Positions 1 to 64,000 of a stretch of DNA of 64,000 nt are shown here, piece by piece. Made by a program: the position numbers and the translations under genes. A model generated the notes under the pieces. That model was not told where the DNA came from and ran no database searches. It saw only the letters and a program-made list of their open reading frames with translations. The stretch covers positions 1 to 64,000 of the forward strand of contig NZ_JACSPW010000005.1 of NCBI RefSeq assembly GCF_014836935.1, read 5' to 3'. The DNA is from Solibacillus merdavium (GTDB taxonomy: Bacteria; Bacillota; Bacilli; Bacillales_A; Planococcaceae). The number at the start of each line of letters is the position of its first letter. Position 1 is the first letter of the stretch.

Positions 1-84
1 ATATACATTTCGAAAAAAATTTTTTGGCACTCAAAAATGGCGTGAGCCATTGATATATCAACATTTATAGAGGGAGGTGTTAAA

Positions 85-735
85 TTGATCTATTTAGTCA
101 TGTTGGTTGGATTGTTTTTAGGTATTATATTTTTTGCGTTTGTTTTTATTGCTTCAAAAAGGAGCGGCAAATATTATTTAGCACCAGTCATCACTTTTCT
201 TTTTTCGGGAATGATTGTGGCATACAGCCTATTCTTGGTTGGAGGATTCGAAGGAATGGGTTATTTATTTTTAGCAGTAGGATTTCTTGTAGTTAGTATT
301 GCAGGAACATTGCTGTTACCGTTATTAATCCCGAAGATTAAATCAAAATCTCTTAATAGAAAAGATAAAATTAGTTTGTTCCTTTTACCTATCCTATTTT
401 TTGCAACAATCGGGATAGCCATATTTTCAGAAGATGGCTATTGGATTATTGAACAGGCAAGCGCTGCTCCTGTAGACAAAGAAGGTTACCGAATTTCCAC
501 TATCTCTGAAGGAAGCAAAGCAATCACTTTACAATTAGGGGGAAAATACCTCGGAAAAGAAATTGAAGTGGAAAATGTAAGTAAACGAGGGGCGACAGAA
601 ATAATTTTGAAATTTGTAGATGGAGGGGATGATGATAAAGTTCCTTTTATACAGATAGGACTATATGAAATAAACGAACCATTGAAAGTACAAACAACGG
701 ATGGCGATATTTTTGAATCAATAGGGAGTCCTTGA
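85..735 (+). CDS. hypothetical membrane protein
   Basis: This 216-residue protein starts at a TTG codon behind a very good ribosome binding site (AGGGAGGTG, 71-79). The first half has about four hydrophobic segments (roughly residues 1-23, 33-55, 58-82 and 95-113). The second half, from about residue 125, is a soluble beta-rich domain that would lie outside or inside the membrane depending on topology. I recognise no family. It stands alone, with a hairpin terminator about 100 bases downstream. The coding call is solid because of the length, RBS and codon use. The function is unknown. Confidence 0.75.
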   Translation: MIYLVMLVGLFLGIIFFAFVFIASKRSGKYYLAPVITFLFSGMIVAYSLFLVGGFEGMGYLFLAVGFLVVSIAGTLLLPLLIPKIKSKSLNRKDKISLFLLPILFFATIGIAIFSEDGYWIIEQASAAPVDKEGYRISTISEGSKAITLQLGGKYLGKEIEVENVSKRGATEIILKFVDGGDDDKVPFIQIGLYEINEPLKVQTTDGDIFESIGSP

Positions 736-837
736 AAATAAAGTTTTCCAATATAGAATAGAATCTATGGTATATAGTAGTAAGTTAAAGAGTAAGCCAA
801 CCCAAATAATGGTGCTTAATGTACGCCAGGATGATAG

Positions 838-887
838 AGTAAAAGGACTTGTATGTAGCGTTATGCACGAGTCCTTTTACTTTTTTT
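838..887 (+). terminator. intrinsic terminator
   Basis: A 12-bp stem (838-849 with 870-881) is followed by a run of T on the + strand. It would end the transcript of the membrane-protein gene upstream. It overlaps the 3' end of the opposite-strand gene at 861-1097. Confidence 0.75.
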
Positions 888-1097
888 AGTGTTCATAATA
901 CTAGTGATAATCGAGAAAATCGTAAAAATAATCACCCAAAAGAAGAATGTTTCACCAAATGTTGTAAACGTAAGTATTGTTAATACGCTAAATACTATTA
1001 ATGGAGCGATGAACCATTTTTTAAATAACAAATAACTTATTGATGAAACAGTATATATGATAATAGGTAAAATTAAAAATACTAATAGAAATTCCAT
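861..1097 (-). CDS. small membrane protein, DUF2651-like
   Basis: This 78-residue protein consists almost entirely of three hydrophobic segments (about residues 2-24, 29-48 and 50-67) followed by a short basic tail. A GGAGG ribosome binding site precedes the ATG. Size, topology and the LLFKKW motif between the first two helices resemble the DUF2651 (YbeF-like) small membrane proteins of Bacillus, which have no known function. The family call is from memory of its general appearance. The last codons lie inside the convergent terminator hairpin. Confidence 0.65.
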   Translation of the reverse strand: MEFLLVFLILPIIIYTVSSISYLLFKKWFIAPLIVFSVLTILTFTTFGETFFFWVIIFTIFSIITSIMNTKKSKRTRA

Positions 1098-1414
1098 ACT
1101 ATCCTCCTAAAACATCAGCTTTTGATAAAACTATGTTAATACTTTTTCGCGTTAAAATTGTAACATAGGAAGTTAATGGTTTATATAGATGTATACTTTT
1201 AATGAAAAAATTAACAGTATACAAAGGACAAATTGATCGAATGAAAGCTTTACTCTTTTTTTGTTGAATAGTATCAAATTTTGATAGGAAACATTCAGTG
1301 TATCGAGTAACAGAAAAATCGCTGAATTTTCATACTATCTCGAATAGGGTATTTATGGTAACATGTAACTGAATCTTTCAAGTTAGAAAATAAAAGGAAG
1401 TGTAATAATCACAT
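1098..1414. other. intergenic region, AT-rich
   Basis: This spacer separates the divergent small membrane protein and wall-hydrolase genes. It should hold the promoters for both. No hexamer pair stood out clearly, and I see no small ORF with a ribosome binding site. Confidence 0.4.
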
Positions 1415-2935
1415 ATGAAAAAGATATTGAAACCATTGATTAGTGTTGTTGCAATTGGTGCACTCTCCCTATCTATCAATATAAATCAAAATGTATTTGC
1501 GGATACATGTGAGTATGATACATCATCAAAGGTAAACCCAGACTATTCCACAATGAACTGTTTGTTAACCGAAACAGCACTGAGATATAATGTGCCTCCT
1601 GAAATTGTGAAGGCGGTAGCGGAAGGTGAAAGTGGAAATTGGCGACATTTTGATCAGAATGGCAAAGCGATTGTGACGGCTGATAATGGAATTGGTCTTA
1701 TGCAAATTACCAATCAAGCGCGCTACGATCAAGAGAAGCTAAAAAGTGATCTTGTCTATAATATTCAGGCTGGCGTAGAGACGCTGGATAAAATGTTTAA
1801 TCGCAAGGATTTGCCTAGCATCAACGGTGGGGAAAGAGATGTATTGGAACATTGGTATTTCGCTATCATGGCTTATAACGGGACTAAGCCAGTAAATAGT
1901 CCAATTGTACAAGCAACTGGTGAAAGAAATGTTAATGCCTATCAAGAAAAAATTCTTGGAATTGTTAAGAAATCAGAATTAATAAACTTAAAGGAACTGC
2001 CATTTAAACGCGAACATTTCCAATATGACTCTAACAGCAAGGAAAATATTAAATTTTCAGCTCTGAATTATAAATTTGATTTACCATTAACTGAATCAAA
2101 GTATTTTTTTAAAACGAATCAAAAAGTAAGTGCAACAGCTAATCCAAAATTTAGGTCAACACCTACTACGAATAATGATAATATTAAGGGTACTTTAAAT
2201 AAAGGCGAAATGGTTACCATTACTGGTCCATTTGTATATGATGAAGTTTCAACGAAGAAAAACCATTTTGTTTGGTATCCAGTAAAAAGAAGTGACGGGT
2301 CAGAGGGGTATGTAGCTTCAAGTTATTTAGAGTACCCGGAAATGACAACATTACCAATACCGTCTCCAGCAGAGGTAACAAAACCGGACTACGCTGCTTA
2401 TACTAAAAAGTATGCTGATTTCAACCCTACAGCCTGGTGGAAAGATGATATGATTTGGGCAATCGATCGAGGCTTAATTAAAGGATACAATGATGAATGG
2501 AACGCAAAAACTAAGAAATACGAAACCCAGCTACAACCGAACAGACATTTAACGGAAGCTCACTTCTTAACAATCTTCTTCCGTTATGCTCAAAAAGATG
2601 AATTAGCAAATGTAAAAGGCACTTCGTCTTGGAGCAGAAGTGGTATATACAACATGGCGGAAAAATACAAAATGCCTGTACTGGCAAATGAAAAGTCCAA
2701 AGAATCTAGAGCTCAAGCTGAGAATGGCATTAAACGTGGTAAATTAGCGCAATTGATCGTATCATACCATTTAGGTAAACAAGTAAGTGAAAACGAAGCT
2801 ATTCAATTTTTCATAGATAATGGAATTACTACTGCTACATCAATCGTTGAATATAAGCCTAACCAAATTTTAACTCGTGCTCATATATCAGCGTTTATTC
2901 AAAGATATGAATCATTCGAATTAAAGCAAAAATAA
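1415..2935 (+). CDS. secreted SLT-type lytic transglycosylase with SH3b and SLH domains
   Basis: This 506-residue exported protein probably cleaves peptidoglycan. A signal peptide ends near residue 29 (VFA-DT). A goose-lysozyme/SLT fold follows: residues 60-80 carry GESGNW, with Glu72 the likely catalytic acid, then GIGLMQIT at about 92-99 and AYNGT near 155. A bacterial SH3-like domain covers about 235-315. The C-terminal part (about 330-500) resembles S-layer-homology modules (ADFNPTAWWKDDMIWAIDRG), which would anchor the enzyme to wall polymer. It stands alone and ends in a terminator. Fusing a hydrolase to SLH modules suits a cell with an S-layer. The substrate bond is inferred from the family only. 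Confidence 0.8.
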   Translation: MKKILKPLISVVAIGALSLSININQNVFADTCEYDTSSKVNPDYSTMNCLLTETALRYNVPPEIVKAVAEGESGNWRHFDQNGKAIVTADNGIGLMQITNQARYDQEKLKSDLVYNIQAGVETLDKMFNRKDLPSINGGERDVLEHWYFAIMAYNGTKPVNSPIVQATGERNVNAYQEKILGIVKKSELINLKELPFKREHFQYDSNSKENIKFSALNYKFDLPLTESKYFFKTNQKVSATANPKFRSTPTTNNDNIKGTLNKGEMVTITGPFVYDEVSTKKNHFVWYPVKRSDGSEGYVASSYLEYPEMTTLPIPSPAEVTKPDYAAYTKKYADFNPTAWWKDDMIWAIDRGLIKGYNDEWNAKTKKYETQLQPNRHLTEAHFLTIFFRYAQKDELANVKGTSSWSRSGIYNMAEKYKMPVLANEKSKESRAQAENGIKRGKLAQLIVSYHLGKQVSENEAIQFFIDNGITTATSIVEYKPNQILTRAHISAFIQRYESFELKQK

Positions 2936-2944
2936 TTGAACTAA

Positions 2945-2974
2945 AAAAACGGTTGCGTTCTTGCAATCGTTTTT
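2945..2974 (+). terminator. intrinsic terminator
   Basis: The stem ACGGTTGC/GCAATCGT (2949-2956 with 2963-2970) has flanking A and T runs. It ends the wall-hydrolase transcript. Confidence 0.75.
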
Positions 2975-3022
2975 CTAATTTTACGGCGGAGGAAATGCAT
3001 TAGAAAGAGGAGGATAGGTTGC

Positions 3023-3385
3023 ATGGAACCAAAATGGCTATACAGATTAGAGAGTACCATTCCAACGCTAGGGCTTTGGTATAACGAAAAAGGGGACTTC
3101 GTTTTAACCCTCGCCGAAATTGAAAACTGTAAAACGAAAGATCTGCCAATGGGGTTTGACGAAAGATATAAACAAGGTGGTAAAGACTGGTTTAGTAGTT
3201 GTTCCAATATTGAAGATTTAACGCATTGGTATTCAATTGAAAATGCGAAAGATTTAATTAAGAAAGGCTTTAGGTTTTCGAAATATCTTGCTACTGATTA
3301 CGTTGAATACGACAAAGAAACCGTTTTTTTAAAAGAGACTTGTTTGGAGAGAGTTACACTAAAGATTGAAGAAATTTTTAAATGA
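3023..3385 (+). CDS. hypothetical protein
   Basis: This soluble, charged protein of 120 residues has no signal peptide or membrane segment. The ATG follows a GAGGAGG-type ribosome binding site. I do not recognise the family. It lies 27 bases upstream of an Imm49-like gene on the same strand with no terminator between, so the two are probably co-transcribed. Polymorphic-toxin immunity genes often occur in such short runs of small soluble proteins, but that link is contextual only. Confidence 0.65.
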   Translation: MEPKWLYRLESTIPTLGLWYNEKGDFVLTLAEIENCKTKDLPMGFDERYKQGGKDWFSSCSNIEDLTHWYSIENAKDLIKKGFRFSKYLATDYVEYDKETVFLKETCLERVTLKIEEIFK

Positions 3386-3412
3386 GAAAGTTTGGAATCG
3401 GGGTTGTGAAAA

Positions 3413-4348
3413 ATGGATATGGATAATACTCAATACATTGAGCAGTGTATGATAAATTATGAAAAGATTATAAATAAAACAAAAGTAGCAACTAAAGAAA
3501 ATAACGAAGTATTAGCAAAGCTTATCAAATCAATGTCATATGGACTCATCAAAACCAATTACGATAATTGGCTGGAAGAGTGCTTATTACAGGAAGACTG
3601 GCAAAAATTGAATGATTTAATTTTCCAGCAAATGCGTTATCAATTACTTCCGGGATCCAGTGGAGGGTACGACCATTGCCGAAACACTTTACATATTTTA
3701 GAGGCATTCGCTTGCGGGGACAATGAGGTAATGGAGCGCATTCTTCCAAATGAGCTGGGTTTAACTAAAAATGGTTACCCGTTTTATGTTGTGATAAGCA
3801 ATCTCTTAATGGCAATGTGGTATAAAGATGAAACACTAATGAAAAAAGCCCTTGATGCTGCAGAAAAATTTGTTGGTACAAAGAAACCGCAATGGGAGCG
3901 TTCGGGAGCTGCATTTCTCATTGCTTTACAAGATGAAGATGTAGAAGCAATGGGAAAACATTTACAAGATTTCTGTTCGGGATATATGCGCGCAGATTTT
4001 AATAAGGCGATAAAACGGTTATGTGTACCTGCACATGGTCTTTATTGTTTGGCAAAAAACATATTGCCCTTAGAGCTATTTCAACAGATTAAAATGCCGG
4101 AACACAAGAACTTTTCTCAAGAATTCGCTAAGTGGAGAAATGATAATCCGCACCCTAGCTTAAATATATATTTTGAATATCCATCTCCTTTGGAAATCCT
4201 TAATCAAATAATTATGGCACCAGTAGCTAAAAGCATTATTTCCCAACCTTATCTTCAGAACGATAATCCACATCATTCACCGCAATTAAAGAAAAAATGG
4301 TTTCTTGATGAAGAGGCAATGTTAATGGCCTTTGTTGAAAATATGTAA
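3413..4348 (+). CDS. Imm49-like immunity-family protein (tentative)
   Basis: This 311-residue protein is soluble and appears all-helical. A central stretch (about residues 95-215) has the pattern I associate with Imm49 proteins: a helix ending in KPQWERSGAAFLIAL, then an acidic helix and a short block containing LCVPAHGLYCLA. Imm49 proteins are predicted immunity factors of polymorphic toxin systems. No toxin gene, Rhs repeat or WXG protein is visible nearby, so if the family is right this is an orphan immunity gene. An alternative is a helical-repeat protein of unknown role. A terminator follows. Confidence 0.5.
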   Translation: MDMDNTQYIEQCMINYEKIINKTKVATKENNEVLAKLIKSMSYGLIKTNYDNWLEECLLQEDWQKLNDLIFQQMRYQLLPGSSGGYDHCRNTLHILEAFACGDNEVMERILPNELGLTKNGYPFYVVISNLLMAMWYKDETLMKKALDAAEKFVGTKKPQWERSGAAFLIALQDEDVEAMGKHLQDFCSGYMRADFNKAIKRLCVPAHGLYCLAKNILPLELFQQIKMPEHKNFSQEFAKWRNDNPHPSLNIYFEYPSPLEILNQIIMAPVAKSIISQPYLQNDNPHHSPQLKKKWFLDEEAMLMAFVENM

Positions 4349-4398
4349 TCTTATTATTTAGATTCACATGTGTTGATCAATTAAATCCTTCCTGTAAA

Positions 4399-4440
4399 AA
4401 AAAGGCAATCTCAGTATTAAAACTGAGGTTGCCTTTTATT
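4399..4440 (+). terminator. intrinsic terminator
   Basis: The 14-bp stem containing GGCAATCTCAGT pairs with ACTGAGGTTGCC across a short loop, followed by TTTTATT. Confidence 0.85.
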
Positions 4441-4635
4441 AATATATTGCATAAGTGATAAATAATATTAAATTTAGGTAAGTCTCGTTGATAATCAAAG
4501 TACTGATTACCAACGTTACATATATCTTTTACGCAATTTATTATGTTTTTTCTGCTACGCTATTAAAATTATATGAGTATAAAAATTATATTGGGGTAGA
4601 AGTATAGAAAATATTTAATTGAAAGAGGCGTTAAC

Positions 4636-5184
4636 ATGCAAGAAATACTTCTAATTTTGGCAATACAACTTGTTTATGTACCATTAATGACATTGCGAAC
4701 GATTTTCCTAGTAAAAAATATGAGACTTCTAGCTTCAATTTTTGGGGTTTTAGAAGTGCTAATTAATGTATTTGCTTTATCCATCATCTTCAGTGGTGAT
4801 CAAAACTTCATAGCGATGCTTGTCTATGCACTCGGTTTTGGACTTGGGATACCATTAGGAACAATGATTGAAGGTAAGCTGGCAGTTGGTTATGTTTCTG
4901 TTACGATTAATACGCAAGAAAAAAATCAGGAATTGATCGACATGTTAAGAGATAATGGATTTGCTATTACGACATATATTAGTCAAGGGCGTGACAGCGA
5001 CCGATTTAAATACGAAATTTTGGCAAAACGAAATCGTGAAAAAGAACTGTTCAATCTTGTAGAATCAATTGAACCGAAAGCATTTATTATTTCGTATGAA
5101 CCTAAATCATTTAGAGGCGGCTTCCTAGTCGACCGAATGCGCAATAAAAAGTTTAAACTAAAAAAGAAGACAGGAGAAAATTGA
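4636..5184 (+). CDS. yebE: UPF0316 family membrane protein (DUF5698/DUF2179), YebE-like
   Basis: This 182-residue protein has three N-terminal membrane helices (about residues 4-22, 29-52 and 57-80), with the family's TLRTIFLVKNMR and GIPLGTMIEGKLAVGYV blocks. A cytoplasmic DUF2179 domain follows, roughly residues 85-160. Arrangement and length match Bacillus YebE/UPF0316. The molecular role of the family is not established. DUF2179 domains are thought to sense a small ligand in related proteins. The ATG follows GAAAGAGGCG. Monocistronic, with terminators on both sides. Confidence 0.88.
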   Translation: MQEILLILAIQLVYVPLMTLRTIFLVKNMRLLASIFGVLEVLINVFALSIIFSGDQNFIAMLVYALGFGLGIPLGTMIEGKLAVGYVSVTINTQEKNQELIDMLRDNGFAITTYISQGRDSDRFKYEILAKRNREKELFNLVESIEPKAFIISYEPKSFRGGFLVDRMRNKKFKLKKKTGEN

Positions 5185-5290
5185 TTTTCTATTGTGTCTT
5201 GAATCGCTAAAATTCAGCAAAAAAATAATAATAAATTCAGGATAGTTGGCAATACTAGTTATTGATGGTCGGTTAGCCATCGAATGATTT

Positions 5291-5326
5291 CGGCGCAGAA
5301 GGTTTCATCCTTCGCGCCTTTTTTAT
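5291..5326 (+). terminator. intrinsic terminator
   Basis: The stem GGCGC-GAAGG pairs with CCTTCGCGCC and has one bulged base. It is followed by TTTTTT and ends the yebE-like transcript. Confidence 0.85.
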
Positions 5327-5409
5327 GTTTATACATTATCGCATTTTTTTGAAATTGATGTTATGGAAATCCCCTTTTCTTCAAATAATGAATGAAAAGG
5401 GGTGATAAG

Positions 5410-5871
5410 ATGAGTAAAGAAGTTGGGAAGATTTTTGTACAGAGATTGATGAATAATAGTGATCCATTATCAAACATCGTTACAGTGCACCTTTTTTGTG
5501 AAAATGCGATAAATAGTTTAATTAAGGCTAAAGCTTTTGGCGTCGAGGATTTCTCGAAAAAGAATAAGGGGGAAACATATATCCCTATTCTTGATTCCAA
5601 TTATTCAACGAAATTGTATTTTGTCTATTCGATGGGTTTAATCGAACAAAAATTATATGAAAATTTAAGACTGCTTAACCATTGGAGAAATAAAGCTGCC
5701 CATAATATCCATGAAGACTTAAAAAAATTACCTATCAATTTTCATATTTATAATGAAAACCATTCGATAACAGCAGGGGCCGATGAAAATGAAATCGTTT
5801 TAGGTGTTGCCTTTGCAACTTATGTTGAATTACATAAGTTTATCGAAGAACAATATGAAATAAAAATTTGA
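5410..5871 (+). CDS. HEPN-like protein (RNKAAH motif)
   Basis: This helical, soluble protein of 153 residues carries the motif NHWRNKAAHN near residue 100. It fits the R-x4-H signature of HEPN and DUF4145-type domains. HEPN proteins include RNases of toxin-antitoxin and defence systems, but many members are not nucleases. I chose the ATG at 5410, seven bases after AAAAGGGGTG. The upstream ATG at 5392 would overlap that ribosome binding site. No nucleotidyltransferase partner (MNT type) lies beside it, so an antitoxin pairing is not supported. Flanked by terminators on both sides. Confidence 0.6.
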   Translation: MSKEVGKIFVQRLMNNSDPLSNIVTVHLFCENAINSLIKAKAFGVEDFSKKNKGETYIPILDSNYSTKLYFVYSMGLIEQKLYENLRLLNHWRNKAAHNIHEDLKKLPINFHIYNENHSITAGADENEIVLGVAFATYVELHKFIEEQYEIKI

Positions 5872-5900
5872 AACAAGTCGTTAAGCTTCGATATCAACAC

Positions 5901-5937
5901 AAAGAGAGTTGGGGATGGACATTTCCAACTCTTTAAT
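5901..5937 (+). terminator. intrinsic terminator
   Basis: The stem AGAGTTGG (5905-5912) pairs with CCAACTCT (5925-5932), followed by TTAATT. It lies about 30 bases after the HEPN-like gene. The T-run is modest. Confidence 0.6.
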
Positions 5938-6100
5938 TATGACATTTAATTGATATTTACCCAATCGTATTCGGTTCTTATTTCACATTTTTGTAATTAA
6001 ATGATGGTCAAATGTACCGAATATCCATAATATCCGCTAAAAATGTTTAAATAAGGGTAAATACTGTAAGTAGTTTATTTTTTTAAAGGGGATGGACAAT

Positions 6101-6949
6101 TTGAAAAAGAGATATTTTTTGGCTATGAGTACACTATCAATTGCAGTGGTGGCAGGTTGTGGAGATACAGCGGAACCAGTAGAAGGAACTAAAGATGAAG
6201 CAAGCTTAACTTTGCAGCAAGTATATGAAAAAGCAATGGAACGCCAGCAAAATTTAAAAAGTGTCCATGCTGAAACAACGATGGACCAAGTAACGAATTT
6301 AAAGATGGACAGCGAAACAATGCAACTGACAAGTTCATCTAATTTAGCAATGGACATCGAACAAAACCCTATGGCAATGTATACAAAAGGTACTATTGAT
6401 ATGGATATGGGTGGCGAAAAATTCGAAATGCCAATGGAGATGTACATGACTGAGGAAGATGGCTTTTACATGTTGAATGGCGAAACAAATGAATGGATTA
6501 AGCTGCCGGATGAACAATATGAACAAATCATGGCACAGGCTGGGGCACAGGCAAATTCAACAGAACAATTAGAACAATTACAGCAATTCATAGATGAGTT
6601 TACATTTGAACAAGATGATGAAAATTACTTATTAACCTTAAATATTCAGGGGGATGAGTTTAAACAATTTATTCTATCTCAAATGGGTGCAAGTTTAGGT
6701 GAATCCATGGACATGTCAGGTGATATTTTAGAGAACATGAAGTTTGAAGATTCCCAGTATAATATAGTAGTTGCAAAAGATACATTTGATACGAAGGAAA
6801 TCGATCTAGACTTAAAGATTATTACTAATATAGAAGGTCAGGAAACAACGATCGAAAGTGATGTTAATGTTATTTACTCGAAGTTTGATGAGGTAGATAC
6901 AATCAAAATCCCGGATGAAGTATTAAAAGAAGCGACAATAGCTGAATAA
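6101..6949 (+). CDS. DUF6612-like lipoprotein
   Basis: This lipoprotein is 282 residues long. Its signal peptide ends in the lipobox VVAGC (Cys near residue 20). The mature part begins with a coiled, Gln-rich helix (LTLQQVYEKAMERQQNLKS) and continues as beta-rich sequence, resembling the DUF6612/LolA-like lipoproteins of Bacillales. I chose the TTG at 6101. GGGG at 6088-6091 is nine bases upstream of it, whereas the ATG at 6092 abuts that site. The role is unknown. LolA-like folds bind hydrophobic ligands, but that is inference. Ends in a terminator. Confidence 0.78.
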   Translation: MKKRYFLAMSTLSIAVVAGCGDTAEPVEGTKDEASLTLQQVYEKAMERQQNLKSVHAETTMDQVTNLKMDSETMQLTSSSNLAMDIEQNPMAMYTKGTIDMDMGGEKFEMPMEMYMTEEDGFYMLNGETNEWIKLPDEQYEQIMAQAGAQANSTEQLEQLQQFIDEFTFEQDDENYLLTLNIQGDEFKQFILSQMGASLGESMDMSGDILENMKFEDSQYNIVVAKDTFDTKEIDLDLKIITNIEGQETTIESDVNVIYSKFDEVDTIKIPDEVLKEATIAE

Positions 6950-6956
6950 AGTGCAA

Positions 6957-6996
6957 GCAGTGGAAGCGCATTTTCGCGTTACCCACTGTTTTTTTT
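6957..6996 (+). terminator. intrinsic terminator
   Basis: CAGTGG (6958-6963) pairs with CCACTG (6983-6988) with an inner GCG/CGC stem. A run of eight T follows. Confidence 0.85.
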
Positions 6997-7116
6997 ATAT
7001 TATATAGGAAACAAAATAAAAAAATTATCGTCTGTCCTTTTCTAGTCGCCTCTAAACTGATATTATTGATATAGTGTGACATCAGTCAGTGTAAAAATGA
7101 GAGTGGTGAAATTGAA

Positions 7117-8619
7117 ATGGATGAACAAAAAAGAGATGAAGAACAAACAGAACAAAGTGAGCAGCAAGTCAAATCTGAAAAGCCTGCTGGTAAATATTTA
7201 CGTATGAAACCATTTGCTTTCATTATGCTCATTTTCCTAACAATTATATGTACTGCTGGTTTAACTATCTTTGCATTAACGTTCGGTGAGCAAAAGGTTG
7301 TGGAAGTGAAGACTGAGGAACGTCCAGAATTCAAAAAGTTATATGATGCATATGATGCTCTTCAACAAAAATATTTTGAAGACGTAAATGAAGAAGAAGT
7401 AGTATATGGTGCAATAAACGGAATGTTTGATGCATTGGGTGACCCTTATTCAGATTACATGAATAAAGAAGAGGCTAGCTCGTTTAACGAAAACCTTTCT
7501 TCAAGCTTCCAAGGTATTGGTGCAGAAATTCAAGAGAGAAATGGCTATATTATGATTGTCTCTCCAATTAAAAATACACCGGCTGAAAAAGCAGGTTTGC
7601 AACCAAAAGATATGGTGCTTGCAGTTGACGGCAAAAGTGTAAAAGGAATGAGCTCTACTGAAGCTGTACTCCTGATTCGTGGAGAAAAAGGCACAGAGGT
7701 GACATTAACAATTCAACGTGGAGAAGCGGATAGCTTTGACCTGACGCTGGTACGTGATGATATTCCTGTGGAAACCGTATATGGTGATTTGGATGAATCA
7801 GGGATTGCTCACCTTCAAATTACGTCATTTAGTGAAAACACTGCTGTAGAGCTTGAAAAACTATTGATTGAATTTGAAAAAGAAGGAATGAAGGGAATCG
7901 TTTTAGATGTTCGCCAAAATCCTGGTGGGTATTTAAAAGCAGCTATCGACATTTCGAACTTATTCGTTGAGCAAGGCAAAACAATCGTACAAATCCAAGA
8001 GCGCAATTTAGAGCCTCAAATTGTGATGGCCGATAATCGCTCTAAATATAAGCTGCCTGTAACTGTTTTAATCGATGAAGGAAGTGCCTCGGCCTCAGAA
8101 ATTTTGGCAGGAGCATTAAAAGAATCGGCAAATGCTAAAATCATCGGCTTAAAATCATTCGGTAAAGGGACAATGCAAGAAGTTATCTACATGGAAGATG
8201 GCGCTAACTTAAAATTCACAACGGGTAAATGGCTGACACCGGATGGAAACTGGATTAATGAAAAAGGTATCTCTCCTGATGTGAAAGTGGATTATCCAGA
8301 TTATGCGTCACTGCCATATATTGACCCAAATCAAACTTATGAATTAGGTACTGAGCATGTAGTGGTAGAAACAGCAAAACGTATTCTAGAAGTATTGGGT
8401 TATGACCCAGGCGAAGTGAACACTGTGTTTGATGAAACGACTGAAGCGGCATTAAAAGCGTATCAGGAAGAAAATGAGCTTGAAATTACGGGGATCTTAA
8501 CTGGGGATACAACTTATGCATTAATGGATGCCATTAGTGAAAAGCTGAAAACTGAAGATCCGCAAATTTTAAAAGCGAAAGAACTTTTAGGTGTAACGCC
8601 TGAAGCAACAACAGACTAA
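7117..8619 (+). CDS. ctpB: S41-family carboxyl-terminal processing protease CtpB/CtpA
   Basis: This 500-residue membrane-anchored serine protease has a charged N-terminus, one membrane helix (about 33-55), an extracellular PDZ domain (about 125-205), the S41 catalytic domain (about 205-400) and a C-terminal peptidoglycan-binding module (about 420-480). DEGSASASEI and SFGKGTMQ are present. Alignment by spacing to the Bacillus CtpB Ser/Lys/Gln triad gives Ser325, Lys350 and Gln354. In Bacillus, CtpB trims SpoIVFA to trigger sigma-K activation, while CtpA acts in vegetative cells. Which of the two this is cannot be decided here. The ATG follows GAGTGGTGA. Confidence 0.9.
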   Translation: MDEQKRDEEQTEQSEQQVKSEKPAGKYLRMKPFAFIMLIFLTIICTAGLTIFALTFGEQKVVEVKTEERPEFKKLYDAYDALQQKYFEDVNEEEVVYGAINGMFDALGDPYSDYMNKEEASSFNENLSSSFQGIGAEIQERNGYIMIVSPIKNTPAEKAGLQPKDMVLAVDGKSVKGMSSTEAVLLIRGEKGTEVTLTIQRGEADSFDLTLVRDDIPVETVYGDLDESGIAHLQITSFSENTAVELEKLLIEFEKEGMKGIVLDVRQNPGGYLKAAIDISNLFVEQGKTIVQIQERNLEPQIVMADNRSKYKLPVTVLIDEGSASASEILAGALKESANAKIIGLKSFGKGTMQEVIYMEDGANLKFTTGKWLTPDGNWINEKGISPDVKVDYPDYASLPYIDPNQTYELGTEHVVVETAKRILEVLGYDPGEVNTVFDETTEAALKAYQEENELEITGILTGDTTYALMDAISEKLKTEDPQILKAKELLGVTPEATTD

Positions 8620-8627
8620 TACAAAAG

Positions 8628-8669
8628 ATGGGCTAGTAAAAAGTGGAACTCACTTTATTGCTAGCCCAT
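8628..8669 (+). other. hairpin between ctpB and the COG0523 gene
   Basis: ATGGGCTAG (8628-8636) pairs with CTAGCCCAT (8661-8669). A smaller inner AAGTG/CACTT stem lies inside. No T-run follows. The next gene's ribosome binding site begins within ten bases. It may end ctpB transcripts poorly, stabilise an mRNA end, or affect translation of the next gene. Confidence 0.55.
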
Positions 8670-8688
8670 TACTATAGGAAGTGAAAAT

Positions 8689-9588
8689 ATGAAAGATGTT
8701 TATTTATTTAGTGGCTTTTTAGGCAGTGGCAAAACTTCCATGTTAACAGATGTAATCCGTCAATTGAAGGAAGCCGGATTAAAACCAGCCGTAATTATGA
8801 ATGAGTTGGGCAAGTTGCCTTTTGACTCACAAGCCGTAGAATCCGATGTCCCATTAAAGGAAATGCTAGAAGGCTGCATTTGCTGTAGTGGTGCAGAAAA
8901 GACCGAGGCGCAAATTCAATCGCTTTTACATGATCAACAATTTGATGTGTTAATTATTGAAACAACAGGCGCTGCGCATCCTGTAGAAGCACTTGATGCC
9001 GTATATTCACCATTATTTGCAGAACAGTTGAATATAAAAGGAATTGTTACAGTTGCTGATAGCCGATTATGGTTAGATCGCGCTGTCTTAACTCCACAAG
9101 TGCGCTCGTTGTTTATGGAGCAAATTCGCCATGCACACTTAATATTAGCGAATAAAACAGATTTACTGACAGATTCTGAACAAGCTCAAGTTGTATATGA
9201 GCTGCAAAGTTTTAATTCTAAAGCGTTCATCTTACAAACAACGAATGGTCGTGTTCCACTTAACTTATTGCAAAATATGCAATCGACAGCCCGTGTTTCA
9301 AAGGATGACATAGTATCGGCACGCATTGGTGAAAGCTTCAATTTAGGCTCTAGATTAGTACATTTTGATACTAGTTTCACTCAGGAACAGTTTGAAGATT
9401 GGATTCGGGAATTGCCGGAAACGGTTTACCGCATGAAGGGGTATGTGCCGATTGAAGGGATTAAAAACCCGATGCTGTTTCAATATGCGTACGGTATGGT
9501 GCAATGGCTGCCGGAATACGTGAAGATGGCACCAAGACTCGTAATAATCGGAGAGAATATAAAAGACGTGGAAATTATTGGACAATAA
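8689..9588 (+). CDS. COG0523 (CobW/ZNG1-like) GTPase metallochaperone
   Basis: This G3E-family P-loop GTPase has 299 residues. It has Walker A GFLGSGKT (9-16), the metal-binding CxCC motif in EGCICC (about 62-66) that defines COG0523, and the guanine-specificity motif NKTD near residue 152. A CobW C-terminal domain spans about 215-295. Family members insert or traffic metals, most often zinc. The substrate cannot be set from sequence: I see no Zur-box-like palindrome before it and no zinc enzyme beside it. Monocistronic, or read through from ctpB. A terminator follows about 80 bases later. Confidence 0.88.
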   Translation: MKDVYLFSGFLGSGKTSMLTDVIRQLKEAGLKPAVIMNELGKLPFDSQAVESDVPLKEMLEGCICCSGAEKTEAQIQSLLHDQQFDVLIIETTGAAHPVEALDAVYSPLFAEQLNIKGIVTVADSRLWLDRAVLTPQVRSLFMEQIRHAHLILANKTDLLTDSEQAQVVYELQSFNSKAFILQTTNGRVPLNLLQNMQSTARVSKDDIVSARIGESFNLGSRLVHFDTSFTQEQFEDWIRELPETVYRMKGYVPIEGIKNPMLFQYAYGMVQWLPEYVKMAPRLVIIGENIKDVEIIGQ

Positions 9589-9670
9589 CTCGTCAATACC
9601 TTTTCCAATGCAATGTTTGAGGGAATTGGATAAATTTATAGGAAAAATGAAGTGAGATTTAAGATTATAA

Positions 9671-9722
9671 GGCTTATAAATTGGTAGATGGACAACTTAC
9701 CAATTTATAGGCCATTTTTTTA
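9671..9722 (+). terminator. intrinsic terminator
   Basis: A 16-bp stem (9671-9686 with 9698-9713, one G-U pair) is followed by seven T. Confidence 0.88.
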
Positions 9723-9766
9723 TAATTTTTTCATTTACGATGGGATTACGAAAGGAGGCGTACAAA

Positions 9767-10468
9767 ATGAAAAAATTAATATTACCATTTTGTGCAGTAA
9801 TACTTTTTGCAACACAAGCACCCGTTGCGAATGCTAACGCAAACGAAGGGGGCAAAACAACTACAGGAATCAACTACTATCAATCAGCAGCAGAATATAA
9901 ATTGAAGCTGAATCAAAAATATAACTCTCAAAAAAAGACACCTCAAAAACAAGAGGTATCATCAAATACAGTTAAAAATACATCTGTTAAAGAAGTAAAG
10001 AAAGAGCAAACGTCAAATGTTCCTTCTACTAATGTAACGCCGTCAAAAGCAGAACAAGCAACAACAACAACGAATGCTACAACTAATCAAGTATCGGCAT
10101 TTGAAGAGAAAGTAGTAGAATTAACAAATGTTGAGCGTACTAAAAATGGTTTAAATGCTTTACAAATAGACAGACCATTAATGGCAGCAGCTCGCGAGAA
10201 ATCACAGGACATGAAAAACAATAACTATTTCTCTCATACTTCACCGACATTTGGCAGCCCATTTGATCGTTTAAAAGCATTGAATATTTCGTACAAAGCT
10301 GCAGGTGAAAATATCGCAAAAGGTCAAAAATCACCAGAGCAAGTTGTAGAAGCTTGGATGAACTCAGCAGGACATCGTGCAAATATTCTAGATAAAAATT
10401 TCACGCATATTGGTGTAGGCTATGTTAAAGATGGCCACATTTGGACACAGCAGTTTATTAAAAAGTAA
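9767..10468 (+). CDS. secreted CAP-domain (SCP/YkwD-like) protein
   Basis: This exported protein of 233 residues has a signal peptide ending near VANA. A low-complexity Thr/Lys/Gln-rich linker (about 35-105) follows, then a C-terminal CAP domain (about 110-233). CAP hallmarks are visible: NYFSHTSP with the conserved His, AGENIA, and WMNSAGHRANIL with the second His. The family is common on spore-forming Bacillales surfaces, and its biochemical activity is undefined. I chose the ATG at 9767, six bases after AAAGGAGGCG. The ATG at 9740 lies upstream of that site. Strong terminators flank the gene. Confidence 0.9.
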   Translation: MKKLILPFCAVILFATQAPVANANANEGGKTTTGINYYQSAAEYKLKLNQKYNSQKKTPQKQEVSSNTVKNTSVKEVKKEQTSNVPSTNVTPSKAEQATTTTNATTNQVSAFEEKVVELTNVERTKNGLNALQIDRPLMAAAREKSQDMKNNNYFSHTSPTFGSPFDRLKALNISYKAAGENIAKGQKSPEQVVEAWMNSAGHRANILDKNFTHIGVGYVKDGHIWTQQFIKK

Positions 10469-10494
10469 ACACAATAAATATATCTTGAATTATT

Positions 10495-10528
10495 AGTACA
10501 TCACTTATATAAAGTGATGTACTTTTTT
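10495..10528 (+). terminator. intrinsic terminator
   Basis: AGTACATCACTT pairs with AAGTGATGTACT across a five-base loop, followed by TTTTTT. Confidence 0.92.
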
Positions 10529-10969
10529 GTTCTTATAACATGTATAAGTTCCAAGAAACCAAAATGGATTTTTAGTAACGCTGGCATCGTAATAATAGTT
10601 TATGTGAATAATAATTATTTTAAATTATACATACTGAATTAGGGTGATATATGTTTAACTTTAACGCAAATATTTTATATAGGCTTCAATTGTGCTACAA
10701 TTAACGGTATACTTATATTTGCTTTAAAATAAAGCGGTGCAAAATCGTTATATAAGTTGTGGTGAATTCCCAAAAAATACTTTTCGAGAATAATGATAAT
10801 AAATGGGATATATGAATATACGTTGAGAATACGTATAAAAAAACTATTTTAAGAAAAAATTAACGTAAATTAAATGGCAGACTAAATAATATGATATTTA
10901 TCGAAGCATGTTGAAATGTCTTGATGCATAAAATATAAAAAATGACATTTGCTTTGTTAGGAGAAAATT
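10529..10969. other. intergenic region upstream of murG
   Basis: About 440 AT-rich bases contain no ORF with a credible ribosome binding site. The only feature I can support is the murG promoter candidate at 10911-10939. The rest is unexplained and may hold further regulatory sequence. Confidence 0.4.
10911..10939 (+). promoter_or_regulatory. candidate sigma-A promoter of murG
   Basis: TTGAAA (10911-10916) and TATAAA (10934-10939) are separated by exactly 17 bases and lie about 30 bases before the murG start codon. Confidence 0.55.
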
Positions 10970-12046
10970 ATGAACGAAAAATCAATTATTTTAACAGGTG
11001 GGGGAACAGCCGGTCACGTATCATTAAATGAGGCAATCATTCCATCATTATTAGAAGCAGGATATAAAGTACATTATATTGGTTCGCAGGCAGGTATAGA
11101 AAAAGAACTTATAGGAAATGCATTTCCAACATTGCCTTATCACAGTATTGCAAGTGGGAAGCTACGCCGTTACTTTTCAATGCAGAACTTTACAGATCCG
11201 TTCAAAGTGTTGGTAGGGGTCACACAGGCTTTTACTATTATTAAGCGAGTAAAACCGACTGTAATCTTCTCAAAAGGTGGTTTTGTGTCGGTTCCGGTAG
11301 TCATAGCAGCAAAACTGGCGAATATTCCGGTCGTTGTACACGAATCTGACGTTACACCAGGTTTGGCAAATAAAATTTCATTGCCATTCGCATCTCATAT
11401 TTTTACCGTATTTAAAGAGACTATGAAACATTTACCGAGCGATAAAGCGACATGTACCGGCTCGATTATCCGCCAACAACTTTTTGAAGGTAACCGCGAA
11501 CGTGGTTTAGCCTTATGCAATTTTACTTCGGATAAAAAGGTACTTCTTGTTATGGGGGGCAGCTTAGGTTCTGTCGTAATAAATGATGCGCTTCGAAGCA
11601 ACTTGCCGACATTGCTCGAAAATTATCAAATCATTCACCTTTGTGGCAAGGGGAATAAGGATACGTCATTTGATAATCTGGAGGGCTATTGCCAATTTGA
11701 ATATGTGACGAATGAATTGCCGGACTTGTTATATGCAACAGATTATGTCGTATCGAGAGCAGGCTCTAATTCAATATTCGAATTTTTAACATTGCATAAG
11801 CCGATGCTTCTTATTCCTCTATCAGCTGCAAAAAGTCGTGGGGATCAAATATTAAATGCAAATCTGTTTAAAAAACAGGGTTTCGCACAAGTATTAGATG
11901 AAGAGAAATTGACAAAAGAATCGTTTTTACAAGCCATCAATCACCTTTCTGCAATGGCAGATGAAATGATTGACCATATGGCTGAGGTTGAACATCCTAA
12001 AACACCGAAGGAAATGGTCGGATTAATTACACAATACGAAAAATAA
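10970..12046 (+). CDS. murG: UDP-GlcNAc:lipid I N-acetylglucosaminyltransferase MurG
   Basis: This 358-residue GT28-family enzyme converts lipid I to lipid II on the inner face of the membrane in peptidoglycan synthesis. Visible motifs are GGGTAGHV at the N-terminus, FSKGGFVSVPVVIAA, HESDVTPGLANKI, MGGSLGS, and SRAGSNSIFEFL, which corresponds to the nucleotide-sugar site. HESD and SRAGSN variants match the staphylococcal/B. cereus second-type MurG better than the type in the division cluster. The gene is alone here, not in a dcw cluster. The ATG follows TTAGGAG. A second MurG elsewhere in the genome is possible. Confidence 0.92.
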   Translation: MNEKSIILTGGGTAGHVSLNEAIIPSLLEAGYKVHYIGSQAGIEKELIGNAFPTLPYHSIASGKLRRYFSMQNFTDPFKVLVGVTQAFTIIKRVKPTVIFSKGGFVSVPVVIAAKLANIPVVVHESDVTPGLANKISLPFASHIFTVFKETMKHLPSDKATCTGSIIRQQLFEGNRERGLALCNFTSDKKVLLVMGGSLGSVVINDALRSNLPTLLENYQIIHLCGKGNKDTSFDNLEGYCQFEYVTNELPDLLYATDYVVSRAGSNSIFEFLTLHKPMLLIPLSAAKSRGDQILNANLFKKQGFAQVLDEEKLTKESFLQAINHLSAMADEMIDHMAEVEHPKTPKEMVGLITQYEK

Positions 12047-12090
12047 AAAGCGAGAGGCGTCCCAACAATGTGGAGAATGCCTTTCGCTTT
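12047..12090 (+). terminator. terminator-like hairpin after murG
   Basis: A 12-bp stem (12047-12058 with 12079-12090) has a 20-base loop and flanking A and T triplets. It lies between murG and the convergent acetyltransferase gene, so it may serve both strands. Confidence 0.65.
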
Positions 12091-12119
12091 AAGTTTATAG
12101 GTTAGTGTAAAGAATTGCT

Positions 12120-12668
12120 TTACATTGCTTGTTCTTCTGCTTCCTCTTGAGTGTGAGCAGTTGTTAAGTAGAACAGGTCTTTTGGTATTTTAAATAAACG
12201 GAATTTAGTAGGACCTTGATTGATTTCTTCAAAAAGCAGGGGATTTGTATCCTCAGCATCAATTACATAAGGTAATTTTGATGCTGCTGCCTGCGATCGG
12301 CCATTTTCTTCCCGTACACGTAAAAATACTGTATGGAAATCGTAATCAAAAAACAACTCATTTAAAAATGCCAGCTTTGCTTTTTGATTGTAGCCTACTC
12401 CTTGAAATGGTTTGCCAATCCAAGTACCTAAAAATCCGGCACCATCCTGAATATCAAAGATGCTAATTGTACCGATTGGAGCGCCCCATTCATCGACGAT
12501 TGTGCGTGAGATTGTTTGGCCATTTTGCTCTTCTTCGATTAATTGTTTTGTCATAAATAAATACTCCTCAGCGGAAGTTGCTTTTTGACGAACGAACGGA
12601 AACACAGACGGATGACGTAATAACTCGTATAATTCTGCAGTTTCTTGAAGATCTCTTTGTTTTAACAT
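12120..12668 (-). CDS. GNAT-family N-acetyltransferase
   Basis: This 182-residue protein has the RimJ/RimL-like GNAT layout: N-terminal TAELYELLRHPSVFPFVR, then a beta strand with GAPIGTISIFD. The acetyl-CoA binding loop GKPFQGVGYN replaces the usual Q/RxxGxG/A, and LRVREENGRSQAAASKL follows. It would transfer an acetyl group from acetyl-CoA to an amine. The acceptor is unknown. The gene is convergent with murG. The ATG follows AAAAGGAGGCG. The acidic C-terminal tail is unusual for the family but short. Confidence 0.85.
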   Translation of the reverse strand: MLKQRDLQETAELYELLRHPSVFPFVRQKATSAEEYLFMTKQLIEEEQNGQTISRTIVDEWGAPIGTISIFDIQDGAGFLGTWIGKPFQGVGYNQKAKLAFLNELFFDYDFHTVFLRVREENGRSQAAASKLPYVIDAEDTNPLLFEEINQGPTKFRLFKIPKDLFYLTTAHTQEEAEEQAM

Positions 12669-13052
12669 GTGAAACGCCTCCTTTTAAGAAGAAAATGGTA
12701 GAGCCTGTAGAAAAGAAATTAGTGTAAATAATCTTCTAATGCTAAAAGGTTCTTTATCATAAGGCAGTAGTCATTTCGAACTTGATCTTACCTAAAAGAA
12801 TTTGACGTTAAACTATGGAACATAATTTGCCGGTCTCGCTCTATCCTAGACAAATAAAACAATATCGAAATAAGAATTATATCTACATTTTATTATAATA
12901 TATTCTCTTGACGCAACTTTCAAGCTCGAAAAAAACATTTTTTTCTACTATTAGTCTATATATTCTGAATGTTCTAATTAATAATAATATTGATGACAAT
13001 TTGTTTTTTGTCAAAGTATAATATAGTAATTATGAGAAGGTGAGGCGAAAGA
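12669..13052. other. intergenic region with dapF promoter
   Basis: This AT-rich spacer separates the divergent acetyltransferase and dapF genes. The only supported item is the promoter candidate ATGACA (12993-12998), an 18-base spacer, and TATAAT (13017-13022), which lies 30 bases before dapF. No ORF with a ribosome binding site was found. Confidence 0.5.
12993..13022 (+). promoter_or_regulatory. candidate sigma-A promoter of dapF
   Basis: A perfect -10 box TATAAT (13017-13022) has ATGACA 18 bases upstream. The start codon follows after about 30 bases, which leaves a short leader carrying the GAGAAGGTGAGG ribosome binding site. Confidence 0.55.
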
Positions 13053-14018
13053 ATGAAAGTACAATTAGTTAAAGTTCACGGTTCAGGAAATACATTTTAT
13101 TTATACGAAGCATTATATGACGATAAGCTTGATTTTGTGAACATGGCTAAGCAATTATGTGATCCTTCTATAAATGGAGGAGCAGATGGACTGTTGCTCG
13201 TTTTGCCCTCCGATATTGCCGATGCAAAAATGCGTGTAATAAACGCGGATGGTTCGGAAGCTTCCATGTGCGGCAATGGCTTACGCTGTGTTGCGCGCCA
13301 TGTATGTGAAAAATTGGAAGTCGATGAAGCGCTTATCGAAACGATGCATGCTTGTTTAGCAGTTAAAAAAGAGGCTCCTATTTTTGAGCAGCTACCAACT
13401 TATTCAGTAGAGATTTCCCCAATTTCTTTTGAATTATCATCTTTGCCAATGTTCTTAGAGGATAAGCTAGAATTGCACCATGAACGAATCCCGGCATTTT
13501 CTGAAGAAATACCTTTTACAGCTGTTTCTGTTCCCAATCCACATTTAATTGGAATTGTGGACAAAAAATATATTGAAAATACATCCCATCAACAGCAGCT
13601 AGCTGCATTTTTAAATTCGGATAATGACTATTGCCCGGATGGTGTAAATGTCAGCTATGTGCTACCTATATCAAACAATGAAATTTTCGTTCGCACGTAT
13701 GAGCGTGGTGTAGGTTTTACAAATGCATGTGGAACTGCAATGACTGCTTCAGCATTAATTTCTATAATGGAGAACATTGTTTCGGATAATTTAATTACGG
13801 TTTATAATCCGGGTGGCTTCGTTCAGTGTTCGGTTACACAATATAATGATAAATGGACACTTGCTCTTATAGGAAATGCTACTATTGTAGGGTATTATGA
13901 TATTGAATATATTGGTAATAAAATAGAGTTTATTAATTGTGTTATGTCAGAAGAGCAAGTACAATATGATAAATGTAATATTTTTGCAGAAAACAAGTTA
14001 ATAAGTATTACAAAGTGA
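13053..14018 (+). CDS. dapF: diaminopimelate epimerase DapF
   Basis: This 321-residue enzyme converts LL- to meso-diaminopimelate for lysine and peptidoglycan synthesis. Both catalytic cysteines are present: Cys73 in SMCGNGLRC and Cys226 in ERGVGFTNACGTA. The substrate loop VHGSGN and GGADGLLLV are also visible. The second motif reads GFTNACGTAM rather than the usual GETxACGTGA, a departure seen in divergent Bacillales copies. It is about 35-45 residues longer than typical DapF, with the extra length at the C-terminus. The GGDEF gene starts 25 bases downstream and may be co-transcribed. Confidence 0.9.
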   Translation: MKVQLVKVHGSGNTFYLYEALYDDKLDFVNMAKQLCDPSINGGADGLLLVLPSDIADAKMRVINADGSEASMCGNGLRCVARHVCEKLEVDEALIETMHACLAVKKEAPIFEQLPTYSVEISPISFELSSLPMFLEDKLELHHERIPAFSEEIPFTAVSVPNPHLIGIVDKKYIENTSHQQQLAAFLNSDNDYCPDGVNVSYVLPISNNEIFVRTYERGVGFTNACGTAMTASALISIMENIVSDNLITVYNPGGFVQCSVTQYNDKWTLALIGNATIVGYYDIEYIGNKIEFINCVMSEEQVQYDKCNIFAENKLISITK

Positions 14019-14043
14019 AAAGTGCTATAGGGGGATGCAAGCA

Positions 14044-16077
14044 ATGAACGCCATTTTTTCCGTAAATCAATTGGATTTGTTATTCAAGAATAGTAGTGAT
14101 GCGGTTTTCTTTATGGAAAGAGTAAATGATGGGTACCGCTATATTTTTGTTAACGAAACGGCTATAGATTTAATTAACGTTAATCCTACCGGCAAGTTAT
14201 TAGAACAAGTCGTCCCTTCCCATTTAGCGAAAACGATTATTCAAAACTACAATTTGACTTTACAAAATCAAAAACAAATGGAATACGAAGATTATACGTA
14301 TGATAAAATGGAAGTTCGAAAGCAGCGTACGACATCAATACCTGTATTTTTGAATGAAAAAACTTATATTTTGGCAATTACAAAAGAAGTTTCCCTCGGC
14401 CGTGACTTAGAAGACAAATATCTTTTCATGCGCTCATTACATTCCAGTTCATTTATATCAACACTTTTAGTATCCAATGACATGCATTTGCTCGAAGCAA
14501 ATCCTACTTTTATTCATGAATTTAGTATTTGTATGGAAGAAGCTCATAGTCAATCCTTGTTTGATATGAAATTTATGGATAGTAAAAGTGTAAAAACTCT
14601 CAAAAAATATATAAATCGGGTTCAAAACGGGGAAAGTATTCAATCGAAGATGCTATATTTTATTGATAAAAATAATGAGCGTCGATGTTTTACTGCTTCC
14701 TTCTCCTCCCTGACAAGTAATGATGAGACAATAGCTGTATTTATTATGCTGCACGAAATCACAGAGTTTATTAAACAAGAGCAAGCTTTGCGTACAGCAT
14801 CACATGGTTTGGAAATGTTTAAAAATGCAATCAGTACCGTAGCGGATGTTATTTTTACCGATGTGAATGGCGTAATCACTGATATTAATGAACGTGTCAT
14901 AAAAAATACAGGCTATAGTCGTGAAGAGATTATTGGGAATACACATCATATTTTCAATTCTGGCACCCATAACAAAGAGTTTTTCACAAATTTATGGAAC
15001 ACTGTTAAAGAGGGAAATGTGTGGCGGGATGAAGTTTGTAATCGTAAGAAAAACGGGGAAATATATTGGGTCGATTCCACAATCGTGCCATTAAAAAATG
15101 AACTAGGGAAAATCGAACAATTTTTCACTGTGCAATATAACATTACATCGGAAAAACAACTGCTGTCCGAGTTATACAAAATCGAACACATTTTCCGTGC
15201 TATTACAGACAATACGAACGACTTTATCGTAGTTACGGATAGTTTTGGGAAAATCAAATATGCGTCACCATCATATTTGAGGAAACTAGGTTACGAAGAG
15301 GTTGAATTAATTGGCACTCCGTACGAAGATTTGCTAATGCCTGAAAGTATGGGGATATGGCAAGAAGCGTTAAACCCAAAAGAAATTGATTTAGTAAAAG
15401 AACTGAAAATCGAGCTGCTACTACATAAAAAGGATAATAGTCCAATTTGGACTGAGGGCAGTTATACGATGTCTCTCGATTTATCGCAGCATGAAATTTC
15501 GGAAATCGTGATGGTATCCAGAGAAATTACCGAGCGCAAAGAACTGGAAGATAAGTTGACCTATTTAGCTTATCATGATAGTTTAACGCAACTTGGCAAT
15601 CGCAGAAAACTTTATAAAGACTTCCCTATGATTCAAAATGAGGCAATTCTATCCGATACGAGCATTGCAATCTTTTATCTCGACGGCGACAACTTCAAAC
15701 AAGTAAATGATTTACATGGACATGATGTAGGAGATGAGTTTTTAAAACAGTTTGGCAAATCTCTCGTAAAAAGTGTTCGACAAGAAGATTTAGTCGTTAG
15801 ATTAGGCGGTGATGAATTTTTAATCGTCTTTACAGGTTTATCAAATTCCGAAACAGAGCGTGTTATTCAAATCGAACAAATAATGAATCGAATTAAAGAA
15901 AATCTGGATATCGGATGGAGAATAAGAGGGGTCCATTTCTCTCCAACTGTTTCAATTGGGATCTCCATTTACCCGCAGCATAGTGAATGCCTGGATGATC
16001 TCATAGATTTGGCAGACCAGGCATTATATCAGGCAAAACAGTCCTCACAATATCAATATTGTATAAGCGACGTCTAA
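14044..16077 (+). CDS. diguanylate cyclase with four PAS domains
   Basis: This cytoplasmic 677-residue sensor/output protein has no membrane helix. Four PAS units run from about 1-115, 120-250, 265-380 and 385-505. The third has the typical TDVNGVITDINERVIKNTGYSREEIIG opening. A GGDEF domain (about 510-677) ends the protein. The catalytic motif GGDEF is intact (588-592), and the inhibitory I-site RQED lies at the correct five-residue spacing (579-582). It should make cyclic di-GMP from two GTP under product inhibition. I chose the ATG at 14044, nine bases after GGGGG. The ATG at 14035 abuts that site. Confidence 0.92.
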   Translation: MNAIFSVNQLDLLFKNSSDAVFFMERVNDGYRYIFVNETAIDLINVNPTGKLLEQVVPSHLAKTIIQNYNLTLQNQKQMEYEDYTYDKMEVRKQRTTSIPVFLNEKTYILAITKEVSLGRDLEDKYLFMRSLHSSSFISTLLVSNDMHLLEANPTFIHEFSICMEEAHSQSLFDMKFMDSKSVKTLKKYINRVQNGESIQSKMLYFIDKNNERRCFTASFSSLTSNDETIAVFIMLHEITEFIKQEQALRTASHGLEMFKNAISTVADVIFTDVNGVITDINERVIKNTGYSREEIIGNTHHIFNSGTHNKEFFTNLWNTVKEGNVWRDEVCNRKKNGEIYWVDSTIVPLKNELGKIEQFFTVQYNITSEKQLLSELYKIEHIFRAITDNTNDFIVVTDSFGKIKYASPSYLRKLGYEEVELIGTPYEDLLMPESMGIWQEALNPKEIDLVKELKIELLLHKKDNSPIWTEGSYTMSLDLSQHEISEIVMVSREITERKELEDKLTYLAYHDSLTQLGNRRKLYKDFPMIQNEAILSDTSIAIFYLDGDNFKQVNDLHGHDVGDEFLKQFGKSLVKSVRQEDLVVRLGGDEFLIVFTGLSNSETERVIQIEQIMNRIKENLDIGWRIRGVHFSPTVSIGISIYPQHSECLDDLIDLADQALYQAKQSSQYQYCISDV

Positions 16078-16095
16078 CATAATAGCTAAAGGTGG

Positions 16096-16124
16096 TACGG
16101 AATATTATTCCGTATCTTTTTTTT
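16096..16124 (+). terminator. intrinsic terminator
   Basis: TACGGAAT (16096-16103) pairs with ATTCCGTA (16107-16114), followed by TC and eight T. Confidence 0.85.
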
Positions 16125-16190
16125 ATCTCAAATACAAATGGTACACTAGATAGTAATAATAGATTTTATTTGATTGAAAGAGGGAAAGGC

Positions 16191-16862
16191 ATGAGTCAAA
16201 AAATATTAATTGTTGAAGACGAAAAGAATATCGCTCGTTTTTTGGAGCTAGAACTTCAGCACGAACAATTTGAAACGATGGTCGCATATGATGGGAGAAC
16301 TGGTCTTGAATTAGCGCAAAGTGAAATGTTTAATTGTATTTTACTAGATGTGATGTTACCTCAGTTAAATGGGATTGAAGTATGCCGCAGAATAAGAAAG
16401 ACAAGTGATGTACCGATTCTTTTAATTACTGCACGTGACGAAGTGATGGACCGAGTTGCAGGACTTGATGCGGGGGCGGATGATTATATTGTGAAGCCTT
16501 TTGCCATTGAGGAGTTACTTGCTAGGATTCGTTCTATATTAAGAAGGGTAAAGCATACTCATGCTTCCAAAACATTGATTGTCCGTGATTTGGAGATTGA
16601 TGTGAACGCTTATGAAGTGGTATTTGAAAAGAATAAGATCGAGTTAACTCGGAAGGAATTTGATTTATTAAAGCTCCTTGTGGAAAATAAAAATCATGTA
16701 TGTACTCGTGAGCTCATTTTAGAAACCGTTTGGGGCTTTGATTCAGAAGTAGAAACGAATGTGGTCGATGTATATATTCGGCATTTACGTACGAAACTTC
16801 AATCAAACAATGACCCGTATATCGAAACTGTTCGTGGGGTAGGATATGTGATGCGCGGATGA
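16191..16862 (+). CDS. arlR: OmpR-family response regulator, ArlR-like
   Basis: This response regulator has 223 residues. The receiver domain (1-120) carries the acidic pocket VEDE, the phosphoacceptor Asp53 in LLDVMLP and the Lys of VKPF. The winged-helix DNA-binding domain (about 128-223) includes LTRKEFDLL and the C-terminal [10 protein letters not shown]. The start at 16191 follows AGGGAAAGG. The longer reading frame upstream has no ribosome binding site. Its stop codon overlaps the start of the kinase gene by four bases (ATGA), so the pair is translationally coupled. It is named ArlR for its partner's resemblance to ArlS. Confidence 0.9.
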
Positions 16863-18265
16863 AAAAAAGGTATATAAAACAATTACATCTATCATTAAAA
16901 ACAAAGTGGATGCTTGCTGTAGGAGTAACAATTTTCATCAGCTACGCACTAATCTCAATTGTACTGTATATTGCATTACAAACTTGGCTTATAAACAATG
17001 AAGAGAAAAATGCAATCCGTACGATAGATGATATGTCCACTTTTTTTGAAGCACAGGAGAACACTGTTACAATACAGAAACTGCAAAATAATTCTGCTTT
17101 AATGAAAGCAATATTGACCCAAGAACAAACTGTACGTATTTTTAATTTGGATGGTATTGAAATTATGCGTATAAATGATGTAACACCTGCTGCACATTTT
17201 CCGGTTGAAGAAATGAATTATTTTTCAACTATTATAGAGAAACAATCAATTGACGGTACAGAAGGATATGTCATCCACAGGGCCGTTCAGATCGGACAAT
17301 TTCAAGGAATCATGCAGCTCATTCATCCATTGACGACATTCAATTCTATGATGAACTATATACTGACAACAATCCTAATCATCGGATTGGGTGCAATGCT
17401 TTTTTCTGTTACGATCAGTTATTATTTAGCCAATATATTAGTAAAACCGATTGTCCAACTTAGGGATGCAATGCATTTAGTGAGAAATAATGGGTTTAAA
17501 GCACAGCCACAATTCGATTACTCAGCACATGATGAAATAGGGGAATTGCTTCAGATGTATCGTACGTTGATGAATGAGCTTGAAATATCGTTTACAAAGC
17601 AGCAACAATTCGTTGCAGATGCATCCCATGAACTCCGGACACCTATTCAAGTTATCGAAGGACATTTATCTTTAATTAAACGGTGGGGAAAAGACGACCC
17701 GGAAATTATGATGGAATCATTAAATACATCTTTAACCGAAATTACGCGGATGAAAAAGATGATTGAAGAATTATTGCAATTGGCTCGCCGGGAAGATGCT
17801 GACGAATCTGCGGCAGCTAATATAGAAGAAGTTTATGAACAGGTGAAAGAAGAATTGCTACAACTCTATCCGAATGTACAATTCGATTTATCTGTTGTAG
17901 GACAGAGGGCGGATGCTGCAGTAACGGAACATGCGCTAGCGCAAATCTTTAGAAATATTATGAGTAATAGTATACGATATAATAGCAATGCACCAATTAT
18001 TCAAATAAGCATTCTTTATAGCGATACGGACTCAACAATATTAGTTACTATAGAAGATAATGGGCTCGGGATTTCTAAGGAGCATTTACCGTATATTTTT
18101 GATCGTTTTTATCGAGTCGATGAATCACGTACAAATGAAGTTGCTGGTACAGGGCTCGGCCTAAGCATTACGAAAATGCTTGTCGATAAGTATCGAATCG
18201 TGATGAAGGTGGAGAGTACTTTACAAAAAGGCACTATTTTTTCCCTGAAATTCCACAAAAAATAG
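16859..18265 (+). CDS. arlS: sensor histidine kinase, ArlS-like
   Basis: This 468-residue membrane kinase has two membrane helices (about 16-42 and 170-195) around an extracellular sensor, then HAMP (about 195-245), HisKA and HATPase domains. The H-box [17 protein letters not shown] has its phosphorylated His at 257. The following [18 protein letters not shown] closely resembles staphylococcal ArlS. DNGLGI and GTGLGLSI form the ATP site. ArlRS controls adhesion, autolysis and virulence traits in Staphylococcus. The signal and regulon here are unknown. Confidence 0.88.
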
Positions 18266-18579
18266 AATAATTTTAGTCAATCTATTTATTATTTCAATAG
18301 TTCAAGAAAAAATATGCTTAATTTTATAAAAAGAGTTGTATTTTTTGTGAAGAGTAGTAAGATTGAGATGGAAAAAACGTTCTTCCCCCTTTTATAATGT
18401 GCTTTTAGTCTGTGTGGAAGAGTGGTAAAATATTATTTGATTTATTTTGGTAGATAAAAAAGTGATACTTTATTATCAACATAGGGAAGATAATAATTTT
18501 AATATTGTGGTATATAAAATTATTTCTTCCTAAGTAAATTATTGGAACAGCCATAAGGCAAAATTTGGAGGTTATTTTC
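18266..18579. other. intergenic region upstream of odhA
   Basis: This AT-rich leader and promoter region of odhAB contains a TATAAT near 18394 without a convincing -35 partner. No clear catabolite-response element or terminator was found. The odhA ribosome binding site TTTGGAGGT is at 18564-18572. Confidence 0.4.
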
Positions 18580-21387
18580 ATGTCGAACAATGTATTACCT
18601 GCAGGTTCTCCATGGTCTGCGTTCTCTGGTCCTAACTTAGGTTATGTATTAGAGCAATACGACTTATTCCTGCAATCTCCTGAAGAAGTTGAACCGGAAT
18701 TAGTACAGTTATTCCAAGCTTACGGTGGTCCTGTATTCGCGGATGGTCAACAACCAGCTGCAACAGCAGCTGTAGCAGGTACTGGAGACTACAAAAAAGT
18801 ATTAGCAGCAGTTAAATTGGCAGAATCTATTCGTGAATATGGTCATTTAGCAGCAGATTTGTACCCATTAAAAAATCGTCAATTAGATACTTCACGCATT
18901 GAAGAAAGCGTATTCAATTTAACAGCAGCAGATCTTCAGGCCATTCCTGCATCAGTATTTTTTGCAAATGTCCCTGTAGGCGTTACTAACGGTAAAGAGG
19001 CAATTGATTACTTGAAATCTGTTTATACAGACAAAGTAGGGGTAGAAGTTGCACATTTACAAAACCCGGAAGAGCGTGCTTGGATCGAAGCACAAATTGA
19101 AGGAGGAGCTTTTAAAGCGTCTCTAACTTCAGATGAAAAGAAAGCCGTGTTAGAACGTTTAACACGTATTGAAAACTTTGAAAAATTCATCCATAAAACA
19201 TTCGTTGGTCAAAAGCGCTTCTCTGGAGAAGGTTTAGACACACAAATCATTTTATTAGATGAAATCATTAAAGCTTCTGAATCAAATGGTGTTAAAAATG
19301 TACGAATCGGTATGGCTCACCGTGGTCGTTTAAATGTACTGACTCACGTACTGAAAAAACCATACGATATGATGTTTTCAGATTTCGCACACGTTTCGAA
19401 TGATCTTTTCTTACCAGAAGACGGCCGTTTACAAATTACAAAAGGCTGGACAGGTGACGTTAAGTATCATATGGGTGCATCTTACACACATGATTCTGGC
19501 TTGAATGTGAAATTAGCATACAATCCATCTCACTTAGAAGTAGGAAATCCACTTGTTATTGGTTCTGTGCGTGCTGCACAAGATGATACTTCTGAACCGG
19601 GTGTTGCTAAGCACGATCCATCTTCTGCAATGGGTATTATTCTTCACGGAGATGCAGCATTTGCAGGTCAAGGGATTGTAACAGAAGGCTTTAACTTCTC
19701 TCAAACAGCAGGCTTTAAAACTGGTGGTACTGTACAGATTATCGCGAACAACATGATCGGTTTCACAACTGAATTGCATGATTCTCGTTCATCAAACTAC
19801 TCATCAGATCCAGCTAAAGGGTATGATATTCCTGTAATCCATGTGAATGCAGATAGCCCTGAAACAGTAGCAGCTGTAGGTCGTTTTGTAGCGGCATACC
19901 GTGCTAAGTTTAAAAAAGATATCGTTATTGACTTGATTGGGTACCGTCGCTACGGACATAATGAAACGGATGATCCGACAGTAACAAACCCTGAAACATA
20001 TAAATTAGTAGCAAAACATGAGCCAATCCGTGCATTATATGGTGCACAGTTAGCTGAAGCAGGTATTTTATCTGCAGACGAAGTAAAGGCATTGGATTCA
20101 AGCATTTATGCTGAAATGCAAGCTGCTTACGATCATGTTAAGGCAATGGCAGAAAAAGACGAGCACTTATCGACTGAAATGCCTGAAGAATTAAAAATTG
20201 AATTCCCTGAGATTGACACGAAAGTTGATGCAGATCGTTTAGCTAAAGTGAACGAAGATTTACTTTTATTTGGTGACGGTTTTGAACCACAAAACAAATT
20301 AGGTAAGATTTTAGCAAAACGTCGTGATGCATTTACTGAAGGTAAAATTGACTGGGGTCATGCTGAAACATTAGCATATGCAACAATTACACAAGACGGC
20401 ACACCGGTTCGTTTTACTGGTCAGGATGCACAGCGTGGTACGTTCTCTCAACGTCACTTAGTATTACACGATAAAAACAATGGCGCTGAGTTCACACCAT
20501 TACACCATGTTGAAGGTGCAAAAGCTTCATTCACAGTTTACAACTCACCACTTACAGAAGCGGGTGTTGTAGGATTTGAATATGGTTATAATTTAGAAAA
20601 CGAAAACGTACTATCTGTATGGGAAGCGCAATTCGGTGACTTCGCAAACATGGCACAAGTAATGTTTGATAACTTCATCTCAAGTGCACGCTCTAAATGG
20701 GGACAAAAATCTGGTTTCGTACTTCTATTACCACATGGTTATGAAGGTCAAGGTCCAGAGCACTCATCTAGCCGTATGGAACGTTTCCTACAATTATCAG
20801 CTGAAAATAACTGGTTCGTAGCAAACTGCTCTAACGCAGGTAACTACTACCACTTATTGCGTCGTCAAGCTGCTTTATTAGGTACTGAAGGTGTACGCCC
20901 ATTAATAGTGGTATCTCCAAAATCACTACTACGCCACCCATTAGCTGCAGCGACAGCTGAACAACTAGCTACTGGTCGATTCCAGGAAGTTATTGAACAG
21001 CCAGGTTTAGGTAAAAATCCTAAGTCTGTAGAAAAAGTAGTACTTGGAACAGGTAAAGTAATGATAGATTTAGCAGAGCGTGTAAAAGATGGCGAAGGTT
21101 TTGACCACCTGCACATCGTTCGTGTTGAACAAATTTACCCATTCCCTGCACAACAAGTGAAAGATATTATCGCTCGCTTCCCGAATGTGAAGGAAATTGT
21201 ATGGGTACAGGAAGAGCCGAAAAACCAAGGCTCATGGACTTATGTTCTTGAAACATTATATGATATTGCTGAAGGCAAAAAAGTTCGCTATGTAGGTCGC
21301 CCTGCAATGAGCTCAACTTCTGAAGGTGATGGCGATTCACATAAAGCAGCTCAAGCGAAATTAGTAAATGAAGCACTTGAAAAATAA
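18580..21387 (+). CDS. odhA: 2-oxoglutarate dehydrogenase E1 component OdhA
   Basis: This 935-residue thiamine-diphosphate enzyme decarboxylates 2-oxoglutarate in the citric acid cycle and hands the succinyl group to OdhB. The N-terminal block SPWSAFSGPNLGYVLEQY is typical of E1o. Cofactor-site residues lie in GMAHRGRLNVL and in the GD...N region (HGDAAFAGQGIV, later YRRYGHNETDDP). The C-terminal transketolase half has LLPHGYEGQGPEHSS and VVSPKSLLRHP. I placed the start at the ATG at 18580, seven bases after TTTGGAGGT. odhB follows with a hairpin-rich gap of about 95 bases. Confidence 0.96.
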   Translation: MSNNVLPAGSPWSAFSGPNLGYVLEQYDLFLQSPEEVEPELVQLFQAYGGPVFADGQQPAATAAVAGTGDYKKVLAAVKLAESIREYGHLAADLYPLKNRQLDTSRIEESVFNLTAADLQAIPASVFFANVPVGVTNGKEAIDYLKSVYTDKVGVEVAHLQNPEERAWIEAQIEGGAFKASLTSDEKKAVLERLTRIENFEKFIHKTFVGQKRFSGEGLDTQIILLDEIIKASESNGVKNVRIGMAHRGRLNVLTHVLKKPYDMMFSDFAHVSNDLFLPEDGRLQITKGWTGDVKYHMGASYTHDSGLNVKLAYNPSHLEVGNPLVIGSVRAAQDDTSEPGVAKHDPSSAMGIILHGDAAFAGQGIVTEGFNFSQTAGFKTGGTVQIIANNMIGFTTELHDSRSSNYSSDPAKGYDIPVIHVNADSPETVAAVGRFVAAYRAKFKKDIVIDLIGYRRYGHNETDDPTVTNPETYKLVAKHEPIRALYGAQLAEAGILSADEVKALDSSIYAEMQAAYDHVKAMAEKDEHLSTEMPEELKIEFPEIDTKVDADRLAKVNEDLLLFGDGFEPQNKLGKILAKRRDAFTEGKIDWGHAETLAYATITQDGTPVRFTGQDAQRGTFSQRHLVLHDKNNGAEFTPLHHVEGAKASFTVYNSPLTEAGVVGFEYGYNLENENVLSVWEAQFGDFANMAQVMFDNFISSARSKWGQKSGFVLLLPHGYEGQGPEHSSSRMERFLQLSAENNWFVANCSNAGNYYHLLRRQAALLGTEGVRPLIVVSPKSLLRHPLAAATAEQLATGRFQEVIEQPGLGKNPKSVEKVVLGTGKVMIDLAERVKDGEGFDHLHIVRVEQIYPFPAQQVKDIIARFPNVKEIVWVQEEPKNQGSWTYVLETLYDIAEGKKVRYVGRPAMSSTSEGDGDSHKAAQAKLVNEALEK

Positions 21388-21408
21388 TATAATCGATTGA
21401 TTGATACC

Positions 21409-21461
21409 CAAGCTACTTCTATATAAGGTAGGGGTAGCTTGCTATACAATAACTGTATAGC
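21409..21461 (+). other. two tandem hairpins between odhA and odhB
   Basis: CAAGCTAC (21409-21416) pairs with GTAGCTTG (21434-21441). Immediately next, GCTATAC (21441-21447) pairs with GTATAGC (21455-21461). Neither is followed by a T-run, so they are not classic terminators. They could fix an mRNA processing end and set the E1:E2 ratio. Confidence 0.6.
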
Positions 21462-21483
21462 GTAATAAAAGGAGGATATGAAC

Positions 21484-22737
21484 GTGGCTGAAATTAAAGT
21501 CCCTGAATTAGCAGAATCAATTACTGAAGGCACAATTGCCCAGTGGGTTAAAAAAGTTGGAGATCGCGTAGAAAAAGGCGAATTCATCGTAGAATTAGAA
21601 ACAGATAAAGTAAACGCTGAAATCATCTCTGAAGAAGCAGGCGTATTAACTCAAATTTTAGCTGAAGAAGGCGATACTGTATTAGTTGGACAAGTAATCG
21701 CGGTAGTTGAAGCTGGCGAAGGCGCAGCTCCAGCACCTGCAGCAAAAGAGGAAGCACCAGCACCTGCTGCACCTGCAAAAGAAGAAGCTCCTAAAGCAGC
21801 AGCACCAGCTCCAGTAGCAGTTGAAGAAACTTCAGGTGAGCGAGTAATTGCTTCACCAGCAGCTCGTAAATTAGCTCGTGAAAAAGGCATTGACTTAGCA
21901 GCGATCTCTCCAGTAGATCCTCAAGGTCGTGTACGTGTTCAAGACGTAGCAGCTCATGGCACAGCGCCTGCAGCACCTGCTCAAGCAGCAGCTCCAGCTG
22001 GAAATGGTCCAATGATCTTCACACCAGCAGCTGACACTGATCGTGTAACTGTTGAAAAAATGAGCCGTCGTCGTCAAACAATTGCAAAACGTTTATTAGA
22101 AGTTAAACAATCAACTGCAATGTTAACTACATTCAACGAAATCGACATGACTAACATCATGGCATTACGTAAACGTAAACAAGAACAATTCGTGAAAGCA
22201 AACGACATCAAATTAGGTTTCATGTCATTCTTCACAAAAGCAGTAGTTGCAGCACTTAAAAAATATCCATACGTTAACGCTCAAATTAACGGTGACGAAA
22301 TTCACTTAAACAACTTCTTCGATATCGGGATCGCGGTATCAACTGAAGAAGGTTTAGTAGTACCAGTAGTTCGTGATGCTAACGCTAAGAACTTCGCTGA
22401 AATCGAGAAAAACATCGCTGAGCTTGCAGGTAAAGCTCGCGACAAAAAATTAGGCTTAAACGACATGGCTGGTGGATCTTTCACAATCACAAACGGTGGT
22501 GTATTCGGTTCATTAATGTCAACGCCTATCATGAACGGTACACAAGCTGGTATTTTAGGTATGCACTCAATCGTTAACCGTCCAGTAGCTGTTAACGGTG
22601 AAGTTCAAATCCGCCCAATGATGTACGTGGCATTATCTTATGACCACCGTATCATCGATGGTAAAGATTCTGTTGGCTTCTTAAAAACAGTTAAAGAAAT
22701 GATTGAAAACCCAGAAGATTTATTATTAAATTCATAA
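21484..22737 (+). CDS. odhB: dihydrolipoyllysine succinyltransferase OdhB (E2)
   Basis: This 417-residue core subunit of the 2-oxoglutarate dehydrogenase complex has three domains. The lipoyl domain (1-80) has its lipoylated Lys42 in [10 protein letters not shown]. An Ala/Pro linker follows, then the E3-binding domain (about 120-158, [15 protein letters not shown]). The acyltransferase domain (about 185-417) has the catalytic [11 protein letters not shown] chose the GTG at 21484. GGAGG at 21471-21475 is eight bases before it but only two before the ATG at 21478, and the resulting [13 protein letters not shown] matches Bacillus OdhB. No E3 gene (dihydrolipoamide dehydrogenase) is in the window. 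Confidence 0.96.
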
Positions 22738-22748
22738 TTAAAACTTTG

Positions 22749-22789
22749 AAAGCTAATTCGTAATTTATATTGCGAATTAGCTTTTTTTT
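22749..22789 (+). terminator. intrinsic terminator of odhAB
   Basis: AAGCTAATTCG (22750-22760) pairs with CGAATTAGCTT (22773-22783), followed by a long T-run. Confidence 0.92.
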
Positions 22790-22825
22790 ATTTAAATTTC
22801 AGAAAAATGAGTGTTGACGGAAAAG

Positions 22826-22854
22826 TTGGAATAATGTTAAACTTAGACTATTAA
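22826..22854 (+). promoter_or_regulatory. candidate promoter of the lysine-riboswitch transcript
   Basis: TTGGAA (22826-22831) and TATTAA (22849-22854) are 17 bases apart, and the riboswitch stem starts about 20 bases past the expected transcription start. An overlapping alternative is TTGACG (22814-22819) with TTAAAC 17 bases later. Confidence 0.45.
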
Positions 22855-22880
22855 TTTAATAACAAAACCTCACAGCTTAG

Positions 22881-23060
22881 TGAGGTAGAGGTGCGGTATT
22901 TAATAGTTTTGTATGGAGTCATTGAGCTGACAGTGAAGTATAAAAGAAGGAAATATCGCCGAAGTGTTGTTTTAGCTCGATTTAACAGCGCTGGGTCTGT
23001 AATAAATAATTGCAGGACTGTCTCAATCTTCTTCCCGGATGATTGAGGTGTGCTATCTCA
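22881..23060 (+). promoter_or_regulatory. lysine riboswitch (L box) aptamer
   Basis: The conserved L-box core is visible: AGAGGTGCG after the 5' closing strand (22887-22895), GCCGAAGTG about 80 bases later, CTGGGTCTGTAA, GGACTGTCTC and the 3' GCTATCTCA. The closing helix P1 forms between TGAGGTAG (22881-22888) and CTATCTCA (23053-23060). Size, order and motif content match the lysC-type lysine riboswitch of Bacillus. An intrinsic terminator follows 40 bases later, so control is probably premature termination when lysine is plentiful. Confidence 0.93.
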
Positions 23061-23100
23061 TATTGGGAACTGTAGAGGATTTGGGCTAATCGTGAATGTA

Positions 23101-23136
23101 AACGACCTAAGGATATCCTTTTAGGTTGTTTTTTTT
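23101..23136 (+). terminator. riboswitch-controlled terminator
   Basis: AACGACCTAA (23101-23110) pairs with TTAGGTTGTT (23121-23130), followed by TTTTTT. It sits between the lysine aptamer and the transporter genes and is the likely expression platform. Confidence 0.88.
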
Positions 23137-23180
23137 CATTTCTAAAAGCCGGAAATATATTTAATAAGGAGAGAATTGAC

Positions 23181-24011
23181 TTGAAAAAGAAACTATTAAT
23201 GGTAATTACTGCAATGATGACGATTTTTGTACTTGCAGCATGTGGTACAGATGATGAAAAATCAACTGGTTCAGACAAGAAAGTATTAAAGGTTGGTATG
23301 GAAGCCGGTTATGCACCATTTAACTGGTCACAAAAAGGTGATTCAAACGGTGGAGTACCGATTGATGGTTCTAAAGAATACGCAGCAGGCTATGATGTGG
23401 AAATCGCGAAAAAAATTGCTGAAGGCTTAGATATGGAATTAAAAGTTGTGAAAACAGACTGGGATGGGTTAATTCCTTCATTGCAATCAGGCGCAATTGA
23501 TTTAGTAATTGCAGGAATGTCGCCAATGCCGGATCGTAAGGAAGCAATCGATTTTACAGAAAACTATTATACAAGTGATTATGTAATCGTAGTTAAAGAA
23601 GATGGTCCATATGCTAATGCAACATCATTATCTGATTTCTCGGGTGCAAAAATTACAGGTCAGCAAGCGACAACACACTATGATGTAATTGACCAAATCG
23701 AAGGTGTAAATAAGCAGGTAGCAGCAACTGACTTTGGTGCAATGCGCGTGCAATTACAATCAGGTGCAATCGATGGCTACGTTTCTGAGCGACCTGAGGG
23801 TATTTCTGCTGAAATGGCATTAAACAACATTAAGTATATCGTTCCAGAACCAAACTTCGAAGCAGATGAAGCGTCTACAGCTGTAGCAGTAGGGTTGAAA
23901 AAGGGATCTGATTTACGTGAACAAATTAACAAAGTATTAGCTGAAATTTCGGAAGAAGAGCGTCAACAATTAATGGAAGACGCTATTGCAAATCAACCAG
24001 CAGCACAGTAA
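23181..24011 (+). CDS. lysine ABC transporter substrate-binding lipoprotein
   Basis: This family-3 solute-binding lipoprotein of 276 residues has a lipobox in VLAACG (Cys near 22). The mature domain (about 38-270) has the family signature GYDVEIAKKIAEGL and the block DLVIAGMSPMPDRKEAIDFTE. It captures a polar amino acid outside the cell and delivers it to the permease. Lysine is inferred from the riboswitch in the leader, not from the pocket. The start is TTG at 23181, eight bases after AAGGAGAG. It is the first gene of a three-gene operon, with a partial terminator after it. Confidence 0.92.
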   Translation: MKKKLLMVITAMMTIFVLAACGTDDEKSTGSDKKVLKVGMEAGYAPFNWSQKGDSNGGVPIDGSKEYAAGYDVEIAKKIAEGLDMELKVVKTDWDGLIPSLQSGAIDLVIAGMSPMPDRKEAIDFTENYYTSDYVIVVKEDGPYANATSLSDFSGAKITGQQATTHYDVIDQIEGVNKQVAATDFGAMRVQLQSGAIDGYVSERPEGISAEMALNNIKYIVPEPNFEADEASTAVAVGLKKGSDLREQINKVLAEISEEERQQLMEDAIANQPAAQ

Positions 24012-24036
24012 ACCGTGCAGCAATGATGTTTTAATT

Positions 24037-24074
24037 AAGGTTGTCTTGCCGGCAAACGGGAGACAACCTTTTTC
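24037..24074 (+). terminator. internal attenuator-type hairpin
   Basis: AAGGTTGTCT (24037-24046) pairs with AGACAACCTT (24061-24070), then TTTC. The T-run is short. It lies between the binding-protein gene and the permease gene, where partial termination commonly raises binding-protein expression over the membrane parts. Confidence 0.7.
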
Positions 24075-24132
24075 TATTATCATCACCCAATACATATAGA
24101 ATATTAATAAGAAAGAATTGGAGGACAAGGCT

Positions 24133-24879
24133 ATGGCATTTTTGGAATCATCATGGAACTTGTTTACGAACAACTGGGATTTATTCGTACGTGGAGCTTG
24201 GACTGCACTTCTATTGGCAATTATCGGAACTATTTGTGGAACACTAATCGGATTTTTTATCGGAATTATGCATACGATTCCTAAACGTAAAAAGAATGTA
24301 AAATCAATGCTTTTAAAAGTATTCAATTTCATATTAACCGCATATGTGGAAATATTTAGGGGAACGCCAATGATGGTTCAAGCCATGGTTGTGTTTTACG
24401 GTCTTGTTTATTTAGGAATTGATATTGACCGCTTTTTAGCAGCTTCTCTCGTTATAAGCTTAAACACAGGAGCCTATATGGCGGAATATGTGCGTGGGGG
24501 TATTGTATCGATTGATAAAGGGCAATTTGAGGCAGCTCAGGCAATCGGGATGAATCATCTTCAAACAATGATTCATATCGTCATACCACAAGTAGCACGA
24601 AATATCTTACCTGCTACAGGTAACCAATTCGTTATGAATATTAAAGACTCTTCGGTTTTAAGTGTTATTTCCGTAGTAGAACTATTCTTTACAGCGAACT
24701 CGATTGCCGGTAGTAACTATAAATATATCGAAGCATTCTTTATTGCAACGGTATTGTACTTCATTATGACATTTACCGTAACGCGGTTCTTATTACTGTT
24801 TGAGAAGAAGATGGATGGACCCGCTTCCTATAAAGTGGAGCTCATTACAGGCAATAAGCTAGAAAAGGATGGTAAATAA
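24133..24879 (+). CDS. lysine ABC transporter permease (HisM/GlnP family)
   Basis: This integral membrane protein of 248 residues has about five helices. The EAA loop that docks the ATPase is visible as EAAQAIGMNHLQTMIHIVIPQ near residues 140-160. The N-terminal region carries the family block YVEIFRGTPMMVQAMVVFYG. It forms the transmembrane channel of the amino-acid importer, probably as a homodimer. The ATG at 24133 lies eight bases after TTGGAGG. The TTG overlapping that site is unlikely to be used. Only three bases separate it from the ATPase gene. Confidence 0.92.
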   Translation: MAFLESSWNLFTNNWDLFVRGAWTALLLAIIGTICGTLIGFFIGIMHTIPKRKKNVKSMLLKVFNFILTAYVEIFRGTPMMVQAMVVFYGLVYLGIDIDRFLAASLVISLNTGAYMAEYVRGGIVSIDKGQFEAAQAIGMNHLQTMIHIVIPQVARNILPATGNQFVMNIKDSSVLSVISVVELFFTANSIAGSNYKYIEAFFIATVLYFIMTFTVTRFLLLFEKKMDGPASYKVELITGNKLEKDGK

Positions 24880-24882
24880 ACT

Positions 24883-25617
24883 ATGACAGTTGTAATTGAC
24901 ATTAACCATTTAAATAAAAAATTCGGTGATCATGAAGTATTAAAAGATGTTAATTTCCAGGTAAATAAAGGAGAGGTTGTTACATTAATCGGTTCTTCTG
25001 GATCGGGGAAATCTACATTGTTACGATGCATTAACCTTCTAGAAACACCTACAGCTGGGGAAATCATATACAACGGCGAAAATATACTAAATGATGGTCA
25101 TCATATAGAAAAGTACCGCACACATTTAGGTATGGTTTTCCAGCAGTTTAATTTGTTCAATAATTTGGATGTACTTAATAACTGTATGGTCGGTCAAATA
25201 AAAGTACTGAAGCGTACAAAAGAAGAAGCACAGCAAAATGCGTTCAAATATTTAGAACTGGTTGGCATGAGTGCTTATAAAAATGCGAAGCCAAAACATT
25301 TATCAGGTGGTCAAAAGCAACGTGTGGCAATAGCGCGTGCATTAGCGATGGACCCGGATGTGATGTTGTTCGATGAACCGACGTCTGCACTCGATCCGGA
25401 AATGGTGGGGGAAGTATTGAAAGTAATGCGTCATCTCGCAGATCAGGGAAATACAATGCTGATTGTCACACATGAGATGGAATTTGCAAAGGAAGTATCC
25501 GACCGCATCGTTTTTATGGATAAAGGAGTAATTGTAGAAGAAGGTCCTCCTGAAGCAATACTTGTAAATCCAAGTCACGAACGGACGAAGGAATTTTTAA
25601 AACGTACATTGCGCTAA
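24883..25617 (+). CDS. lysine ABC transporter ATP-binding protein (GlnQ/HisP family)
   Basis: This 244-residue nucleotide-binding subunit has Walker [10 protein letters not shown] (about 38-46), Q-loop VFQQFNLF, signature LSGGQKQR, Walker [13 protein letters not shown] and switch His in VTHEMEF. It drives import through the permease encoded just upstream. It is typical of polar amino-acid uptake ATPases, with no extra domain. It is the last gene of the riboswitch-controlled operon and ends in a bidirectional terminator. Confidence 0.94.
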
Positions 25618-25666
25618 AAATAGCATTAGGAGAAAAAGTAGCTACAAAAGTAACTTTATCGCAATA

Positions 25667-25719
25667 AAAAACAAGGAGGTTCCCGAAAAATTCATTTTCG
25701 GAACACGCCCTTGTTTTTC
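25667..25719. terminator. bidirectional intrinsic terminator
   Basis: Outer arms AACAAGG/CCTTGTT and inner arms GTTCCCGAAAA/TTTTCGGAAC fold into one long hairpin, with A-run before and T-run after on both strands. It ends the importer operon on + and the 31-residue membrane protein gene on -. Confidence 0.82.
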
Positions 25720-25731
25720 TTTTGCCAATCT

Positions 25732-25827
25732 TTATTTTCTTGAGTTCCATTCACTTATAAGTATAAAGACAACAGCAAATGCAATTGCTATTGCAAAAAA
25801 CCACATAGGAACACTACCAAATGCCAT
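25732..25827 (-). CDS. 31-residue single-helix membrane protein
   Basis: This small ORF reads MAFGSVPMWFFAIAIAFAVV and then ends FILISEWNSRK. That is one membrane helix (about residues 8-25) with a short charged tail. AGAGGTGG lies eight bases before the ATG, and the gene ends just before a bidirectional terminator, which supports real expression. I recognise no family. Small proteins like this often bind and modulate a larger membrane complex. No partner can be named. Confidence 0.65.
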   Translation of the reverse strand: MAFGSVPMWFFAIAIAFAVVFILISEWNSRK

Positions 25828-25978
25828 AAATTCCACCTCTGTTTGTGAGTTTACCATGTACTATTGCTTCTATCAATTATTGGCACTTGTCGTTTTTTAT
25901 ACGATCGAGGCTTTCCTAGAACGGAAAAATCATATAAAATAGAAGGGTATAGATATTTGTTAAAAGTGAGGGAACAGC

Positions 25979-26176
25979 ATGCTACATTTAAAATGGAAAG
26001 ATGCACCTACGATTCGTACAGTAAAGTGTGTACATACGGATGCATCAAAGTATTTAGTATCAAATGTTTTAACAGTTGGTAAGGAATATGAAGTGAAGAA
26101 TGAGACAGAAGAATTCATTTTTGTTATCGATAACACAGGTGAAGTTGGCGGATTCTACAAAGAGTATTTTGCATAA
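25979..26176 (+). CDS. DUF6501-like small protein
   Basis: This 65-residue soluble protein is predicted to be all-beta (WKDAPTIRTVKCVHTDASKY, then VGKEYEVKNETEEFIFVIDN). Its N-terminal pattern and size match what I recall of the DUF6501 family in Bacillales. The second half looks like a small SH3-like barrel. The ATG follows GAGGGAACAGC. It is monocistronic with a strong terminator right after it. No function is known for the family. Confidence 0.78.
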   Translation: MLHLKWKDAPTIRTVKCVHTDASKYLVSNVLTVGKEYEVKNETEEFIFVIDNTGEVGGFYKEYFA

Positions 26177-26183
26177 AAATTAT

Positions 26184-26227
26184 GGGTACGTAAAAGGTTG
26201 TTATGACTTTTACGTACCCGTTTTTTA
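26184..26227 (+). terminator. intrinsic terminator
   Basis: A perfect 13-bp stem GGGTACGTAAAAG (26184-26196) pairs with CTTTTACGTACCC (26207-26219), followed by G and six T. It abuts the stop codon of the convergent telA gene. Confidence 0.92.
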
Positions 26228-27337
26228 TTTTTGTTCTAAAATGATGTGTTCGATCTCATGGCGCTTTTCGTCTGTTTTCACGTGCATACGTAACGTGTCT
26301 TCGATATCATGCAATAGTTGAAGCTGAGTTTGTTTAAAACGGTCGACATCGTTATGGGATAGTGCTTGACGTTTTGCTGCCTTACTGGAAGCCTCCAGCA
26401 TCTTTCCGTTTTTCCGCATTAATTGTTCTGATGCAGTCATGAGACGCTCCTGTGATTGCATAGCACGACGTTGATTGTTCATATTCAATAACATCGCAAT
26501 TTGCGATTGCCATAGAGGAATTGTCGTCATGATGGAACTTTGGATTTTTTCGATTAACATTTGATTTGTTTGTTGAATCATACGGATTTGGGGTGCATAT
26601 TGGATGGCAACTTCCCGCGAAAGCTCTAAATCATACATACGACGGTCAATCCATTCAATTTGCATTTCTAAATCTTTCAGGTCATGCTGTTTAAAAGGGT
26701 TTTGACCTTCTACTACCTCCTGTTGAAGGGCAGGCAACACAACATCCCTCATATGCTGTTTTTTTACTTCAAGAGTCGCAATATAAACATTGATTTCCTG
26801 AAAGTATTCCTCATTCATTGCATATAATTTATTTAAAAACTGGTAATCATTCAGTAGAGCACTTTGATTATATTCTAATTGAATACTTAATCGGTCTATT
26901 CTTTTACTTAATTTATTATAATGAGTCATTATTTCCTGAATAGATTGCTTGGAACGGCTAAATAACTTAGCAAAAAAACCTTTCTCCTGTTCAATTAAGG
27001 CATCTGGATCAATCATTTCTAAGTGTTGCATTAAATCCGAGAGTACTTCACCGACTTTTCGGACATCTTTACGCTGGATATATTGAAGCATTTGGGAAGT
27101 GAATTTCTTTAAGGCTTCCTGAGCGGGCAGGCCGAATGAAAGAACATCTTCATATTGTTTCGGTTCAAGATTTTGCGCTAATTGTAAAACCTTTTGTTTC
27201 ATTTGATTTGATAATGATGCGAAAAGCGGTGAGGCTGCATTGTTAGCAACATTCACCGCAAATTGTTCTTTACTTACTTGTAAGTCAGTATTCTCACTCG
27301 TTGTAAAGGCATCAAATGGATTATTCGTCATATTCAT
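26225..27337 (-). CDS. telA: TelA-family toxic-anion resistance protein (YaaN-like)
   Basis: This 370-residue cytoplasmic protein is almost entirely helical and contains the TelA core (about residues 60-350), with SRSKQSIQEIMTHYNKLSKRID and the conserved IRMIQQTNQMLIEKIQSS / TTIPLWQSQIAMLL blocks. The family is linked to tellurite and other anion or envelope stress, with an unknown mechanism. It follows xpaC with only three bases between, the same order as xpaC-yaaN in Bacillus, so the two form an operon. The + strand terminator at its 3' end may serve it weakly too. Confidence 0.9.
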   Translation of the reverse strand: MNMTNNPFDAFTTSENTDLQVSKEQFAVNVANNAASPLFASLSNQMKQKVLQLAQNLEPKQYEDVLSFGLPAQEALKKFTSQMLQYIQRKDVRKVGEVLSDLMQHLEMIDPDALIEQEKGFFAKLFSRSKQSIQEIMTHYNKLSKRIDRLSIQLEYNQSALLNDYQFLNKLYAMNEEYFQEINVYIATLEVKKQHMRDVVLPALQQEVVEGQNPFKQHDLKDLEMQIEWIDRRMYDLELSREVAIQYAPQIRMIQQTNQMLIEKIQSSIMTTIPLWQSQIAMLLNMNNQRRAMQSQERLMTASEQLMRKNGKMLEASSKAAKRQALSHNDVDRFKQTQLQLLHDIEDTLRMHVKTDEKRHEIEHIILEQK

Positions 27338-27340
27338 TTG

Positions 27341-27988
27341 TTACTCACCGCCGATTTTTAATCGATCTCTTCGTTTTTCATTCGACATTTTTGCAAAGTC
27401 AAGTTCGATTTTCAAGTTTTCGATATCCGATGATAGAGCACTCTTCAAATCGGATTCCATCGTTATTTGAAGCTCCTTCAAGGTTTTGCGTGTATCTTCC
27501 AGAGCTAAATGTACATCCGTACCAGGAACTTGTTCTTTCGTTAATAATGTATATTTATCCGACAGCTCAACAGCTGAAGGTAAGTGTGCATAGAAGAAAT
27601 CTTCTACTGCATAAAACTTTTGGGGGTTAGTCTGTACAATATTGATGATGCGTTTTGATAATTTAGACATTTCATTTATTTGTTTAAATGAGCGTACAGA
27701 ACGTACACGGATATATTGCTGGTTTAATGCCTGAATATGTGCACGGGCCTGTTTAATTTGTGCTTCGATTAAATTGTATTCGGATTTGGACAGTCCCAGC
27801 CTTTTACTTTGAGTAGTTTTCTGTATAGCCAATGTCACTTTGTTGCTAATGAAATAGGCACCTACTCCAAGAGGTAGTGCAAGCATCGTCGCTATACCCG
27901 ATAAATTTACAAAAGTAAGTGTTAGAGCAGTTGAGAAGACTAAAAAGTTTATTAAGTGTCTTGTAAGAAAATTTATAGGACCAAGCAT
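27341..27988 (-). CDS. xpaC: XpaC-family membrane protein
   Basis: This 215-residue protein has two N-terminal membrane helices (about 12-32 and 33-50) and a long helical cytoplasmic domain. Layout and pairing with telA match XpaC, whose domain was named after hydrolysis of 5-bromo-4-chloroindolyl phosphate. The physiological role is unresolved. AAAGGAGGT precedes the ATG. First gene of the xpaC-telA operon. Confidence 0.85.
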   Translation of the reverse strand: MLGPINFLTRHLINFLVFSTALTLTFVNLSGIATMLALPLGVGAYFISNKVTLAIQKTTQSKRLGLSKSEYNLIEAQIKQARAHIQALNQQYIRVRSVRSFKQINEMSKLSKRIINIVQTNPQKFYAVEDFFYAHLPSAVELSDKYTLLTKEQVPGTDVHLALEDTRKTLKELQITMESDLKSALSSDIENLKIELDFAKMSNEKRRDRLKIGGE

Positions 27989-28301
27989 TTTCGTACCTCC
28001 TTTACTCGATACTATTGATACGTTTGAAATGAAAAAAAGTTTCAGACAATAAATCTTTCATAAAAAAAATGAAAGTCTCTTATCTAATCGTATCAATTTT
28101 TAGTTTAAAAAACAAAGTAAAACGATTTGGAAATGGGGAAGCCACTCAGAAATATTCTGTGCAGTTTGTAAGGAAAGTAGCCAACTCCCATTAATAAATT
28201 TAACGATTCTTTTACCCACGCTCTATCATATGAAAATATGCATTATTAGACATATTCATGTTCTCTGTATAGAATGGACTTATAAAGAAAGGATAATGTT
28301 T
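27989..28301. other. intergenic region between xpaC and DUF1033 gene
   Basis: This AT-rich divergent promoter region contains a 9-bp inverted repeat ATTGATACG (28014-28022) and CGTATCAAT (28089-28097), about 65 bases apart, with A/T-rich sequence between. No clear sigma-A boxes were identified and no small ORF has a convincing ribosome binding site. Confidence 0.4.
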
Positions 28302-28592
28302 ATGTATCAAATTATTTATATGAAAGCAGATTATGAGCCTTGGTGGCAATTTGACGGGTGGGAAGAACATATTGTATCTGTTGAAAAATTTGAGACAGAA
28401 CAACAATTCCTAATAGCATTTAATCAGTTACTTGCACAATTCCGCGAAAAATATGAGTTTGAAGCATACAAAAATGACCGTTTTTATGCATTTTGGTCTG
28501 AAGAAGAATGTGAGTTTTGTGAAGCATGTGACGAAGATACCCAAATTTATCACGGTATTATAATACTAACTCCTGAAGTAATTTCTACTTAA
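28302..28592 (+). CDS. DUF1033 family protein
   Basis: This small acidic protein has 96 residues. It begins MYQIIYMKADYEPWWQFDGW and later has FWSEEECEFCEACDEDTQIYHG, both strongly characteristic of DUF1033. The CEFC...C cluster could bind a metal. The ATG at 28302 is eight bases after AGAAAGGA. An upstream ATG at 28296 is too close to it. Some DUF1033 members are annotated near DNA-binding or uptake genes, but no such partner is here. Function unknown. Confidence 0.86.
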   Translation: MYQIIYMKADYEPWWQFDGWEEHIVSVEKFETEQQFLIAFNQLLAQFREKYEFEAYKNDRFYAFWSEEECEFCEACDEDTQIYHGIIILTPEVIST

Positions 28593-28623
28593 ATCAAAAT
28601 TTTTATAATTTAAACAATTCTAA

Positions 28624-28652
28624 TTGACAGGAAATAACGCCGAATATATACT
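28624..28652 (+). promoter_or_regulatory. sigma-A promoter of the cold-shock gene
   Basis: A perfect -35 TTGACA (28624-28629), a 17-base spacer, and TATACT (28647-28652). The expected start near 28660 gives a leader of about 140 bases, a hallmark of cold-shock mRNAs whose 5' leaders refold at low temperature. Confidence 0.8.
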
Positions 28653-28802
28653 GTATTTAACAATTGAAATGTTTGACCGAATACAATGGATTCACATATT
28701 ACAAACAGTAATCGAGTTAGTTGATCGGTGCTCTTGTAATGTGTGTTTTTTTATTTATAGGCGCATTGAAATTGTTAACTTTTATTTTCGGAGGTATTCA
28801 AT

Positions 28803-29003
28803 ATGAAACAAGGTACAGTAAAATGGTTTAATTCAGAAAAAGGTTTTGGCTTTATCGAAGTAGAAGGGGAAAATGATGTATTCGTGCATTTCTCTGCTAT
28901 TCAAGGTGACGGTTTCAAAACATTAGACGAAGGTCAACAAGTGGAATTCGACGTTGTAGATGGCAACCGCGGACCACAAGCAGAGAACGTTACAAAACTA
29001 TAA
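28803..29003 (+). CDS. cold-shock protein (CspA/CspB family)
   Basis: This 66-residue OB-fold protein carries both RNA-binding motifs: KGFGFI (RNP1) and VFVHF (RNP2). It binds single-stranded nucleic acid and acts as an RNA chaperone. Full length, ending ENVTKL as usual. The ATG follows TCGGAGG. A perfect promoter and a leader of about 140 bases lie upstream and a terminator lies just downstream. Which Bacillus paralogue (CspB, CspC or CspD) it matches cannot be decided by eye. Confidence 0.96.
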
Positions 29004-29016
29004 TCTTGAAAATCCT

Positions 29017-29048
29017 AAGCTGCGTATCATGATGCGCAGCTTTTTTTA
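29017..29048 (+). terminator. intrinsic terminator
   Basis: AAGCTGCG (29017-29024) pairs with CGCAGCTT (29035-29042), extended by the intervening near-palindrome, then a T-run. Confidence 0.88.
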
Positions 29049-29112
29049 TTTTTCAACACATTTTTATATATAATGATATCAATTTGACTATAAGGTCTTT
29101 ACAGTTAAAAAA

Positions 29113-29146
29113 AAAGAAGTGCAGAGCTCTGCACTTCTTCTTTTTG
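29113..29146. terminator. bidirectional palindromic terminator
   Basis: A perfect 24-base palindrome (29115-29138, core GCAGAGCTCTGC) has an A-run on the left and T-run on the right. It is placed to end the - strand ykpA transcript. A gap-free stem this long is unusual. Confidence 0.8.
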
Positions 29147-29152
29147 ATTTTC

Positions 29153-30757
29153 TTAGCTTAAGCCTTGTGCATCTTTCCACTCTAGATACTCATCATATGT
29201 TAATGGCTTATCTAAAATTGAACCGTCTTCACGAATTTCAATTACGCGATTAGCAATTGTTTGAATGAACTGGTGGTCATGTGATGTAAAGATCATCGCG
29301 CCTTTAAAGCGGATTAAACCTTCATTCAGTGCTTGAATTGATTCTAAGTCTAAGTGGTTCGTTGGTTCATCCAATAATAATACGTTCGAATTTGAAAGCA
29401 TCATTTTTGAAAGCATACAGCGAACTTTCTCTCCACCTGAAAGTACAGCAGGAGATTTCTTCACTTCTTCACCAGAGAATAACATACGGCCTAAGAAACC
29501 ACGTAAGAACGATTCAGTTTCATCTTCCGGAGAATAAGGGCGTAACCATTCAACTAATGACTTTTCATTGCCGCCGAAGTATTGGTCATGGTCCATTTCG
29601 AAGTAGCTTTGAGATGTTGTGACACCCCATTTATACGTACCAGCATCTGCTTGTTTACGATCCATTAAAATATCCATAAATGCAGATTTTGCATTTGGTG
29701 AACCTAAAAGGATAATTTTATCTTCTTTGTTCATTGAGAAGCGGATGTCTTTAAATAATGTTTCGCCATCTTGTGAAGCTGTTAAGCCATCAACTGTTAA
29801 TACGTCATTCCCGATTTCACGACCAGCTTGGAAGTTGATGAACGGGTACTTACGGCTTGAAGGACGGATGTCATCCAGCTCAATTTTATCAAGCATTTTT
29901 TTACGAGACGTTGCTTGAGAAGATTTCGATGCGTTTGCAGAGAAACGTGCAACGAATTCTTTTAATTCTTTAATTTTCTCTTCTTTTTTCTTGTTTTGGT
30001 CTGCCATCATTTTTTGCGCTAATTGACTTGACTCATACCAGAAATCGTAGTTCCCAACATAAAGCTGAATTTTACCAAAGTCTAAGTCAGCAATATGTGT
30101 ACATACTTTATTTAGGAAGTGACGGTCATGGGATACAACGATTACAGTGTTTTCGAAGTTAATTAAAAACTCTTCAAGCCATTTAATCGCTTTTAAGTCC
30201 AAGTGGTTCGTAGGCTCATCCAGAAGTAAAACATCCGGTTTACCGAATAGTGCCTGTGCAAGTAAAACTTTTACTTTGTCAGAACCTTCTAAGTCAGCCA
30301 TCATCATATAGTGCAGGTCGTCGCCGATACCTAGACCGTTTAAAAGAGTGGCAGCATCAGATTCTGCTTCCCATCCGTTCATGTCAGCGAATTCGCCTTC
30401 AAGTTCAGCTGCACGCATACCATCTTCGTCTGTCATTTCAGGTTTCATATAGATTGCGTCTTTTTCAGCTTTTACTTCCCAAAGACGTTTATTACCCATA
30501 ACAACCGTATCTAATACATTAAATTCATCGTACTCGAAGTGGTTTTGCTTTAATACTGAAAGACGTGCATCTTTACCCATTGATACGTGGCCTTCTTGTG
30601 CCTCAATATCACCAGATAAAATTTTTAAAAATGTTGATTTACCAGCACCGTTTGCACCGATTAGGCCATAACAGTTACCTGGATTGAATTTAATATTTAC
30701 ATCGTCAAATAATTTACGGTCACCATAACGTAGACCTACACCTGATACTTGAATCAT
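29153..30757 (-). CDS. ykpA: ABC-F family ATPase, YkpA-like
   Basis: This soluble protein of 534 residues has two ABC ATPase domains and no membrane part. Domain 1 has Walker A GANGAGKST (about 37-45) and LLLDEPTNHLD. An arm/linker of about 80 residues rich in Lys follows. Domain 2 has LSGGEKVRCML and a second DEPTNHLD. The second Walker A is altered (LLGSPNAKSAFM instead of GxxGxGKS/T), which would weaken ATP binding there. ABC-F proteins act on the ribosome E-site. The ATG at 30757 follows AAGGAGGTACC. Sequence matches Bacillus YkpA closely. Confidence 0.92.
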   Translation of the reverse strand: MIQVSGVGLRYGDRKLFDDVNIKFNPGNCYGLIGANGAGKSTFLKILSGDIEAQEGHVSMGKDARLSVLKQNHFEYDEFNVLDTVVMGNKRLWEVKAEKDAIYMKPEMTDEDGMRAAELEGEFADMNGWEAESDAATLLNGLGIGDDLHYMMMADLEGSDKVKVLLAQALFGKPDVLLLDEPTNHLDLKAIKWLEEFLINFENTVIVVSHDRHFLNKVCTHIADLDFGKIQLYVGNYDFWYESSQLAQKMMADQNKKKEEKIKELKEFVARFSANASKSSQATSRKKMLDKIELDDIRPSSRKYPFINFQAGREIGNDVLTVDGLTASQDGETLFKDIRFSMNKEDKIILLGSPNAKSAFMDILMDRKQADAGTYKWGVTTSQSYFEMDHDQYFGGNEKSLVEWLRPYSPEDETESFLRGFLGRMLFSGEEVKKSPAVLSGGEKVRCMLSKMMLSNSNVLLLDEPTNHLDLESIQALNEGLIRFKGAMIFTSHDHQFIQTIANRVIEIREDGSILDKPLTYDEYLEWKDAQGLS

Positions 30758-30976
30758 GCAGGTACCTCCTTGAATTGTTTCGTTGTATTTTGGATTGCTA
30801 AAAAAAGAGAATTCTCTTTTGCACACAATGTTTCTATTATAGCATGTCTTAGTGCTAAATTAAATAACAGCGCTTATGAAAATCTACAATTCCATCGATT
30901 GAAAAAAAATTAAGTTGGCAGAATTTTTATTTTATGGTTTACTTGCTACGAATGTATAGAGAAACGGGGAAGTTAC

Positions 30977-32158
30977 ATGAATCAAAGATCAAAGTGGAGT
31001 GCCGGTCTTATAATTTTCGCTATTTTTCTTGTTTCAATAAATTTACGGCCTGCTGTTACGTCAGTTGGACCAATTTTATCAACTATTAGGGAATCGTTAC
31101 ATGTATCAAGCACTCAGATGAGCTTATTAACGTCAATTCCTGTATTTTGTATGGGATTATTCGCACCTTTAGCAGTACCTATGCAAAAAAAGTATGGGTA
31201 TCGGCTGTCAATAACAGTATTGACAGGCTTAATAGGACTTGCAACCGTTACGCGTATTGTATTTTCAAGCTATAGTGCGCTTCTTATTACAAGCTTTTTA
31301 GCTGGTTTTGCTATTGCTATCATTAGTCCAATTATTAATGCATATATAAAACAAAAATTCCCTACAAGAATGGAACCGGTTATTGGGATTTATTCTTTTG
31401 CAATGGGATTCGGTGCAGCAATCAGTGCGGGCTTCACGGGTATTTTCTACAAGAGCTTCGACGGCAATTGGGCTTTATCACTCAGCATTTGGGGTTTTTT
31501 GGCAATTTTCGCGATGATTAGCTGGTTTGCAATTGTAAAAGATGGACCGGTGCGGAAGGTTGGAACTCATCAGACTGATCAAGCAAGAAATCCATGGAAG
31601 AATAAATTAGCTTGGACGATTCTTATTTATTTCGGTTTCCAAACTTCTTTATTTTTTAGTTTAACAACTTGGCTAACTTCTGTGGCGTTAGAGCAGGGGA
31701 TGACATTACTAACAGCAGGATCTGTTTTGACGCTGATGACAATTGTCCAATTAGTCGGCAATATATTGATTCCATCCTTAGTAAATCGTTATCCGAATCG
31801 ATTGATTTGGTTACAGAGTTTAATTTTCATCGGTGTTGTCGGGTCAGCGATATTTTTTATCGATTCAACATGGGCTATATGGATAAGCGCGGTTATCTTC
31901 GGATTGGTGCTAAGCGGATTGTTCCCGATTGGCCTCATGCTACCGTTGGATGAAGCTGTAAATAATCGAGAAGCAAATGAGTGGAGTTCAATGGTATTAT
32001 CAGGTGGATTTATGATGAGTGCTTTTGCACCGCTTACAATCGGCTTTGTATATGATTGGACAGCTACACATTATTTTACGAAGTGGATTATCGTTATTTT
32101 GTTTATACTTATGTCATTATCAGTATTTATAATGCAAAAACAAAAGAAATCAGTATAA
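30977..32158 (+). CDS. MFS transporter, CynX/NimT-like
   Basis: This integral membrane protein of 393 residues has about 12 helices. The N-terminal block INLRPAVTSVGPILSTIR is characteristic of the CynX/NimT (cyanate and 2-nitroimidazole) branch of the major facilitator superfamily. It is probably an exporter or anion transporter, with the substrate unknown. No cyanase or other cyanate gene is near. The ATG follows GGGGAAG and the gene stands alone with a terminator. Confidence 0.88.
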   Translation: MNQRSKWSAGLIIFAIFLVSINLRPAVTSVGPILSTIRESLHVSSTQMSLLTSIPVFCMGLFAPLAVPMQKKYGYRLSITVLTGLIGLATVTRIVFSSYSALLITSFLAGFAIAIISPIINAYIKQKFPTRMEPVIGIYSFAMGFGAAISAGFTGIFYKSFDGNWALSLSIWGFLAIFAMISWFAIVKDGPVRKVGTHQTDQARNPWKNKLAWTILIYFGFQTSLFFSLTTWLTSVALEQGMTLLTAGSVLTLMTIVQLVGNILIPSLVNRYPNRLIWLQSLIFIGVVGSAIFFIDSTWAIWISAVIFGLVLSGLFPIGLMLPLDEAVNNREANEWSSMVLSGGFMMSAFAPLTIGFVYDWTATHYFTKWIIVILFILMSLSVFIMQKQKKSV

Positions 32159-32162
32159 TGGA

Positions 32163-32198
32163 AGAAGTGTCTGAATAAATCAGCCGCTTCTTTTTTTA
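32163..32198 (+). terminator. intrinsic terminator
   Basis: A stem built from GAAGTG-CTGA and TCAG-CGCTTC has a small internal mismatch and a T-run of seven. Confidence 0.8.
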
Positions 32199-32245
32199 TA
32201 ATGGATAGCTAGTTTACATAATATAATTATTTGTTAGGAGATCGT

Positions 32246-33370
32246 ATGCGAAAGTTATTTTTACTAATGGTGTTGTTTTTAGCAGGCTGTGCAGATCCAG
32301 CCGAGGAGAGTAAGTGGGTGGGAGAAGCGTTACCAAATGAACCACTTGAGGAAATAAAGGTGCAAGAAAGCAAAGTCCCGATATATACTCCTACTTCAAA
32401 TACAGTGGGATATGTAATTAAGCAACAAAAACGGGATAAATGGTTATTGGTAAATGCAGAGCAGGTGGCCAGTCATCCTTATTCACTTGTTCATCATGAC
32501 CTTTTAAATTTAGGTGAGACTTATGCCATTGACGTAGAACATAATATTGCAATTATTCATATTAGAAACAGCTATGATTATTTGATAGAGGATATTTCAA
32601 CTTATGAAACTAAGTTGAACGAAAAAGATATCATTGCAGAAAAACAACATATTGATGCATTATTGAAAAAGGCTATCACCGAGAAAATGGACTGGCAGGA
32701 GCGCCTGCAAAAAAATAAACAGCTGCTGGACGTTTCCAATCAACAGCCAATCGAAAATTTCACAGATTACTATAATAAAAATATTTTCACATATAATGTC
32801 GATGACCTGAGAGCTTCAGCCGTAAACTTGATCGAAAAACTCAACAAATATATCGACGAACGGGATGAAGCCTTGATAACTGATCTCATACGATCTGATG
32901 ATATATTAAAGGAAATACAATATTTAACAAAATCAATTAATGGATTTGAAATAAAGGAAGCCCGTAAGGATGGCTTTTACTATTATGTAAATGGTGCTGA
33001 TGATCAAAAAAATGACATTAGACTAACATTAATTAAAGAGGGGCAGCGGTATAAATTAATTGGTGCGAATTTCTTATCTGACGAATTTTTAAATGAAGAA
33101 AAAATTCCTCATATCCAATTTGATGAGAAAGCGACATACGATTCATTACCAGGACTACAAATGTTTGTAAACAATAATCTTCCTGCTATAAAAATAACTG
33201 TAGATAAGCTTACATGGTCTTTAAAGCATGAGGATAAAAAAGTAGCCGTATCAAATGGAACTGCTAACTTCAACTGTGCAAAAGTAACAGTCATTGAAAA
33301 CGATTTAATTTTAAATAGCTGCGAAAACACAAAAAATAAAAATTATATTATCGCATCTTTCAAAGAATAG
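32246..33370 (+). CDS. lipoprotein of unknown function
   Basis: This 374-residue lipoprotein has a signal peptide ending in the lipobox LAGC (Cys near 14). Residues about 45-115 resemble a decayed trypsin-like fold (VGYVIKQQKRDKWLLVNAEQV, then YAIDVEHNIAIIHI), but the usual catalytic His is replaced by Glu. The rest is mixed helix and beta sequence without a recognised family. The ATG at 32246 is six bases after TTAGGAG. The TTG at 32231 overlaps that site. Monocistronic. The protease resemblance is speculative. Confidence 0.75.
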   Translation: MRKLFLLMVLFLAGCADPAEESKWVGEALPNEPLEEIKVQESKVPIYTPTSNTVGYVIKQQKRDKWLLVNAEQVASHPYSLVHHDLLNLGETYAIDVEHNIAIIHIRNSYDYLIEDISTYETKLNEKDIIAEKQHIDALLKKAITEKMDWQERLQKNKQLLDVSNQQPIENFTDYYNKNIFTYNVDDLRASAVNLIEKLNKYIDERDEALITDLIRSDDILKEIQYLTKSINGFEIKEARKDGFYYYVNGADDQKNDIRLTLIKEGQRYKLIGANFLSDEFLNEEKIPHIQFDEKATYDSLPGLQMFVNNNLPAIKITVDKLTWSLKHEDKKVAVSNGTANFNCAKVTVIENDLILNSCENTKNKNYIIASFKE

Positions 33371-33632
33371 GGATTATCTATGTAGTCCCTATTTTTATAT
33401 TACTACATATTATCCGACGCTATATAGGAAAAAATTAATTTAAGAAAAGTCTATAAGAAATAACAGGCGATAAAGAAATTTTCAACAAAAAGCTCCCTAT
33501 TTCATATAAAATAGAGTAAGGAAAGATAAAAAAAGATTAATTTTATAATTATATTATGTAAACTAGATATTTTATATTTTAAATAATAAGACACTATATA
33601 TTGTAAATAACTAATTTAATCCAGGAGGCGCT

Positions 33633-35396
33633 ATGTTACAGGAAGCTATTAAACATTTAAATACTTATTTTGGTTATAGTTCTTTTCGAACAGGTCAGTC
33701 ACAAATTATTGAAAATGTACTAAAGAAGCAAGATACGCTAGTTATAATGCCTACTGGTGGGGGGAAATCAGTCTGTTATCAAATTCCTGCCCTTTGTTTA
33801 CAAGGCACAACAGTCGTTATTTCACCTTTGATTTCACTAATGAAAGATCAAGTTGATATGCTCGTTTCCAGCGGAATAAAAGCTGCATATATTAATAGTT
33901 CGCTTAGCTATGATGAAGTGCAGGATGTGATGTATGCAGTGCGCAACGGGGAAGTTAAGCTTCTTTATATTGCACCGGAACGTCTAGAAAATGAACGCTT
34001 CTGTGCGGAGCTTGCCCAAATACAGGTACCACTTTTAGCAATTGATGAAGCACATTGTATTTCCCAATGGGGGCATGATTTCCGTCCAAGTTATCGCTCC
34101 ATCCAGCAGTTGCTACACTTATGGGCTGACAAACCAACCGTAATTGCTTTAACAGCCACGGCAACTGAGGAAGTAAGCGCCGATATACAAAAGCTATTAT
34201 CGATTGATAAGACTAATACTTTCGTTACAGGTTTTGCGCGGGAAAATTTAGCTTTTTCAGTACTTCTTGGTGAAAATAAAGAGGCTTATATTAAAAAGTA
34301 TGTAAAGGCAAATGAGTCGGAAGCCGGCATTATTTATGCTGCTACTCGGAAAGCTGTAGAATCGGTATATGAAATGCTACATAAAGCCGGATTTGCGGTA
34401 GCTAAGTATCATGGGGGAATGTTTGAAGAAGACCGGACTTATGAGCAAAACCGCTTTTTAAATGATGAAGTTCAAATAATGGTCGCAACCAATGCATTTG
34501 GCATGGGAATTAATAAAACGAACGTGCGTTACGTCCTTCACTATAATATGCCGAGAAATATGGAAAGCTATTATCAAGAGGCAGGACGTGCGGGGCGAGA
34601 TGGACTTAATAGTGAGTGTATTTTGCTTTACAGCTCCTCAGATGAACAAACACAGCGATTCTTAATTGATCAGGCTCAAGATCGTTCGCGCATTCCTTTT
34701 GAACTTGAAAAGCTACATGCGATGATAGATTACTGCCATACAGAGCGCTGTTTACAAAGTTATATAATAGATTATTTTGGTGACCAGGCTGAACAAGATT
34801 GCGGACGTTGTGCCAACTGTACAGATGATCGCCCTCAACAAAATGTGACGACAGATGCTCAAAAAGTTTTATCGTGCATAGTCCGAATGGGACAGAAATT
34901 TGGGAAGCAACTGACTGCCTCTGTATTAGCCGGTTCACGAAGCAAAAAAGTATTGGAATTCAATTTTCATAAACTGCCTACTTACGGTATATTACGCGCG
35001 ATGAATGCTAAGGAAATTTCGAGCTTTATTGAATTTTTGATTTCGGAAAAACTCATTACCGTACACAACGGCCAGTTTCCAACGATTTCGATATCGGACT
35101 TAGGAAAAGAAGTGTTGTTGGGCAATAAGCAAGTATTCAGAAAAGAAGCTCGTATTGTTCAAACTACGGTAGAGTCGAATGATCCATTATTCGAAACTTT
35201 AAGGAAAGTTCGGAAAGAGATTGCTGACCGTGAAAAAGTACCACCATTTGTTGTATTTTCGGATAAAACTTTAAAGGAAATGTGTATTCGCCGTCCTAAA
35301 AACAGTAGCCAGTTTTTAGAGGTAAGTGGTGTAGGGGAAAGTAAACTAGAGAAATATGGCAAAACTTTCATTGATGCAATAATTTCACAATCTTAA
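33633..35396 (+). CDS. recQ: ATP-dependent DNA helicase RecQ
   Basis: This superfamily-2 helicase has 587 residues. It has Walker A PTGGGKS (about 40-46), DEAH box in AIDEAHCISQWGHDFR, motif VI QEAGRAGRDG, a zinc-binding cluster (CHTERCLQ...CGRCANC) and a C-terminal HRDC domain (about 510-587). It unwinds DNA in recombination repair and replication restart. Full length and intact. ATG after CCAGGAGG. It ends in a terminator and has no operon partner in the window. Confidence 0.95.
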   Translation: MLQEAIKHLNTYFGYSSFRTGQSQIIENVLKKQDTLVIMPTGGGKSVCYQIPALCLQGTTVVISPLISLMKDQVDMLVSSGIKAAYINSSLSYDEVQDVMYAVRNGEVKLLYIAPERLENERFCAELAQIQVPLLAIDEAHCISQWGHDFRPSYRSIQQLLHLWADKPTVIALTATATEEVSADIQKLLSIDKTNTFVTGFARENLAFSVLLGENKEAYIKKYVKANESEAGIIYAATRKAVESVYEMLHKAGFAVAKYHGGMFEEDRTYEQNRFLNDEVQIMVATNAFGMGINKTNVRYVLHYNMPRNMESYYQEAGRAGRDGLNSECILLYSSSDEQTQRFLIDQAQDRSRIPFELEKLHAMIDYCHTERCLQSYIIDYFGDQAEQDCGRCANCTDDRPQQNVTTDAQKVLSCIVRMGQKFGKQLTASVLAGSRSKKVLEFNFHKLPTYGILRAMNAKEISSFIEFLISEKLITVHNGQFPTISISDLGKEVLLGNKQVFRKEARIVQTTVESNDPLFETLRKVRKEIADREKVPPFVVFSDKTLKEMCIRRPKNSSQFLEVSGVGESKLEKYGKTFIDAIISQS

Positions 35397-35520
35397 TAAT
35401 TTGTTTAGTATACTTCATTAAACAATACTATATAATTTTAAAAATTATTTATTATATTAATTGTAACAAAAGTACAATATTTCCCTTAATTTGTAATGGA
35501 AATGTTATTTCACTTTAATT

Positions 35521-35558
35521 AAAAGGATGCTATGATCTCGCTTAGCATTCTTTTTTTA
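35521..35558 (+). terminator. intrinsic terminator of recQ
   Basis: AGGATGCTA (35524-35532) pairs with TAGCATTCT (35543-35551), followed by seven T. Confidence 0.82.
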
Positions 35559-35672
35559 TGATTTTGCAGTTTAAATCATTAAACTTTTAGTTAAGATATT
35601 GTAAAAAATCTGTATTCATAGTTTAATTAGAATATTCAGTCGAATATTTAGGTAAGAAGTGTGGGTGAAAAA

Positions 35673-36920
35673 GTGAATATATTAGGAGAGCGTATAAAAA
35701 AGCTAAGAAAAGAAAAAAAATTAACACAAACTGAAGTCGTTGGTGAGCGCTTAACAAAAGGAATGCTCAGTTTAATTGAAAACGGAAAAGCACAGCCATC
35801 AATGGAGAGTCTTTGCTTTATCGCAAAGCAGCTTAATGTGGACGTAAGCTACCTACTTGATGATGGGACAATGACAGCTCTTCGAAACTTATATACGGAT
35901 ATTGAGGAAGATGTAGAGCGCAGAAAGCTAATTCGTGATCCAGATGAACTTCAATCATTAACAATTAAAATGATTGAAAAAATCGAACCATTTTTAACTG
36001 AAATCCAAGGAACGAACTATGAACAAATTAGATTAAGAGAAGTCTATTTCTTAATGAATCGTACAATCAATAAGGCAAAATCATTGGATGAGTATTGGAA
36101 ATTCATTGATCAATACGAAGAGATCCATGCATACAGCCGCATGTTACGTTGTTATTTCTATCTATGTCTATCATCAATCGAACAACGTAATTATAGTGAA
36201 GCTCTAAGTATTTTAAAACAAGGTGAAGAAAAAGTAGCGCCATATGAGCTAATGATTGATCCGATGGTTAGAATCGACTTATACTATAATTTAACTATTT
36301 CATACTCGGCAGTCGATGATGTCCGAATGTCCGAACATTATTTACAAAAGGCATTGGAAATGGCTAAGAAATTGCAAATTTTTTATCGTATGGACCGCTT
36401 TTATCACTTGCTGTTTATCCAATCGATTGCTGGTGAAGATTATGAGAGAAGTAGGGAATACATAGAAAAATTGAGACTTTTATCCGAATTCGCAGAAGAA
36501 CCTACAATATCCATCCTCTTTTTATATAGTAAATTACACTACTTAAATAATGTTGAAAAAAACTACAGGCAAATAGCTCCTGAAATTCAGCATTACAAGG
36601 TAAAGCTTCATAATTATTTATTCCTATTTAAAAATCCAATATTCATCGGGGAAGAAATGTATGCGGAGTTTAAACTGAAAAACTATACAAATGTCATTCG
36701 AATAGGGGAGTCTTTAATTATTCCGAGTTATCTTCACCATCCAATAGATTTGGCTAAATATTATCGCTTCTTCGCGGTGCGTGCTTTAGCTTATTATTAT
36801 GAAAATGACGAAGTGGCTGCTAAGCGCGACATTATATTTGCCAAAAATGGGGTGGAGGATTTCCCTTCAACGATCTATAAAAAATTCATTTATGAAGCAT
36901 TTAATGAAATCTTCATGTGA
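35673..36920 (+). CDS. Xre-family HTH regulator with TPR-like repeats
   Basis: This 415-residue protein has an N-terminal Xre-type helix-turn-helix (about 1-60, ERIKKLRKEKKLTQTEV) and a long helical TPR-like domain. The layout resembles RNPP-type regulators (PlcR, Rap, Rgg) that bind peptides through TPRs, but no peptide pheromone gene is beside it. Two GTG starts are possible, 35661 and 35673. I use 35673 because it gives the usual MNILGERIKKLR start, with weak support. A promoter region of about 270 bases precedes it. Confidence 0.82.
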   Translation: MNILGERIKKLRKEKKLTQTEVVGERLTKGMLSLIENGKAQPSMESLCFIAKQLNVDVSYLLDDGTMTALRNLYTDIEEDVERRKLIRDPDELQSLTIKMIEKIEPFLTEIQGTNYEQIRLREVYFLMNRTINKAKSLDEYWKFIDQYEEIHAYSRMLRCYFYLCLSSIEQRNYSEALSILKQGEEKVAPYELMIDPMVRIDLYYNLTISYSAVDDVRMSEHYLQKALEMAKKLQIFYRMDRFYHLLFIQSIAGEDYERSREYIEKLRLLSEFAEEPTISILFLYSKLHYLNNVEKNYRQIAPEIQHYKVKLHNYLFLFKNPIFIGEEMYAEFKLKNYTNVIRIGESLIIPSYLHHPIDLAKYYRFFAVRALAYYYENDEVAAKRDIIFAKNGVEDFPSTIYKKFIYEAFNEIFM

Positions 36921-36945
36921 AAAATGAACACGAATTAAAATAAAA

Positions 36946-36984
36946 AGCCGTTCAAACTTTACAAATAGTAAAGTTTGAACGGCT
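36946..36984 (-). terminator. terminator of msrA; copy of a dispersed hairpin
   Basis: A perfect 17-bp stem AGCCGTTCAAACTTTAC (36946-36962) pairs with 36968-36984 across a five-base loop. On the - strand it is followed by TTTTTATTTTA, so it terminates msrA. The same stem with a different loop occurs at 40521-40559. Confidence 0.85.
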
Positions 36985-37012
36985 GTTATGTCCTAGCCTT
37001 TTTAAGGTTAAG

Positions 37013-37534
37013 TTATTCTTTATCCCAGTAGTTATTTAAAAACTCATCTCGACCTGATTTTGCACGGTCTTCTTTATAAAGAGCTTCTTCTTTTTTATAA
37101 TAATCTTGGTGATGCTCTTCTGCTGGCCAGAATGCAGAAGCTTGTCTAATTTCAGTCACGATTGGCTTTTTAAATCGGCCACTTTCAGCTAATTTTTGCT
37201 TTGACTGTAATGCTGCTTCGTGCTGAACGCTATTATGTGTAAAAATTACGGATTTGTATGACTCGCCGCGATCATGGAACTGGCCTCCCGCGTCAGTAGG
37301 GTCTATTTGCATCCAATAGATTTCCAACAGTTTTTCATAGCTGAATACTTCCGGGTTAAATATGATTTGAACTGCTTCAACATGACCGGAATTACCCTGC
37401 TTTACATCTTCATATGTTGGATTTTCTACATGACCACCCATATAGCCACTTGTCACTTTTTCAATGCCATCCCATTGATCGAATGGTTTGACCATACACC
37501 AAAAACATCCACCTGCAAATGTTGCCTTTTCCAT
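37013..37534 (-). CDS. msrA: peptide methionine-S-sulfoxide reductase MsrA
   Basis: This 173-residue enzyme repairs oxidised methionine (S epimer). The catalytic motif GGCFWC is at the N-terminus (active-site Cys10), followed by [16 protein letters not shown] and the HxEAVxI/F block. It lacks a fused MsrB domain. The gene is divergent from the LCP gene 230 bases away, the same neighbourhood seen for msrA/msrR in staphylococci. ATG follows AAGGAGTG on the - strand. Confidence 0.95.
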
Positions 37535-37765
37535 TATGTAACACTCCTTGTGCTGCCGAATTTATATACATCGGAGCTGAATATAGAACAAATTTCATAA
37601 GTAGTTAATTGTTGTATTCTATCATGTATATGTATGTCAATCAATGATTACAATTGATATTAAACAGAAAGCTGTGTGCTTTAAATGGTATAATCATGAT
37701 AATTTGAAACTAAATATAATTATAAATCGTCTAAACTTCACGTAATTAGAAAGGAAGTAGTATCA

Positions 37766-38704
37766 ATGGAAGAACAGACGCGTCAAACCCGTTATAAAAA
37801 GAAAAAAATCCGAAAAGGCAGGGTAATTTTTTTAATCCTCTTTTTAGTCATTATTGGCTCAATTGGTTATAGTTATGTTCAGTTTCAAAATGGCCGTGAT
37901 TTAGCAAGTGACAACAAAATTCCAGTCGAGGGCTTTGAACCGGATGATAACCACCCGACTGTTGAAAATTACCTAGTTTTAGGGGTTGATACACGGGGGG
38001 AGGAAAAATCACGTACCGATACGATGATGTTGCTATCCTGGAACCGTGATACCAATGATATGAAGCTCGTTTCCTTCATGAGAGATATTTATGCAGAAAT
38101 TCCAGGCTATCAATCATATAAACTTAATACCGCCTATTACTTAGATGGTGTTTCATTACTACAAAAAACACTAAACAATATGTTCGATATTCCTATTCAT
38201 CACTATGCGATGATTGATTTTAGAAGCTTCGAAACATTAATTGATATTTTAGCGCCAAATGGAATCGAGATGGACGTTGAAAAGGACATGGGCGGATTAA
38301 TATATGTGGAACTGAAGAAAGGTGTCCACAATTTGAACGGAAAAGAATTACTTGGGTATGCTCGTTTCCGTGCAGATGCCGAAGGGGATTTTGGACGAGT
38401 TGCACGACAACAAAAAGTAATTGAAGCCCTAAAAGATGAATTATTATCACCAAGAAATGTAGCCAATATGCCCAAATTTGTTGGTGCAATGCAAGGCTAT
38501 ATTACAACTGATTTAACAAGTAAGGATCAATTAGCTACCGTTTTAAAAGCCGTTGCAGGCGGCAAGGTAAATATTGAAAAATTAACGATTCCTGCTGAAG
38601 GAACATACAAATTTGCTAAGTACCGTCACGCGGGTGAAGTAATTGAAATCGATAAGGAAAAAAATAAACAAATATTGCATGATTTTTTAAATTTAAGCGA
38701 GTAA
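37766..38704 (+). CDS. LytR-CpsA-Psr (LCP) family wall-polymer ligase (MsrR/TagU-like)
   Basis: This 312-residue protein has a basic cytoplasmic N-terminus, one membrane helix (about 21-40) and an extracellular LCP domain (about 75-230). Conserved LCP residues are visible in SRTDTMMLLS, FMRDIYAEIPGY, KLNTAYYLDG and YARFRADAEGDFGRVARQQ. LCP enzymes attach teichoic acid or capsule to peptidoglycan from undecaprenyl-linked precursors. Divergent with msrA, as MsrR is in Staphylococcus. ATG after AAAGGAAGT. Confidence 0.9.
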   Translation: MEEQTRQTRYKKKKIRKGRVIFLILFLVIIGSIGYSYVQFQNGRDLASDNKIPVEGFEPDDNHPTVENYLVLGVDTRGEEKSRTDTMMLLSWNRDTNDMKLVSFMRDIYAEIPGYQSYKLNTAYYLDGVSLLQKTLNNMFDIPIHHYAMIDFRSFETLIDILAPNGIEMDVEKDMGGLIYVELKKGVHNLNGKELLGYARFRADAEGDFGRVARQQKVIEALKDELLSPRNVANMPKFVGAMQGYITTDLTSKDQLATVLKAVAGGKVNIEKLTIPAEGTYKFAKYRHAGEVIEIDKEKNKQILHDFLNLSE

Positions 38705-38778
38705 GCATTAGATGTAATTTTCTAATTCATGCTAAAATGAACATATAGTAAATTTTGTCGATATATTGGGGTGGTCTT

Positions 38779-40008
38779 TTGGAGAAAAAAGTAGAAGAAA
38801 AAAGTAACAATCAAGTACCGCAAGAAAAATCTAATTTTTTCTCATCGATCTTTATTCGTTTTCTAGGCGGAAAAAATTTATTGTTCTTATTAGTGGTCAT
38901 CTTATTAATCGGTTGTACAGTATTCATCTACGATAAAATTGCGTTTGTTTTTGAACCATTGCATGTACTATTCGAAGTGATCATTTTACCGGGTGTGTTA
39001 GGGGTAATTTTATTTTACCTATTACGTCCTCCGTTAAAGCTGTTAGTGAGATGGAAAGTACCACGCGGGTTGGCAATTTTGATTTTGTACATTGTAGCAA
39101 TTGCATTAATCACTTTGCTTGTTGTTCTTGTATTCCCGTTTTTGCGAGACCAGTTTACAAACTTAGTACAGGAATTTCCTGTAGTGCTTATGTCTCTTGC
39201 CAATGATTTATTAGTCTTTTTAAATAACTCTCAATTCAATGAGTATTTTGAGAAAATCAATTTTGATTACAATAAATTATTGACTGATTTTACCGGCAGC
39301 TTTATTGAAACAGTGAAAGATACATTGACAAGTGTTGCGTCAGGCGTAGCGTCAGGAATTACGGGACTTGTATCTACAATAACAGGAATCGTTTTATCAC
39401 TCGTCATCGTTCCTTTTATTACGTTTTATCTATTATATGAAGGTGAAAAGATGCCTCGTTTTATTTTACGTCTTTTTCCACCTCGTATGCGCCTACGTAT
39501 GGGGGAAGTCCTGCATGACATGGACAAACAAATCAGCTCTTATATTCAAGGTCAAATTTTAGTGTCATTTTGTATTGGCGTCATGATGACAATCGGGTTT
39601 TTAATCATTGGCATGCCTTATGCATTACTATTAGGTTTCATAGCCATGATAACAAGTGTAGTCCCATACTTAGGTCCAGCAATTGCCGCAACACCAGCAG
39701 CGATTATTGCCATTGTAAATTCACCATGGTTGTTATTGAAGTTAATTATCGTATGGACAATTGTACAATTAATCGAAGGGAAGTTTATATCTCCTCAAAT
39801 TATGGGTAAATCATTAAGTATTCATCCGATTACGATTATTTTTGTATTATTAACATCCGGTTCTCTATTTGGTGTAGCTGGTGTCGTGTTAGGTCTTCCT
39901 GGCTATGCTCTAATTAAAGTTCTTATTACACATACGTATCGAATATTTAAAGAGCGCTATAATCGCTTTCAAACAGACGAAACGAATTTGTATGAAGATT
40001 TAAAATAA
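38779..40008 (+). CDS. AI-2E (PerM) family membrane protein
   Basis: This integral membrane protein of 409 residues has about eight helices and the family's extended central loop (about 150-215). The C-terminal QILVSFCIGVMMTIGF and SVVPYLGPAIAATPAAIIA / EGKFISPQIMGKSLSIHP blocks are classic. Some relatives export autoinducer-2 or act as Na+/H+ antiporters. The substrate here is unknown. The start is probably TTG at 38779 after GGGGTGG. TTG 38755 would add eight residues. A hairpin follows it. Confidence 0.88.
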   Translation: MEKKVEEKSNNQVPQEKSNFFSSIFIRFLGGKNLLFLLVVILLIGCTVFIYDKIAFVFEPLHVLFEVIILPGVLGVILFYLLRPPLKLLVRWKVPRGLAILILYIVAIALITLLVVLVFPFLRDQFTNLVQEFPVVLMSLANDLLVFLNNSQFNEYFEKINFDYNKLLTDFTGSFIETVKDTLTSVASGVASGITGLVSTITGIVLSLVIVPFITFYLLYEGEKMPRFILRLFPPRMRLRMGEVLHDMDKQISSYIQGQILVSFCIGVMMTIGFLIIGMPYALLLGFIAMITSVVPYLGPAIAATPAAIIAIVNSPWLLLKLIIVWTIVQLIEGKFISPQIMGKSLSIHPITIIFVLLTSGSLFGVAGVVLGLPGYALIKVLITHTYRIFKERYNRFQTDETNLYEDLK

Positions 40009-40017
40009 AGAACATGG

Positions 40018-40050
40018 GGGTGTCCTGAAATATTCAGGGCACTTCCTTTT
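40018..40050 (+). terminator. intrinsic terminator
   Basis: GGTGTCCTGAA (40019-40029) pairs with TTCAGGGCAC (40033-40042), followed by TTCCTTTT. Confidence 0.72.
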
Positions 40051-40091
40051 AAAATCATTCGGTTGATTTCTTATTTTATGGGGGAATTCAC

Positions 40092-40481
40092 ATGTTAAGT
40101 AAATGGTTAACAACAGTAGAAGAAAACGGCGTGAGAGTAGAAACAGTTATTGAAAAAACAGACCTTGTTGAAGGTGATGTGCTTAATGGTTCTGTTTACA
40201 TTACGCCACTTACAGATGATGAAGATGATAAAATTGACTACATTTCATTAAAAGTTCTTTGCGAACAGGCAAACGGAGAAATATCCGTTATTGGTAAACA
40301 TTCCTTTGAAGTGGTCGGCACTATTCGATCAAAAGATGCGGAAATTATGCCTTTTGAAATTATGCCAGATGAGCGTTGGGTATGTGGAGTAGATGAACGA
40401 CTTATTTTCCAGACGACTGTAATATTTTTAGATGGAACAGAAGTCGAAGAAGTTGGTTATATTTCTTATGATACTGAGTAA
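40092..40481 (+). CDS. Spo0M-like arrestin-fold protein, short
   Basis: This acidic protein is 129 residues long. Its beta-rich pattern (VRVETVIEKTDLVEGDVLNGSV and YISLKVLCEQ) resembles the N-terminal arrestin domain of sporulation-control protein Spo0M. It is about half the usual Spo0M length, so the second arrestin domain is absent. The open frame shows no disruption, and the end abuts a repeat element, which might have truncated it. ATG after GGGGGAA. Function inferred weakly from fold resemblance. Confidence 0.6.
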   Translation: MLSKWLTTVEENGVRVETVIEKTDLVEGDVLNGSVYITPLTDDEDDKIDYISLKVLCEQANGEISVIGKHSFEVVGTIRSKDAEIMPFEIMPDERWVCGVDERLIFQTTVIFLDGTEVEEVGYISYDTE

Positions 40482-40490
40482 GCATATAGA

Positions 40491-40826
40491 GGCCGGGACA
40501 AAACCCACCTCAAAATAAACAGCCGTTCAAATTTTACGATAAGTAAAGTTTGAACGGCTTTATTTTTGTATCTACTTCGTAGCCGTTGTTCTCCGTTACG
40601 GCGGACGCTTTCCTGGGGGCACGAGGCCAACACGATGTTGGTCACAAAAGCGTTGCCACAGGACGTGGCGTTTTTAGCTTTTGTTCCTTTCGCTCTCCCT
40701 CGTGCTCCTGCGATTACTCGTCGCAAAGTAAACTTTGCTTGTTCCCCTGGGAGTCGCCGCCTTCACTCCGAACAACTATTTTTCCCTCTATATCAAGTAA
40801 ATCCCTACATAATTTTTGTCCCAGCT
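40491..40826. repeat. structured repeat element, MITE-like, with inverted termini
   Basis: This is a noncoding element in the convergent gap after the Spo0M-like gene. Its ends are imperfect inverted repeats: GCCGGGACAAAA (40492-40503) and TTTTGTCCCAGC (40814-40825, one mismatch). Inside are a 17-bp hairpin (40521-40559), longer arms pairing around 40585-40605 with 40757-40777, GGGGCACGAGG (40615-40625) with CCTCGTGCTCC (40698-40708), ACAAAAGC/GCTTTTGT with inner GCCAC/GTGGC (40644-40684), and GCAAAGT/ACTTTGC. It is visibly richer in G+C than its flanks. Transcripts from either side could fold into it. Confidence 0.75.
40521..40559. terminator. hairpin within the repeat element, copy of the msrA terminator stem
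   Basis: Arms AGCCGTTCAAATTTTAC (40521-40537) and 40543-40559 pair across a five-base loop. TTTATTTTTG follows on the + strand, so it could end the Spo0M-like transcript. The stem differs from the hairpin at 36946-36984 by a single base. The loops differ. Confidence 0.75.
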
Positions 40827-40833
40827 TAATTCT

Positions 40834-41997
40834 TTAGACACGAATTGTTTTTAACTTTTCCACGGCTTTCTCAAGTAATTCGACTGGTTGTACTAATGCT
40901 AAACGCATGTATCCTTCACCTGCTGAACCAAAGACCGTGCCAGGTACCATAACAACGCCAATTTGTTCAATTGCTTTAAAGGCAAAGTCAATGCAATTTA
41001 TATCGTAAGGGTATTTTGCCCAAACGAACATTCCTCCATCACTAGGTGCAACTTCCCAGCCTAATGATGTCAAACCTTCCATCAATGTTTTATGACGCTT
41101 CGAAAAAGTCTTTCTTAATTCGTCTGTAATTTCCTCAGAGTTGTCTAACGCTAATGCTGCAACTTGTTGAATCGGTTCAAAAATACCGAAATCTAAATTG
41201 GATTTTAACTGCTTCATTATTTCAACTAATTGTGCATTACCTACAATGTAGGCAATTCGGGTACCAGCTAGGCTAAAGCTTTTTGATAAGGAATTGATTT
41301 CCAATCCAACTTCTTTTGCTCCTGGTGTTGCAAGGAAGCTAATCGGTGCATTGCCTTTGAAGTAAAACTCTGAATAGGCTGCATCATGTAATACAATGAT
41401 ATTGTATTGCTTCGCGAATTCAACAACTTCTTTAAAATATTCCAGAGATGGCATTGCAGGTACTGGATTACCTGGTAAATTCAATATTAGTAATTTTGCC
41501 TTTTGTAGAACTTCTTCAGGAACAGCTTTTAAATCGGGTAAATAATCGTTCTCTTTTGTTAAAGGCATATAGTAGGGTGTTGCACCCGCTAAATGTATCC
41601 CGGCATCATAGGCAACATAAGCTGGATTTGTTGTTAATACGACGTCTCCTGGATCACAAAAAGCAACAGGCAGATGTACCAAGCCTTCTTGAGAACCGAT
41701 TGTTTGTACTACTTCAGTTTCTGCATTTAATTCAACACCGTTTACTCGTTTATAGTAGTTACATACTGCTTCATTAAATGTTTGAATACCCGTTAATGTA
41801 TAGCCATATGAAGAAGAAAGTGCCGTAAGCTCCGACATTTTTTTGCGTAAATTTTCAGCTGGAGGGATATCTGGACTGCCTAAGCTTAAATCAATCAATT
41901 CCATCCCATTTTGCTGTTGGCTTTTTGCATGTTTTTTTAAATCCCCAAATATTGCTGGGGCAAATAAAGACATTTTTTTTGACGGTTGGATATTCAA
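40834..41997 (-). CDS. PLP-dependent class I/II aminotransferase
   Basis: This 387-residue fold-type I enzyme has its cofactor lysine in SLSKSFSLAGTRIAY and the domain anchors LSLGSPDIPP, LNLPGNPVPAM and HDAAYSEF. It would exchange amino groups between an amino acid and a keto acid. The ordering resembles aspartate/LL-DAP-type aminotransferases, but the substrate cannot be set. I chose TTG at 41997, seven bases after AAGGAG. The frame upstream of it has no ribosome binding site. Convergent with the repeat element. Confidence 0.87.
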   Translation of the reverse strand: MNIQPSKKMSLFAPAIFGDLKKHAKSQQQNGMELIDLSLGSPDIPPAENLRKKMSELTALSSSYGYTLTGIQTFNEAVCNYYKRVNGVELNAETEVVQTIGSQEGLVHLPVAFCDPGDVVLTTNPAYVAYDAGIHLAGATPYYMPLTKENDYLPDLKAVPEEVLQKAKLLILNLPGNPVPAMPSLEYFKEVVEFAKQYNIIVLHDAAYSEFYFKGNAPISFLATPGAKEVGLEINSLSKSFSLAGTRIAYIVGNAQLVEIMKQLKSNLDFGIFEPIQQVAALALDNSEEITDELRKTFSKRHKTLMEGLTSLGWEVAPSDGGMFVWAKYPYDINCIDFAFKAIEQIGVVMVPGTVFGSAGEGYMRLALVQPVELLEKAVEKLKTIRV

Positions 41998-42159
41998 TAT
42001 GTAACACTCCTTAAAACTTTCAAATGTAAGCACCATTTTATCATACTCATCACGTATAATGGGGAGGAAATCAGAAAATAGAGTTATCTTCATACACAAA
42101 AGCATTAAATTGAAATAGAGTAGCTATTTTTTACTGTATAGATAGAAGGGAAGAGACTG

Positions 42160-42960
42160 ATGATCATCTATTCTTTAAGTGGGCCGAGTGGAACTGGTAA
42201 AAGTACAAGTGCGCTACAATTTGCTCACGAACAAAATATTCAGGCAATTATTGATGATGGGTTATTTATTGTAAATGGTGAAAAGGTAGCCGGTACGTCA
42301 GCAAAATTTGAGAAAAATACATTAAAGGCAGTGCGTCGCGCAATTTTCGATGATGATGTACACAAAGAGGAGATTTTAAAGGCTATTCAATCCTATGAAG
42401 TGAAATCAATCTTAATTATAGGAACATCGGATAAAATGACTAAAAAAATAGCCGCGCGTTTAGAGATTGGCGAAATTAACCATTTTTATTATGTACAGGA
42501 TATTCGAACAGAAAAAGAAATCCGTATCGCTAAATATATTAGAGAAGTACAAGGAAAGCATGTTATGCCGGTACCTTACAAACAAGTAGAACAAAATTTC
42601 TTTAAACGTCTAGTTCAGCGTGGGAAAGAGATTTTCTCTTCTACTCAAGTGAAACTAGGGGAAACGACGATTGTACAACCTGACTTCCATCAAAATAGTG
42701 TGTATATAGCACGTTCAGTTTATCTAGATGTTTTGGAACATGTACTCGAGCAGCAGAATCAAATCACAAAATTTGAAGTGCCGAATTTACAAATTGAAGG
42801 AGTTCCGCAGATGAACATTAATATTTATTTAAGATTACCTGTCCACTATCATGTTCCCACTTATTTATACGAAGTTCAAAAAGATATTGCCGATGTATTT
42901 TCCCATCAATTCGGCATAGAACCGGAAAAAATTAATTTACAGTTAAGAGGAATTAAATAA
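42160..42960 (+). CDS. P-loop NTPase fused to an Asp23/Gls24-like domain
   Basis: This 266-residue soluble protein has Walker A GPSGTGKST at residues 8-16, then DDGLFIVNG and a kinase-like core to about residue 165. A separate C-terminal part (about 215-266) reads INIYLRLPVHYHVPTYLYEV and continues to INLQLRGIK. It matches the one-domain Asp23/Gls24 alkaline-shock fold in pattern. The pairing of a nucleotide-binding module with Asp23 is unusual to me. It may sense envelope or alkaline stress, but no function is established. ATG follows AAGGGAAGAG. Confidence 0.75.
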   Translation: MIIYSLSGPSGTGKSTSALQFAHEQNIQAIIDDGLFIVNGEKVAGTSAKFEKNTLKAVRRAIFDDDVHKEEILKAIQSYEVKSILIIGTSDKMTKKIAARLEIGEINHFYYVQDIRTEKEIRIAKYIREVQGKHVMPVPYKQVEQNFFKRLVQRGKEIFSSTQVKLGETTIVQPDFHQNSVYIARSVYLDVLEHVLEQQNQITKFEVPNLQIEGVPQMNINIYLRLPVHYHVPTYLYEVQKDIADVFSHQFGIEPEKINLQLRGIK

Positions 42961-42965
42961 CCGTT

Positions 42966-43001
42966 AAAAAGGGCTGACATTAATACGTCAGTTCTTTTTT
43001 T
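42966..43001 (+). terminator. intrinsic terminator
   Basis: CTGAC/GTCAG core stem (42974-42978 with 42987-42991) with flanking pairs and a T-run. Confidence 0.78.
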
Positions 43002-43032
43002 AAATTATTAACATATAAATCTTAAAAATTAA

Positions 43033-43061
43033 TTGTATTTTTAGAAAAATAAATATATTCT
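43033..43061 (+). promoter_or_regulatory. candidate promoter of the hydroxy-acid operon
   Basis: TTGTAT (43033-43038) and TATTCT (43056-43061) are 17 bases apart. The expected start near 43068 places both GntR-type palindromes just downstream, an arrangement suited to repression. Confidence 0.5.
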
Positions 43062-43076
43062 AAATATTAAGAAGTA

Positions 43077-43109
43077 TTGGTTGGACCAAATGATTGTTGG
43101 TATAACCAA
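43077..43109. promoter_or_regulatory. paired FadR/GntR-type operators
   Basis: Two 13-base palindromes, TTGGTTGGACCAA (43077-43089) and TTGGTATAACCAA (43097-43109), share the form TTGGT-N3-ACCAA. Their centres are 20 bp apart, about two helical turns, so two dimers could sit on one DNA face. The FadR-type regulator at 47255 belongs to the same operon and is the likely ligand-controlled repressor. Confidence 0.82.
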
Positions 43110-43130
43110 AAATCAAAAAGGGGATGCATT

Positions 43131-44495
43131 ATGAATTATATTGAACAATTACAGGATTTATTATCACATGAACAAGTGACAACAAATGATGTTTTACGTG
43201 AACAGCATGGGAGAGATGAATCTTACCATGAACCTCACTTACCAGATGTGGTCGTTTATCCAAAATCAGTAGAAGAAGTGAGTGCGGTTTTAGCCTTCGC
43301 AAATGCGCAGCTTATACCAGTTGTACCATTTGGTTTAGGTACAAGTCTTGAAGGACATGTCATTCCAACAAAAGGCGGGATCTCACTTGATTTGTCACTT
43401 ATGAATGCTGTGCTTGAAGTACGGTCAGAAGATTTTTTAGTAAAGGTCCAACCTGGTGTTACACGTAGTCAATTAAATAAGGAACTAAAAAAACACGGCA
43501 TGTTCTTTTCTGTTGATCCAGGGGCAGATGCAACACTGGGAGGTATGGCTGCTACGAATGCAAGCGGGACTACTTCTGTGCGCTATGGGATTATGCGCGA
43601 TCAAGTTCGTGATTTAGAAGTCGTTTTAGCGAATGGCGACATTATCCACACAGGCGGGCTAGCTGCCAAGTCATCATCTGGCTATCATCTAAACGGGCTT
43701 ATGATAGGTTCAGAAGGTACACTTGGTGTCATTACGGAGTTAACATTACGAGTTTACGGTATTCCGGAAAAAATAGTGGCAGGACGTGCAACATTTAATA
43801 CTGTCCAAGAAGCCGTCAATTCAGTTGTTGCATTAAAGCAGGCCGGGATTCCAATGGCACGCATTGAGCTTGTTGATAAAAATAGTATTGAACAGGTTAA
43901 TCATGCTTCGGGTACTAGTTTTATAGAAATGCCTACGTTATTTTTGGAATTTCACGGCAATGAATCTGGTTTACAGTCCGATGTTGTCTTTGCAACAGAA
44001 CTATTGAATGATAATGGCTGTACGGGTCTAGCTTTTGAACAAGATGAACGAGCTCGTAATCAGCTATGGGAATTGCGTCATAATCTGGCCTACACTTACA
44101 TCCATTCAGCACCAGGAAAACGCTTAATGTCTACCGATGTAGTAGTTCCGATCAATTCATTGCCGGAAGCGATCGAAAATTCCCGCAAAAAAATTGAGAG
44201 CATGAATATCAACGCCGGAATTGTCGGACATGTTGGTGATGGGAACTATCATATTTTACTCATGGTTGATATGAATGATCCACACGATATATTGCAGGCA
44301 AAAGAGCTTAATGAGCATGTTGTGGAATTCGCATTATCATTGGGTGGTACTTGTACAGGTGAACATGGTGTCGGTAGCGGCAAAGCAAAATACCAACGAC
44401 TTGAGCATGGGTTAGCATACGACTGGATGAAACAGATTAAACAAATATTTGATCCAAACAACATTATGAATCCAGGTAAAATATTCATTGATTAG
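43131..44495 (+). CDS. glcD: FAD-linked 2-hydroxy-acid dehydrogenase, GlcD-like
   Basis: This 454-residue enzyme has an N-terminal PCMH FAD-binding domain (about 35-215), with PFGLGTSLEGHVIPT and DPGADATLGGMAATNASGTT. The C-terminal FAD-linked oxidase domain (about 215-450) has GHVGDGNYH and GEHGVGSGK. It should oxidise a 2-hydroxy acid such as glycolate or D-lactate to the keto acid. I chose the ATG at 43131 after AAAAGGGG. The longer frame has no ribosome binding site and would overlap the operators. It is the first gene of an operon with a TRAP transporter, which probably brings in its substrate. Confidence 0.9.
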   Translation: MNYIEQLQDLLSHEQVTTNDVLREQHGRDESYHEPHLPDVVVYPKSVEEVSAVLAFANAQLIPVVPFGLGTSLEGHVIPTKGGISLDLSLMNAVLEVRSEDFLVKVQPGVTRSQLNKELKKHGMFFSVDPGADATLGGMAATNASGTTSVRYGIMRDQVRDLEVVLANGDIIHTGGLAAKSSSGYHLNGLMIGSEGTLGVITELTLRVYGIPEKIVAGRATFNTVQEAVNSVVALKQAGIPMARIELVDKNSIEQVNHASGTSFIEMPTLFLEFHGNESGLQSDVVFATELLNDNGCTGLAFEQDERARNQLWELRHNLAYTYIHSAPGKRLMSTDVVVPINSLPEAIENSRKKIESMNINAGIVGHVGDGNYHILLMVDMNDPHDILQAKELNEHVVEFALSLGGTCTGEHGVGSGKAKYQRLEHGLAYDWMKQIKQIFDPNNIMNPGKIFID

Positions 44496-44506
44496 GGGAA
44501 TTGGAG

Positions 44507-45487
44507 ATGAAAAAATTCGTTTGCATAGTGGGGCTTGTATTGAGTTTTGCACTTTTATCGGCTTGCACAAGTTCAAATGAAAGAGAGCAGTATGTTTTAT
44601 ACGCAGGACATTCACTTGCAGCAGATCATCCGTTCGAGTTGTCGATGCAAGAGTTAAAGCAACGGGTTGAAGAGCGTACAGACGGGAGAGTCATTATTGA
44701 AACATTTCCTTTAAGTCAGCTCGGAGCCGAACGTGAGCTGATTGAAGGAGCTATGCTCGGTTCAGTAGACATGGTTGTCTCAACATCAGGACCGATTATG
44801 AATTTCGTTTCAGATTTTGCTGTACTTGACTTGCCATTTTTATTTAACGACCGAGAAACAGCAGTAAACATTTTGGAAGGTGAGATTGGGGATGAGATGT
44901 TTGAGCAATTACGGGATATTGGGATTATCGGGTTATCTTGGGGAGAAAATGGTTTCCGCCATGTGACAAACAGTATCAAGCCAATCGAAACACCTGATGA
45001 TTTAAAAGGGTTATCCATGCGTGTGCAGGAAAACAAAGTATTTATCTCTGCATTTAAGGAGCTTGGTGTTACTCCTTCTCCTATGGCTTGGACTGAAGCG
45101 TTAACTGCGCTTCAGTCAGGTGTAGTAGACGGGCAGGAAAACCCAATCTTAGTTATAGATAGCTACAAATTATACGATGCCAATCAAAAACATATGACGC
45201 TAACAGGACATGCCTATTCTTCGGCAGTGTTTATGATGAGTGAACATGCATATAACCGTTTACCGGAAGATCTACGCCAAATTGTATTGGAAGAAGGTCA
45301 AAAAATCGGTGCATATGAACGACAACTCGTTATTGATATGGAACAAAAGGCACTCGCTAGACTTGAAGAACAAGGAATGGAAGTTGTAGATACTATTGAA
45401 GTGAATGCATTCCGCGAGAAAATTATGTCTGTCTATGATAGTGCAAAAAACCAAAAGCTATTACAGCGTATTTTAAATGAGCAGTAG
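44507..45487 (+). CDS. dctP: TRAP transporter substrate-binding protein DctP
   Basis: This 326-residue lipoprotein has its lipobox in LLSACTS (Cys near 20). The DctP fold covers about 28-320, including the family helix LDLPFLFNDRETAVNIL and the substrate-anchoring Arg in GLSMRVQEN, followed by ALQSGVVDGQENP. It binds an organic acid outside the cell and passes it to DctQM. The start is the ATG at 44507, six bases after AGGGGAA, eleven bases past the dehydrogenase stop. Ligand inferred to be a 2-hydroxy acid from operon context. Confidence 0.92.
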   Translation: MKKFVCIVGLVLSFALLSACTSSNEREQYVLYAGHSLAADHPFELSMQELKQRVEERTDGRVIIETFPLSQLGAERELIEGAMLGSVDMVVSTSGPIMNFVSDFAVLDLPFLFNDRETAVNILEGEIGDEMFEQLRDIGIIGLSWGENGFRHVTNSIKPIETPDDLKGLSMRVQENKVFISAFKELGVTPSPMAWTEALTALQSGVVDGQENPILVIDSYKLYDANQKHMTLTGHAYSSAVFMMSEHAYNRLPEDLRQIVLEEGQKIGAYERQLVIDMEQKALARLEEQGMEVVDTIEVNAFREKIMSVYDSAKNQKLLQRILNEQ

Positions 45488-45502
45488 GATAGGAGAAAGA
45501 CA

Positions 45503-45970
45503 ATGGTGAGATTAGTAGAAGGGGTAAATAAAGTTGTACATGGTATTTTAATTGCCTTGATGGTGGTACTTGTTATTTCGGTATTTTGTCAAATTACGTT
45601 CCGCTTTTTTGACTATTCTATTGCCTGGACAGAAGAACTATCACGGTATTCCATGATTTGGATGACATTTTTAGGGGCGGCCTATGCAGTAGCAGCCCGT
45701 GCGCATATTGGCATGGAATTATTAGTTGACCGGATGGAAGGCCTTATTAAGAAAGCTTTTATCGTGCTAAGCGCAGCAGTTTGTCTAGTGTTTTTTGTAC
45801 TCATGGTCGTTAAAGGCTTTGAACTATCCATGCGTGTAATGAATCAGCCGTCAGCAGTATTGCAAATACCGATGGGGATTGTCTATTCAGTCATTCCTAT
45901 TAGTGGGCTAATTCTTGTGATGAATTTATTCTATATCACCACAAAACAACTGAAAGGAGAGCTATCTTAA
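45503..45970 (+). CDS. dctQ: TRAP transporter small permease DctQ
   Basis: This 155-residue membrane protein has four helices (about 14-34, 46-66, 90-110 and 127-148), the standard DctQ layout, with TEELSRYSMIWMTFLGAAYA conserved. It partners the large DctM subunit. ATG after GATAGGAG, 15 bases past dctP. The stop codon TAA shares its last base with the dctM start (TAATG), which couples their translation. Confidence 0.9.
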   Translation: MVRLVEGVNKVVHGILIALMVVLVISVFCQITFRFFDYSIAWTEELSRYSMIWMTFLGAAYAVAARAHIGMELLVDRMEGLIKKAFIVLSAAVCLVFFVLMVVKGFELSMRVMNQPSAVLQIPMGIVYSVIPISGLILVMNLFYITTKQLKGELS

Positions 45971-47238
45971 TGGCAGATATTATTCTTTTCGTTGTATTGC
46001 TCATATTAATTTTTATTAATGTTCCAATTGCAATTGCTCTAGCGATGGCAGCAACGACATTTTTCGTAATACAAAGTGAAATGCCCATTGTAGCAATCTT
46101 CCAACGTATGTTTAACTCGATAGACTCTTTTCCATTACTTGCAGTTCCTTTTTTCCTGCTTGCCGGTAAGTTAATGGAGTCAGGTGGAATTTCCCGTAGA
46201 TTAATTCATTTAGCGGAAGTAATGCTTGGACGTGTACGCGGTGGATTGGCATTAGTATCAATTATTTCATGTGCCTTTTTCGCTGCATTATCCGGCTCTG
46301 CTGCTGCGACAACAGCGGCGGTTGGTGCCATTATGATTCCTGCTATGGTGAAAAAAGGCTATGATAAAAGCTTCTCCACTGCTATTCAGGCTGCAGGAGG
46401 AACAATCGGAGTCATTATCCCTCCAAGTGTCCCACTTGTATTGTTCGGCGTCACAGCAAGTGTTTCAATAAGCGATCTATTTTTAGCTGGAATAATTCCC
46501 GGTATATTTGTAACGTTTGCTTTACTTGTACTGGTTTACATCGTTTCGATTCTCCAAGGTTACGGCGGGGGAGAGAAATATGATTTCAAAGAATTTTTCT
46601 TAGCTTTAAAGGATTCTATTTTAGCTCTAATGATGCCTGTCATTATTTTAGGCGGTATTTACAGTGGGTTTTTTACCGCTACAGAAGCGGCTTTAGTTGC
46701 GGTAGTATATGGGTTAATCGTAGGAGTATTTATTTACCGCGAAATTACTTTAAAAGATTTGTATCACATATTTTCATCAGCAACTGTCATGAGTGCATCC
46801 ATTTTATTTATCATTGCTGGCGCATCTGTTTTTGCCTATTACTTAACGCGCGAACGCATTCCGATGCAAATTACAGAAGCTTTATTAAGTGTGACGGACA
46901 ACTGGATTTTTGCATTGCTTATCATTAATTTCATATTACTGATTGTCGGAACATTTATGGAAACAGCGGCAGCTATTTTAATTTTAACGCCAATATTAGC
47001 GCCTGTTGCGACTGCACTTGGTATTGACCTTGTTCATTTTGGAATTATAATGATTGTTAATTTAGCGATTGGATACATAACACCACCAGTTGGGTTAAAC
47101 TTATTCGTAGCCAATAAAATAGCCGGAACGAAACTTGAAGGTGTAATGCGTGCGATCATACCATTTATACTTGTCATGATAATTTGTGTATTAATCATCT
47201 CATTCGTTCCAGCACTTAGTTTATTTTTAGTGAAATAG
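45970..47238 (+). CDS. dctM: TRAP transporter large permease DctM
   Basis: This 422-residue protein has about twelve membrane helices and forms the ion-coupled translocation unit. Family blocks seen: FPLLAVPFFLLAGKLMESGG, AFFAALSGSAAATTAAVGAI, GGTIGVIIPPSVPLVLFG, GGIYSGFFTATEAA and YITPPVGLNLFV. It uses an ion gradient rather than ATP. Starts overlapping the dctQ stop by one base. The GntR gene starts 16 bases beyond its stop. Confidence 0.95.
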   Translation: MADIILFVVLLILIFINVPIAIALAMAATTFFVIQSEMPIVAIFQRMFNSIDSFPLLAVPFFLLAGKLMESGGISRRLIHLAEVMLGRVRGGLALVSIISCAFFAALSGSAAATTAAVGAIMIPAMVKKGYDKSFSTAIQAAGGTIGVIIPPSVPLVLFGVTASVSISDLFLAGIIPGIFVTFALLVLVYIVSILQGYGGGEKYDFKEFFLALKDSILALMMPVIILGGIYSGFFTATEAALVAVVYGLIVGVFIYREITLKDLYHIFSSATVMSASILFIIAGASVFAYYLTRERIPMQITEALLSVTDNWIFALLIINFILLIVGTFMETAAAILILTPILAPVATALGIDLVHFGIIMIVNLAIGYITPPVGLNLFVANKIAGTKLEGVMRAIIPFILVMIICVLIISFVPALSLFLVK

Positions 47239-47254
47239 TGAAGGTGTGAATCCG

Positions 47255-47959
47255 GTGACTTCAACAAACAAACAAAAGGTTTATGAAATCATATTCCAAA
47301 AAATCCAACATGAAATTGCTGCTGGTCATTTAAAGATTGGCGATAAATTGCCTCCTGAACGGGAACTTGCCGCGCTCTACAGTGTAAGTCGCACGTCGAT
47401 ACGAGAAGCACTACGGTTATTGGAAGTCAGTGATGTAGTGGAAATCCGACAAGGTGATGGGACATTTATCAAAAATAAATCCCTTCATCAAGTACAGGAC
47501 CCATTATCAAATGTACTATTAAAAACTGATAAAGTCGTTTTATATGAGATGCTTGAATTAAGGCTGATTCTGGAATCTCAGTGTGCAGCACTTGCTGCAT
47601 TACGAGCAGATGGTCATGACCTTGAAAAAATTGCGCAATCAATTGAAGCGATGAAAGCAGCTGAGGATAATGAAGAGGCTGGGCTACAGGCAGACTTCGA
47701 CTTCCATATGGCAATCGCAAAATCGACCCATAACAGCGTACTTGAACAAATGATCGCGTCTTTGGAACCGCACATGCAAAATACAATTGAAGCAACGCGC
47801 AAACATCGATTATCATCAAAAGCAAATATCACGCGTACATTTGATGAGCATAAAGCGATTTACCTAGCTATTAGCCGAGGGGAAAGCGAAAAGGCGAAGT
47901 TACTTATGGAAGACCATATTCGGACAATTCGTGAAGAAATCTCGGAATTATCGTTTTAA
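47255..47959 (+). CDS. FadR-type GntR-family transcriptional regulator
   Basis: This 234-residue regulator has an N-terminal winged helix-turn-helix (about 5-70, LKIGDKLPPERELAALYSVSRTS) and a C-terminal FCD ligand-binding domain (about 95-230) with the Asp/His metal-site pattern (DFDFHMAIAKSTHN, EHKAIYLAI, MEDHIRTI). FCD regulators of hydroxy-acid operons release DNA on binding their acid. I chose GTG at 47255, eight bases after AAGGTG. GTG 47246 overlaps it. As the last gene of the operon it is probably autoregulated through the paired sites at 43077-43109. Confidence 0.9.
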   Translation: MTSTNKQKVYEIIFQKIQHEIAAGHLKIGDKLPPERELAALYSVSRTSIREALRLLEVSDVVEIRQGDGTFIKNKSLHQVQDPLSNVLLKTDKVVLYEMLELRLILESQCAALAALRADGHDLEKIAQSIEAMKAAEDNEEAGLQADFDFHMAIAKSTHNSVLEQMIASLEPHMQNTIEATRKHRLSSKANITRTFDEHKAIYLAISRGESEKAKLLMEDHIRTIREEISELSF

Positions 47960-47980
47960 AAATCTCATCACTTAATGAAG

Positions 47981-48024
47981 AACGCCGCAAATTTTGAAAT
48001 CTAATTTGCGGCGTTTTACTATTT
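47981..48024. terminator. bidirectional intrinsic terminator
   Basis: A perfect 13-bp stem AACGCCGCAAATT (47981-47993) with 48003-48015, followed by TTTACTATTTT. It separates the convergent regulator and hydratase genes. Confidence 0.85.
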
Positions 48025-48824
48025 TATTTACGTTGTTGTCTGGAAAAAGCAGGTTGGCGTTTTTCAACAAAGGCACGTACACCTTCAGCAAAATCGGTTT
48101 GAGAAACGAACGATGAAGAGCCTTCCCATAGTGCTGGCGTTGAATCAACACACTCTTTTACAGAACGCTTAACAGCAAGAAGTGAATCCGGTGACATCCC
48201 GGCTACTAGTTTTCCCATGCGAATGGCAAAGCGATTCAAATCCTTTTCCGAAACTAAATAGTTTAACATTCCTGCTTTATATGCCTCATCTGCTTTATAC
48301 ATACGACCAGTAAATACAAAGTCTTTCGTTGCAGAAGGCCCCACTAAATCAACTAAACGCTTAGCAAATTTATTATTTAATGTGATACCAAGCTTTCCAA
48401 CGGGAATCCCCATTTTCGCTTTATCCGAACCAATGCGGATGTCACATGCAAGTGCAAGCTCTAACCCAGCACCCATTGCCGGTCCATTAATGACACCGAT
48501 AACAGGCAATGGTAAATTTTCAATTGTAGAAATTGTTTTTTCCATATGTACAAAAGCTTCTTCGGCTTTTTCCAAGGAAATTGAATTGAATTCTTTAATA
48601 TCAGAACCCGCAGTAAAGTTCTCTCCAGAACCTCGTAAAAGCAACACTTTATTTTTAGGATTTTCCAACGTCTTTAGTGCAATGTTTGCTAATTGATCCC
48701 ACATATTTGCCGTCAACGCATTTTTAAGCTGAGGTCGATGAATTGTGATAATGGCAATTCCAGCTGTCTCCTGATAAATAATTTTTGCTTCTTCAGCTTC
48801 AAGCCTTGTAGTACGCACTTGCAT
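48024..48824 (-). CDS. enoyl-CoA hydratase/isomerase family protein
   Basis: This 266-residue crotonase-fold protein has the oxyanion-hole and CoA-site pattern GENFTAGSDIKEF and GPAMGAGLELALACDIRI. One catalytic acid is in GLELALACD. The usual second Glu of hydratases (PEI) is replaced (GIPVGKLGI), so it may be an isomerase or another crotonase activity rather than a true hydratase. CoA-dependent substrate unknown. Alone between convergent operons. ATG on the - strand behind a GGGGG-rich ribosome binding site. Confidence 0.87.
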   Translation of the reverse strand: MQVRTTRLEAEEAKIIYQETAGIAIITIHRPQLKNALTANMWDQLANIALKTLENPKNKVLLLRGSGENFTAGSDIKEFNSISLEKAEEAFVHMEKTISTIENLPLPVIGVINGPAMGAGLELALACDIRIGSDKAKMGIPVGKLGITLNNKFAKRLVDLVGPSATKDFVFTGRMYKADEAYKAGMLNYLVSEKDLNRFAIRMGKLVAGMSPDSLLAVKRSVKECVDSTPALWEGSSSFVSQTDFAEGVRAFVEKRQPAFSRQQRK

Positions 48825-48994
48825 AAATATCCCCCTTAAATCATTTATACCAATTATTATAGACGATTATTAAATCATTAACATTTAATTAAGAATTTTC
48901 AAGAAAAATGTTAATATGTTAAGCAAATCTATACTCATATCTTGTTAAATTTATTTAAGAGAATGGTACAATATGGTTGAAGGGAGCCATGTTT

Positions 48995-49858
48995 ATGTAT
49001 GACACATATGTGAAAGCTTTCGAAACCTATTTAATGTCAATCAATAAATCGTTTTATACGAAAAAACAATATACGTTGGATGCAAAGCAGTTTGCTGAAA
49101 TAATTCAGCATACCGAGCACATAAATGAAGCGTTGCAACATTATGCAAAGGAAATTCAAGAAACCTATCAAAAGGTGAATACAATAAATCGGAAATTCGC
49201 GTCAATTCGTCAATTTTTAACTTTTTTACAATTAAGGGGTGTTATAACAGCGTATAATGAAGCATTGATTCAACCTTTAGAAAAGCTAGATACAGAACTT
49301 GACGTTTTAAAAGAAAAGCAATTTAAACGAGCACTGTCCTATTGGCCCTATCAATATGACATCGCACAAAACGCTGAACATGAATGGCTGGCATTAAGAA
49401 ATGCGGCAATTGTTTTCACGGTAGCGGAGCTTGGCATTAAACCTGCAGAGCTTGTTCGTATGGAATGGAAGCATATTAATAAACAAACAAAAGAGGTCAT
49501 TGTCCTTGCTTCCAAAACTTTCAGGTCATTGCCTATTTCCACAAGACTATTGGAATTATTAGATGACTATAAAAGATTTACTGAACAATTTATGCCCCTC
49601 ACTGATTTCTCACCATACGTCTGGCTTGGCGTAGGGAACAAGATGGGAGAGCCATTAACTGTAAAAACCATTGAAAGAATATTCAAATCGATGTCAGAGC
49701 AGATGGAATTTAAAATAACCGCTACAAATCTAAGATATTACACCATCCAAAAGGAATTAATTCAACAGCAGGAAACAGAATCCTTATTTGAGCAATTTGG
49801 TTATGCAAGAAAGGGCGTTTTAACCGAACGAGAGCAGCGTTTCCCTAAAAACTATTGA
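48995..49858 (+). CDS. degenerate tyrosine recombinase, probably catalytically dead
   Basis: This 287-residue protein has the two-part layout of XerC/D: an N-terminal SAM-like domain (about 1-100, with INRKFASIRQFLTFLQLRG) and a C-terminal catalytic-fold domain (about 105-280). The active site is ruined. The first Arg of LGxRxSEL is Lys (LGIKPAELVRMEW), box II reads TNLRYYTIQ instead of HxLRH, and neither the LGH histidine nor the IYTH tyrosine nucleophile is found. The open frame is intact, so a structural or DNA-binding role is possible. ATG at 48995 follows AGGGAG by eight bases. Confidence 0.72.
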   Translation: MYDTYVKAFETYLMSINKSFYTKKQYTLDAKQFAEIIQHTEHINEALQHYAKEIQETYQKVNTINRKFASIRQFLTFLQLRGVITAYNEALIQPLEKLDTELDVLKEKQFKRALSYWPYQYDIAQNAEHEWLALRNAAIVFTVAELGIKPAELVRMEWKHINKQTKEVIVLASKTFRSLPISTRLLELLDDYKRFTEQFMPLTDFSPYVWLGVGNKMGEPLTVKTIERIFKSMSEQMEFKITATNLRYYTIQKELIQQQETESLFEQFGYARKGVLTEREQRFPKNY

Positions 49859-49937
49859 AACTTATGCTACAATAGCAAATAGACGGACACAATTTGATAT
49901 TTAAAGAAAGAAAATGATATTAAGAGGGGGAAAGGCC

Positions 49938-50342
49938 TTGGCAATTTCAATGATGGAAGCATATACAATTGAAGTATTAAAAGCACATCCATACACATAC
50001 GAACAAGTTAGACAGTATATCGAAAATGATCAAGTTCACATTTTAAAAGATGATTACAACATGGACTTTGAACCAATCATGACATTGCTAAATGAAGATA
50101 CAAATCTTCTACAGCAAGCATTTGAAGGGAATTATAAAGTGAAGTTTATGACAATTAATGGACTAAAAAATTTGCTGCGGATGCGTTTTCAAATTACAGA
50201 GGATCAGTATGAGCTTTTAGAAGCTGGAAATGGCTTAGCGCAATTAAATGTATCAGCAGATACAGAACAGGAAATCCGCAATATGTTGTCATCAAACTGG
50301 AAGGTAAAGCGTAACGGTGAAACGATTACGCTATTTGTATAA
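49938..50342 (+). CDS. hypothetical protein
   Basis: This 134-residue soluble protein looks helical and has no signal peptide, membrane helix or known motif. I chose TTG at 49938. GGGGG lies nine bases before it, and the codons upstream have no ribosome binding site of their own. It sits 80 bases after the degenerate recombinase, and a small membrane-protein ORF begins three bases past its stop. The three may form an operon of unknown purpose. Confidence 0.65.
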   Translation: MAISMMEAYTIEVLKAHPYTYEQVRQYIENDQVHILKDDYNMDFEPIMTLLNEDTNLLQQAFEGNYKVKFMTINGLKNLLRMRFQITEDQYELLEAGNGLAQLNVSADTEQEIRNMLSSNWKVKRNGETITLFV

Positions 50343-50345
50343 AAG

Positions 50346-50474
50346 ATGGATTGGCTTACTATTATCTTATTTATCGGGGCATTCCTGCTTTTTGTCAAAC
50401 TATTTAAAGGCGTACTGAAACTAGTCTTGTTTTTAATTATAGTTTTTTTCTTGTATCGTTTTTTTATGATGTAA
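50346..50474 (+). CDS. 42-residue two-helix membrane protein
   Basis: This short ORF starts MDWLTIILFIGAFLLFVKLF and then has a second hydrophobic block ending LYRFFMM. Two helices fill most of the 42 residues. It starts three bases after the stop of the preceding gene, suggesting coupled translation, but the ribosome binding site is weak (AAAAG). A bidirectional terminator follows directly. Not recognised. The terminator placement is the best support. Confidence 0.5.
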   Translation: MDWLTIILFIGAFLLFVKLFKGVLKLVLFLIIVFFLYRFFMM

Positions 50475-50480
50475 CAATAA

Positions 50481-50532
50481 AAAAGATGGGATAGAGTAGA
50501 GTCTTTATGACTTTTACTTTATCCCATCTTTT
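50481..50532. terminator. bidirectional terminator
   Basis: AAAAGATGGGATA (50481-50493) pairs with TATCCCATCTTTT (50520-50532) across a 26-base loop, between the small membrane-protein ORF and the convergent CorA-like gene. Confidence 0.75.
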
Positions 50533-50535
50533 AAT

Positions 50536-51948
50536 TTACCGCTGTCGTTTTCTTCGTACTTTTCCGTATATGCTAGTTGTAAAGTTGAACAGCTGATTGA
50601 TGATTAAAGCTGCCATTGTGAATAACCCCAGCATAGCTAGTATTAATGCTATCCATTCAAATAAAGTGAAGTCCACTATATCGGACAGTTGGATAGGTTC
50701 TCCCAACATTTCAATGACTAGGTTCATTCCATATATACCGGAAATCATACTGAAAATAGTTAAAATAAAAATTAGCTTGTTTAATCTATCAGCGGATCGA
50801 TCTTCCTGAATCCGATAAAGTTCATCTAGCGTTTCCTTCGTTTCATGATACAGCCCGTCTATACGAAACACCTTCCGGAAATACTGCGAAATTTCTTTCC
50901 CTTCAGTACGTACAGAGACTTCCGTAAAGTAATACCTAGAGGCGAACTTTGTTATTTGTTCAATTAATTCCTCGACTATATCTTTATCCTTTGAAAATTT
51001 TAATTCACTATGTTCAAATATTAACTTCAATAGCATGAGCTTATAAAAATAATGAATAAGTAAAGTGTAATAGGAAATCGAATGAAAACTCCCGAGATAT
51101 TTCTTCATACTTTCTTCATCGACATTTGTTAATTGGATTTGGCCTTGCAATGTCGTAATTGTATAAAATCTCGGTGCCCAGCGTTGGTAAGTATGTTCAT
51201 CAATAAAACGCTTTATATATTCTTCATTCGTACTGGATATATAGGGATCTCCATTACGATCACGCCCATTCAGCTGCCCGGCGCGGTATAGTAGAAATTC
51301 ATCGATTTTTGTATTTTCATCAAAATGAAAAAAAGCACTTACATACATGCGCTCATCTTCAAAAAACGGTATTTTGCTAATATTTTTATGAATGGCTGAA
51401 TAATCAACAAAAAAATCTTCTAAAAATGGTGCAATCTTCTTAAATAATAATTCCTCCGTATTTTCAAACGTAAAATCCTCATATTGGATAGTTACGCCGA
51501 GTTCTTCATCAATTTTCGGCTGTAGTACGCGAAAGTAATGCCCAAATGACAACGCAGCATTTACATCAATATCGTCTTCCAATTGTATTCTTATAGCTGC
51601 AATACCAATACCGAATGGACATAAATTGACATCTGCACTCAATAAGGTAAAAGGAATTTCATCGAATTGTGTTACCATCACGCCTTGCCCCTGTATCTTT
51701 TTCGAGTAGCGATTAAAGTGGAGATGAGAGACGTCATCATTTAATAGCTTTTCTTCTATAAAGGGGTAATAAAATTGCTTTAATAATTGGTGAGAAACTT
51801 CGACATCTTCTCCGTAAAGAGTATCTTCATAACCCATTTTAAAATGATAAAAATGATGCTGCTTTAATAGCTGCTCAAATTTTCCAAAATGATATTGACG
51901 ATAATTAAATGGATAGTAAAAGACGTAATGGGTTTTAAGCGAATTCAT
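50536..51948 (-). CDS. divergent CorA-like membrane protein
   Basis: This protein has 470 residues: a soluble N-terminal domain of about 380 residues and two C-terminal membrane helices (about 393-413 and 430-457). Just after the first helix is SGIYGMNL, which carries the GMN motif that forms the selectivity ring of CorA Mg2+ channels. The N-terminal domain shows little resemblance to CorA. The layout suggests a metal-ion transporter or a sensor built on the CorA pore. A Lys/Arg-rich tail (KVRRKRQR) follows the last helix. Confidence 0.7.
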   Translation of the reverse strand: MNSLKTHYVFYYPFNYRQYHFGKFEQLLKQHHFYHFKMGYEDTLYGEDVEVSHQLLKQFYYPFIEEKLLNDDVSHLHFNRYSKKIQGQGVMVTQFDEIPFTLLSADVNLCPFGIGIAAIRIQLEDDIDVNAALSFGHYFRVLQPKIDEELGVTIQYEDFTFENTEELLFKKIAPFLEDFFVDYSAIHKNISKIPFFEDERMYVSAFFHFDENTKIDEFLLYRAGQLNGRDRNGDPYISSTNEEYIKRFIDEHTYQRWAPRFYTITTLQGQIQLTNVDEESMKKYLGSFHSISYYTLLIHYFYKLMLLKLIFEHSELKFSKDKDIVEELIEQITKFASRYYFTEVSVRTEGKEISQYFRKVFRIDGLYHETKETLDELYRIQEDRSADRLNKLIFILTIFSMISGIYGMNLVIEMLGEPIQLSDIVDFTLFEWIALILAMLGLFTMAALIINQLFNFTTSIYGKVRRKRQR

Positions 51949-52016
51949 CGTTTCACCTCCTAGATTCTACATTCCCGAAAACCAAAATTTCTAACCTAAA
52001 TGCTCATTTTCAAAAA

Positions 52017-52080
52017 CGCTCTCAGACGATTTGAGATGGACAACTATACACAACATTAAATTTCACTGCGTCTGAGAGCG
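52017..52080. repeat. 12-bp inverted repeat
   Basis: CGCTCTCAGACG (52017-52028) and its exact complement CGTCTGAGAGCG (52069-52080) are separated by 40 bases. No T-run follows. It sits between the divergent CorA-like and tyrosine recombinase genes and could form a cruciform or a binding site pair. Confidence 0.7.
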
Positions 52081-52094
52081 AAATCACATTTAAG

Positions 52095-52106
52095 GAACGT
52101 TTGTTC
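52095..52106. promoter_or_regulatory. possible LexA (SOS) box
   Basis: GAACGTTTGTTC has the GAAC-N4-GTTC form of the Bacillus LexA operator. Two of the preferred inner bases differ from the usual consensus. Position between divergent genes would suit control of the recombinase gene. Confidence 0.4.
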
Positions 52107-52150
52107 TGTTTTTAGGTACAAATGATGCTAATTATGCGATTTTATCCAAT

Positions 52151-52194
52151 AATGTTCCCAAATATAAATTTGGGAACATTATTTATGCTATAAT
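52151..52194 (+). promoter_or_regulatory. palindrome plus extended -10 promoter of the recombinase gene
   Basis: AATGTTCCCAAAT (52151-52163) and its complement (52168-52180) form a perfect 13-bp palindrome with a four-base centre. TG-C-TATAAT (52186-52194) follows at once as an extended -10 element, about 30 bases before the gene. The palindrome covers the -35 area, so it is a candidate operator. Confidence 0.6.
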
Positions 52195-52222
52195 AATAGA
52201 GAAGAGAGGATGAAATTGGGAA

Positions 52223-53164
52223 ATGCCACTACCTAAATTTTTGCGGGATTTTTTAATCTACTTAACAACAATTACGGGCAAGTCCCCAAGAACCCGTAAA
52301 GAGTATGAATATGATTTAGTTTTATTTATGCGCTTTTTAAAAGCCATTGAACACGATATACAATTGGATTTAATACATACGATAGATATTTCAGATGTAA
52401 CAATAGATATGATTAAGGAAGTTTCCTTGGAAGATTTATATTTATTTATGGAGTACTGTGAAGTGCAGCGTGGAAATTCTTCTTCTGCCCGCGCACGTAA
52501 AGTCGCGACATTGAAAGCTTTTTTCAAATATTTAAAAGGAAAGCGCCGACTTGTTGATGAGAACCCAGCCGAACATCTAGAAACACCAAAAATCGGTAAA
52601 AGATCGCCGGTTTATTTAAATTATAATGAAGCAAAGGAATTTATCGGTGCAGTCCAAGGACAGTACTATAGTACACGCGACGAATGCATGATGGTATTTT
52701 TCTTAAACCTGGGGATACGGGTTTCGGAATTGTGCTCTCTAAATATAGATTCTATTCATGACCGTAAGTTAACCGTAATCGGTAAAGGGAACAAAGAGCG
52801 CCAAGTATACTTAAATGATGCTTGTATGAAAGCTTTGGAAAAATATTTACTAGAACGTAATACATATAAAGGTGATGGGAAAGAACCATTATTCGTTTCA
52901 CAAAAGGGAACTCGGTTTGCCAGACAATCCATTGCCCGCATCGTAAAAGCTATTAATGCAAATAGCGAATCACCAAAAGACCGATTAACACCGCATAAGC
53001 TGCGTCATACTTCTGCAACGATGATGTATAAAGCGGGGGCAGATATACGAAGCCTACAGCACATATTGGGGCACTCAAGTGTTGCGACCACTCAAATTTA
53101 TACACATATAGAAGATGAGCAAATACAGGAAGTACTAAAAAACAATCCTTTCAATAATTTATAA
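52223..53164 (+). CDS. tyrosine recombinase XerC/XerD-like, intact
   Basis: This 313-residue site-specific recombinase has an N-terminal SAM-like DNA-binding domain (about 5-115) and a catalytic domain. All catalytic residues are visible: Arg in LGIRVSEL, Lys in VIGKGNKERQ, HKLRHTSA, His in LGHSSV and the nucleophile Tyr in TQIYTH. It cuts and rejoins DNA through a 3'-phosphotyrosine link. The N-terminal domain is longer than in classical XerC/XerD, and no other phage genes are present, so a chromosome-resident recombinase of unknown target is likely. Confidence 0.9.
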   Translation: MPLPKFLRDFLIYLTTITGKSPRTRKEYEYDLVLFMRFLKAIEHDIQLDLIHTIDISDVTIDMIKEVSLEDLYLFMEYCEVQRGNSSSARARKVATLKAFFKYLKGKRRLVDENPAEHLETPKIGKRSPVYLNYNEAKEFIGAVQGQYYSTRDECMMVFFLNLGIRVSELCSLNIDSIHDRKLTVIGKGNKERQVYLNDACMKALEKYLLERNTYKGDGKEPLFVSQKGTRFARQSIARIVKAINANSESPKDRLTPHKLRHTSATMMYKAGADIRSLQHILGHSSVATTQIYTHIEDEQIQEVLKNNPFNNL

Positions 53165-53312
53165 TAATTATATTATGTCAACTAAACTACAAGATCTTTA
53201 TTGTAGTTTTTTTATTTGCTTAAATTGAGAAAATTCGTTGACATTAATAACTAATCTGTTATATAGTTAATTCATAAATCAAAAACTGTTATAGTACAAA
53301 GGAGGATGGATT

Positions 53313-53465
53313 ATGATCCATTATGAAGAAGGTTATTCCGTATATGTAGAGAAGTGTGAGCAGTTTGGACTTGAGCCAGTAAATTTCCATTATTTTGTAA
53401 ATATGCTTTCGCCACAGCAATTACTTGCATATTATAACTACGCAATTGAACAGGAGATGAAATAA
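53313..53465 (+). CDS. 50-residue hypothetical protein
   Basis: This short soluble ORF begins MIHYEEGYSVYVEKCEQFGL and ends with a helical NYAIEQEMK tail. A textbook ribosome binding site AAAGGAGGATG lies eight bases before the ATG, and a terminator lies about 100 bases downstream. That combination strongly supports a real gene. No known motif. It lies 150 bases after the intact recombinase and might be read from its own promoter. Confidence 0.75.
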   Translation: MIHYEEGYSVYVEKCEQFGLEPVNFHYFVNMLSPQQLLAYYNYAIEQEMK

Positions 53466-53857
53466 TATCTTACAGGCAGCGTCGAACTACCTTCACCTTC
53501 CATTAGTAAAAGAATTGCTAATCACCACAATGACAAAATCATTATGTAACAATTTAATAGCACCCAATAAATCAGTCTATCCTTATATATAGATTGATTT
53601 ATTTTTTTGTATTATTATTCCAATATAAATATATTTATCTATTGGCAGATTCAATTGTGTTACTATAGTATCAATGAAATTTACTAGAAGAGAAAATTTA
53701 AGTCTATTTAATTATGATAAATTTGTGAATTATGTATAATTTACTATCTTTAAAATGATTACATTTACATAAAAAGTTAGCTAAATATATTATTTAGATT
53801 TATAATTTTATCAATAGAAAATATAGTTATTCTAAAGAACAGAATGGAGAGGTTTCT
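53466..53857. other. intergenic region with terminator and candidate promoter
   Basis: It contains the terminator at 53568-53608 for the 50-residue ORF and a possible promoter TTGGCA (53642-53647), 16-base spacer, TATAGT (53664-53669), about 190 bases before the PAS-GGDEF-EAL gene. The rest is AT-rich with no supported ORF. Confidence 0.45.
53568..53608 (+). terminator. intrinsic terminator
   Basis: AAATCAGTCTAT (53569-53580) pairs with ATAGATTGATTT (53589-53600, one G-U), followed by A and seven T. Confidence 0.85.
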
Positions 53858-55558
53858 ATGCATGGAGCATTGGACTCTAAAGCACTAACTTCGATTGATT
53901 TTACATATGAGCAACTTGTTGATTTAAAAGCCGCATTGGATAAAACAGCAATTGTAGCGGTAACCGATCAGCGGGGTATTATACAAAAAGTTAACGATCA
54001 GTTTTGCGAGATTTCCAAATATTCTCGGGAAGAATTAATCGGAGAAGACCATCGGATTTTAAATTCCGGTTTCCATGCAAAATCTTTTTTCAAAGAAATG
54101 TGGCGAACAATAGGAAATGGCGGTACATGGCAGGGCGAGGTATGTAATCGTGCAAAAGACGGTTCATTATATTGGGTAAAGACTACTATTGTTCCATTTG
54201 TGGGGGAGAACGGGAAACCCGAACGGTATATTTCTATTCGTACAGACATTACTGCCCAAAAGAACATCAAAAAGATTGCGCATATTGCATATCATGATGA
54301 TTTAACAGGTTTACCAAATCGTCGTAGCCTGACGAAACGAATCGAACATGAAATTTCAACGAGTTTGCGTCATAATAAACAATTTGCTGTATGTTTTTTT
54401 GATGTTAATCGTTTTAAAAACATAAATGATAGTTTAGGACACAAAATCGGGGATTTGTTTTTAATAGAATTAGCAAGTCGTTTAAAGGAAATCGATATAC
54501 AGTCCAATTCGTTTTATCGAATGAATGGAGACGAGTTTTTCTATATTTTAGAAGATGTTACATTAGTACATGAAATGGCTGCAAAAATATTAAATGTATT
54601 TAAAGACAGTTTCATTTTAGAGGATTACGAGTTTTATGCAAGTGTAAGTTTAGGCATCAGCATTTATCCTGAAGATGGGGAAAGCGCTGCAAAATTACTG
54701 AAAACTGCCGACATTGCGATGTATGCTGCAAAAGCTAAAAAAGGAAACAATTATATAGTCTATAAAAAAGAAATGCCGAATACGAATGATCAGTTTTTAG
54801 TTCTGGAAACAAAACTGCATAAAGCATTGCGTGAAAATAAATTCGTTTTGCATTATGATCCCATTTACCAATTACATAAAAATGATATAATCGGGGCTGA
54901 AGTGATTGTTCATTGGGTTGATGAAGAGATTGGCGTTATGAAGCAGGAAGAAATCTTACCCTTTGCATTGCAATGTGGCTTACTCCCACAAATAGAACAA
55001 TGGGTATTGCGAAATGCTATCATGCAACTTGTGGAATTTAAGCCCTTTGTAGATGACAGCTTCAAAATCGCTATCAATCTTTCTATCGAGACGATTAAAG
55101 AACCAAATTTCATTACCGATTTGACACTAATGCTTGAACAATCAAATTTAGCACCGAATTATTTAGAAATTGAAATATCAGAACTCGGTATGCTCGATAA
55201 AGATATCCAGCTCATCGATATAATTAACCAACTTCATGATAGAGGTATTACGATTTCAATAGATGATTTCGGTACAGGGTATTCATCTTTAAACTATTTA
55301 AGAGAGATTCCAATTAGTACTTTAAAAATAGATCGCTCATTTACACATGAATTAAATTTAGTACCGGCAAATGCGAAAATGGTAGCTGCCATTATTTCCT
55401 TAGCAAGTGTCCTGGAATTAGAGGTAGTAGCTAATAATATAGAAAATGGGGAAGATTTTGCTATTTTAAAGGAGCTTAATTGTCAGTATGGGCAGGGGCT
55501 TTATTTTAATAATCTATTAAACTACAAAGACTTCACGAAACAAATTCAAAATGTATAG
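53858..55558 (+). CDS. PAS-GGDEF-EAL protein with altered active sites
   Basis: This 566-residue soluble protein has a PAS domain (about 15-135, PAC motif included), GGDEF (about 140-305) and EAL (about 315-560). The cyclase motif reads NGDEF instead of GGDEF. In the EAL domain the signature is GAEVIVHW instead of EALxRW, and VVANNIEN lacks the Glu of VVAEGVE. DDFGTGYSSL and KIDRSF are intact. It may bind but poorly turn over c-di-GMP, acting as a receptor. It makes a plausible counterpart of the four-PAS cyclase at 14044. ATG after GGAGAGG. Confidence 0.88.
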   Translation: MHGALDSKALTSIDFTYEQLVDLKAALDKTAIVAVTDQRGIIQKVNDQFCEISKYSREELIGEDHRILNSGFHAKSFFKEMWRTIGNGGTWQGEVCNRAKDGSLYWVKTTIVPFVGENGKPERYISIRTDITAQKNIKKIAHIAYHDDLTGLPNRRSLTKRIEHEISTSLRHNKQFAVCFFDVNRFKNINDSLGHKIGDLFLIELASRLKEIDIQSNSFYRMNGDEFFYILEDVTLVHEMAAKILNVFKDSFILEDYEFYASVSLGISIYPEDGESAAKLLKTADIAMYAAKAKKGNNYIVYKKEMPNTNDQFLVLETKLHKALRENKFVLHYDPIYQLHKNDIIGAEVIVHWVDEEIGVMKQEEILPFALQCGLLPQIEQWVLRNAIMQLVEFKPFVDDSFKIAINLSIETIKEPNFITDLTLMLEQSNLAPNYLEIEISELGMLDKDIQLIDIINQLHDRGITISIDDFGTGYSSLNYLREIPISTLKIDRSFTHELNLVPANAKMVAAIISLASVLELEVVANNIENGEDFAILKELNCQYGQGLYFNNLLNYKDFTKQIQNV

Positions 55559-55568
55559 CAATAAAACG

Positions 55569-55606
55569 GAGGTGGATAAAAGTCAATTAACTTTTATCCA
55601 CCCCCT
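55569..55606. terminator. bidirectional terminator
   Basis: A perfect 13-bp stem GGTGGATAAAAGT (55571-55583) with 55590-55602 between convergent genes. T-runs are short on both sides. Confidence 0.72.
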
Positions 55607-55625
55607 AATTTTATGAATCTATCTT

Positions 55626-57002
55626 CTAATAGTCGATTAAATAATTTTCAATCCTTAAAAATTCCTCTTCATCGATACAATCCATATATTTGTACAGTAA
55701 ATCAATATCAACTTTAATCTCATCTTTATGTGTTAAATAAAACTGCTCAGTTAAATGACAAATAATTAACGGTACCGCTTTTTGATGGTTAAAACGGTGT
55801 AAATACGTAGATAAGAATTCGACGTTAACTGCAATATCTGTATTAAGCCCTAGTGCGTCAAAATCAATATATTGAATATGGGCAGTTAAAAACTGTTCAT
55901 TTAAATGTACATTATATTGGCAAATGTATGACCAATCCAGCTCATTCCGGTATTTGTTTAACCAGTGAGGTTCGGCAATGGCCATAAATAATTGCTTTTG
56001 CTGTGCATTATAGGACTTTAATTTTTTGTCCATTTCAGTATTTGTTAAACGTTTATCACCGTAGCAATTATACTGCTGGCTCACAAGCGACGGAATACCT
56101 TTTACGAGGTGTTCACTACCAGGCCATTTATACGGTCCGCGGTCATATTCGAAATACTGTAAATCCATATCCGGAATCTCATCAGCCTCCGGAAGGTATA
56201 CGACATCATAGGAGCTGTAAAAAGCATTGCTTTCAATAAAATCATCCAATTGATCGACAAAATCAGGGTGAATGCGCTTTTTATTTTCCATTAAAGTCGT
56301 TATTAAATAACGTTTAAATGACATCGTAAGCCTTGCAAGTACTGGCTTATTATATTGAAGTGCTTCCAAATCAACTTCTGGTAAATAATCGATTAAAAAT
56401 TGCTCTGATAACAAAGCATTGCTGTAACAAATATAAGAAAATGGTAGGTATTGCAAATAGGCTGTCAGTTTAGAAGGATGCTTTTGCACCGCTAATCGGC
56501 ACCATTCTAAATAGGTTTCCAGAAATGAACGGTCATAAGGCAGCTCTTCATAAAGTGTTTCATCATGCGATTCGATTTTTTTTAACACTGAAATATTATT
56601 AAAATCCGTTACCGAAAAATCAGCCGGAAAATTGATAGACTCGAAAGCATCTTTAACATGTATGAGCTTCTTTGGCTTTGTTGAAACAAAGCTGTAGGTT
56701 CCGATTGCTCCACGCTCTTCCAATAGTAAATAAGCAAGTTCCTGGCGCTCGTCGCGAGTTAAATTACAGTCTTTCGGAAATTTTACTGCTGCAAAATATT
56801 GAGCTTTTGCTAAATCATAAAAAAACTTATAGTCGCCTTCTTTGGTATATAGTTCTTCGGATTGATTTTGCTGCCAGTAGAGGAGGGCACCATGAATTGG
56901 ATTTCGGTTTGAAAAAGTAATATTAGCAATAGAAAATATATTTTGTGCCAATGCATCATCATAAAGCACTTTCATAAATTCTATTTTCTTTATTTTAATC
57001 AT
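55626..57002 (-). CDS. hypothetical repeat protein (WxxI/LxEQFL repeats)
   Basis: This 458-residue soluble protein contains loose repeats of about 25 residues with the pattern W/Y-x-x-I-C-x-x-N-x-x-L-x-E-Q-F-L-x-x-x-x-x-x-x-D-x-x-A-L (clearest: YICYSNALLSEQFLIDYL and YICQYNVHLNEQFLTAHI). Similar WxxL...N repeats form helical solenoids in some bacterial and giant-virus proteins. The middle is unrelated acidic sequence (DIPDMDLQYFEYDRGPYKW). The ATG at 57002 follows GGGGGTG. The longer frame upstream lacks a ribosome binding site. Function unknown. Confidence 0.72.
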   Translation of the reverse strand: MIKIKKIEFMKVLYDDALAQNIFSIANITFSNRNPIHGALLYWQQNQSEELYTKEGDYKFFYDLAKAQYFAAVKFPKDCNLTRDERQELAYLLLEERGAIGTYSFVSTKPKKLIHVKDAFESINFPADFSVTDFNNISVLKKIESHDETLYEELPYDRSFLETYLEWCRLAVQKHPSKLTAYLQYLPFSYICYSNALLSEQFLIDYLPEVDLEALQYNKPVLARLTMSFKRYLITTLMENKKRIHPDFVDQLDDFIESNAFYSSYDVVYLPEADEIPDMDLQYFEYDRGPYKWPGSEHLVKGIPSLVSQQYNCYGDKRLTNTEMDKKLKSYNAQQKQLFMAIAEPHWLNKYRNELDWSYICQYNVHLNEQFLTAHIQYIDFDALGLNTDIAVNVEFLSTYLHRFNHQKAVPLIICHLTEQFYLTHKDEIKVDIDLLYKYMDCIDEEEFLRIENYLIDY

Positions 57003-57509
57003 TATAAGACACCCCCGTTCATTCATTATATACTCGAAACACCAAAAAATTGAAAGAAAAAGTGTCAAAAAGAGGTTTAATTATTTATATCGGTGGTATA
57101 TTACTAACAAGTAAAGTTGCGATCATCGAAAAGAAGAGTAAATTATTAACCACTAGTTTAGATTAGATAATATTATGATTTCTATTACCTTCGTTGTATG
57201 CGTTTTTTAGTAATATTTACAAAAGTGTTACTGGCAATTAATGTACCAAATGCTTTAACGAAGATTCTCGAAAGATGCCAACCAGATTTAAGCGAGCGAA
57301 ATGCATACGCGAATTGAGATATACCATTGAAAATTTCGGCTCACACGTAGTATTTAAAGTTAAACTATCGTAAGTAAACCTTTACAACTTAATATGCATT
57401 ATCCGATCGCAACTTTACGTTCTACACTCCTTATCATATAAGGGGTGTTTTATTTTGCCCAGCATTGGATATAATATAAATATCTATATAATTCGATAGG
57501 AGAATGACA
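57003..57509. other. intergenic region
   Basis: About 500 bases without a credible gene separate the divergent repeat-protein and duplicated small-protein genes. The only feature I can support is the terminator-like hairpin at 57425-57456. The rest has no clear promoter pair and no ORF with a ribosome binding site. Confidence 0.4.
57425..57456 (+). terminator. terminator-like hairpin in leader position
   Basis: ACACTCCTTAT (57425-57435) pairs with ATAAGGGGTGT (57439-57449, one G-U pair), followed by TTTATTTT. No + strand gene lies upstream for several hundred bases, so it may end an unseen transcript or attenuate the gene at 57510. Confidence 0.65.
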
Positions 57510-57884
57510 ATGTGGAAGTTACATAATGGTAAGCTCATGCAAACAACGGATGAAACAAGAGTTCGATATAAAACACGTATAAGCGCGGAAATTTTAAATA
57601 ACTTAAAACAATTGGCCGAAAAATACGATACCCACATTGGCTATTTACTCGAAAATGGTTATAGCAATATAATAGAAACTGAAACTATTGTATTCAATAA
57701 ACAGAACCGCCCGAAAGACCGGACTGAATTTCGGACGACATGTGACAAAGAATTGCTTGAGAGCCTAAAAAACTTTGCAAAAAAGCATGAGCTCAATTTA
57801 AATGATGTCATTGAAGCGAGCGTAGCCTATATTAACTTTGAAGACGTAAAGCATTCGCATTGGAGATATCGCGTAGAAATTTAG
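57510..57884 (+). CDS. small protein with duplicated ribbon-helix-helix-like module
   Basis: This 124-residue protein shows an internal duplication. About residues 20-55 (TRISAEILNNLKQLAEKYDT and the helix after) align with about residues 75-112 (TTCDKELLESLKNFAKKHEL and the helix after). Each unit is a strand followed by two helices, as in ribbon-helix-helix or related DNA-binding modules. Two linked units would form a pseudo-dimer in one chain. Start at ATG 57510, six bases after AGGAGA. No target or operon partner is visible. The DNA-binding idea is inference. Confidence 0.7.
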   Translation: MWKLHNGKLMQTTDETRVRYKTRISAEILNNLKQLAEKYDTHIGYLLENGYSNIIETETIVFNKQNRPKDRTEFRTTCDKELLESLKNFAKKHELNLNDVIEASVAYINFEDVKHSHWRYRVEI

Positions 57885-58163
57885 ACCTCAAACTTAAAAC
57901 CTTTAACCAATGTCAATTTGATATTGGTTTTTTTCTGTTTCAAGCAAATATTTGAAGTAAAAAACCTAATTATACAATTAATATTTATTGAAAATATTGA
58001 AAAATTTTACAATTCATTTTATACTAAATATGCTGCGATGGATTGCGCATTACATCCTAAATCGTTTTAATCAAACGGAATGATTTAGATTTGTTTAGCT
58101 TTAAAGAATAATATATTTTTTATAGACCGTGAAAAAGATGGAGAAGCTTTAAGGGGGAAGACC

Positions 58164-58703
58164 ATGTTAAAAAAATATTCACCTAGATTAATTTTTGCAT
58201 TGCTTGCGATTACGTGTTTAATTATTTCACCACTATTTGCTATATTTGTCCCAATGACCGTTCCGGATTTATTTTTAACAGATCGCTCAAACTTTTATAT
58301 TTATTCATTTAAAACGAATGTAATGATTATTTTGACTGGTTTTGCAATTTTAGCTGCTGGATTTACACTACTGAGCTGGAAGCGTCAAACAATCACATAC
58401 ATTGTAAGTTTTGGAGTTTTAATTCTAGGATTTGTTACTTTATATAGTTCAACAGAAACATATACAGCTATTAATGAGAATGTCGTGTATAAAAAACAAT
58501 TAATTGGTTCGCAGAAAATGGAATGGGATGTAATCGATAAAGTTGCACTAGAATATGTACCAGGAGCAATTGGTAACTATAAGTTTACCGATAAAGTGGG
58601 GAACGAGCTTGTCGTTAAAGAAGATAAGGAAATGGCTTCGATTTTCATTTATCAAATGGCCAACAAGAAAAATGTCCCTTATGATGAGTATGAGAAGAAA
58701 TAG
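58164..58703 (+). CDS. hypothetical membrane protein
   Basis: This 179-residue protein has three hydrophobic segments (about 9-32, 51-70 and 76-94). A C-terminal soluble part (about 98-179) has the beta pattern of a small PH-like domain (ENVVYKKQLIGSQKMEWDVI). ATG after AAGGGGGAAG. It is alone and ends in a terminator. No family recognised. Possibly a membrane-anchored sensor or accessory protein. Confidence 0.7.
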   Translation: MLKKYSPRLIFALLAITCLIISPLFAIFVPMTVPDLFLTDRSNFYIYSFKTNVMIILTGFAILAAGFTLLSWKRQTITYIVSFGVLILGFVTLYSSTETYTAINENVVYKKQLIGSQKMEWDVIDKVALEYVPGAIGNYKFTDKVGNELVVKEDKEMASIFIYQMANKKNVPYDEYEKK

Positions 58704-58772
58704 AAGACATTGGCTTGTGGAATAGTTCGGGAATTCAGCGTTAAGTAAATATATAAATTAAATAAGTACAAT

Positions 58773-58811
58773 AAAAGTTTAGCCCTTTGTTTGATGCTAA
58801 ACTTTTTTACT
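58773..58811 (+). terminator. intrinsic terminator
   Basis: AAAAGTTTAGC (58773-58783) pairs with GCTAAACTTTT (58796-58806), followed by a T-run. Confidence 0.82.
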
Positions 58812-58902
58812 TTTAAATTGCTTATCTATACTCAATACAACCAGAGTGCATATTGAGGAGAATGATTGCTTACACTACTAATTCTAAGGGATGATGGCGT
58901 AT

Positions 58903-59250
58903 TTGAATAAATTTATTTTGCAATTGGAGGGGTTAGCTGTTTTTGTTTTAAGCGTTTATTTTTACTTCTATCTGCAATTTAGTTGGAGCATTTTTCTAGT
59001 TTTATTGTTAGCTCCAGACATTTCAGCAATTGGTTACATAAAAAACGTTAAGGTTGGTTCAATACTGTATAATCTTTTTCATACATACTCGATCCCATTA
59101 ATATTAATGATATGCGGATTCTTAATACATAACGATAGCATTATAATGATTTGCCTAATTTGGATAGCCCATATCGGGATGGATAGAATGTTTGGTCTTG
59201 GATTGAAATATCCAACAAAATTTCAAGATACTCATCTTAATCGTGTTTGA
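58903..59250 (+). CDS. DUF4260 family membrane protein
   Basis: This small integral membrane protein of about 115 residues has three or four helices. The C-terminal HIGMDRMFGLGLKYPTKFQDTHL is the family signature (HxxxDRxxGxGLKY...F..THL). The role is unknown. Start uncertain: TTG 58903 gives the usual MNKFILQLEGL N-terminus, with AAGGG 12 bases before. ATG 58891 and 58894 lie almost on top of that site. Length differs by only four residues. Confidence 0.85.
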   Translation: MNKFILQLEGLAVFVLSVYFYFYLQFSWSIFLVLLLAPDISAIGYIKNVKVGSILYNLFHTYSIPLILMICGFLIHNDSIIMICLIWIAHIGMDRMFGLGLKYPTKFQDTHLNRV

Positions 59251-59372
59251 GGGGGTACGTAACACCTCCTCCATTCAAATTACACCATTATTCACCATAA
59301 CAACCTAATATATGTTTAATTTAAGCCTATAATTTAGGATGAGAAATCAAGTAAAAAGGAGAGATTTCACCT

Positions 59373-59708
59373 ATGCAATATTGTGGAAGTCATAAATTAA
59401 AAAAACTAAGAGTGCAGGCAGATATTAGTGCTGACCCATTATGGTGTGACCGATGTCTTACAAATTTAGATATAGATGATTTTTCATTATCAAAAGGATT
59501 GAAGCAGGATCTGCAGGAATGGATATATGACTATGGTAAATGGATTGACTGGGAAAACGACGGCATTGTGCCAAATGGTGTTTTGCTGGAGCAACAGCAT
59601 AATGATCGTGGTGCTGAACTGACAAAAAAAGTGAAGCAGACGCTAGAAGGACAATATGAAGTAGTGTTTTTTCCATCTACATTTGCGAAAATAATAGTTG
59701 GAGATTGA
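59373..59708 (+). CDS. small protein with possible zinc site
   Basis: This 111-residue soluble protein starts with YCGSHKLKKLRV, then CDRCLTNLDIDDF about 20 residues later, giving a Cys-x2-His ... Cys-x2-Cys set that may bind zinc. The C-terminal half is a mixed helix-strand domain ending VVFFPSTFAKII. ATG after AAAAGGAGAG. Family not recognised. It lies just before the broken histidine phosphatase. Confidence 0.7.
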   Translation: MQYCGSHKLKKLRVQADISADPLWCDRCLTNLDIDDFSLSKGLKQDLQEWIYDYGKWIDWENDGIVPNGVLLEQQHNDRGAELTKKVKQTLEGQYEVVFFPSTFAKIIVGD

Positions 59709-59732
59709 AATGTGTAATGAAGGGAACTTTAA

Positions 59733-60304
59733 GTGTTAAAAAAGAGTGTATGGCTTTTTGAACATGAAAGGGAGATACAGGAGGCTTATCTGATAAAGGT
59801 AGAAACGATGCTGAAAAAGTAAAAGAAATACTAAGTTCAGAATCCATTGATTATATCGTATCCAGCTCATATGTAAGAGCAATTCAAACTGTAGAAGGTT
59901 TATCAAAATTGATTAATAAAGAAATCGAAAAGGATTACCGTTTTAGAGAAGGTTGTTTAGCTGCTACCGACTACATATTTGAGGATCCAATAGAAGCGTT
60001 TAAATATTCAATGGAAAATCCAAATTTTTCTTATCCGGGCGGGGAATCAAGTAATGAGGTGAAGGAGCGCGGTCTTGCAGCTCTAAATGAACTATTACAT
60101 AAATATAAAGGGAAAAAGATTGTCATAGGAATTCATGGAAATATAATGTCGAATATTATGCATCACTTCGATAGTACATTTGATTTTAATTTTTGGAAGT
60201 CTACAACAAAACCTGACATTTATAAGCTAACTATTAGTGAAAGCAATCAATTACTAAAATATCAAATGAATCCTGATAAGCTAATTATTTATATTCCAAA
60301 CTGA
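59733..60304 (+). pseudogene. histidine phosphatase (phosphoglycerate-mutase-like), frameshifted
   Basis: The main open frame (from about 59780 to 60304) reads DTGGLSDKGRNDAEKVKEIL, SSYVRAIQTVEGL, PGGESSNEVKERGLAAL and VIGIHGNIMSNIM, the later parts of a histidine-phosphatase domain. The start of the gene is in another frame: GTG 59733 after AAGGGAA gives LKKSVWLFEHERE and runs to a stop at 59820-59822. The frames cross near 59765-59785. The catalytic RHG that should lie there reads EHE. So both a frameshift and loss of the phosphorylated-His motif are evident. Confidence 0.8.
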
Positions 60305-60315
60305 TTTGAAAAATT

Positions 60316-60367
60316 AAACTGCACTTACACTTGTTTGAATCTAACAAATGTAAGTGCAGTTTTTTTC
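60316..60367 (+). terminator. intrinsic terminator
   Basis: ACTGCACTTACA (60318-60329) pairs with TGTAAGTGCAGT (60349-60360), followed by TTTTTT. The convergent membrane-protein gene begins (3' end) about 25 bases away, so it may serve both. Confidence 0.88.
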
Positions 60368-60391
60368 ACTATGACTTTAGTTCTCTAATTT

Positions 60392-61603
60392 CTACTTTAT
60401 GAGCATAAAGCGTTTATTTTTTGCAATGAGCAGAGTAATAATAAGTACAATAGCAAATGATATCGCTAATAATTGTAGCCCTAAGATATAATCTAATGAT
60501 TCGCTTGCTAAGAAAAAGTTGTGTTGTTTAGAAACGATTTTTCCAACTTGAATATAAGATGTTGGTAAGTTTTCAATATCCCAAAAATAACCGACATTAC
60601 GGCTCATATAAAATCTTTCACCAAAAATTAAAAGGGTACCGACAGCTAAATTCACCATTTCATGACGGAATAACACGCTGCACAGTATTACAAGCGCAAT
60701 AACAACGAGGAACCACATCAAAATAAGTGCAAGTGATTGAGCTAAAAATGTACCGAGTGTCATCATGTCAAAACTGCCTACTTGTTGCCATTCCGATATG
60801 TTTGTAAATACGGGAGACGGTAGCTGAAAATGACCAAAGCCTGACCGCACACCGATTATAACAAAGCCCACAATTAACGGAAGAAACAATGCCAGACTGC
60901 CAATATAAGCAACGAACATTTTCGAAAGCAGCTTTTTCCAATCTGTTAAAGGAAAGCCCTTTAAAACAGAAGGATGAAGGCGGTCTTTCAACACAACATC
61001 GATTGCCAATAGTAAGACACAAGTAATTAATATAATTGGCAATGGGCCGTTTAATAAGCGCTCAACTGTCTGTAATGCTGTACGTTGCTCAAATTGGTTA
61101 ATGGATAGCTCATAATCTGCTTTGGCATAAGCCCCGTAACGTGCATATTGCTCTAACGAATTATAAAAGCCACGATCAAATGCCAATTCTCGTTGTTTCA
61201 TATAATAGCGTGAGTTGTACGAGATATGCTCATTGTAATAAGTCATATAATTTGTGATAAAATACCATTCGCTCGTTACCTGAGCATATTTTTTCAAATC
61301 ACCTGTATCAAGTGTGTCTAATCTAGCTTTGTCTAATGGATTGACTTCACTGAACATATGGTAGGCCTGTATTGTCATAGGATGAATATCTTCATAATCT
61401 CGTTTCTCTATGCTATCAATAAACTCTTGTCGTGTTAAATAACGCGCTTCGATTTCTTCACGATCTACCTTTTCTATCGGATCATAGGCAGGAGCTACTT
61501 TATACGCATAAAAAAACACAGCAAACGTTAAAAGAATGTAGATGAATATGTTTTTCTTATTCATAAAAAAGTGCTTAAATTCTATTTTTAAATATTCTCG
61601 CAT
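60392..61603 (-). CDS. ABC-2-type permease-like membrane protein (paralogue A)
   Basis: This 403-residue protein has one N-terminal helix (about 18-38), a large extracytoplasmic loop of about 130 residues with DPIEKVDREEIEARYLTRQEF, then five C-terminal helices (from about 187). The layout is that of ABC-2/MacB-like permeases of bacitracin- or lantibiotic-type exporters, but no ATPase gene is in view. It is a paralogue of the gene at 61901: same length, about 50-60% identical by eye, both ending LIK. ATG after AAGGGGAA. Confidence 0.75.
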   Translation of the reverse strand: MREYLKIEFKHFFMNKKNIFIYILLTFAVFFYAYKVAPAYDPIEKVDREEIEARYLTRQEFIDSIEKRDYEDIHPMTIQAYHMFSEVNPLDKARLDTLDTGDLKKYAQVTSEWYFITNYMTYYNEHISYNSRYYMKQRELAFDRGFYNSLEQYARYGAYAKADYELSINQFEQRTALQTVERLLNGPLPIILITCVLLLAIDVVLKDRLHPSVLKGFPLTDWKKLLSKMFVAYIGSLALFLPLIVGFVIIGVRSGFGHFQLPSPVFTNISEWQQVGSFDMMTLGTFLAQSLALILMWFLVVIALVILCSVLFRHEMVNLAVGTLLIFGERFYMSRNVGYFWDIENLPTSYIQVGKIVSKQHNFFLASESLDYILGLQLLAISFAIVLIITLLIAKNKRFMLIK

Positions 61604-61900
61604 AATGTTCCCCTTAAGATGCTAAACCAACTAAACGCTATGTAGTAGGTAAGGCAAAGTCACTTTTCTGTTGTGTTAAATACACACTTATTTATTTTTA
61701 TAATGTTGTTATAATTAATAGAATAATCAAAGTTTCGAAATTTTACAAATATATGGTATATTATGTATAAATTACAGTTGAATTTAAAATGATTCTTCAT
61801 TGTGATTGAGCCCTTTTCCTGTAAATGGATTGGGTAATCTTTCAGGATCTGTTGGCTAGAATACTGAAAAAATGAGTAGAGGGTAGGGGGAATTGGCTTA
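61604..61900. other. divergent promoter region between the paralogous permease-like genes
   Basis: About 300 AT-rich bases separate the divergent paralogues. A + strand promoter candidate is TTTACA near 61742, 18-base spacer, TATAAA. GGTAGGGGG at 61882-61890 is the ribosome binding site of paralogue B. No ORF is supported here. Confidence 0.4.
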
Positions 61901-63112
61901 GTGTGGAGTTATTTTAAATTCGAGTTCAAGCAATTTTTTTCAAATATAAAAAATTTAGCAATCTATTTTCTACTTACTTTTGCGACACTTTATTATGTAT
62001 TTCAAATAGTCCCTAATTATGATCCAATAGAAAGTGTAAGCGAGAATGAAATTGAGGCACGTTATTTAACGCGTCAGGAGTTTCTGGATGGAATCGAAGG
62101 GCAGGATTTAAATGGCGCACATCCTTCTTTACTGTATGCGATCGATGTCTTTAAAGCCATTAATCCTATCGATAAAGGAAGATTAGACGCTTTAGAAGAA
62201 GGGGATTTAACAAAATATGCTGAATTGACGCGTGATTGGTATTATATAACGAACGCCACTACATATAGAAATGAATTATTTTCATATAACCCTAAGTACT
62301 TTATTAACAATAAAGGGTATGCTGATGAAGATGCCTTTTATGCTTATTTAGAGCAAGCGGCTCGCTATGATGCTTATTCGAAAGCAGATTTTGATTTAAC
62401 TATTGATGCATTTGAACAAAGGACAGCATTTCAAACATTGGAACGACTTTTAAAAGAAATTCTACCAATCATCCTATTTGTTTGTGTCTTGCTTTTGGCT
62501 GTAGATATCGTAACTAAAGATCGACGACATTCATCCATTATAAAAGGAATTCCTATAAATGACTGGAGAAAGCTGCTTGTCAAAATGATTGTCGTGTTTA
62601 TAGGTTCCTGTGCTTTACTTGTTCCATTAGGATTAGGTTTCCTTGTTATAGGCTTCCAAAATAGCTTTGGACATCTCCATTTACCATCGCCAGAATATGC
62701 AGCTCATTTAGAATACTTAAAAGATGGCAAATTTGAAATGATGACATTATCTCAATTTTTATCGAAATCAGCCATTTTACTTTTTGTATGGATTATTGTC
62801 ATTATAAGTGGCGCGGTTTTATTAAGTCTTATATTTCGTCAAGAAATGGTTAACTTATTTGCTGGCTTACTACTTATTTTTGGAGAAAATATTTATTTCA
62901 GCCGTAAGGTGGGGAATTTCTGGGATGTACAAAACTTTCCGACGTCATATATTCAAGTGGGACAAATCATATCTAAACAGCGAAATTTCTATTACCTTAA
63001 TAATTATTTAGATTGGGGATTAGCCTTACAATTATTGGTCACAATAGTAGTCGTAATAATTATTTCCATGTTCTTTATTACAACAAATAAACGATACAAG
63101 CTTATAAAATAA
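61901..63112 (+). CDS. ABC-2-type permease-like membrane protein (paralogue B)
   Basis: This 403-residue protein has the same plan as the divergent gene on the other side. It has an N-terminal helix (about 18-36), an extracytoplasmic domain with YDPIESVSENEIEARYLTRQ, then five helices from about 187. GTG start 61901 follows GGTAGGGGG by about ten bases. No ATPase partner in the window. The divergent arrangement and about 300-base gap suggest shared control. The right-hand neighbour region is noncoding. Confidence 0.75.
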   Translation: MWSYFKFEFKQFFSNIKNLAIYFLLTFATLYYVFQIVPNYDPIESVSENEIEARYLTRQEFLDGIEGQDLNGAHPSLLYAIDVFKAINPIDKGRLDALEEGDLTKYAELTRDWYYITNATTYRNELFSYNPKYFINNKGYADEDAFYAYLEQAARYDAYSKADFDLTIDAFEQRTAFQTLERLLKEILPIILFVCVLLLAVDIVTKDRRHSSIIKGIPINDWRKLLVKMIVVFIGSCALLVPLGLGFLVIGFQNSFGHLHLPSPEYAAHLEYLKDGKFEMMTLSQFLSKSAILLFVWIIVIISGAVLLSLIFRQEMVNLFAGLLLIFGENIYFSRKVGNFWDVQNFPTSYIQVGQIISKQRNFYYLNNYLDWGLALQLLVTIVVVIIISMFFITTNKRYKLIK

Positions 63113-63745
63113 GCGGAACACTTCGTTGAATCCGTCAATCAAATGAATATTTAATGATAATGAGGGTTAGATTAAAAAAAGAAATGAATGCTATATCAAA
63201 TATTTAATTAAAAGCAATGTTTAATAGACAGGACTTGTTGGTTGTCTAAAAAGAAAGCAAGAAGTCTTGTTGTAAATGGACAAGAAGTTCTCTAGTTTTT
63301 TATATCAAGCTCTATAAATTTTTCGATTTAAACATTAAAATTGAAGAGGAATTGGTATTAAACATCAAAGACCAGACTTTCTTGTCCATGTATAAAGTTA
63401 GAAGTTACCTGAGGGAATCAGAAGGACATATAAGTCAAATCCACTTTAGGGACACGGTCATAATATATATTATAGGAAGTTACGTATCGTTTCAAAAGTA
63501 TACTTATAACAGTGAGACGGAATGAGAAATTTAGGCTTGAATTAGCTGAATTTATTTTAAGTCTAAATTCAGCTAATTCAAGGTGTTTTTTATTTAATTA
63601 AATTTTTAATTGTATATGCTATTTTAAGCAATTAAATCTAACTTGCAATTTATGTGCAGCAACACTCTAAAATCTAGTTAACTTAATTTAAAAATAAAGT
63701 TATCGAACTTCAAGCTGTTGGAACAAACTTTCTCGATCATTTTCA
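63113..63745. other. noncoding or decayed region
   Basis: More than 600 bases with no ORF that has a credible ribosome binding site. Local features are GGACAAGAAGT (about 63278) and its near complement ACTTTCTTGTCC (about 63373), and the strong terminator at 63537-63590 with no gene in front. A degenerate gene or repeat may once have filled the gap. Confidence 0.45.
63537..63591 (+). terminator. intrinsic terminator without an obvious gene
   Basis: A perfect 18-bp stem (63537-63554 with 63564-63581) is followed by GGTGTTTTTTATTT. It is over 400 bases past the end of paralogue B. Confidence 0.85.
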
Positions 63746-64000
63746 TCAAGTTGCTTGCTGATCTTTAATAACTAACATATTTGATTCGTCGAATTCCCAA
63801 TCTTCACCGTAAGCAACTTCCCAATAATAGCCGTCTAGGTCTGTGAAGTATCCACCGTAACCGGCCCAATCAGTATTTTTAGGCTCTTTTTGAATGGTTG
63901 CACCAGCAGATTTGGCTTTATTGATTATTTCATCAACTTCTTCAATTGATTTAGCATTATAAGCCAGTGTGATTCCTGCAAATCCACCTGGTATAGCTGG
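63746..64000 (-). CDS. VOC-family (glyoxalase/bleomycin-resistance) protein, cut by the window edge
   Basis: The last 84 residues of a vicinal-oxygen-chelate fold protein are visible. They include GITLAYNAKSIEEVDEIINK, TDWAGYGGYFTDLDGYYWEV and a C-terminal FDESNMLV. The GYYWEV motif with its metal-binding Glu is typical. The start lies beyond base 64000. Such proteins include thiol-S-transferases and small-molecule resistance factors, and no activity can be assigned. Stop TGA at 63746-63748 on the - strand. Confidence 0.88.
   Translation of the reverse strand, partial: PAIPGGFAGITLAYNAKSIEEVDEIINKAKSAGATIQKEPKNTDWAGYGGYFTDLDGYYWEVAYGEDWEFDESNMLVIKDQQAT

Follow-up and report, generated by a model that had tools for sequence, protein, structure and literature searches.

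What occupies the gap between two convergent genes of Solibacillus merdavium, where inverted repeats are nested in a G+C-rich interval? An earlier note, made from the letters alone, had read the interval as a dispersed, MITE-like structure, either a non-autonomous mobile element or a folded RNA. We followed up this reading within the window (the whole stretch of 64,000 nucleotides that was analysed), in 16 genomes of the genus and in a wider search set of 31 genomes; G000 denotes the genome of the window and G005 that of a sister species. The nested repeats, the G+C-rich gap and the dispersal were all borne out, and both halves of the proposal contain some truth, since the interval has the origin of a mobile element and holds a curated RNA motif. 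What did not stand is the single MITE, in place of which we find three nested layers. We are confident that the element is a transposase-less deletion derivative of an insertion sequence (IS) of the IS1182 family, situated in place of a shared terminator and with a nested core inside. Its origin is ordinary, that of a decayed IS with known behaviour, and its build of three nested palindromic elements is unusual; the innermost layer belongs to a curated RNA family, copies of which are carried by several kinds of repeat.

Borders, repeats and composition

Comparison with intact insertion sequences placed the left border at about 40489 and the right border at 40825, the latter possibly extending to 40829 if terminal bases have eroded (Table 1). 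Most of the inverted repeats described earlier were found again as given. The imperfect 12-base termini (40492-40503 with 40814-40825) are complementary at 11 of 12 positions, the 17-bp hairpin could be located at 40521-40559, and within 40644-40684 the claimed stem pairs 40644-40651 with 40677-40684. The stem reported as 40615-40625 with 40698-40708 is real but its left arm was one base off (actually 40616-40626), and GCAAAGT/ACTTTGC is present at 40723-40738 and paired in the fold but does not appear in the output of the inverted-repeat search. That search detected an extra stem, 40585-40604 with 40757-40776, that had been missed.

Table 1. Features of the element, with positions in the window and the basis of each assignment
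Feature	Position	Strand	Basis
Whole element, probable transposase-less IS1182-family derivative	40489-40825 (right border possibly 40829)	+	Inverted repeats; comparison with intact ISs
Left terminal inverted repeat, GAGGCCGGGACAAAA	40489-40503	+	Repeat pairing; comparison with intact ISs
Terminator-like hairpin, 17 pairs, loop of 5, then T-rich stretch 40560-40569	40521-40559	+	Terminator scan; covariation in 17 copies
Palindromic core, left arm	40584-40623	+	Absent from 1,822-bp relatives
Bacillaceae-1 RNA motif, RF01690	40627-40693	-	76.6 bits; gathering score 35
33-nt hairpin of long-form cores, lacking in short ones	40706-40738	+	Comparison of copies
Palindromic core, right arm	40736-40776	+	Inverted repeats; comparison of copies
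Remaining IS leader, between core and transposase in intact copies	40777-40809	+	Comparison with intact ISs
TAATT at the deletion junction; the intact IS also has TAATT immediately ahead of its right end	40810-40814	+	
Right terminal inverted repeat, TTTTGTCCCAGC	40814-40825	+	Repeat pairing; comparison with intact ISs

RNA folding of 40491-40826 gave z-scores of -9.1 on the plus strand and -7.0 on the minus strand, with none of 100 shuffles as good on either. The G+C content is 47.3% in the element versus 35.6% in the window, where only 0.3% of 336-nt windows are equally rich. As had been noted, there is no open reading frame with a good ribosome binding site: within 20 bases upstream, each of three overlapping frames of 83-87 amino acids agrees with AGGAGG at no more than three of six positions. 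The terminator scan predicted an intrinsic terminator at the left hairpin, a stable stem (-26.8 kcal/mol, z -8.8) followed by a T run on the plus strand, and no site on the minus strand of the element. In 17 copies of this hairpin, drawn from seven genomes, standard pairs make up 96.6% of pair cells, and both sides have changed in 9 of 19 pairs, a value reached in none of 500 shuffles; compensatory changes of the kind that the earlier note had looked to are therefore seen in this stem.

Far from being a single copy, the element has matches throughout its own genome (40 blastn pieces) and in at least 18 of the 31 genomes, comprising all 16 of the genus and two others of the family. These dispersed copies already refute a plain intergenic terminator region whose repeats arose by chance. 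A terminator is indeed expected between convergent genes, but the fold z-scores and the covariation also argue against chance, and we give this explanation virtually no weight.

An IS1182-family insertion sequence as the probable source

In G001, G006 and G007 the left end, hairpin and core directly precede a transposase gene of the IS1182 family, and the intact IS of about 1,984 bp is found in three sister species. Most of the copies measured are 1,982-1,985 bp long and one is 1,997 bp. Their transposase contains DDE and DUF772 domains and reaches 441.6 bits against NF033551 (cut-off 270); transposases of the family that exceed the cut-off occur in 6 of the 16 genus genomes. The transposase with matching termini that the earlier note had envisaged thus exists in relatives, behind an identical left end, and the ends are conserved, the same ones being found in the intact copies. 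At their right end the intact ISs carry another hairpin, flanked by A- and T-rich stretches. The left-end pattern also occurs in named genomes of Psychrobacillus, Sporosarcina and Ureibacillus. A plasmid search returned three partial matches to the left end and a phage search no match. On the Cytobacillus pseudoceanisediminis plasmid NZ_CP097350.1 the same left end precedes a gene annotated as IS1182 family transposase. This plasmid IS (1,822 bp, by eye) shares the left end and the hairpin with the window element, but unlike it has neither the palindromic core nor Bacillaceae-1.

The window element lacks everything between the IS leader and the right end. As its own transposase gene is missing, it is classed as a derivative and not as an IS. 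The position of the junction suggests that the transposase was lost by an internal deletion at or near TAATT, a motif present in both the leader and the right end. Some observations count against derivation from an IS. The genome of the window (an assembly of 56 contigs) holds four transposase fragments, none over the cut-off, a search of the G005 assembly found no transposase of this IS at all, and the window copy is not bordered by clean A- and T-tracts as younger insertions are. With only fragments in one genome and none in the other, the IS looks dead in both element-bearing species, as far as the assemblies show.

A different account of the missing gene is that the element is a MITE proper, one of a short family with these ends that is moved in trans by the IS transposase. 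It shares with MITEs its shortness (337 bp), both inverted ends of an autonomous IS and the lack of a transposase, and the sister species have many short elements of 243-297 bp whose ends resemble its own. However, among the matches listed, its internal junction does not recur at a second locus: G000 and G005 have it at this locus alone, and the other transposase-less copies of this IS in the two genomes have different junctions; they look like separate decaying copies. These data therefore lend no support to spread as a MITE of its own, and we consider a MITE proper improbable. The short elements, which do look like proper MITEs, have the ends GAGG(T/C)TGGGACA and TGTCCC(A/G)(C/G)CCTC and contain a terminator-like hairpin and a core with or without Bacillaceae-1 (L130, L143, L131, L211 and, in the genome of the window, C54:117819-118050). 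Several dozen places in G001, G004, G006 and G008 span nearly a whole short element (by eye, among the matches listed).

A second relic in the window, at 36937-37000, lies directly behind the stop of an msrA-like gene (37013-37534) and consists of a hairpin of the same kind and, after it, TTATGTCCTAGCC, which is a decayed right end. The window also contains a lysine riboswitch (22878-23063, 110.3 bits) and a leader resembling the cspA thermoregulator (28667-29045, 79.1 bits, cut-off 78).

Terminator-like stem-loops as the target

To define the target of the IS, we set 10 insertions against the corresponding sites of related genomes; six further copies of the 16 fetched (L175, L176, L180, L184, L187 and L188) were outside this comparison. 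Two insertions (L177 and L190) had no usable unoccupied relative. At all eight informative insertions, the unoccupied site in relatives is a terminator-like stem-loop at the position of the IS, with both borders mapped in six cases and one border in two (L183 and L179). An example is the site that reads AAGAAAA-GCTCCCGAAATTTCCGGGAGC-TTTTTTATT in G012 versus AATAAAA-IS-TTTTTTATT in G006. The relatives G008 and G004 bear other elements at tested sites, and the short element L211 occupies a stem-loop site in G004. Three IS copies (L175, L188 and L190) apparently lie inside the terminator-like hairpin of another short element, and hairpin-bearing elements thus seem to become targets themselves.

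At the window locus, the element is present only in G000 and G005 among the 16 genus genomes. All 14 others have a terminator-like stem-loop in the orthologous gap (by eye), and in 10 of these both neighbouring genes are the same as at the window locus. The gap in two of the 10, G002 and G015, additionally holds a Bacillaceae-1 copy of another type. Judging from these 14 gaps, we infer that a stem-loop was replaced at the window locus as well: an IS1182-family IS would have inserted between the stop codons of the two convergent genes before the window species and G005 split, taking the place of the shared terminator without target duplication, as found for relatives of the IS. No target-site duplication, which the earlier note had proposed to look for, is expected here, since an IS of this type is substituted for a stem-loop.

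Replacement of stem-loops is not new, since it has been published for IS1272 and TnSha1 of staphylococci, which passages of two reports describe as replacing hairpins, among them several terminators, with no duplication of the target (PMC4923244, PMC5678879). As these elements are described, relatives of the window element have the transposase family (IS1182) and the hairpin replacement in common with them. They differ in that their hosts are of the Planococcaceae type, the window copy has no transposase, and the IS studied here carries terminator-like hairpins at both ends together with a passenger core that contains an RNA motif. With a hairpin at its left and another at its right end, this IS removes one terminator-like stem-loop and brings others, which are predicted to terminate transcription. 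The hairpin that remains in the window element probably ends transcription of the plus-strand gene instead of the lost terminator.

A second IS of the IS1182 family in the genus (1,723-1,724 bp, with other ends and a frame of 459-460 amino acids) has a whole stem-loop on both sides in three of the four copies read (L097 in G007, L098 in G004 and L099 in G001, not L107), and the L098 site is a single stem-loop in four relatives. One genus therefore holds an IS that removes the stem-loop and another that duplicates it, outcomes that Wan and co-authors, in a passage of their report, treat as branches of one model (PMC5678879). In the genome of the window, pieces of the transposase of this second IS lie at contig ends (C11:2-409 and C13:2-409) and adjoin stem-loops.

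The nested core and the Bacillaceae-1 motif

The 1,822-bp ISs with similar ends (L192, L193 and the Cytobacillus IS) lack the core palindrome, indicating that the 1,984-bp form carries it as a passenger. Two other IS1182-type elements (L097-L099 with L107, and L102) have similar cores in their leaders, and such cores are also found elsewhere without an IS. The core would have settled in the IS leader at an earlier time, before the transposase was lost.

The apex of the window core contains Bacillaceae-1 and the 33-nt hairpin, whereas the ortholog in G005 has a short apex with neither of them. By segment, the shell of the window element agrees with that of this ortholog at 89/93, 39/40, 39/40 and 44/50 positions, and for the two outer segments (89/93 and 44/50) the ortholog is the closest to the window of eight sequences compared. 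The window apex agrees at 105-106 of 112 positions with long-form copies elsewhere in G005, which has three at other loci (L155, L156 and L157). The core arms are alike in the copies compared (left 39-40/40, right 36-40/40), and such near identity would serve gene conversion. Given arms this similar in dispersed copies, such conversion by a long-form copy appears to be the likeliest way in which the window copy gained its apex. Alternatively, the long apex with Bacillaceae-1 may be older at this locus and have been lost from G005, where the three long forms show that such copies were at hand. We regard this order of events as quite possible, though not the one to be favoured: the short apex is found in the intact ISs read in this clade and in many other copies, and loss would need an exact restoration of the short apex.

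The motif itself scores over twofold above its gathering score. Hits are found in 16 of 16 genus genomes, from 3 to 107 in each (150 candidates scored per genome), and in a sample of the class the motif is present in 67 of 299 genomes and 32 of 119 genera (16 candidates scored per genome). Within the genus, its copies lie in at least four unlike repeat contexts; in the genome of the window, one copy interrupts another, different hairpin (L037). Of 221 hits, 204 remained after 17 gapped ones were dropped and 180 after repeats of the same context were dropped, and 40 of the 180 were excluded from the count of gene directions (flanks shorter than 700 bases, or one side lacking a usable reading frame). 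While 38 copies are located between convergent and 13 between divergent genes, those with tandem flanking genes have the Rfam strand in sense in 72 of 89 cases, which include orthologous loci and so are not independent. In Bacillus subtilis, eight such structures are reported in a section of PMC8208703. We found no link of Bacillaceae-1 with repeats or mobility in the literature searched, including sections of PMC2864571, PMC8208703 and PMC9029176.

Although Rfam lists Bacillaceae-1 as an sRNA gene, at this locus the motif forms one of the layers of a mobile repeat. Could the locus nevertheless be first of all a small-RNA gene on the minus strand, with the surrounding repeats as its parts? The strength of the Rfam match, the sense orientation at tandem genes and the pairing, 93.9% Watson-Crick despite much variation among 163 distinct copies, speak for this. 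However, the G005 ortholog lacks the motif and keeps the remainder, shell copies without the motif are common, and no promoter-like site was found in 40400-40900. Moreover, G-U is rarer than A-C on the Rfam strand (36 versus 66 in the 163 distinct copies), and with related copies collapsed the count of 32 versus 46 (one-sided P 0.07) leans, if anything, against that strand. A small-RNA gene as the primary identity of the locus is thus very improbable. For the deletion derivative that we favour, Bacillaceae-1 would lie in the 3' untranslated region of the aminotransferase gene, to which the motif is sense, if transcription extends there.

Bacillaceae-1 also occurs in tandem, with three copies in a row in G010 (L138 1377-1567) and pairs in G003 (C1:1183889 with 1183991, and C1:1504080 with 1504181). 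Two candidate explanations were rejected. An origin of the second Bacillaceae-1 repeat type as a TnpB guide RNA is at odds with the occurrence of PF07282 in two of eight genomes and the absence of tnpB from G002, G009 and G015, which have 43-63 matches each to this repeat type. A CsrA-type site, read as GGA in the loops of the opposite strand after the CsrA consensus, is found in about half of the 163 distinct copies for the first loop and in about 24 for the second.

What is new here is the nesting of layers and the portable character of Bacillaceae-1, and not the mobile element as such. Our tentative and still doubtful proposal is that Bacillaceae-1, instead of being an ordinary small-RNA gene, may be a portable hairpin module, one that enters the palindrome apex of unrelated mobile repeats or is swapped in there. 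As the host repeats settle at terminators, many genes would come to have such a module in their 3' untranslated regions, with one orientation preferred. Overall, the analysis describes stem-loop replacement outside the staphylococci by an IS1182-type element that bears terminator-like hairpins itself, and it connects mobile repeats with an Rfam family whose function is unknown. A natural test is offered by the window locus, where one of two sister species has the motif and the other lacks it, and a portable module, if true, would give rise to a scattered set of transcripts with one common RNA tag.
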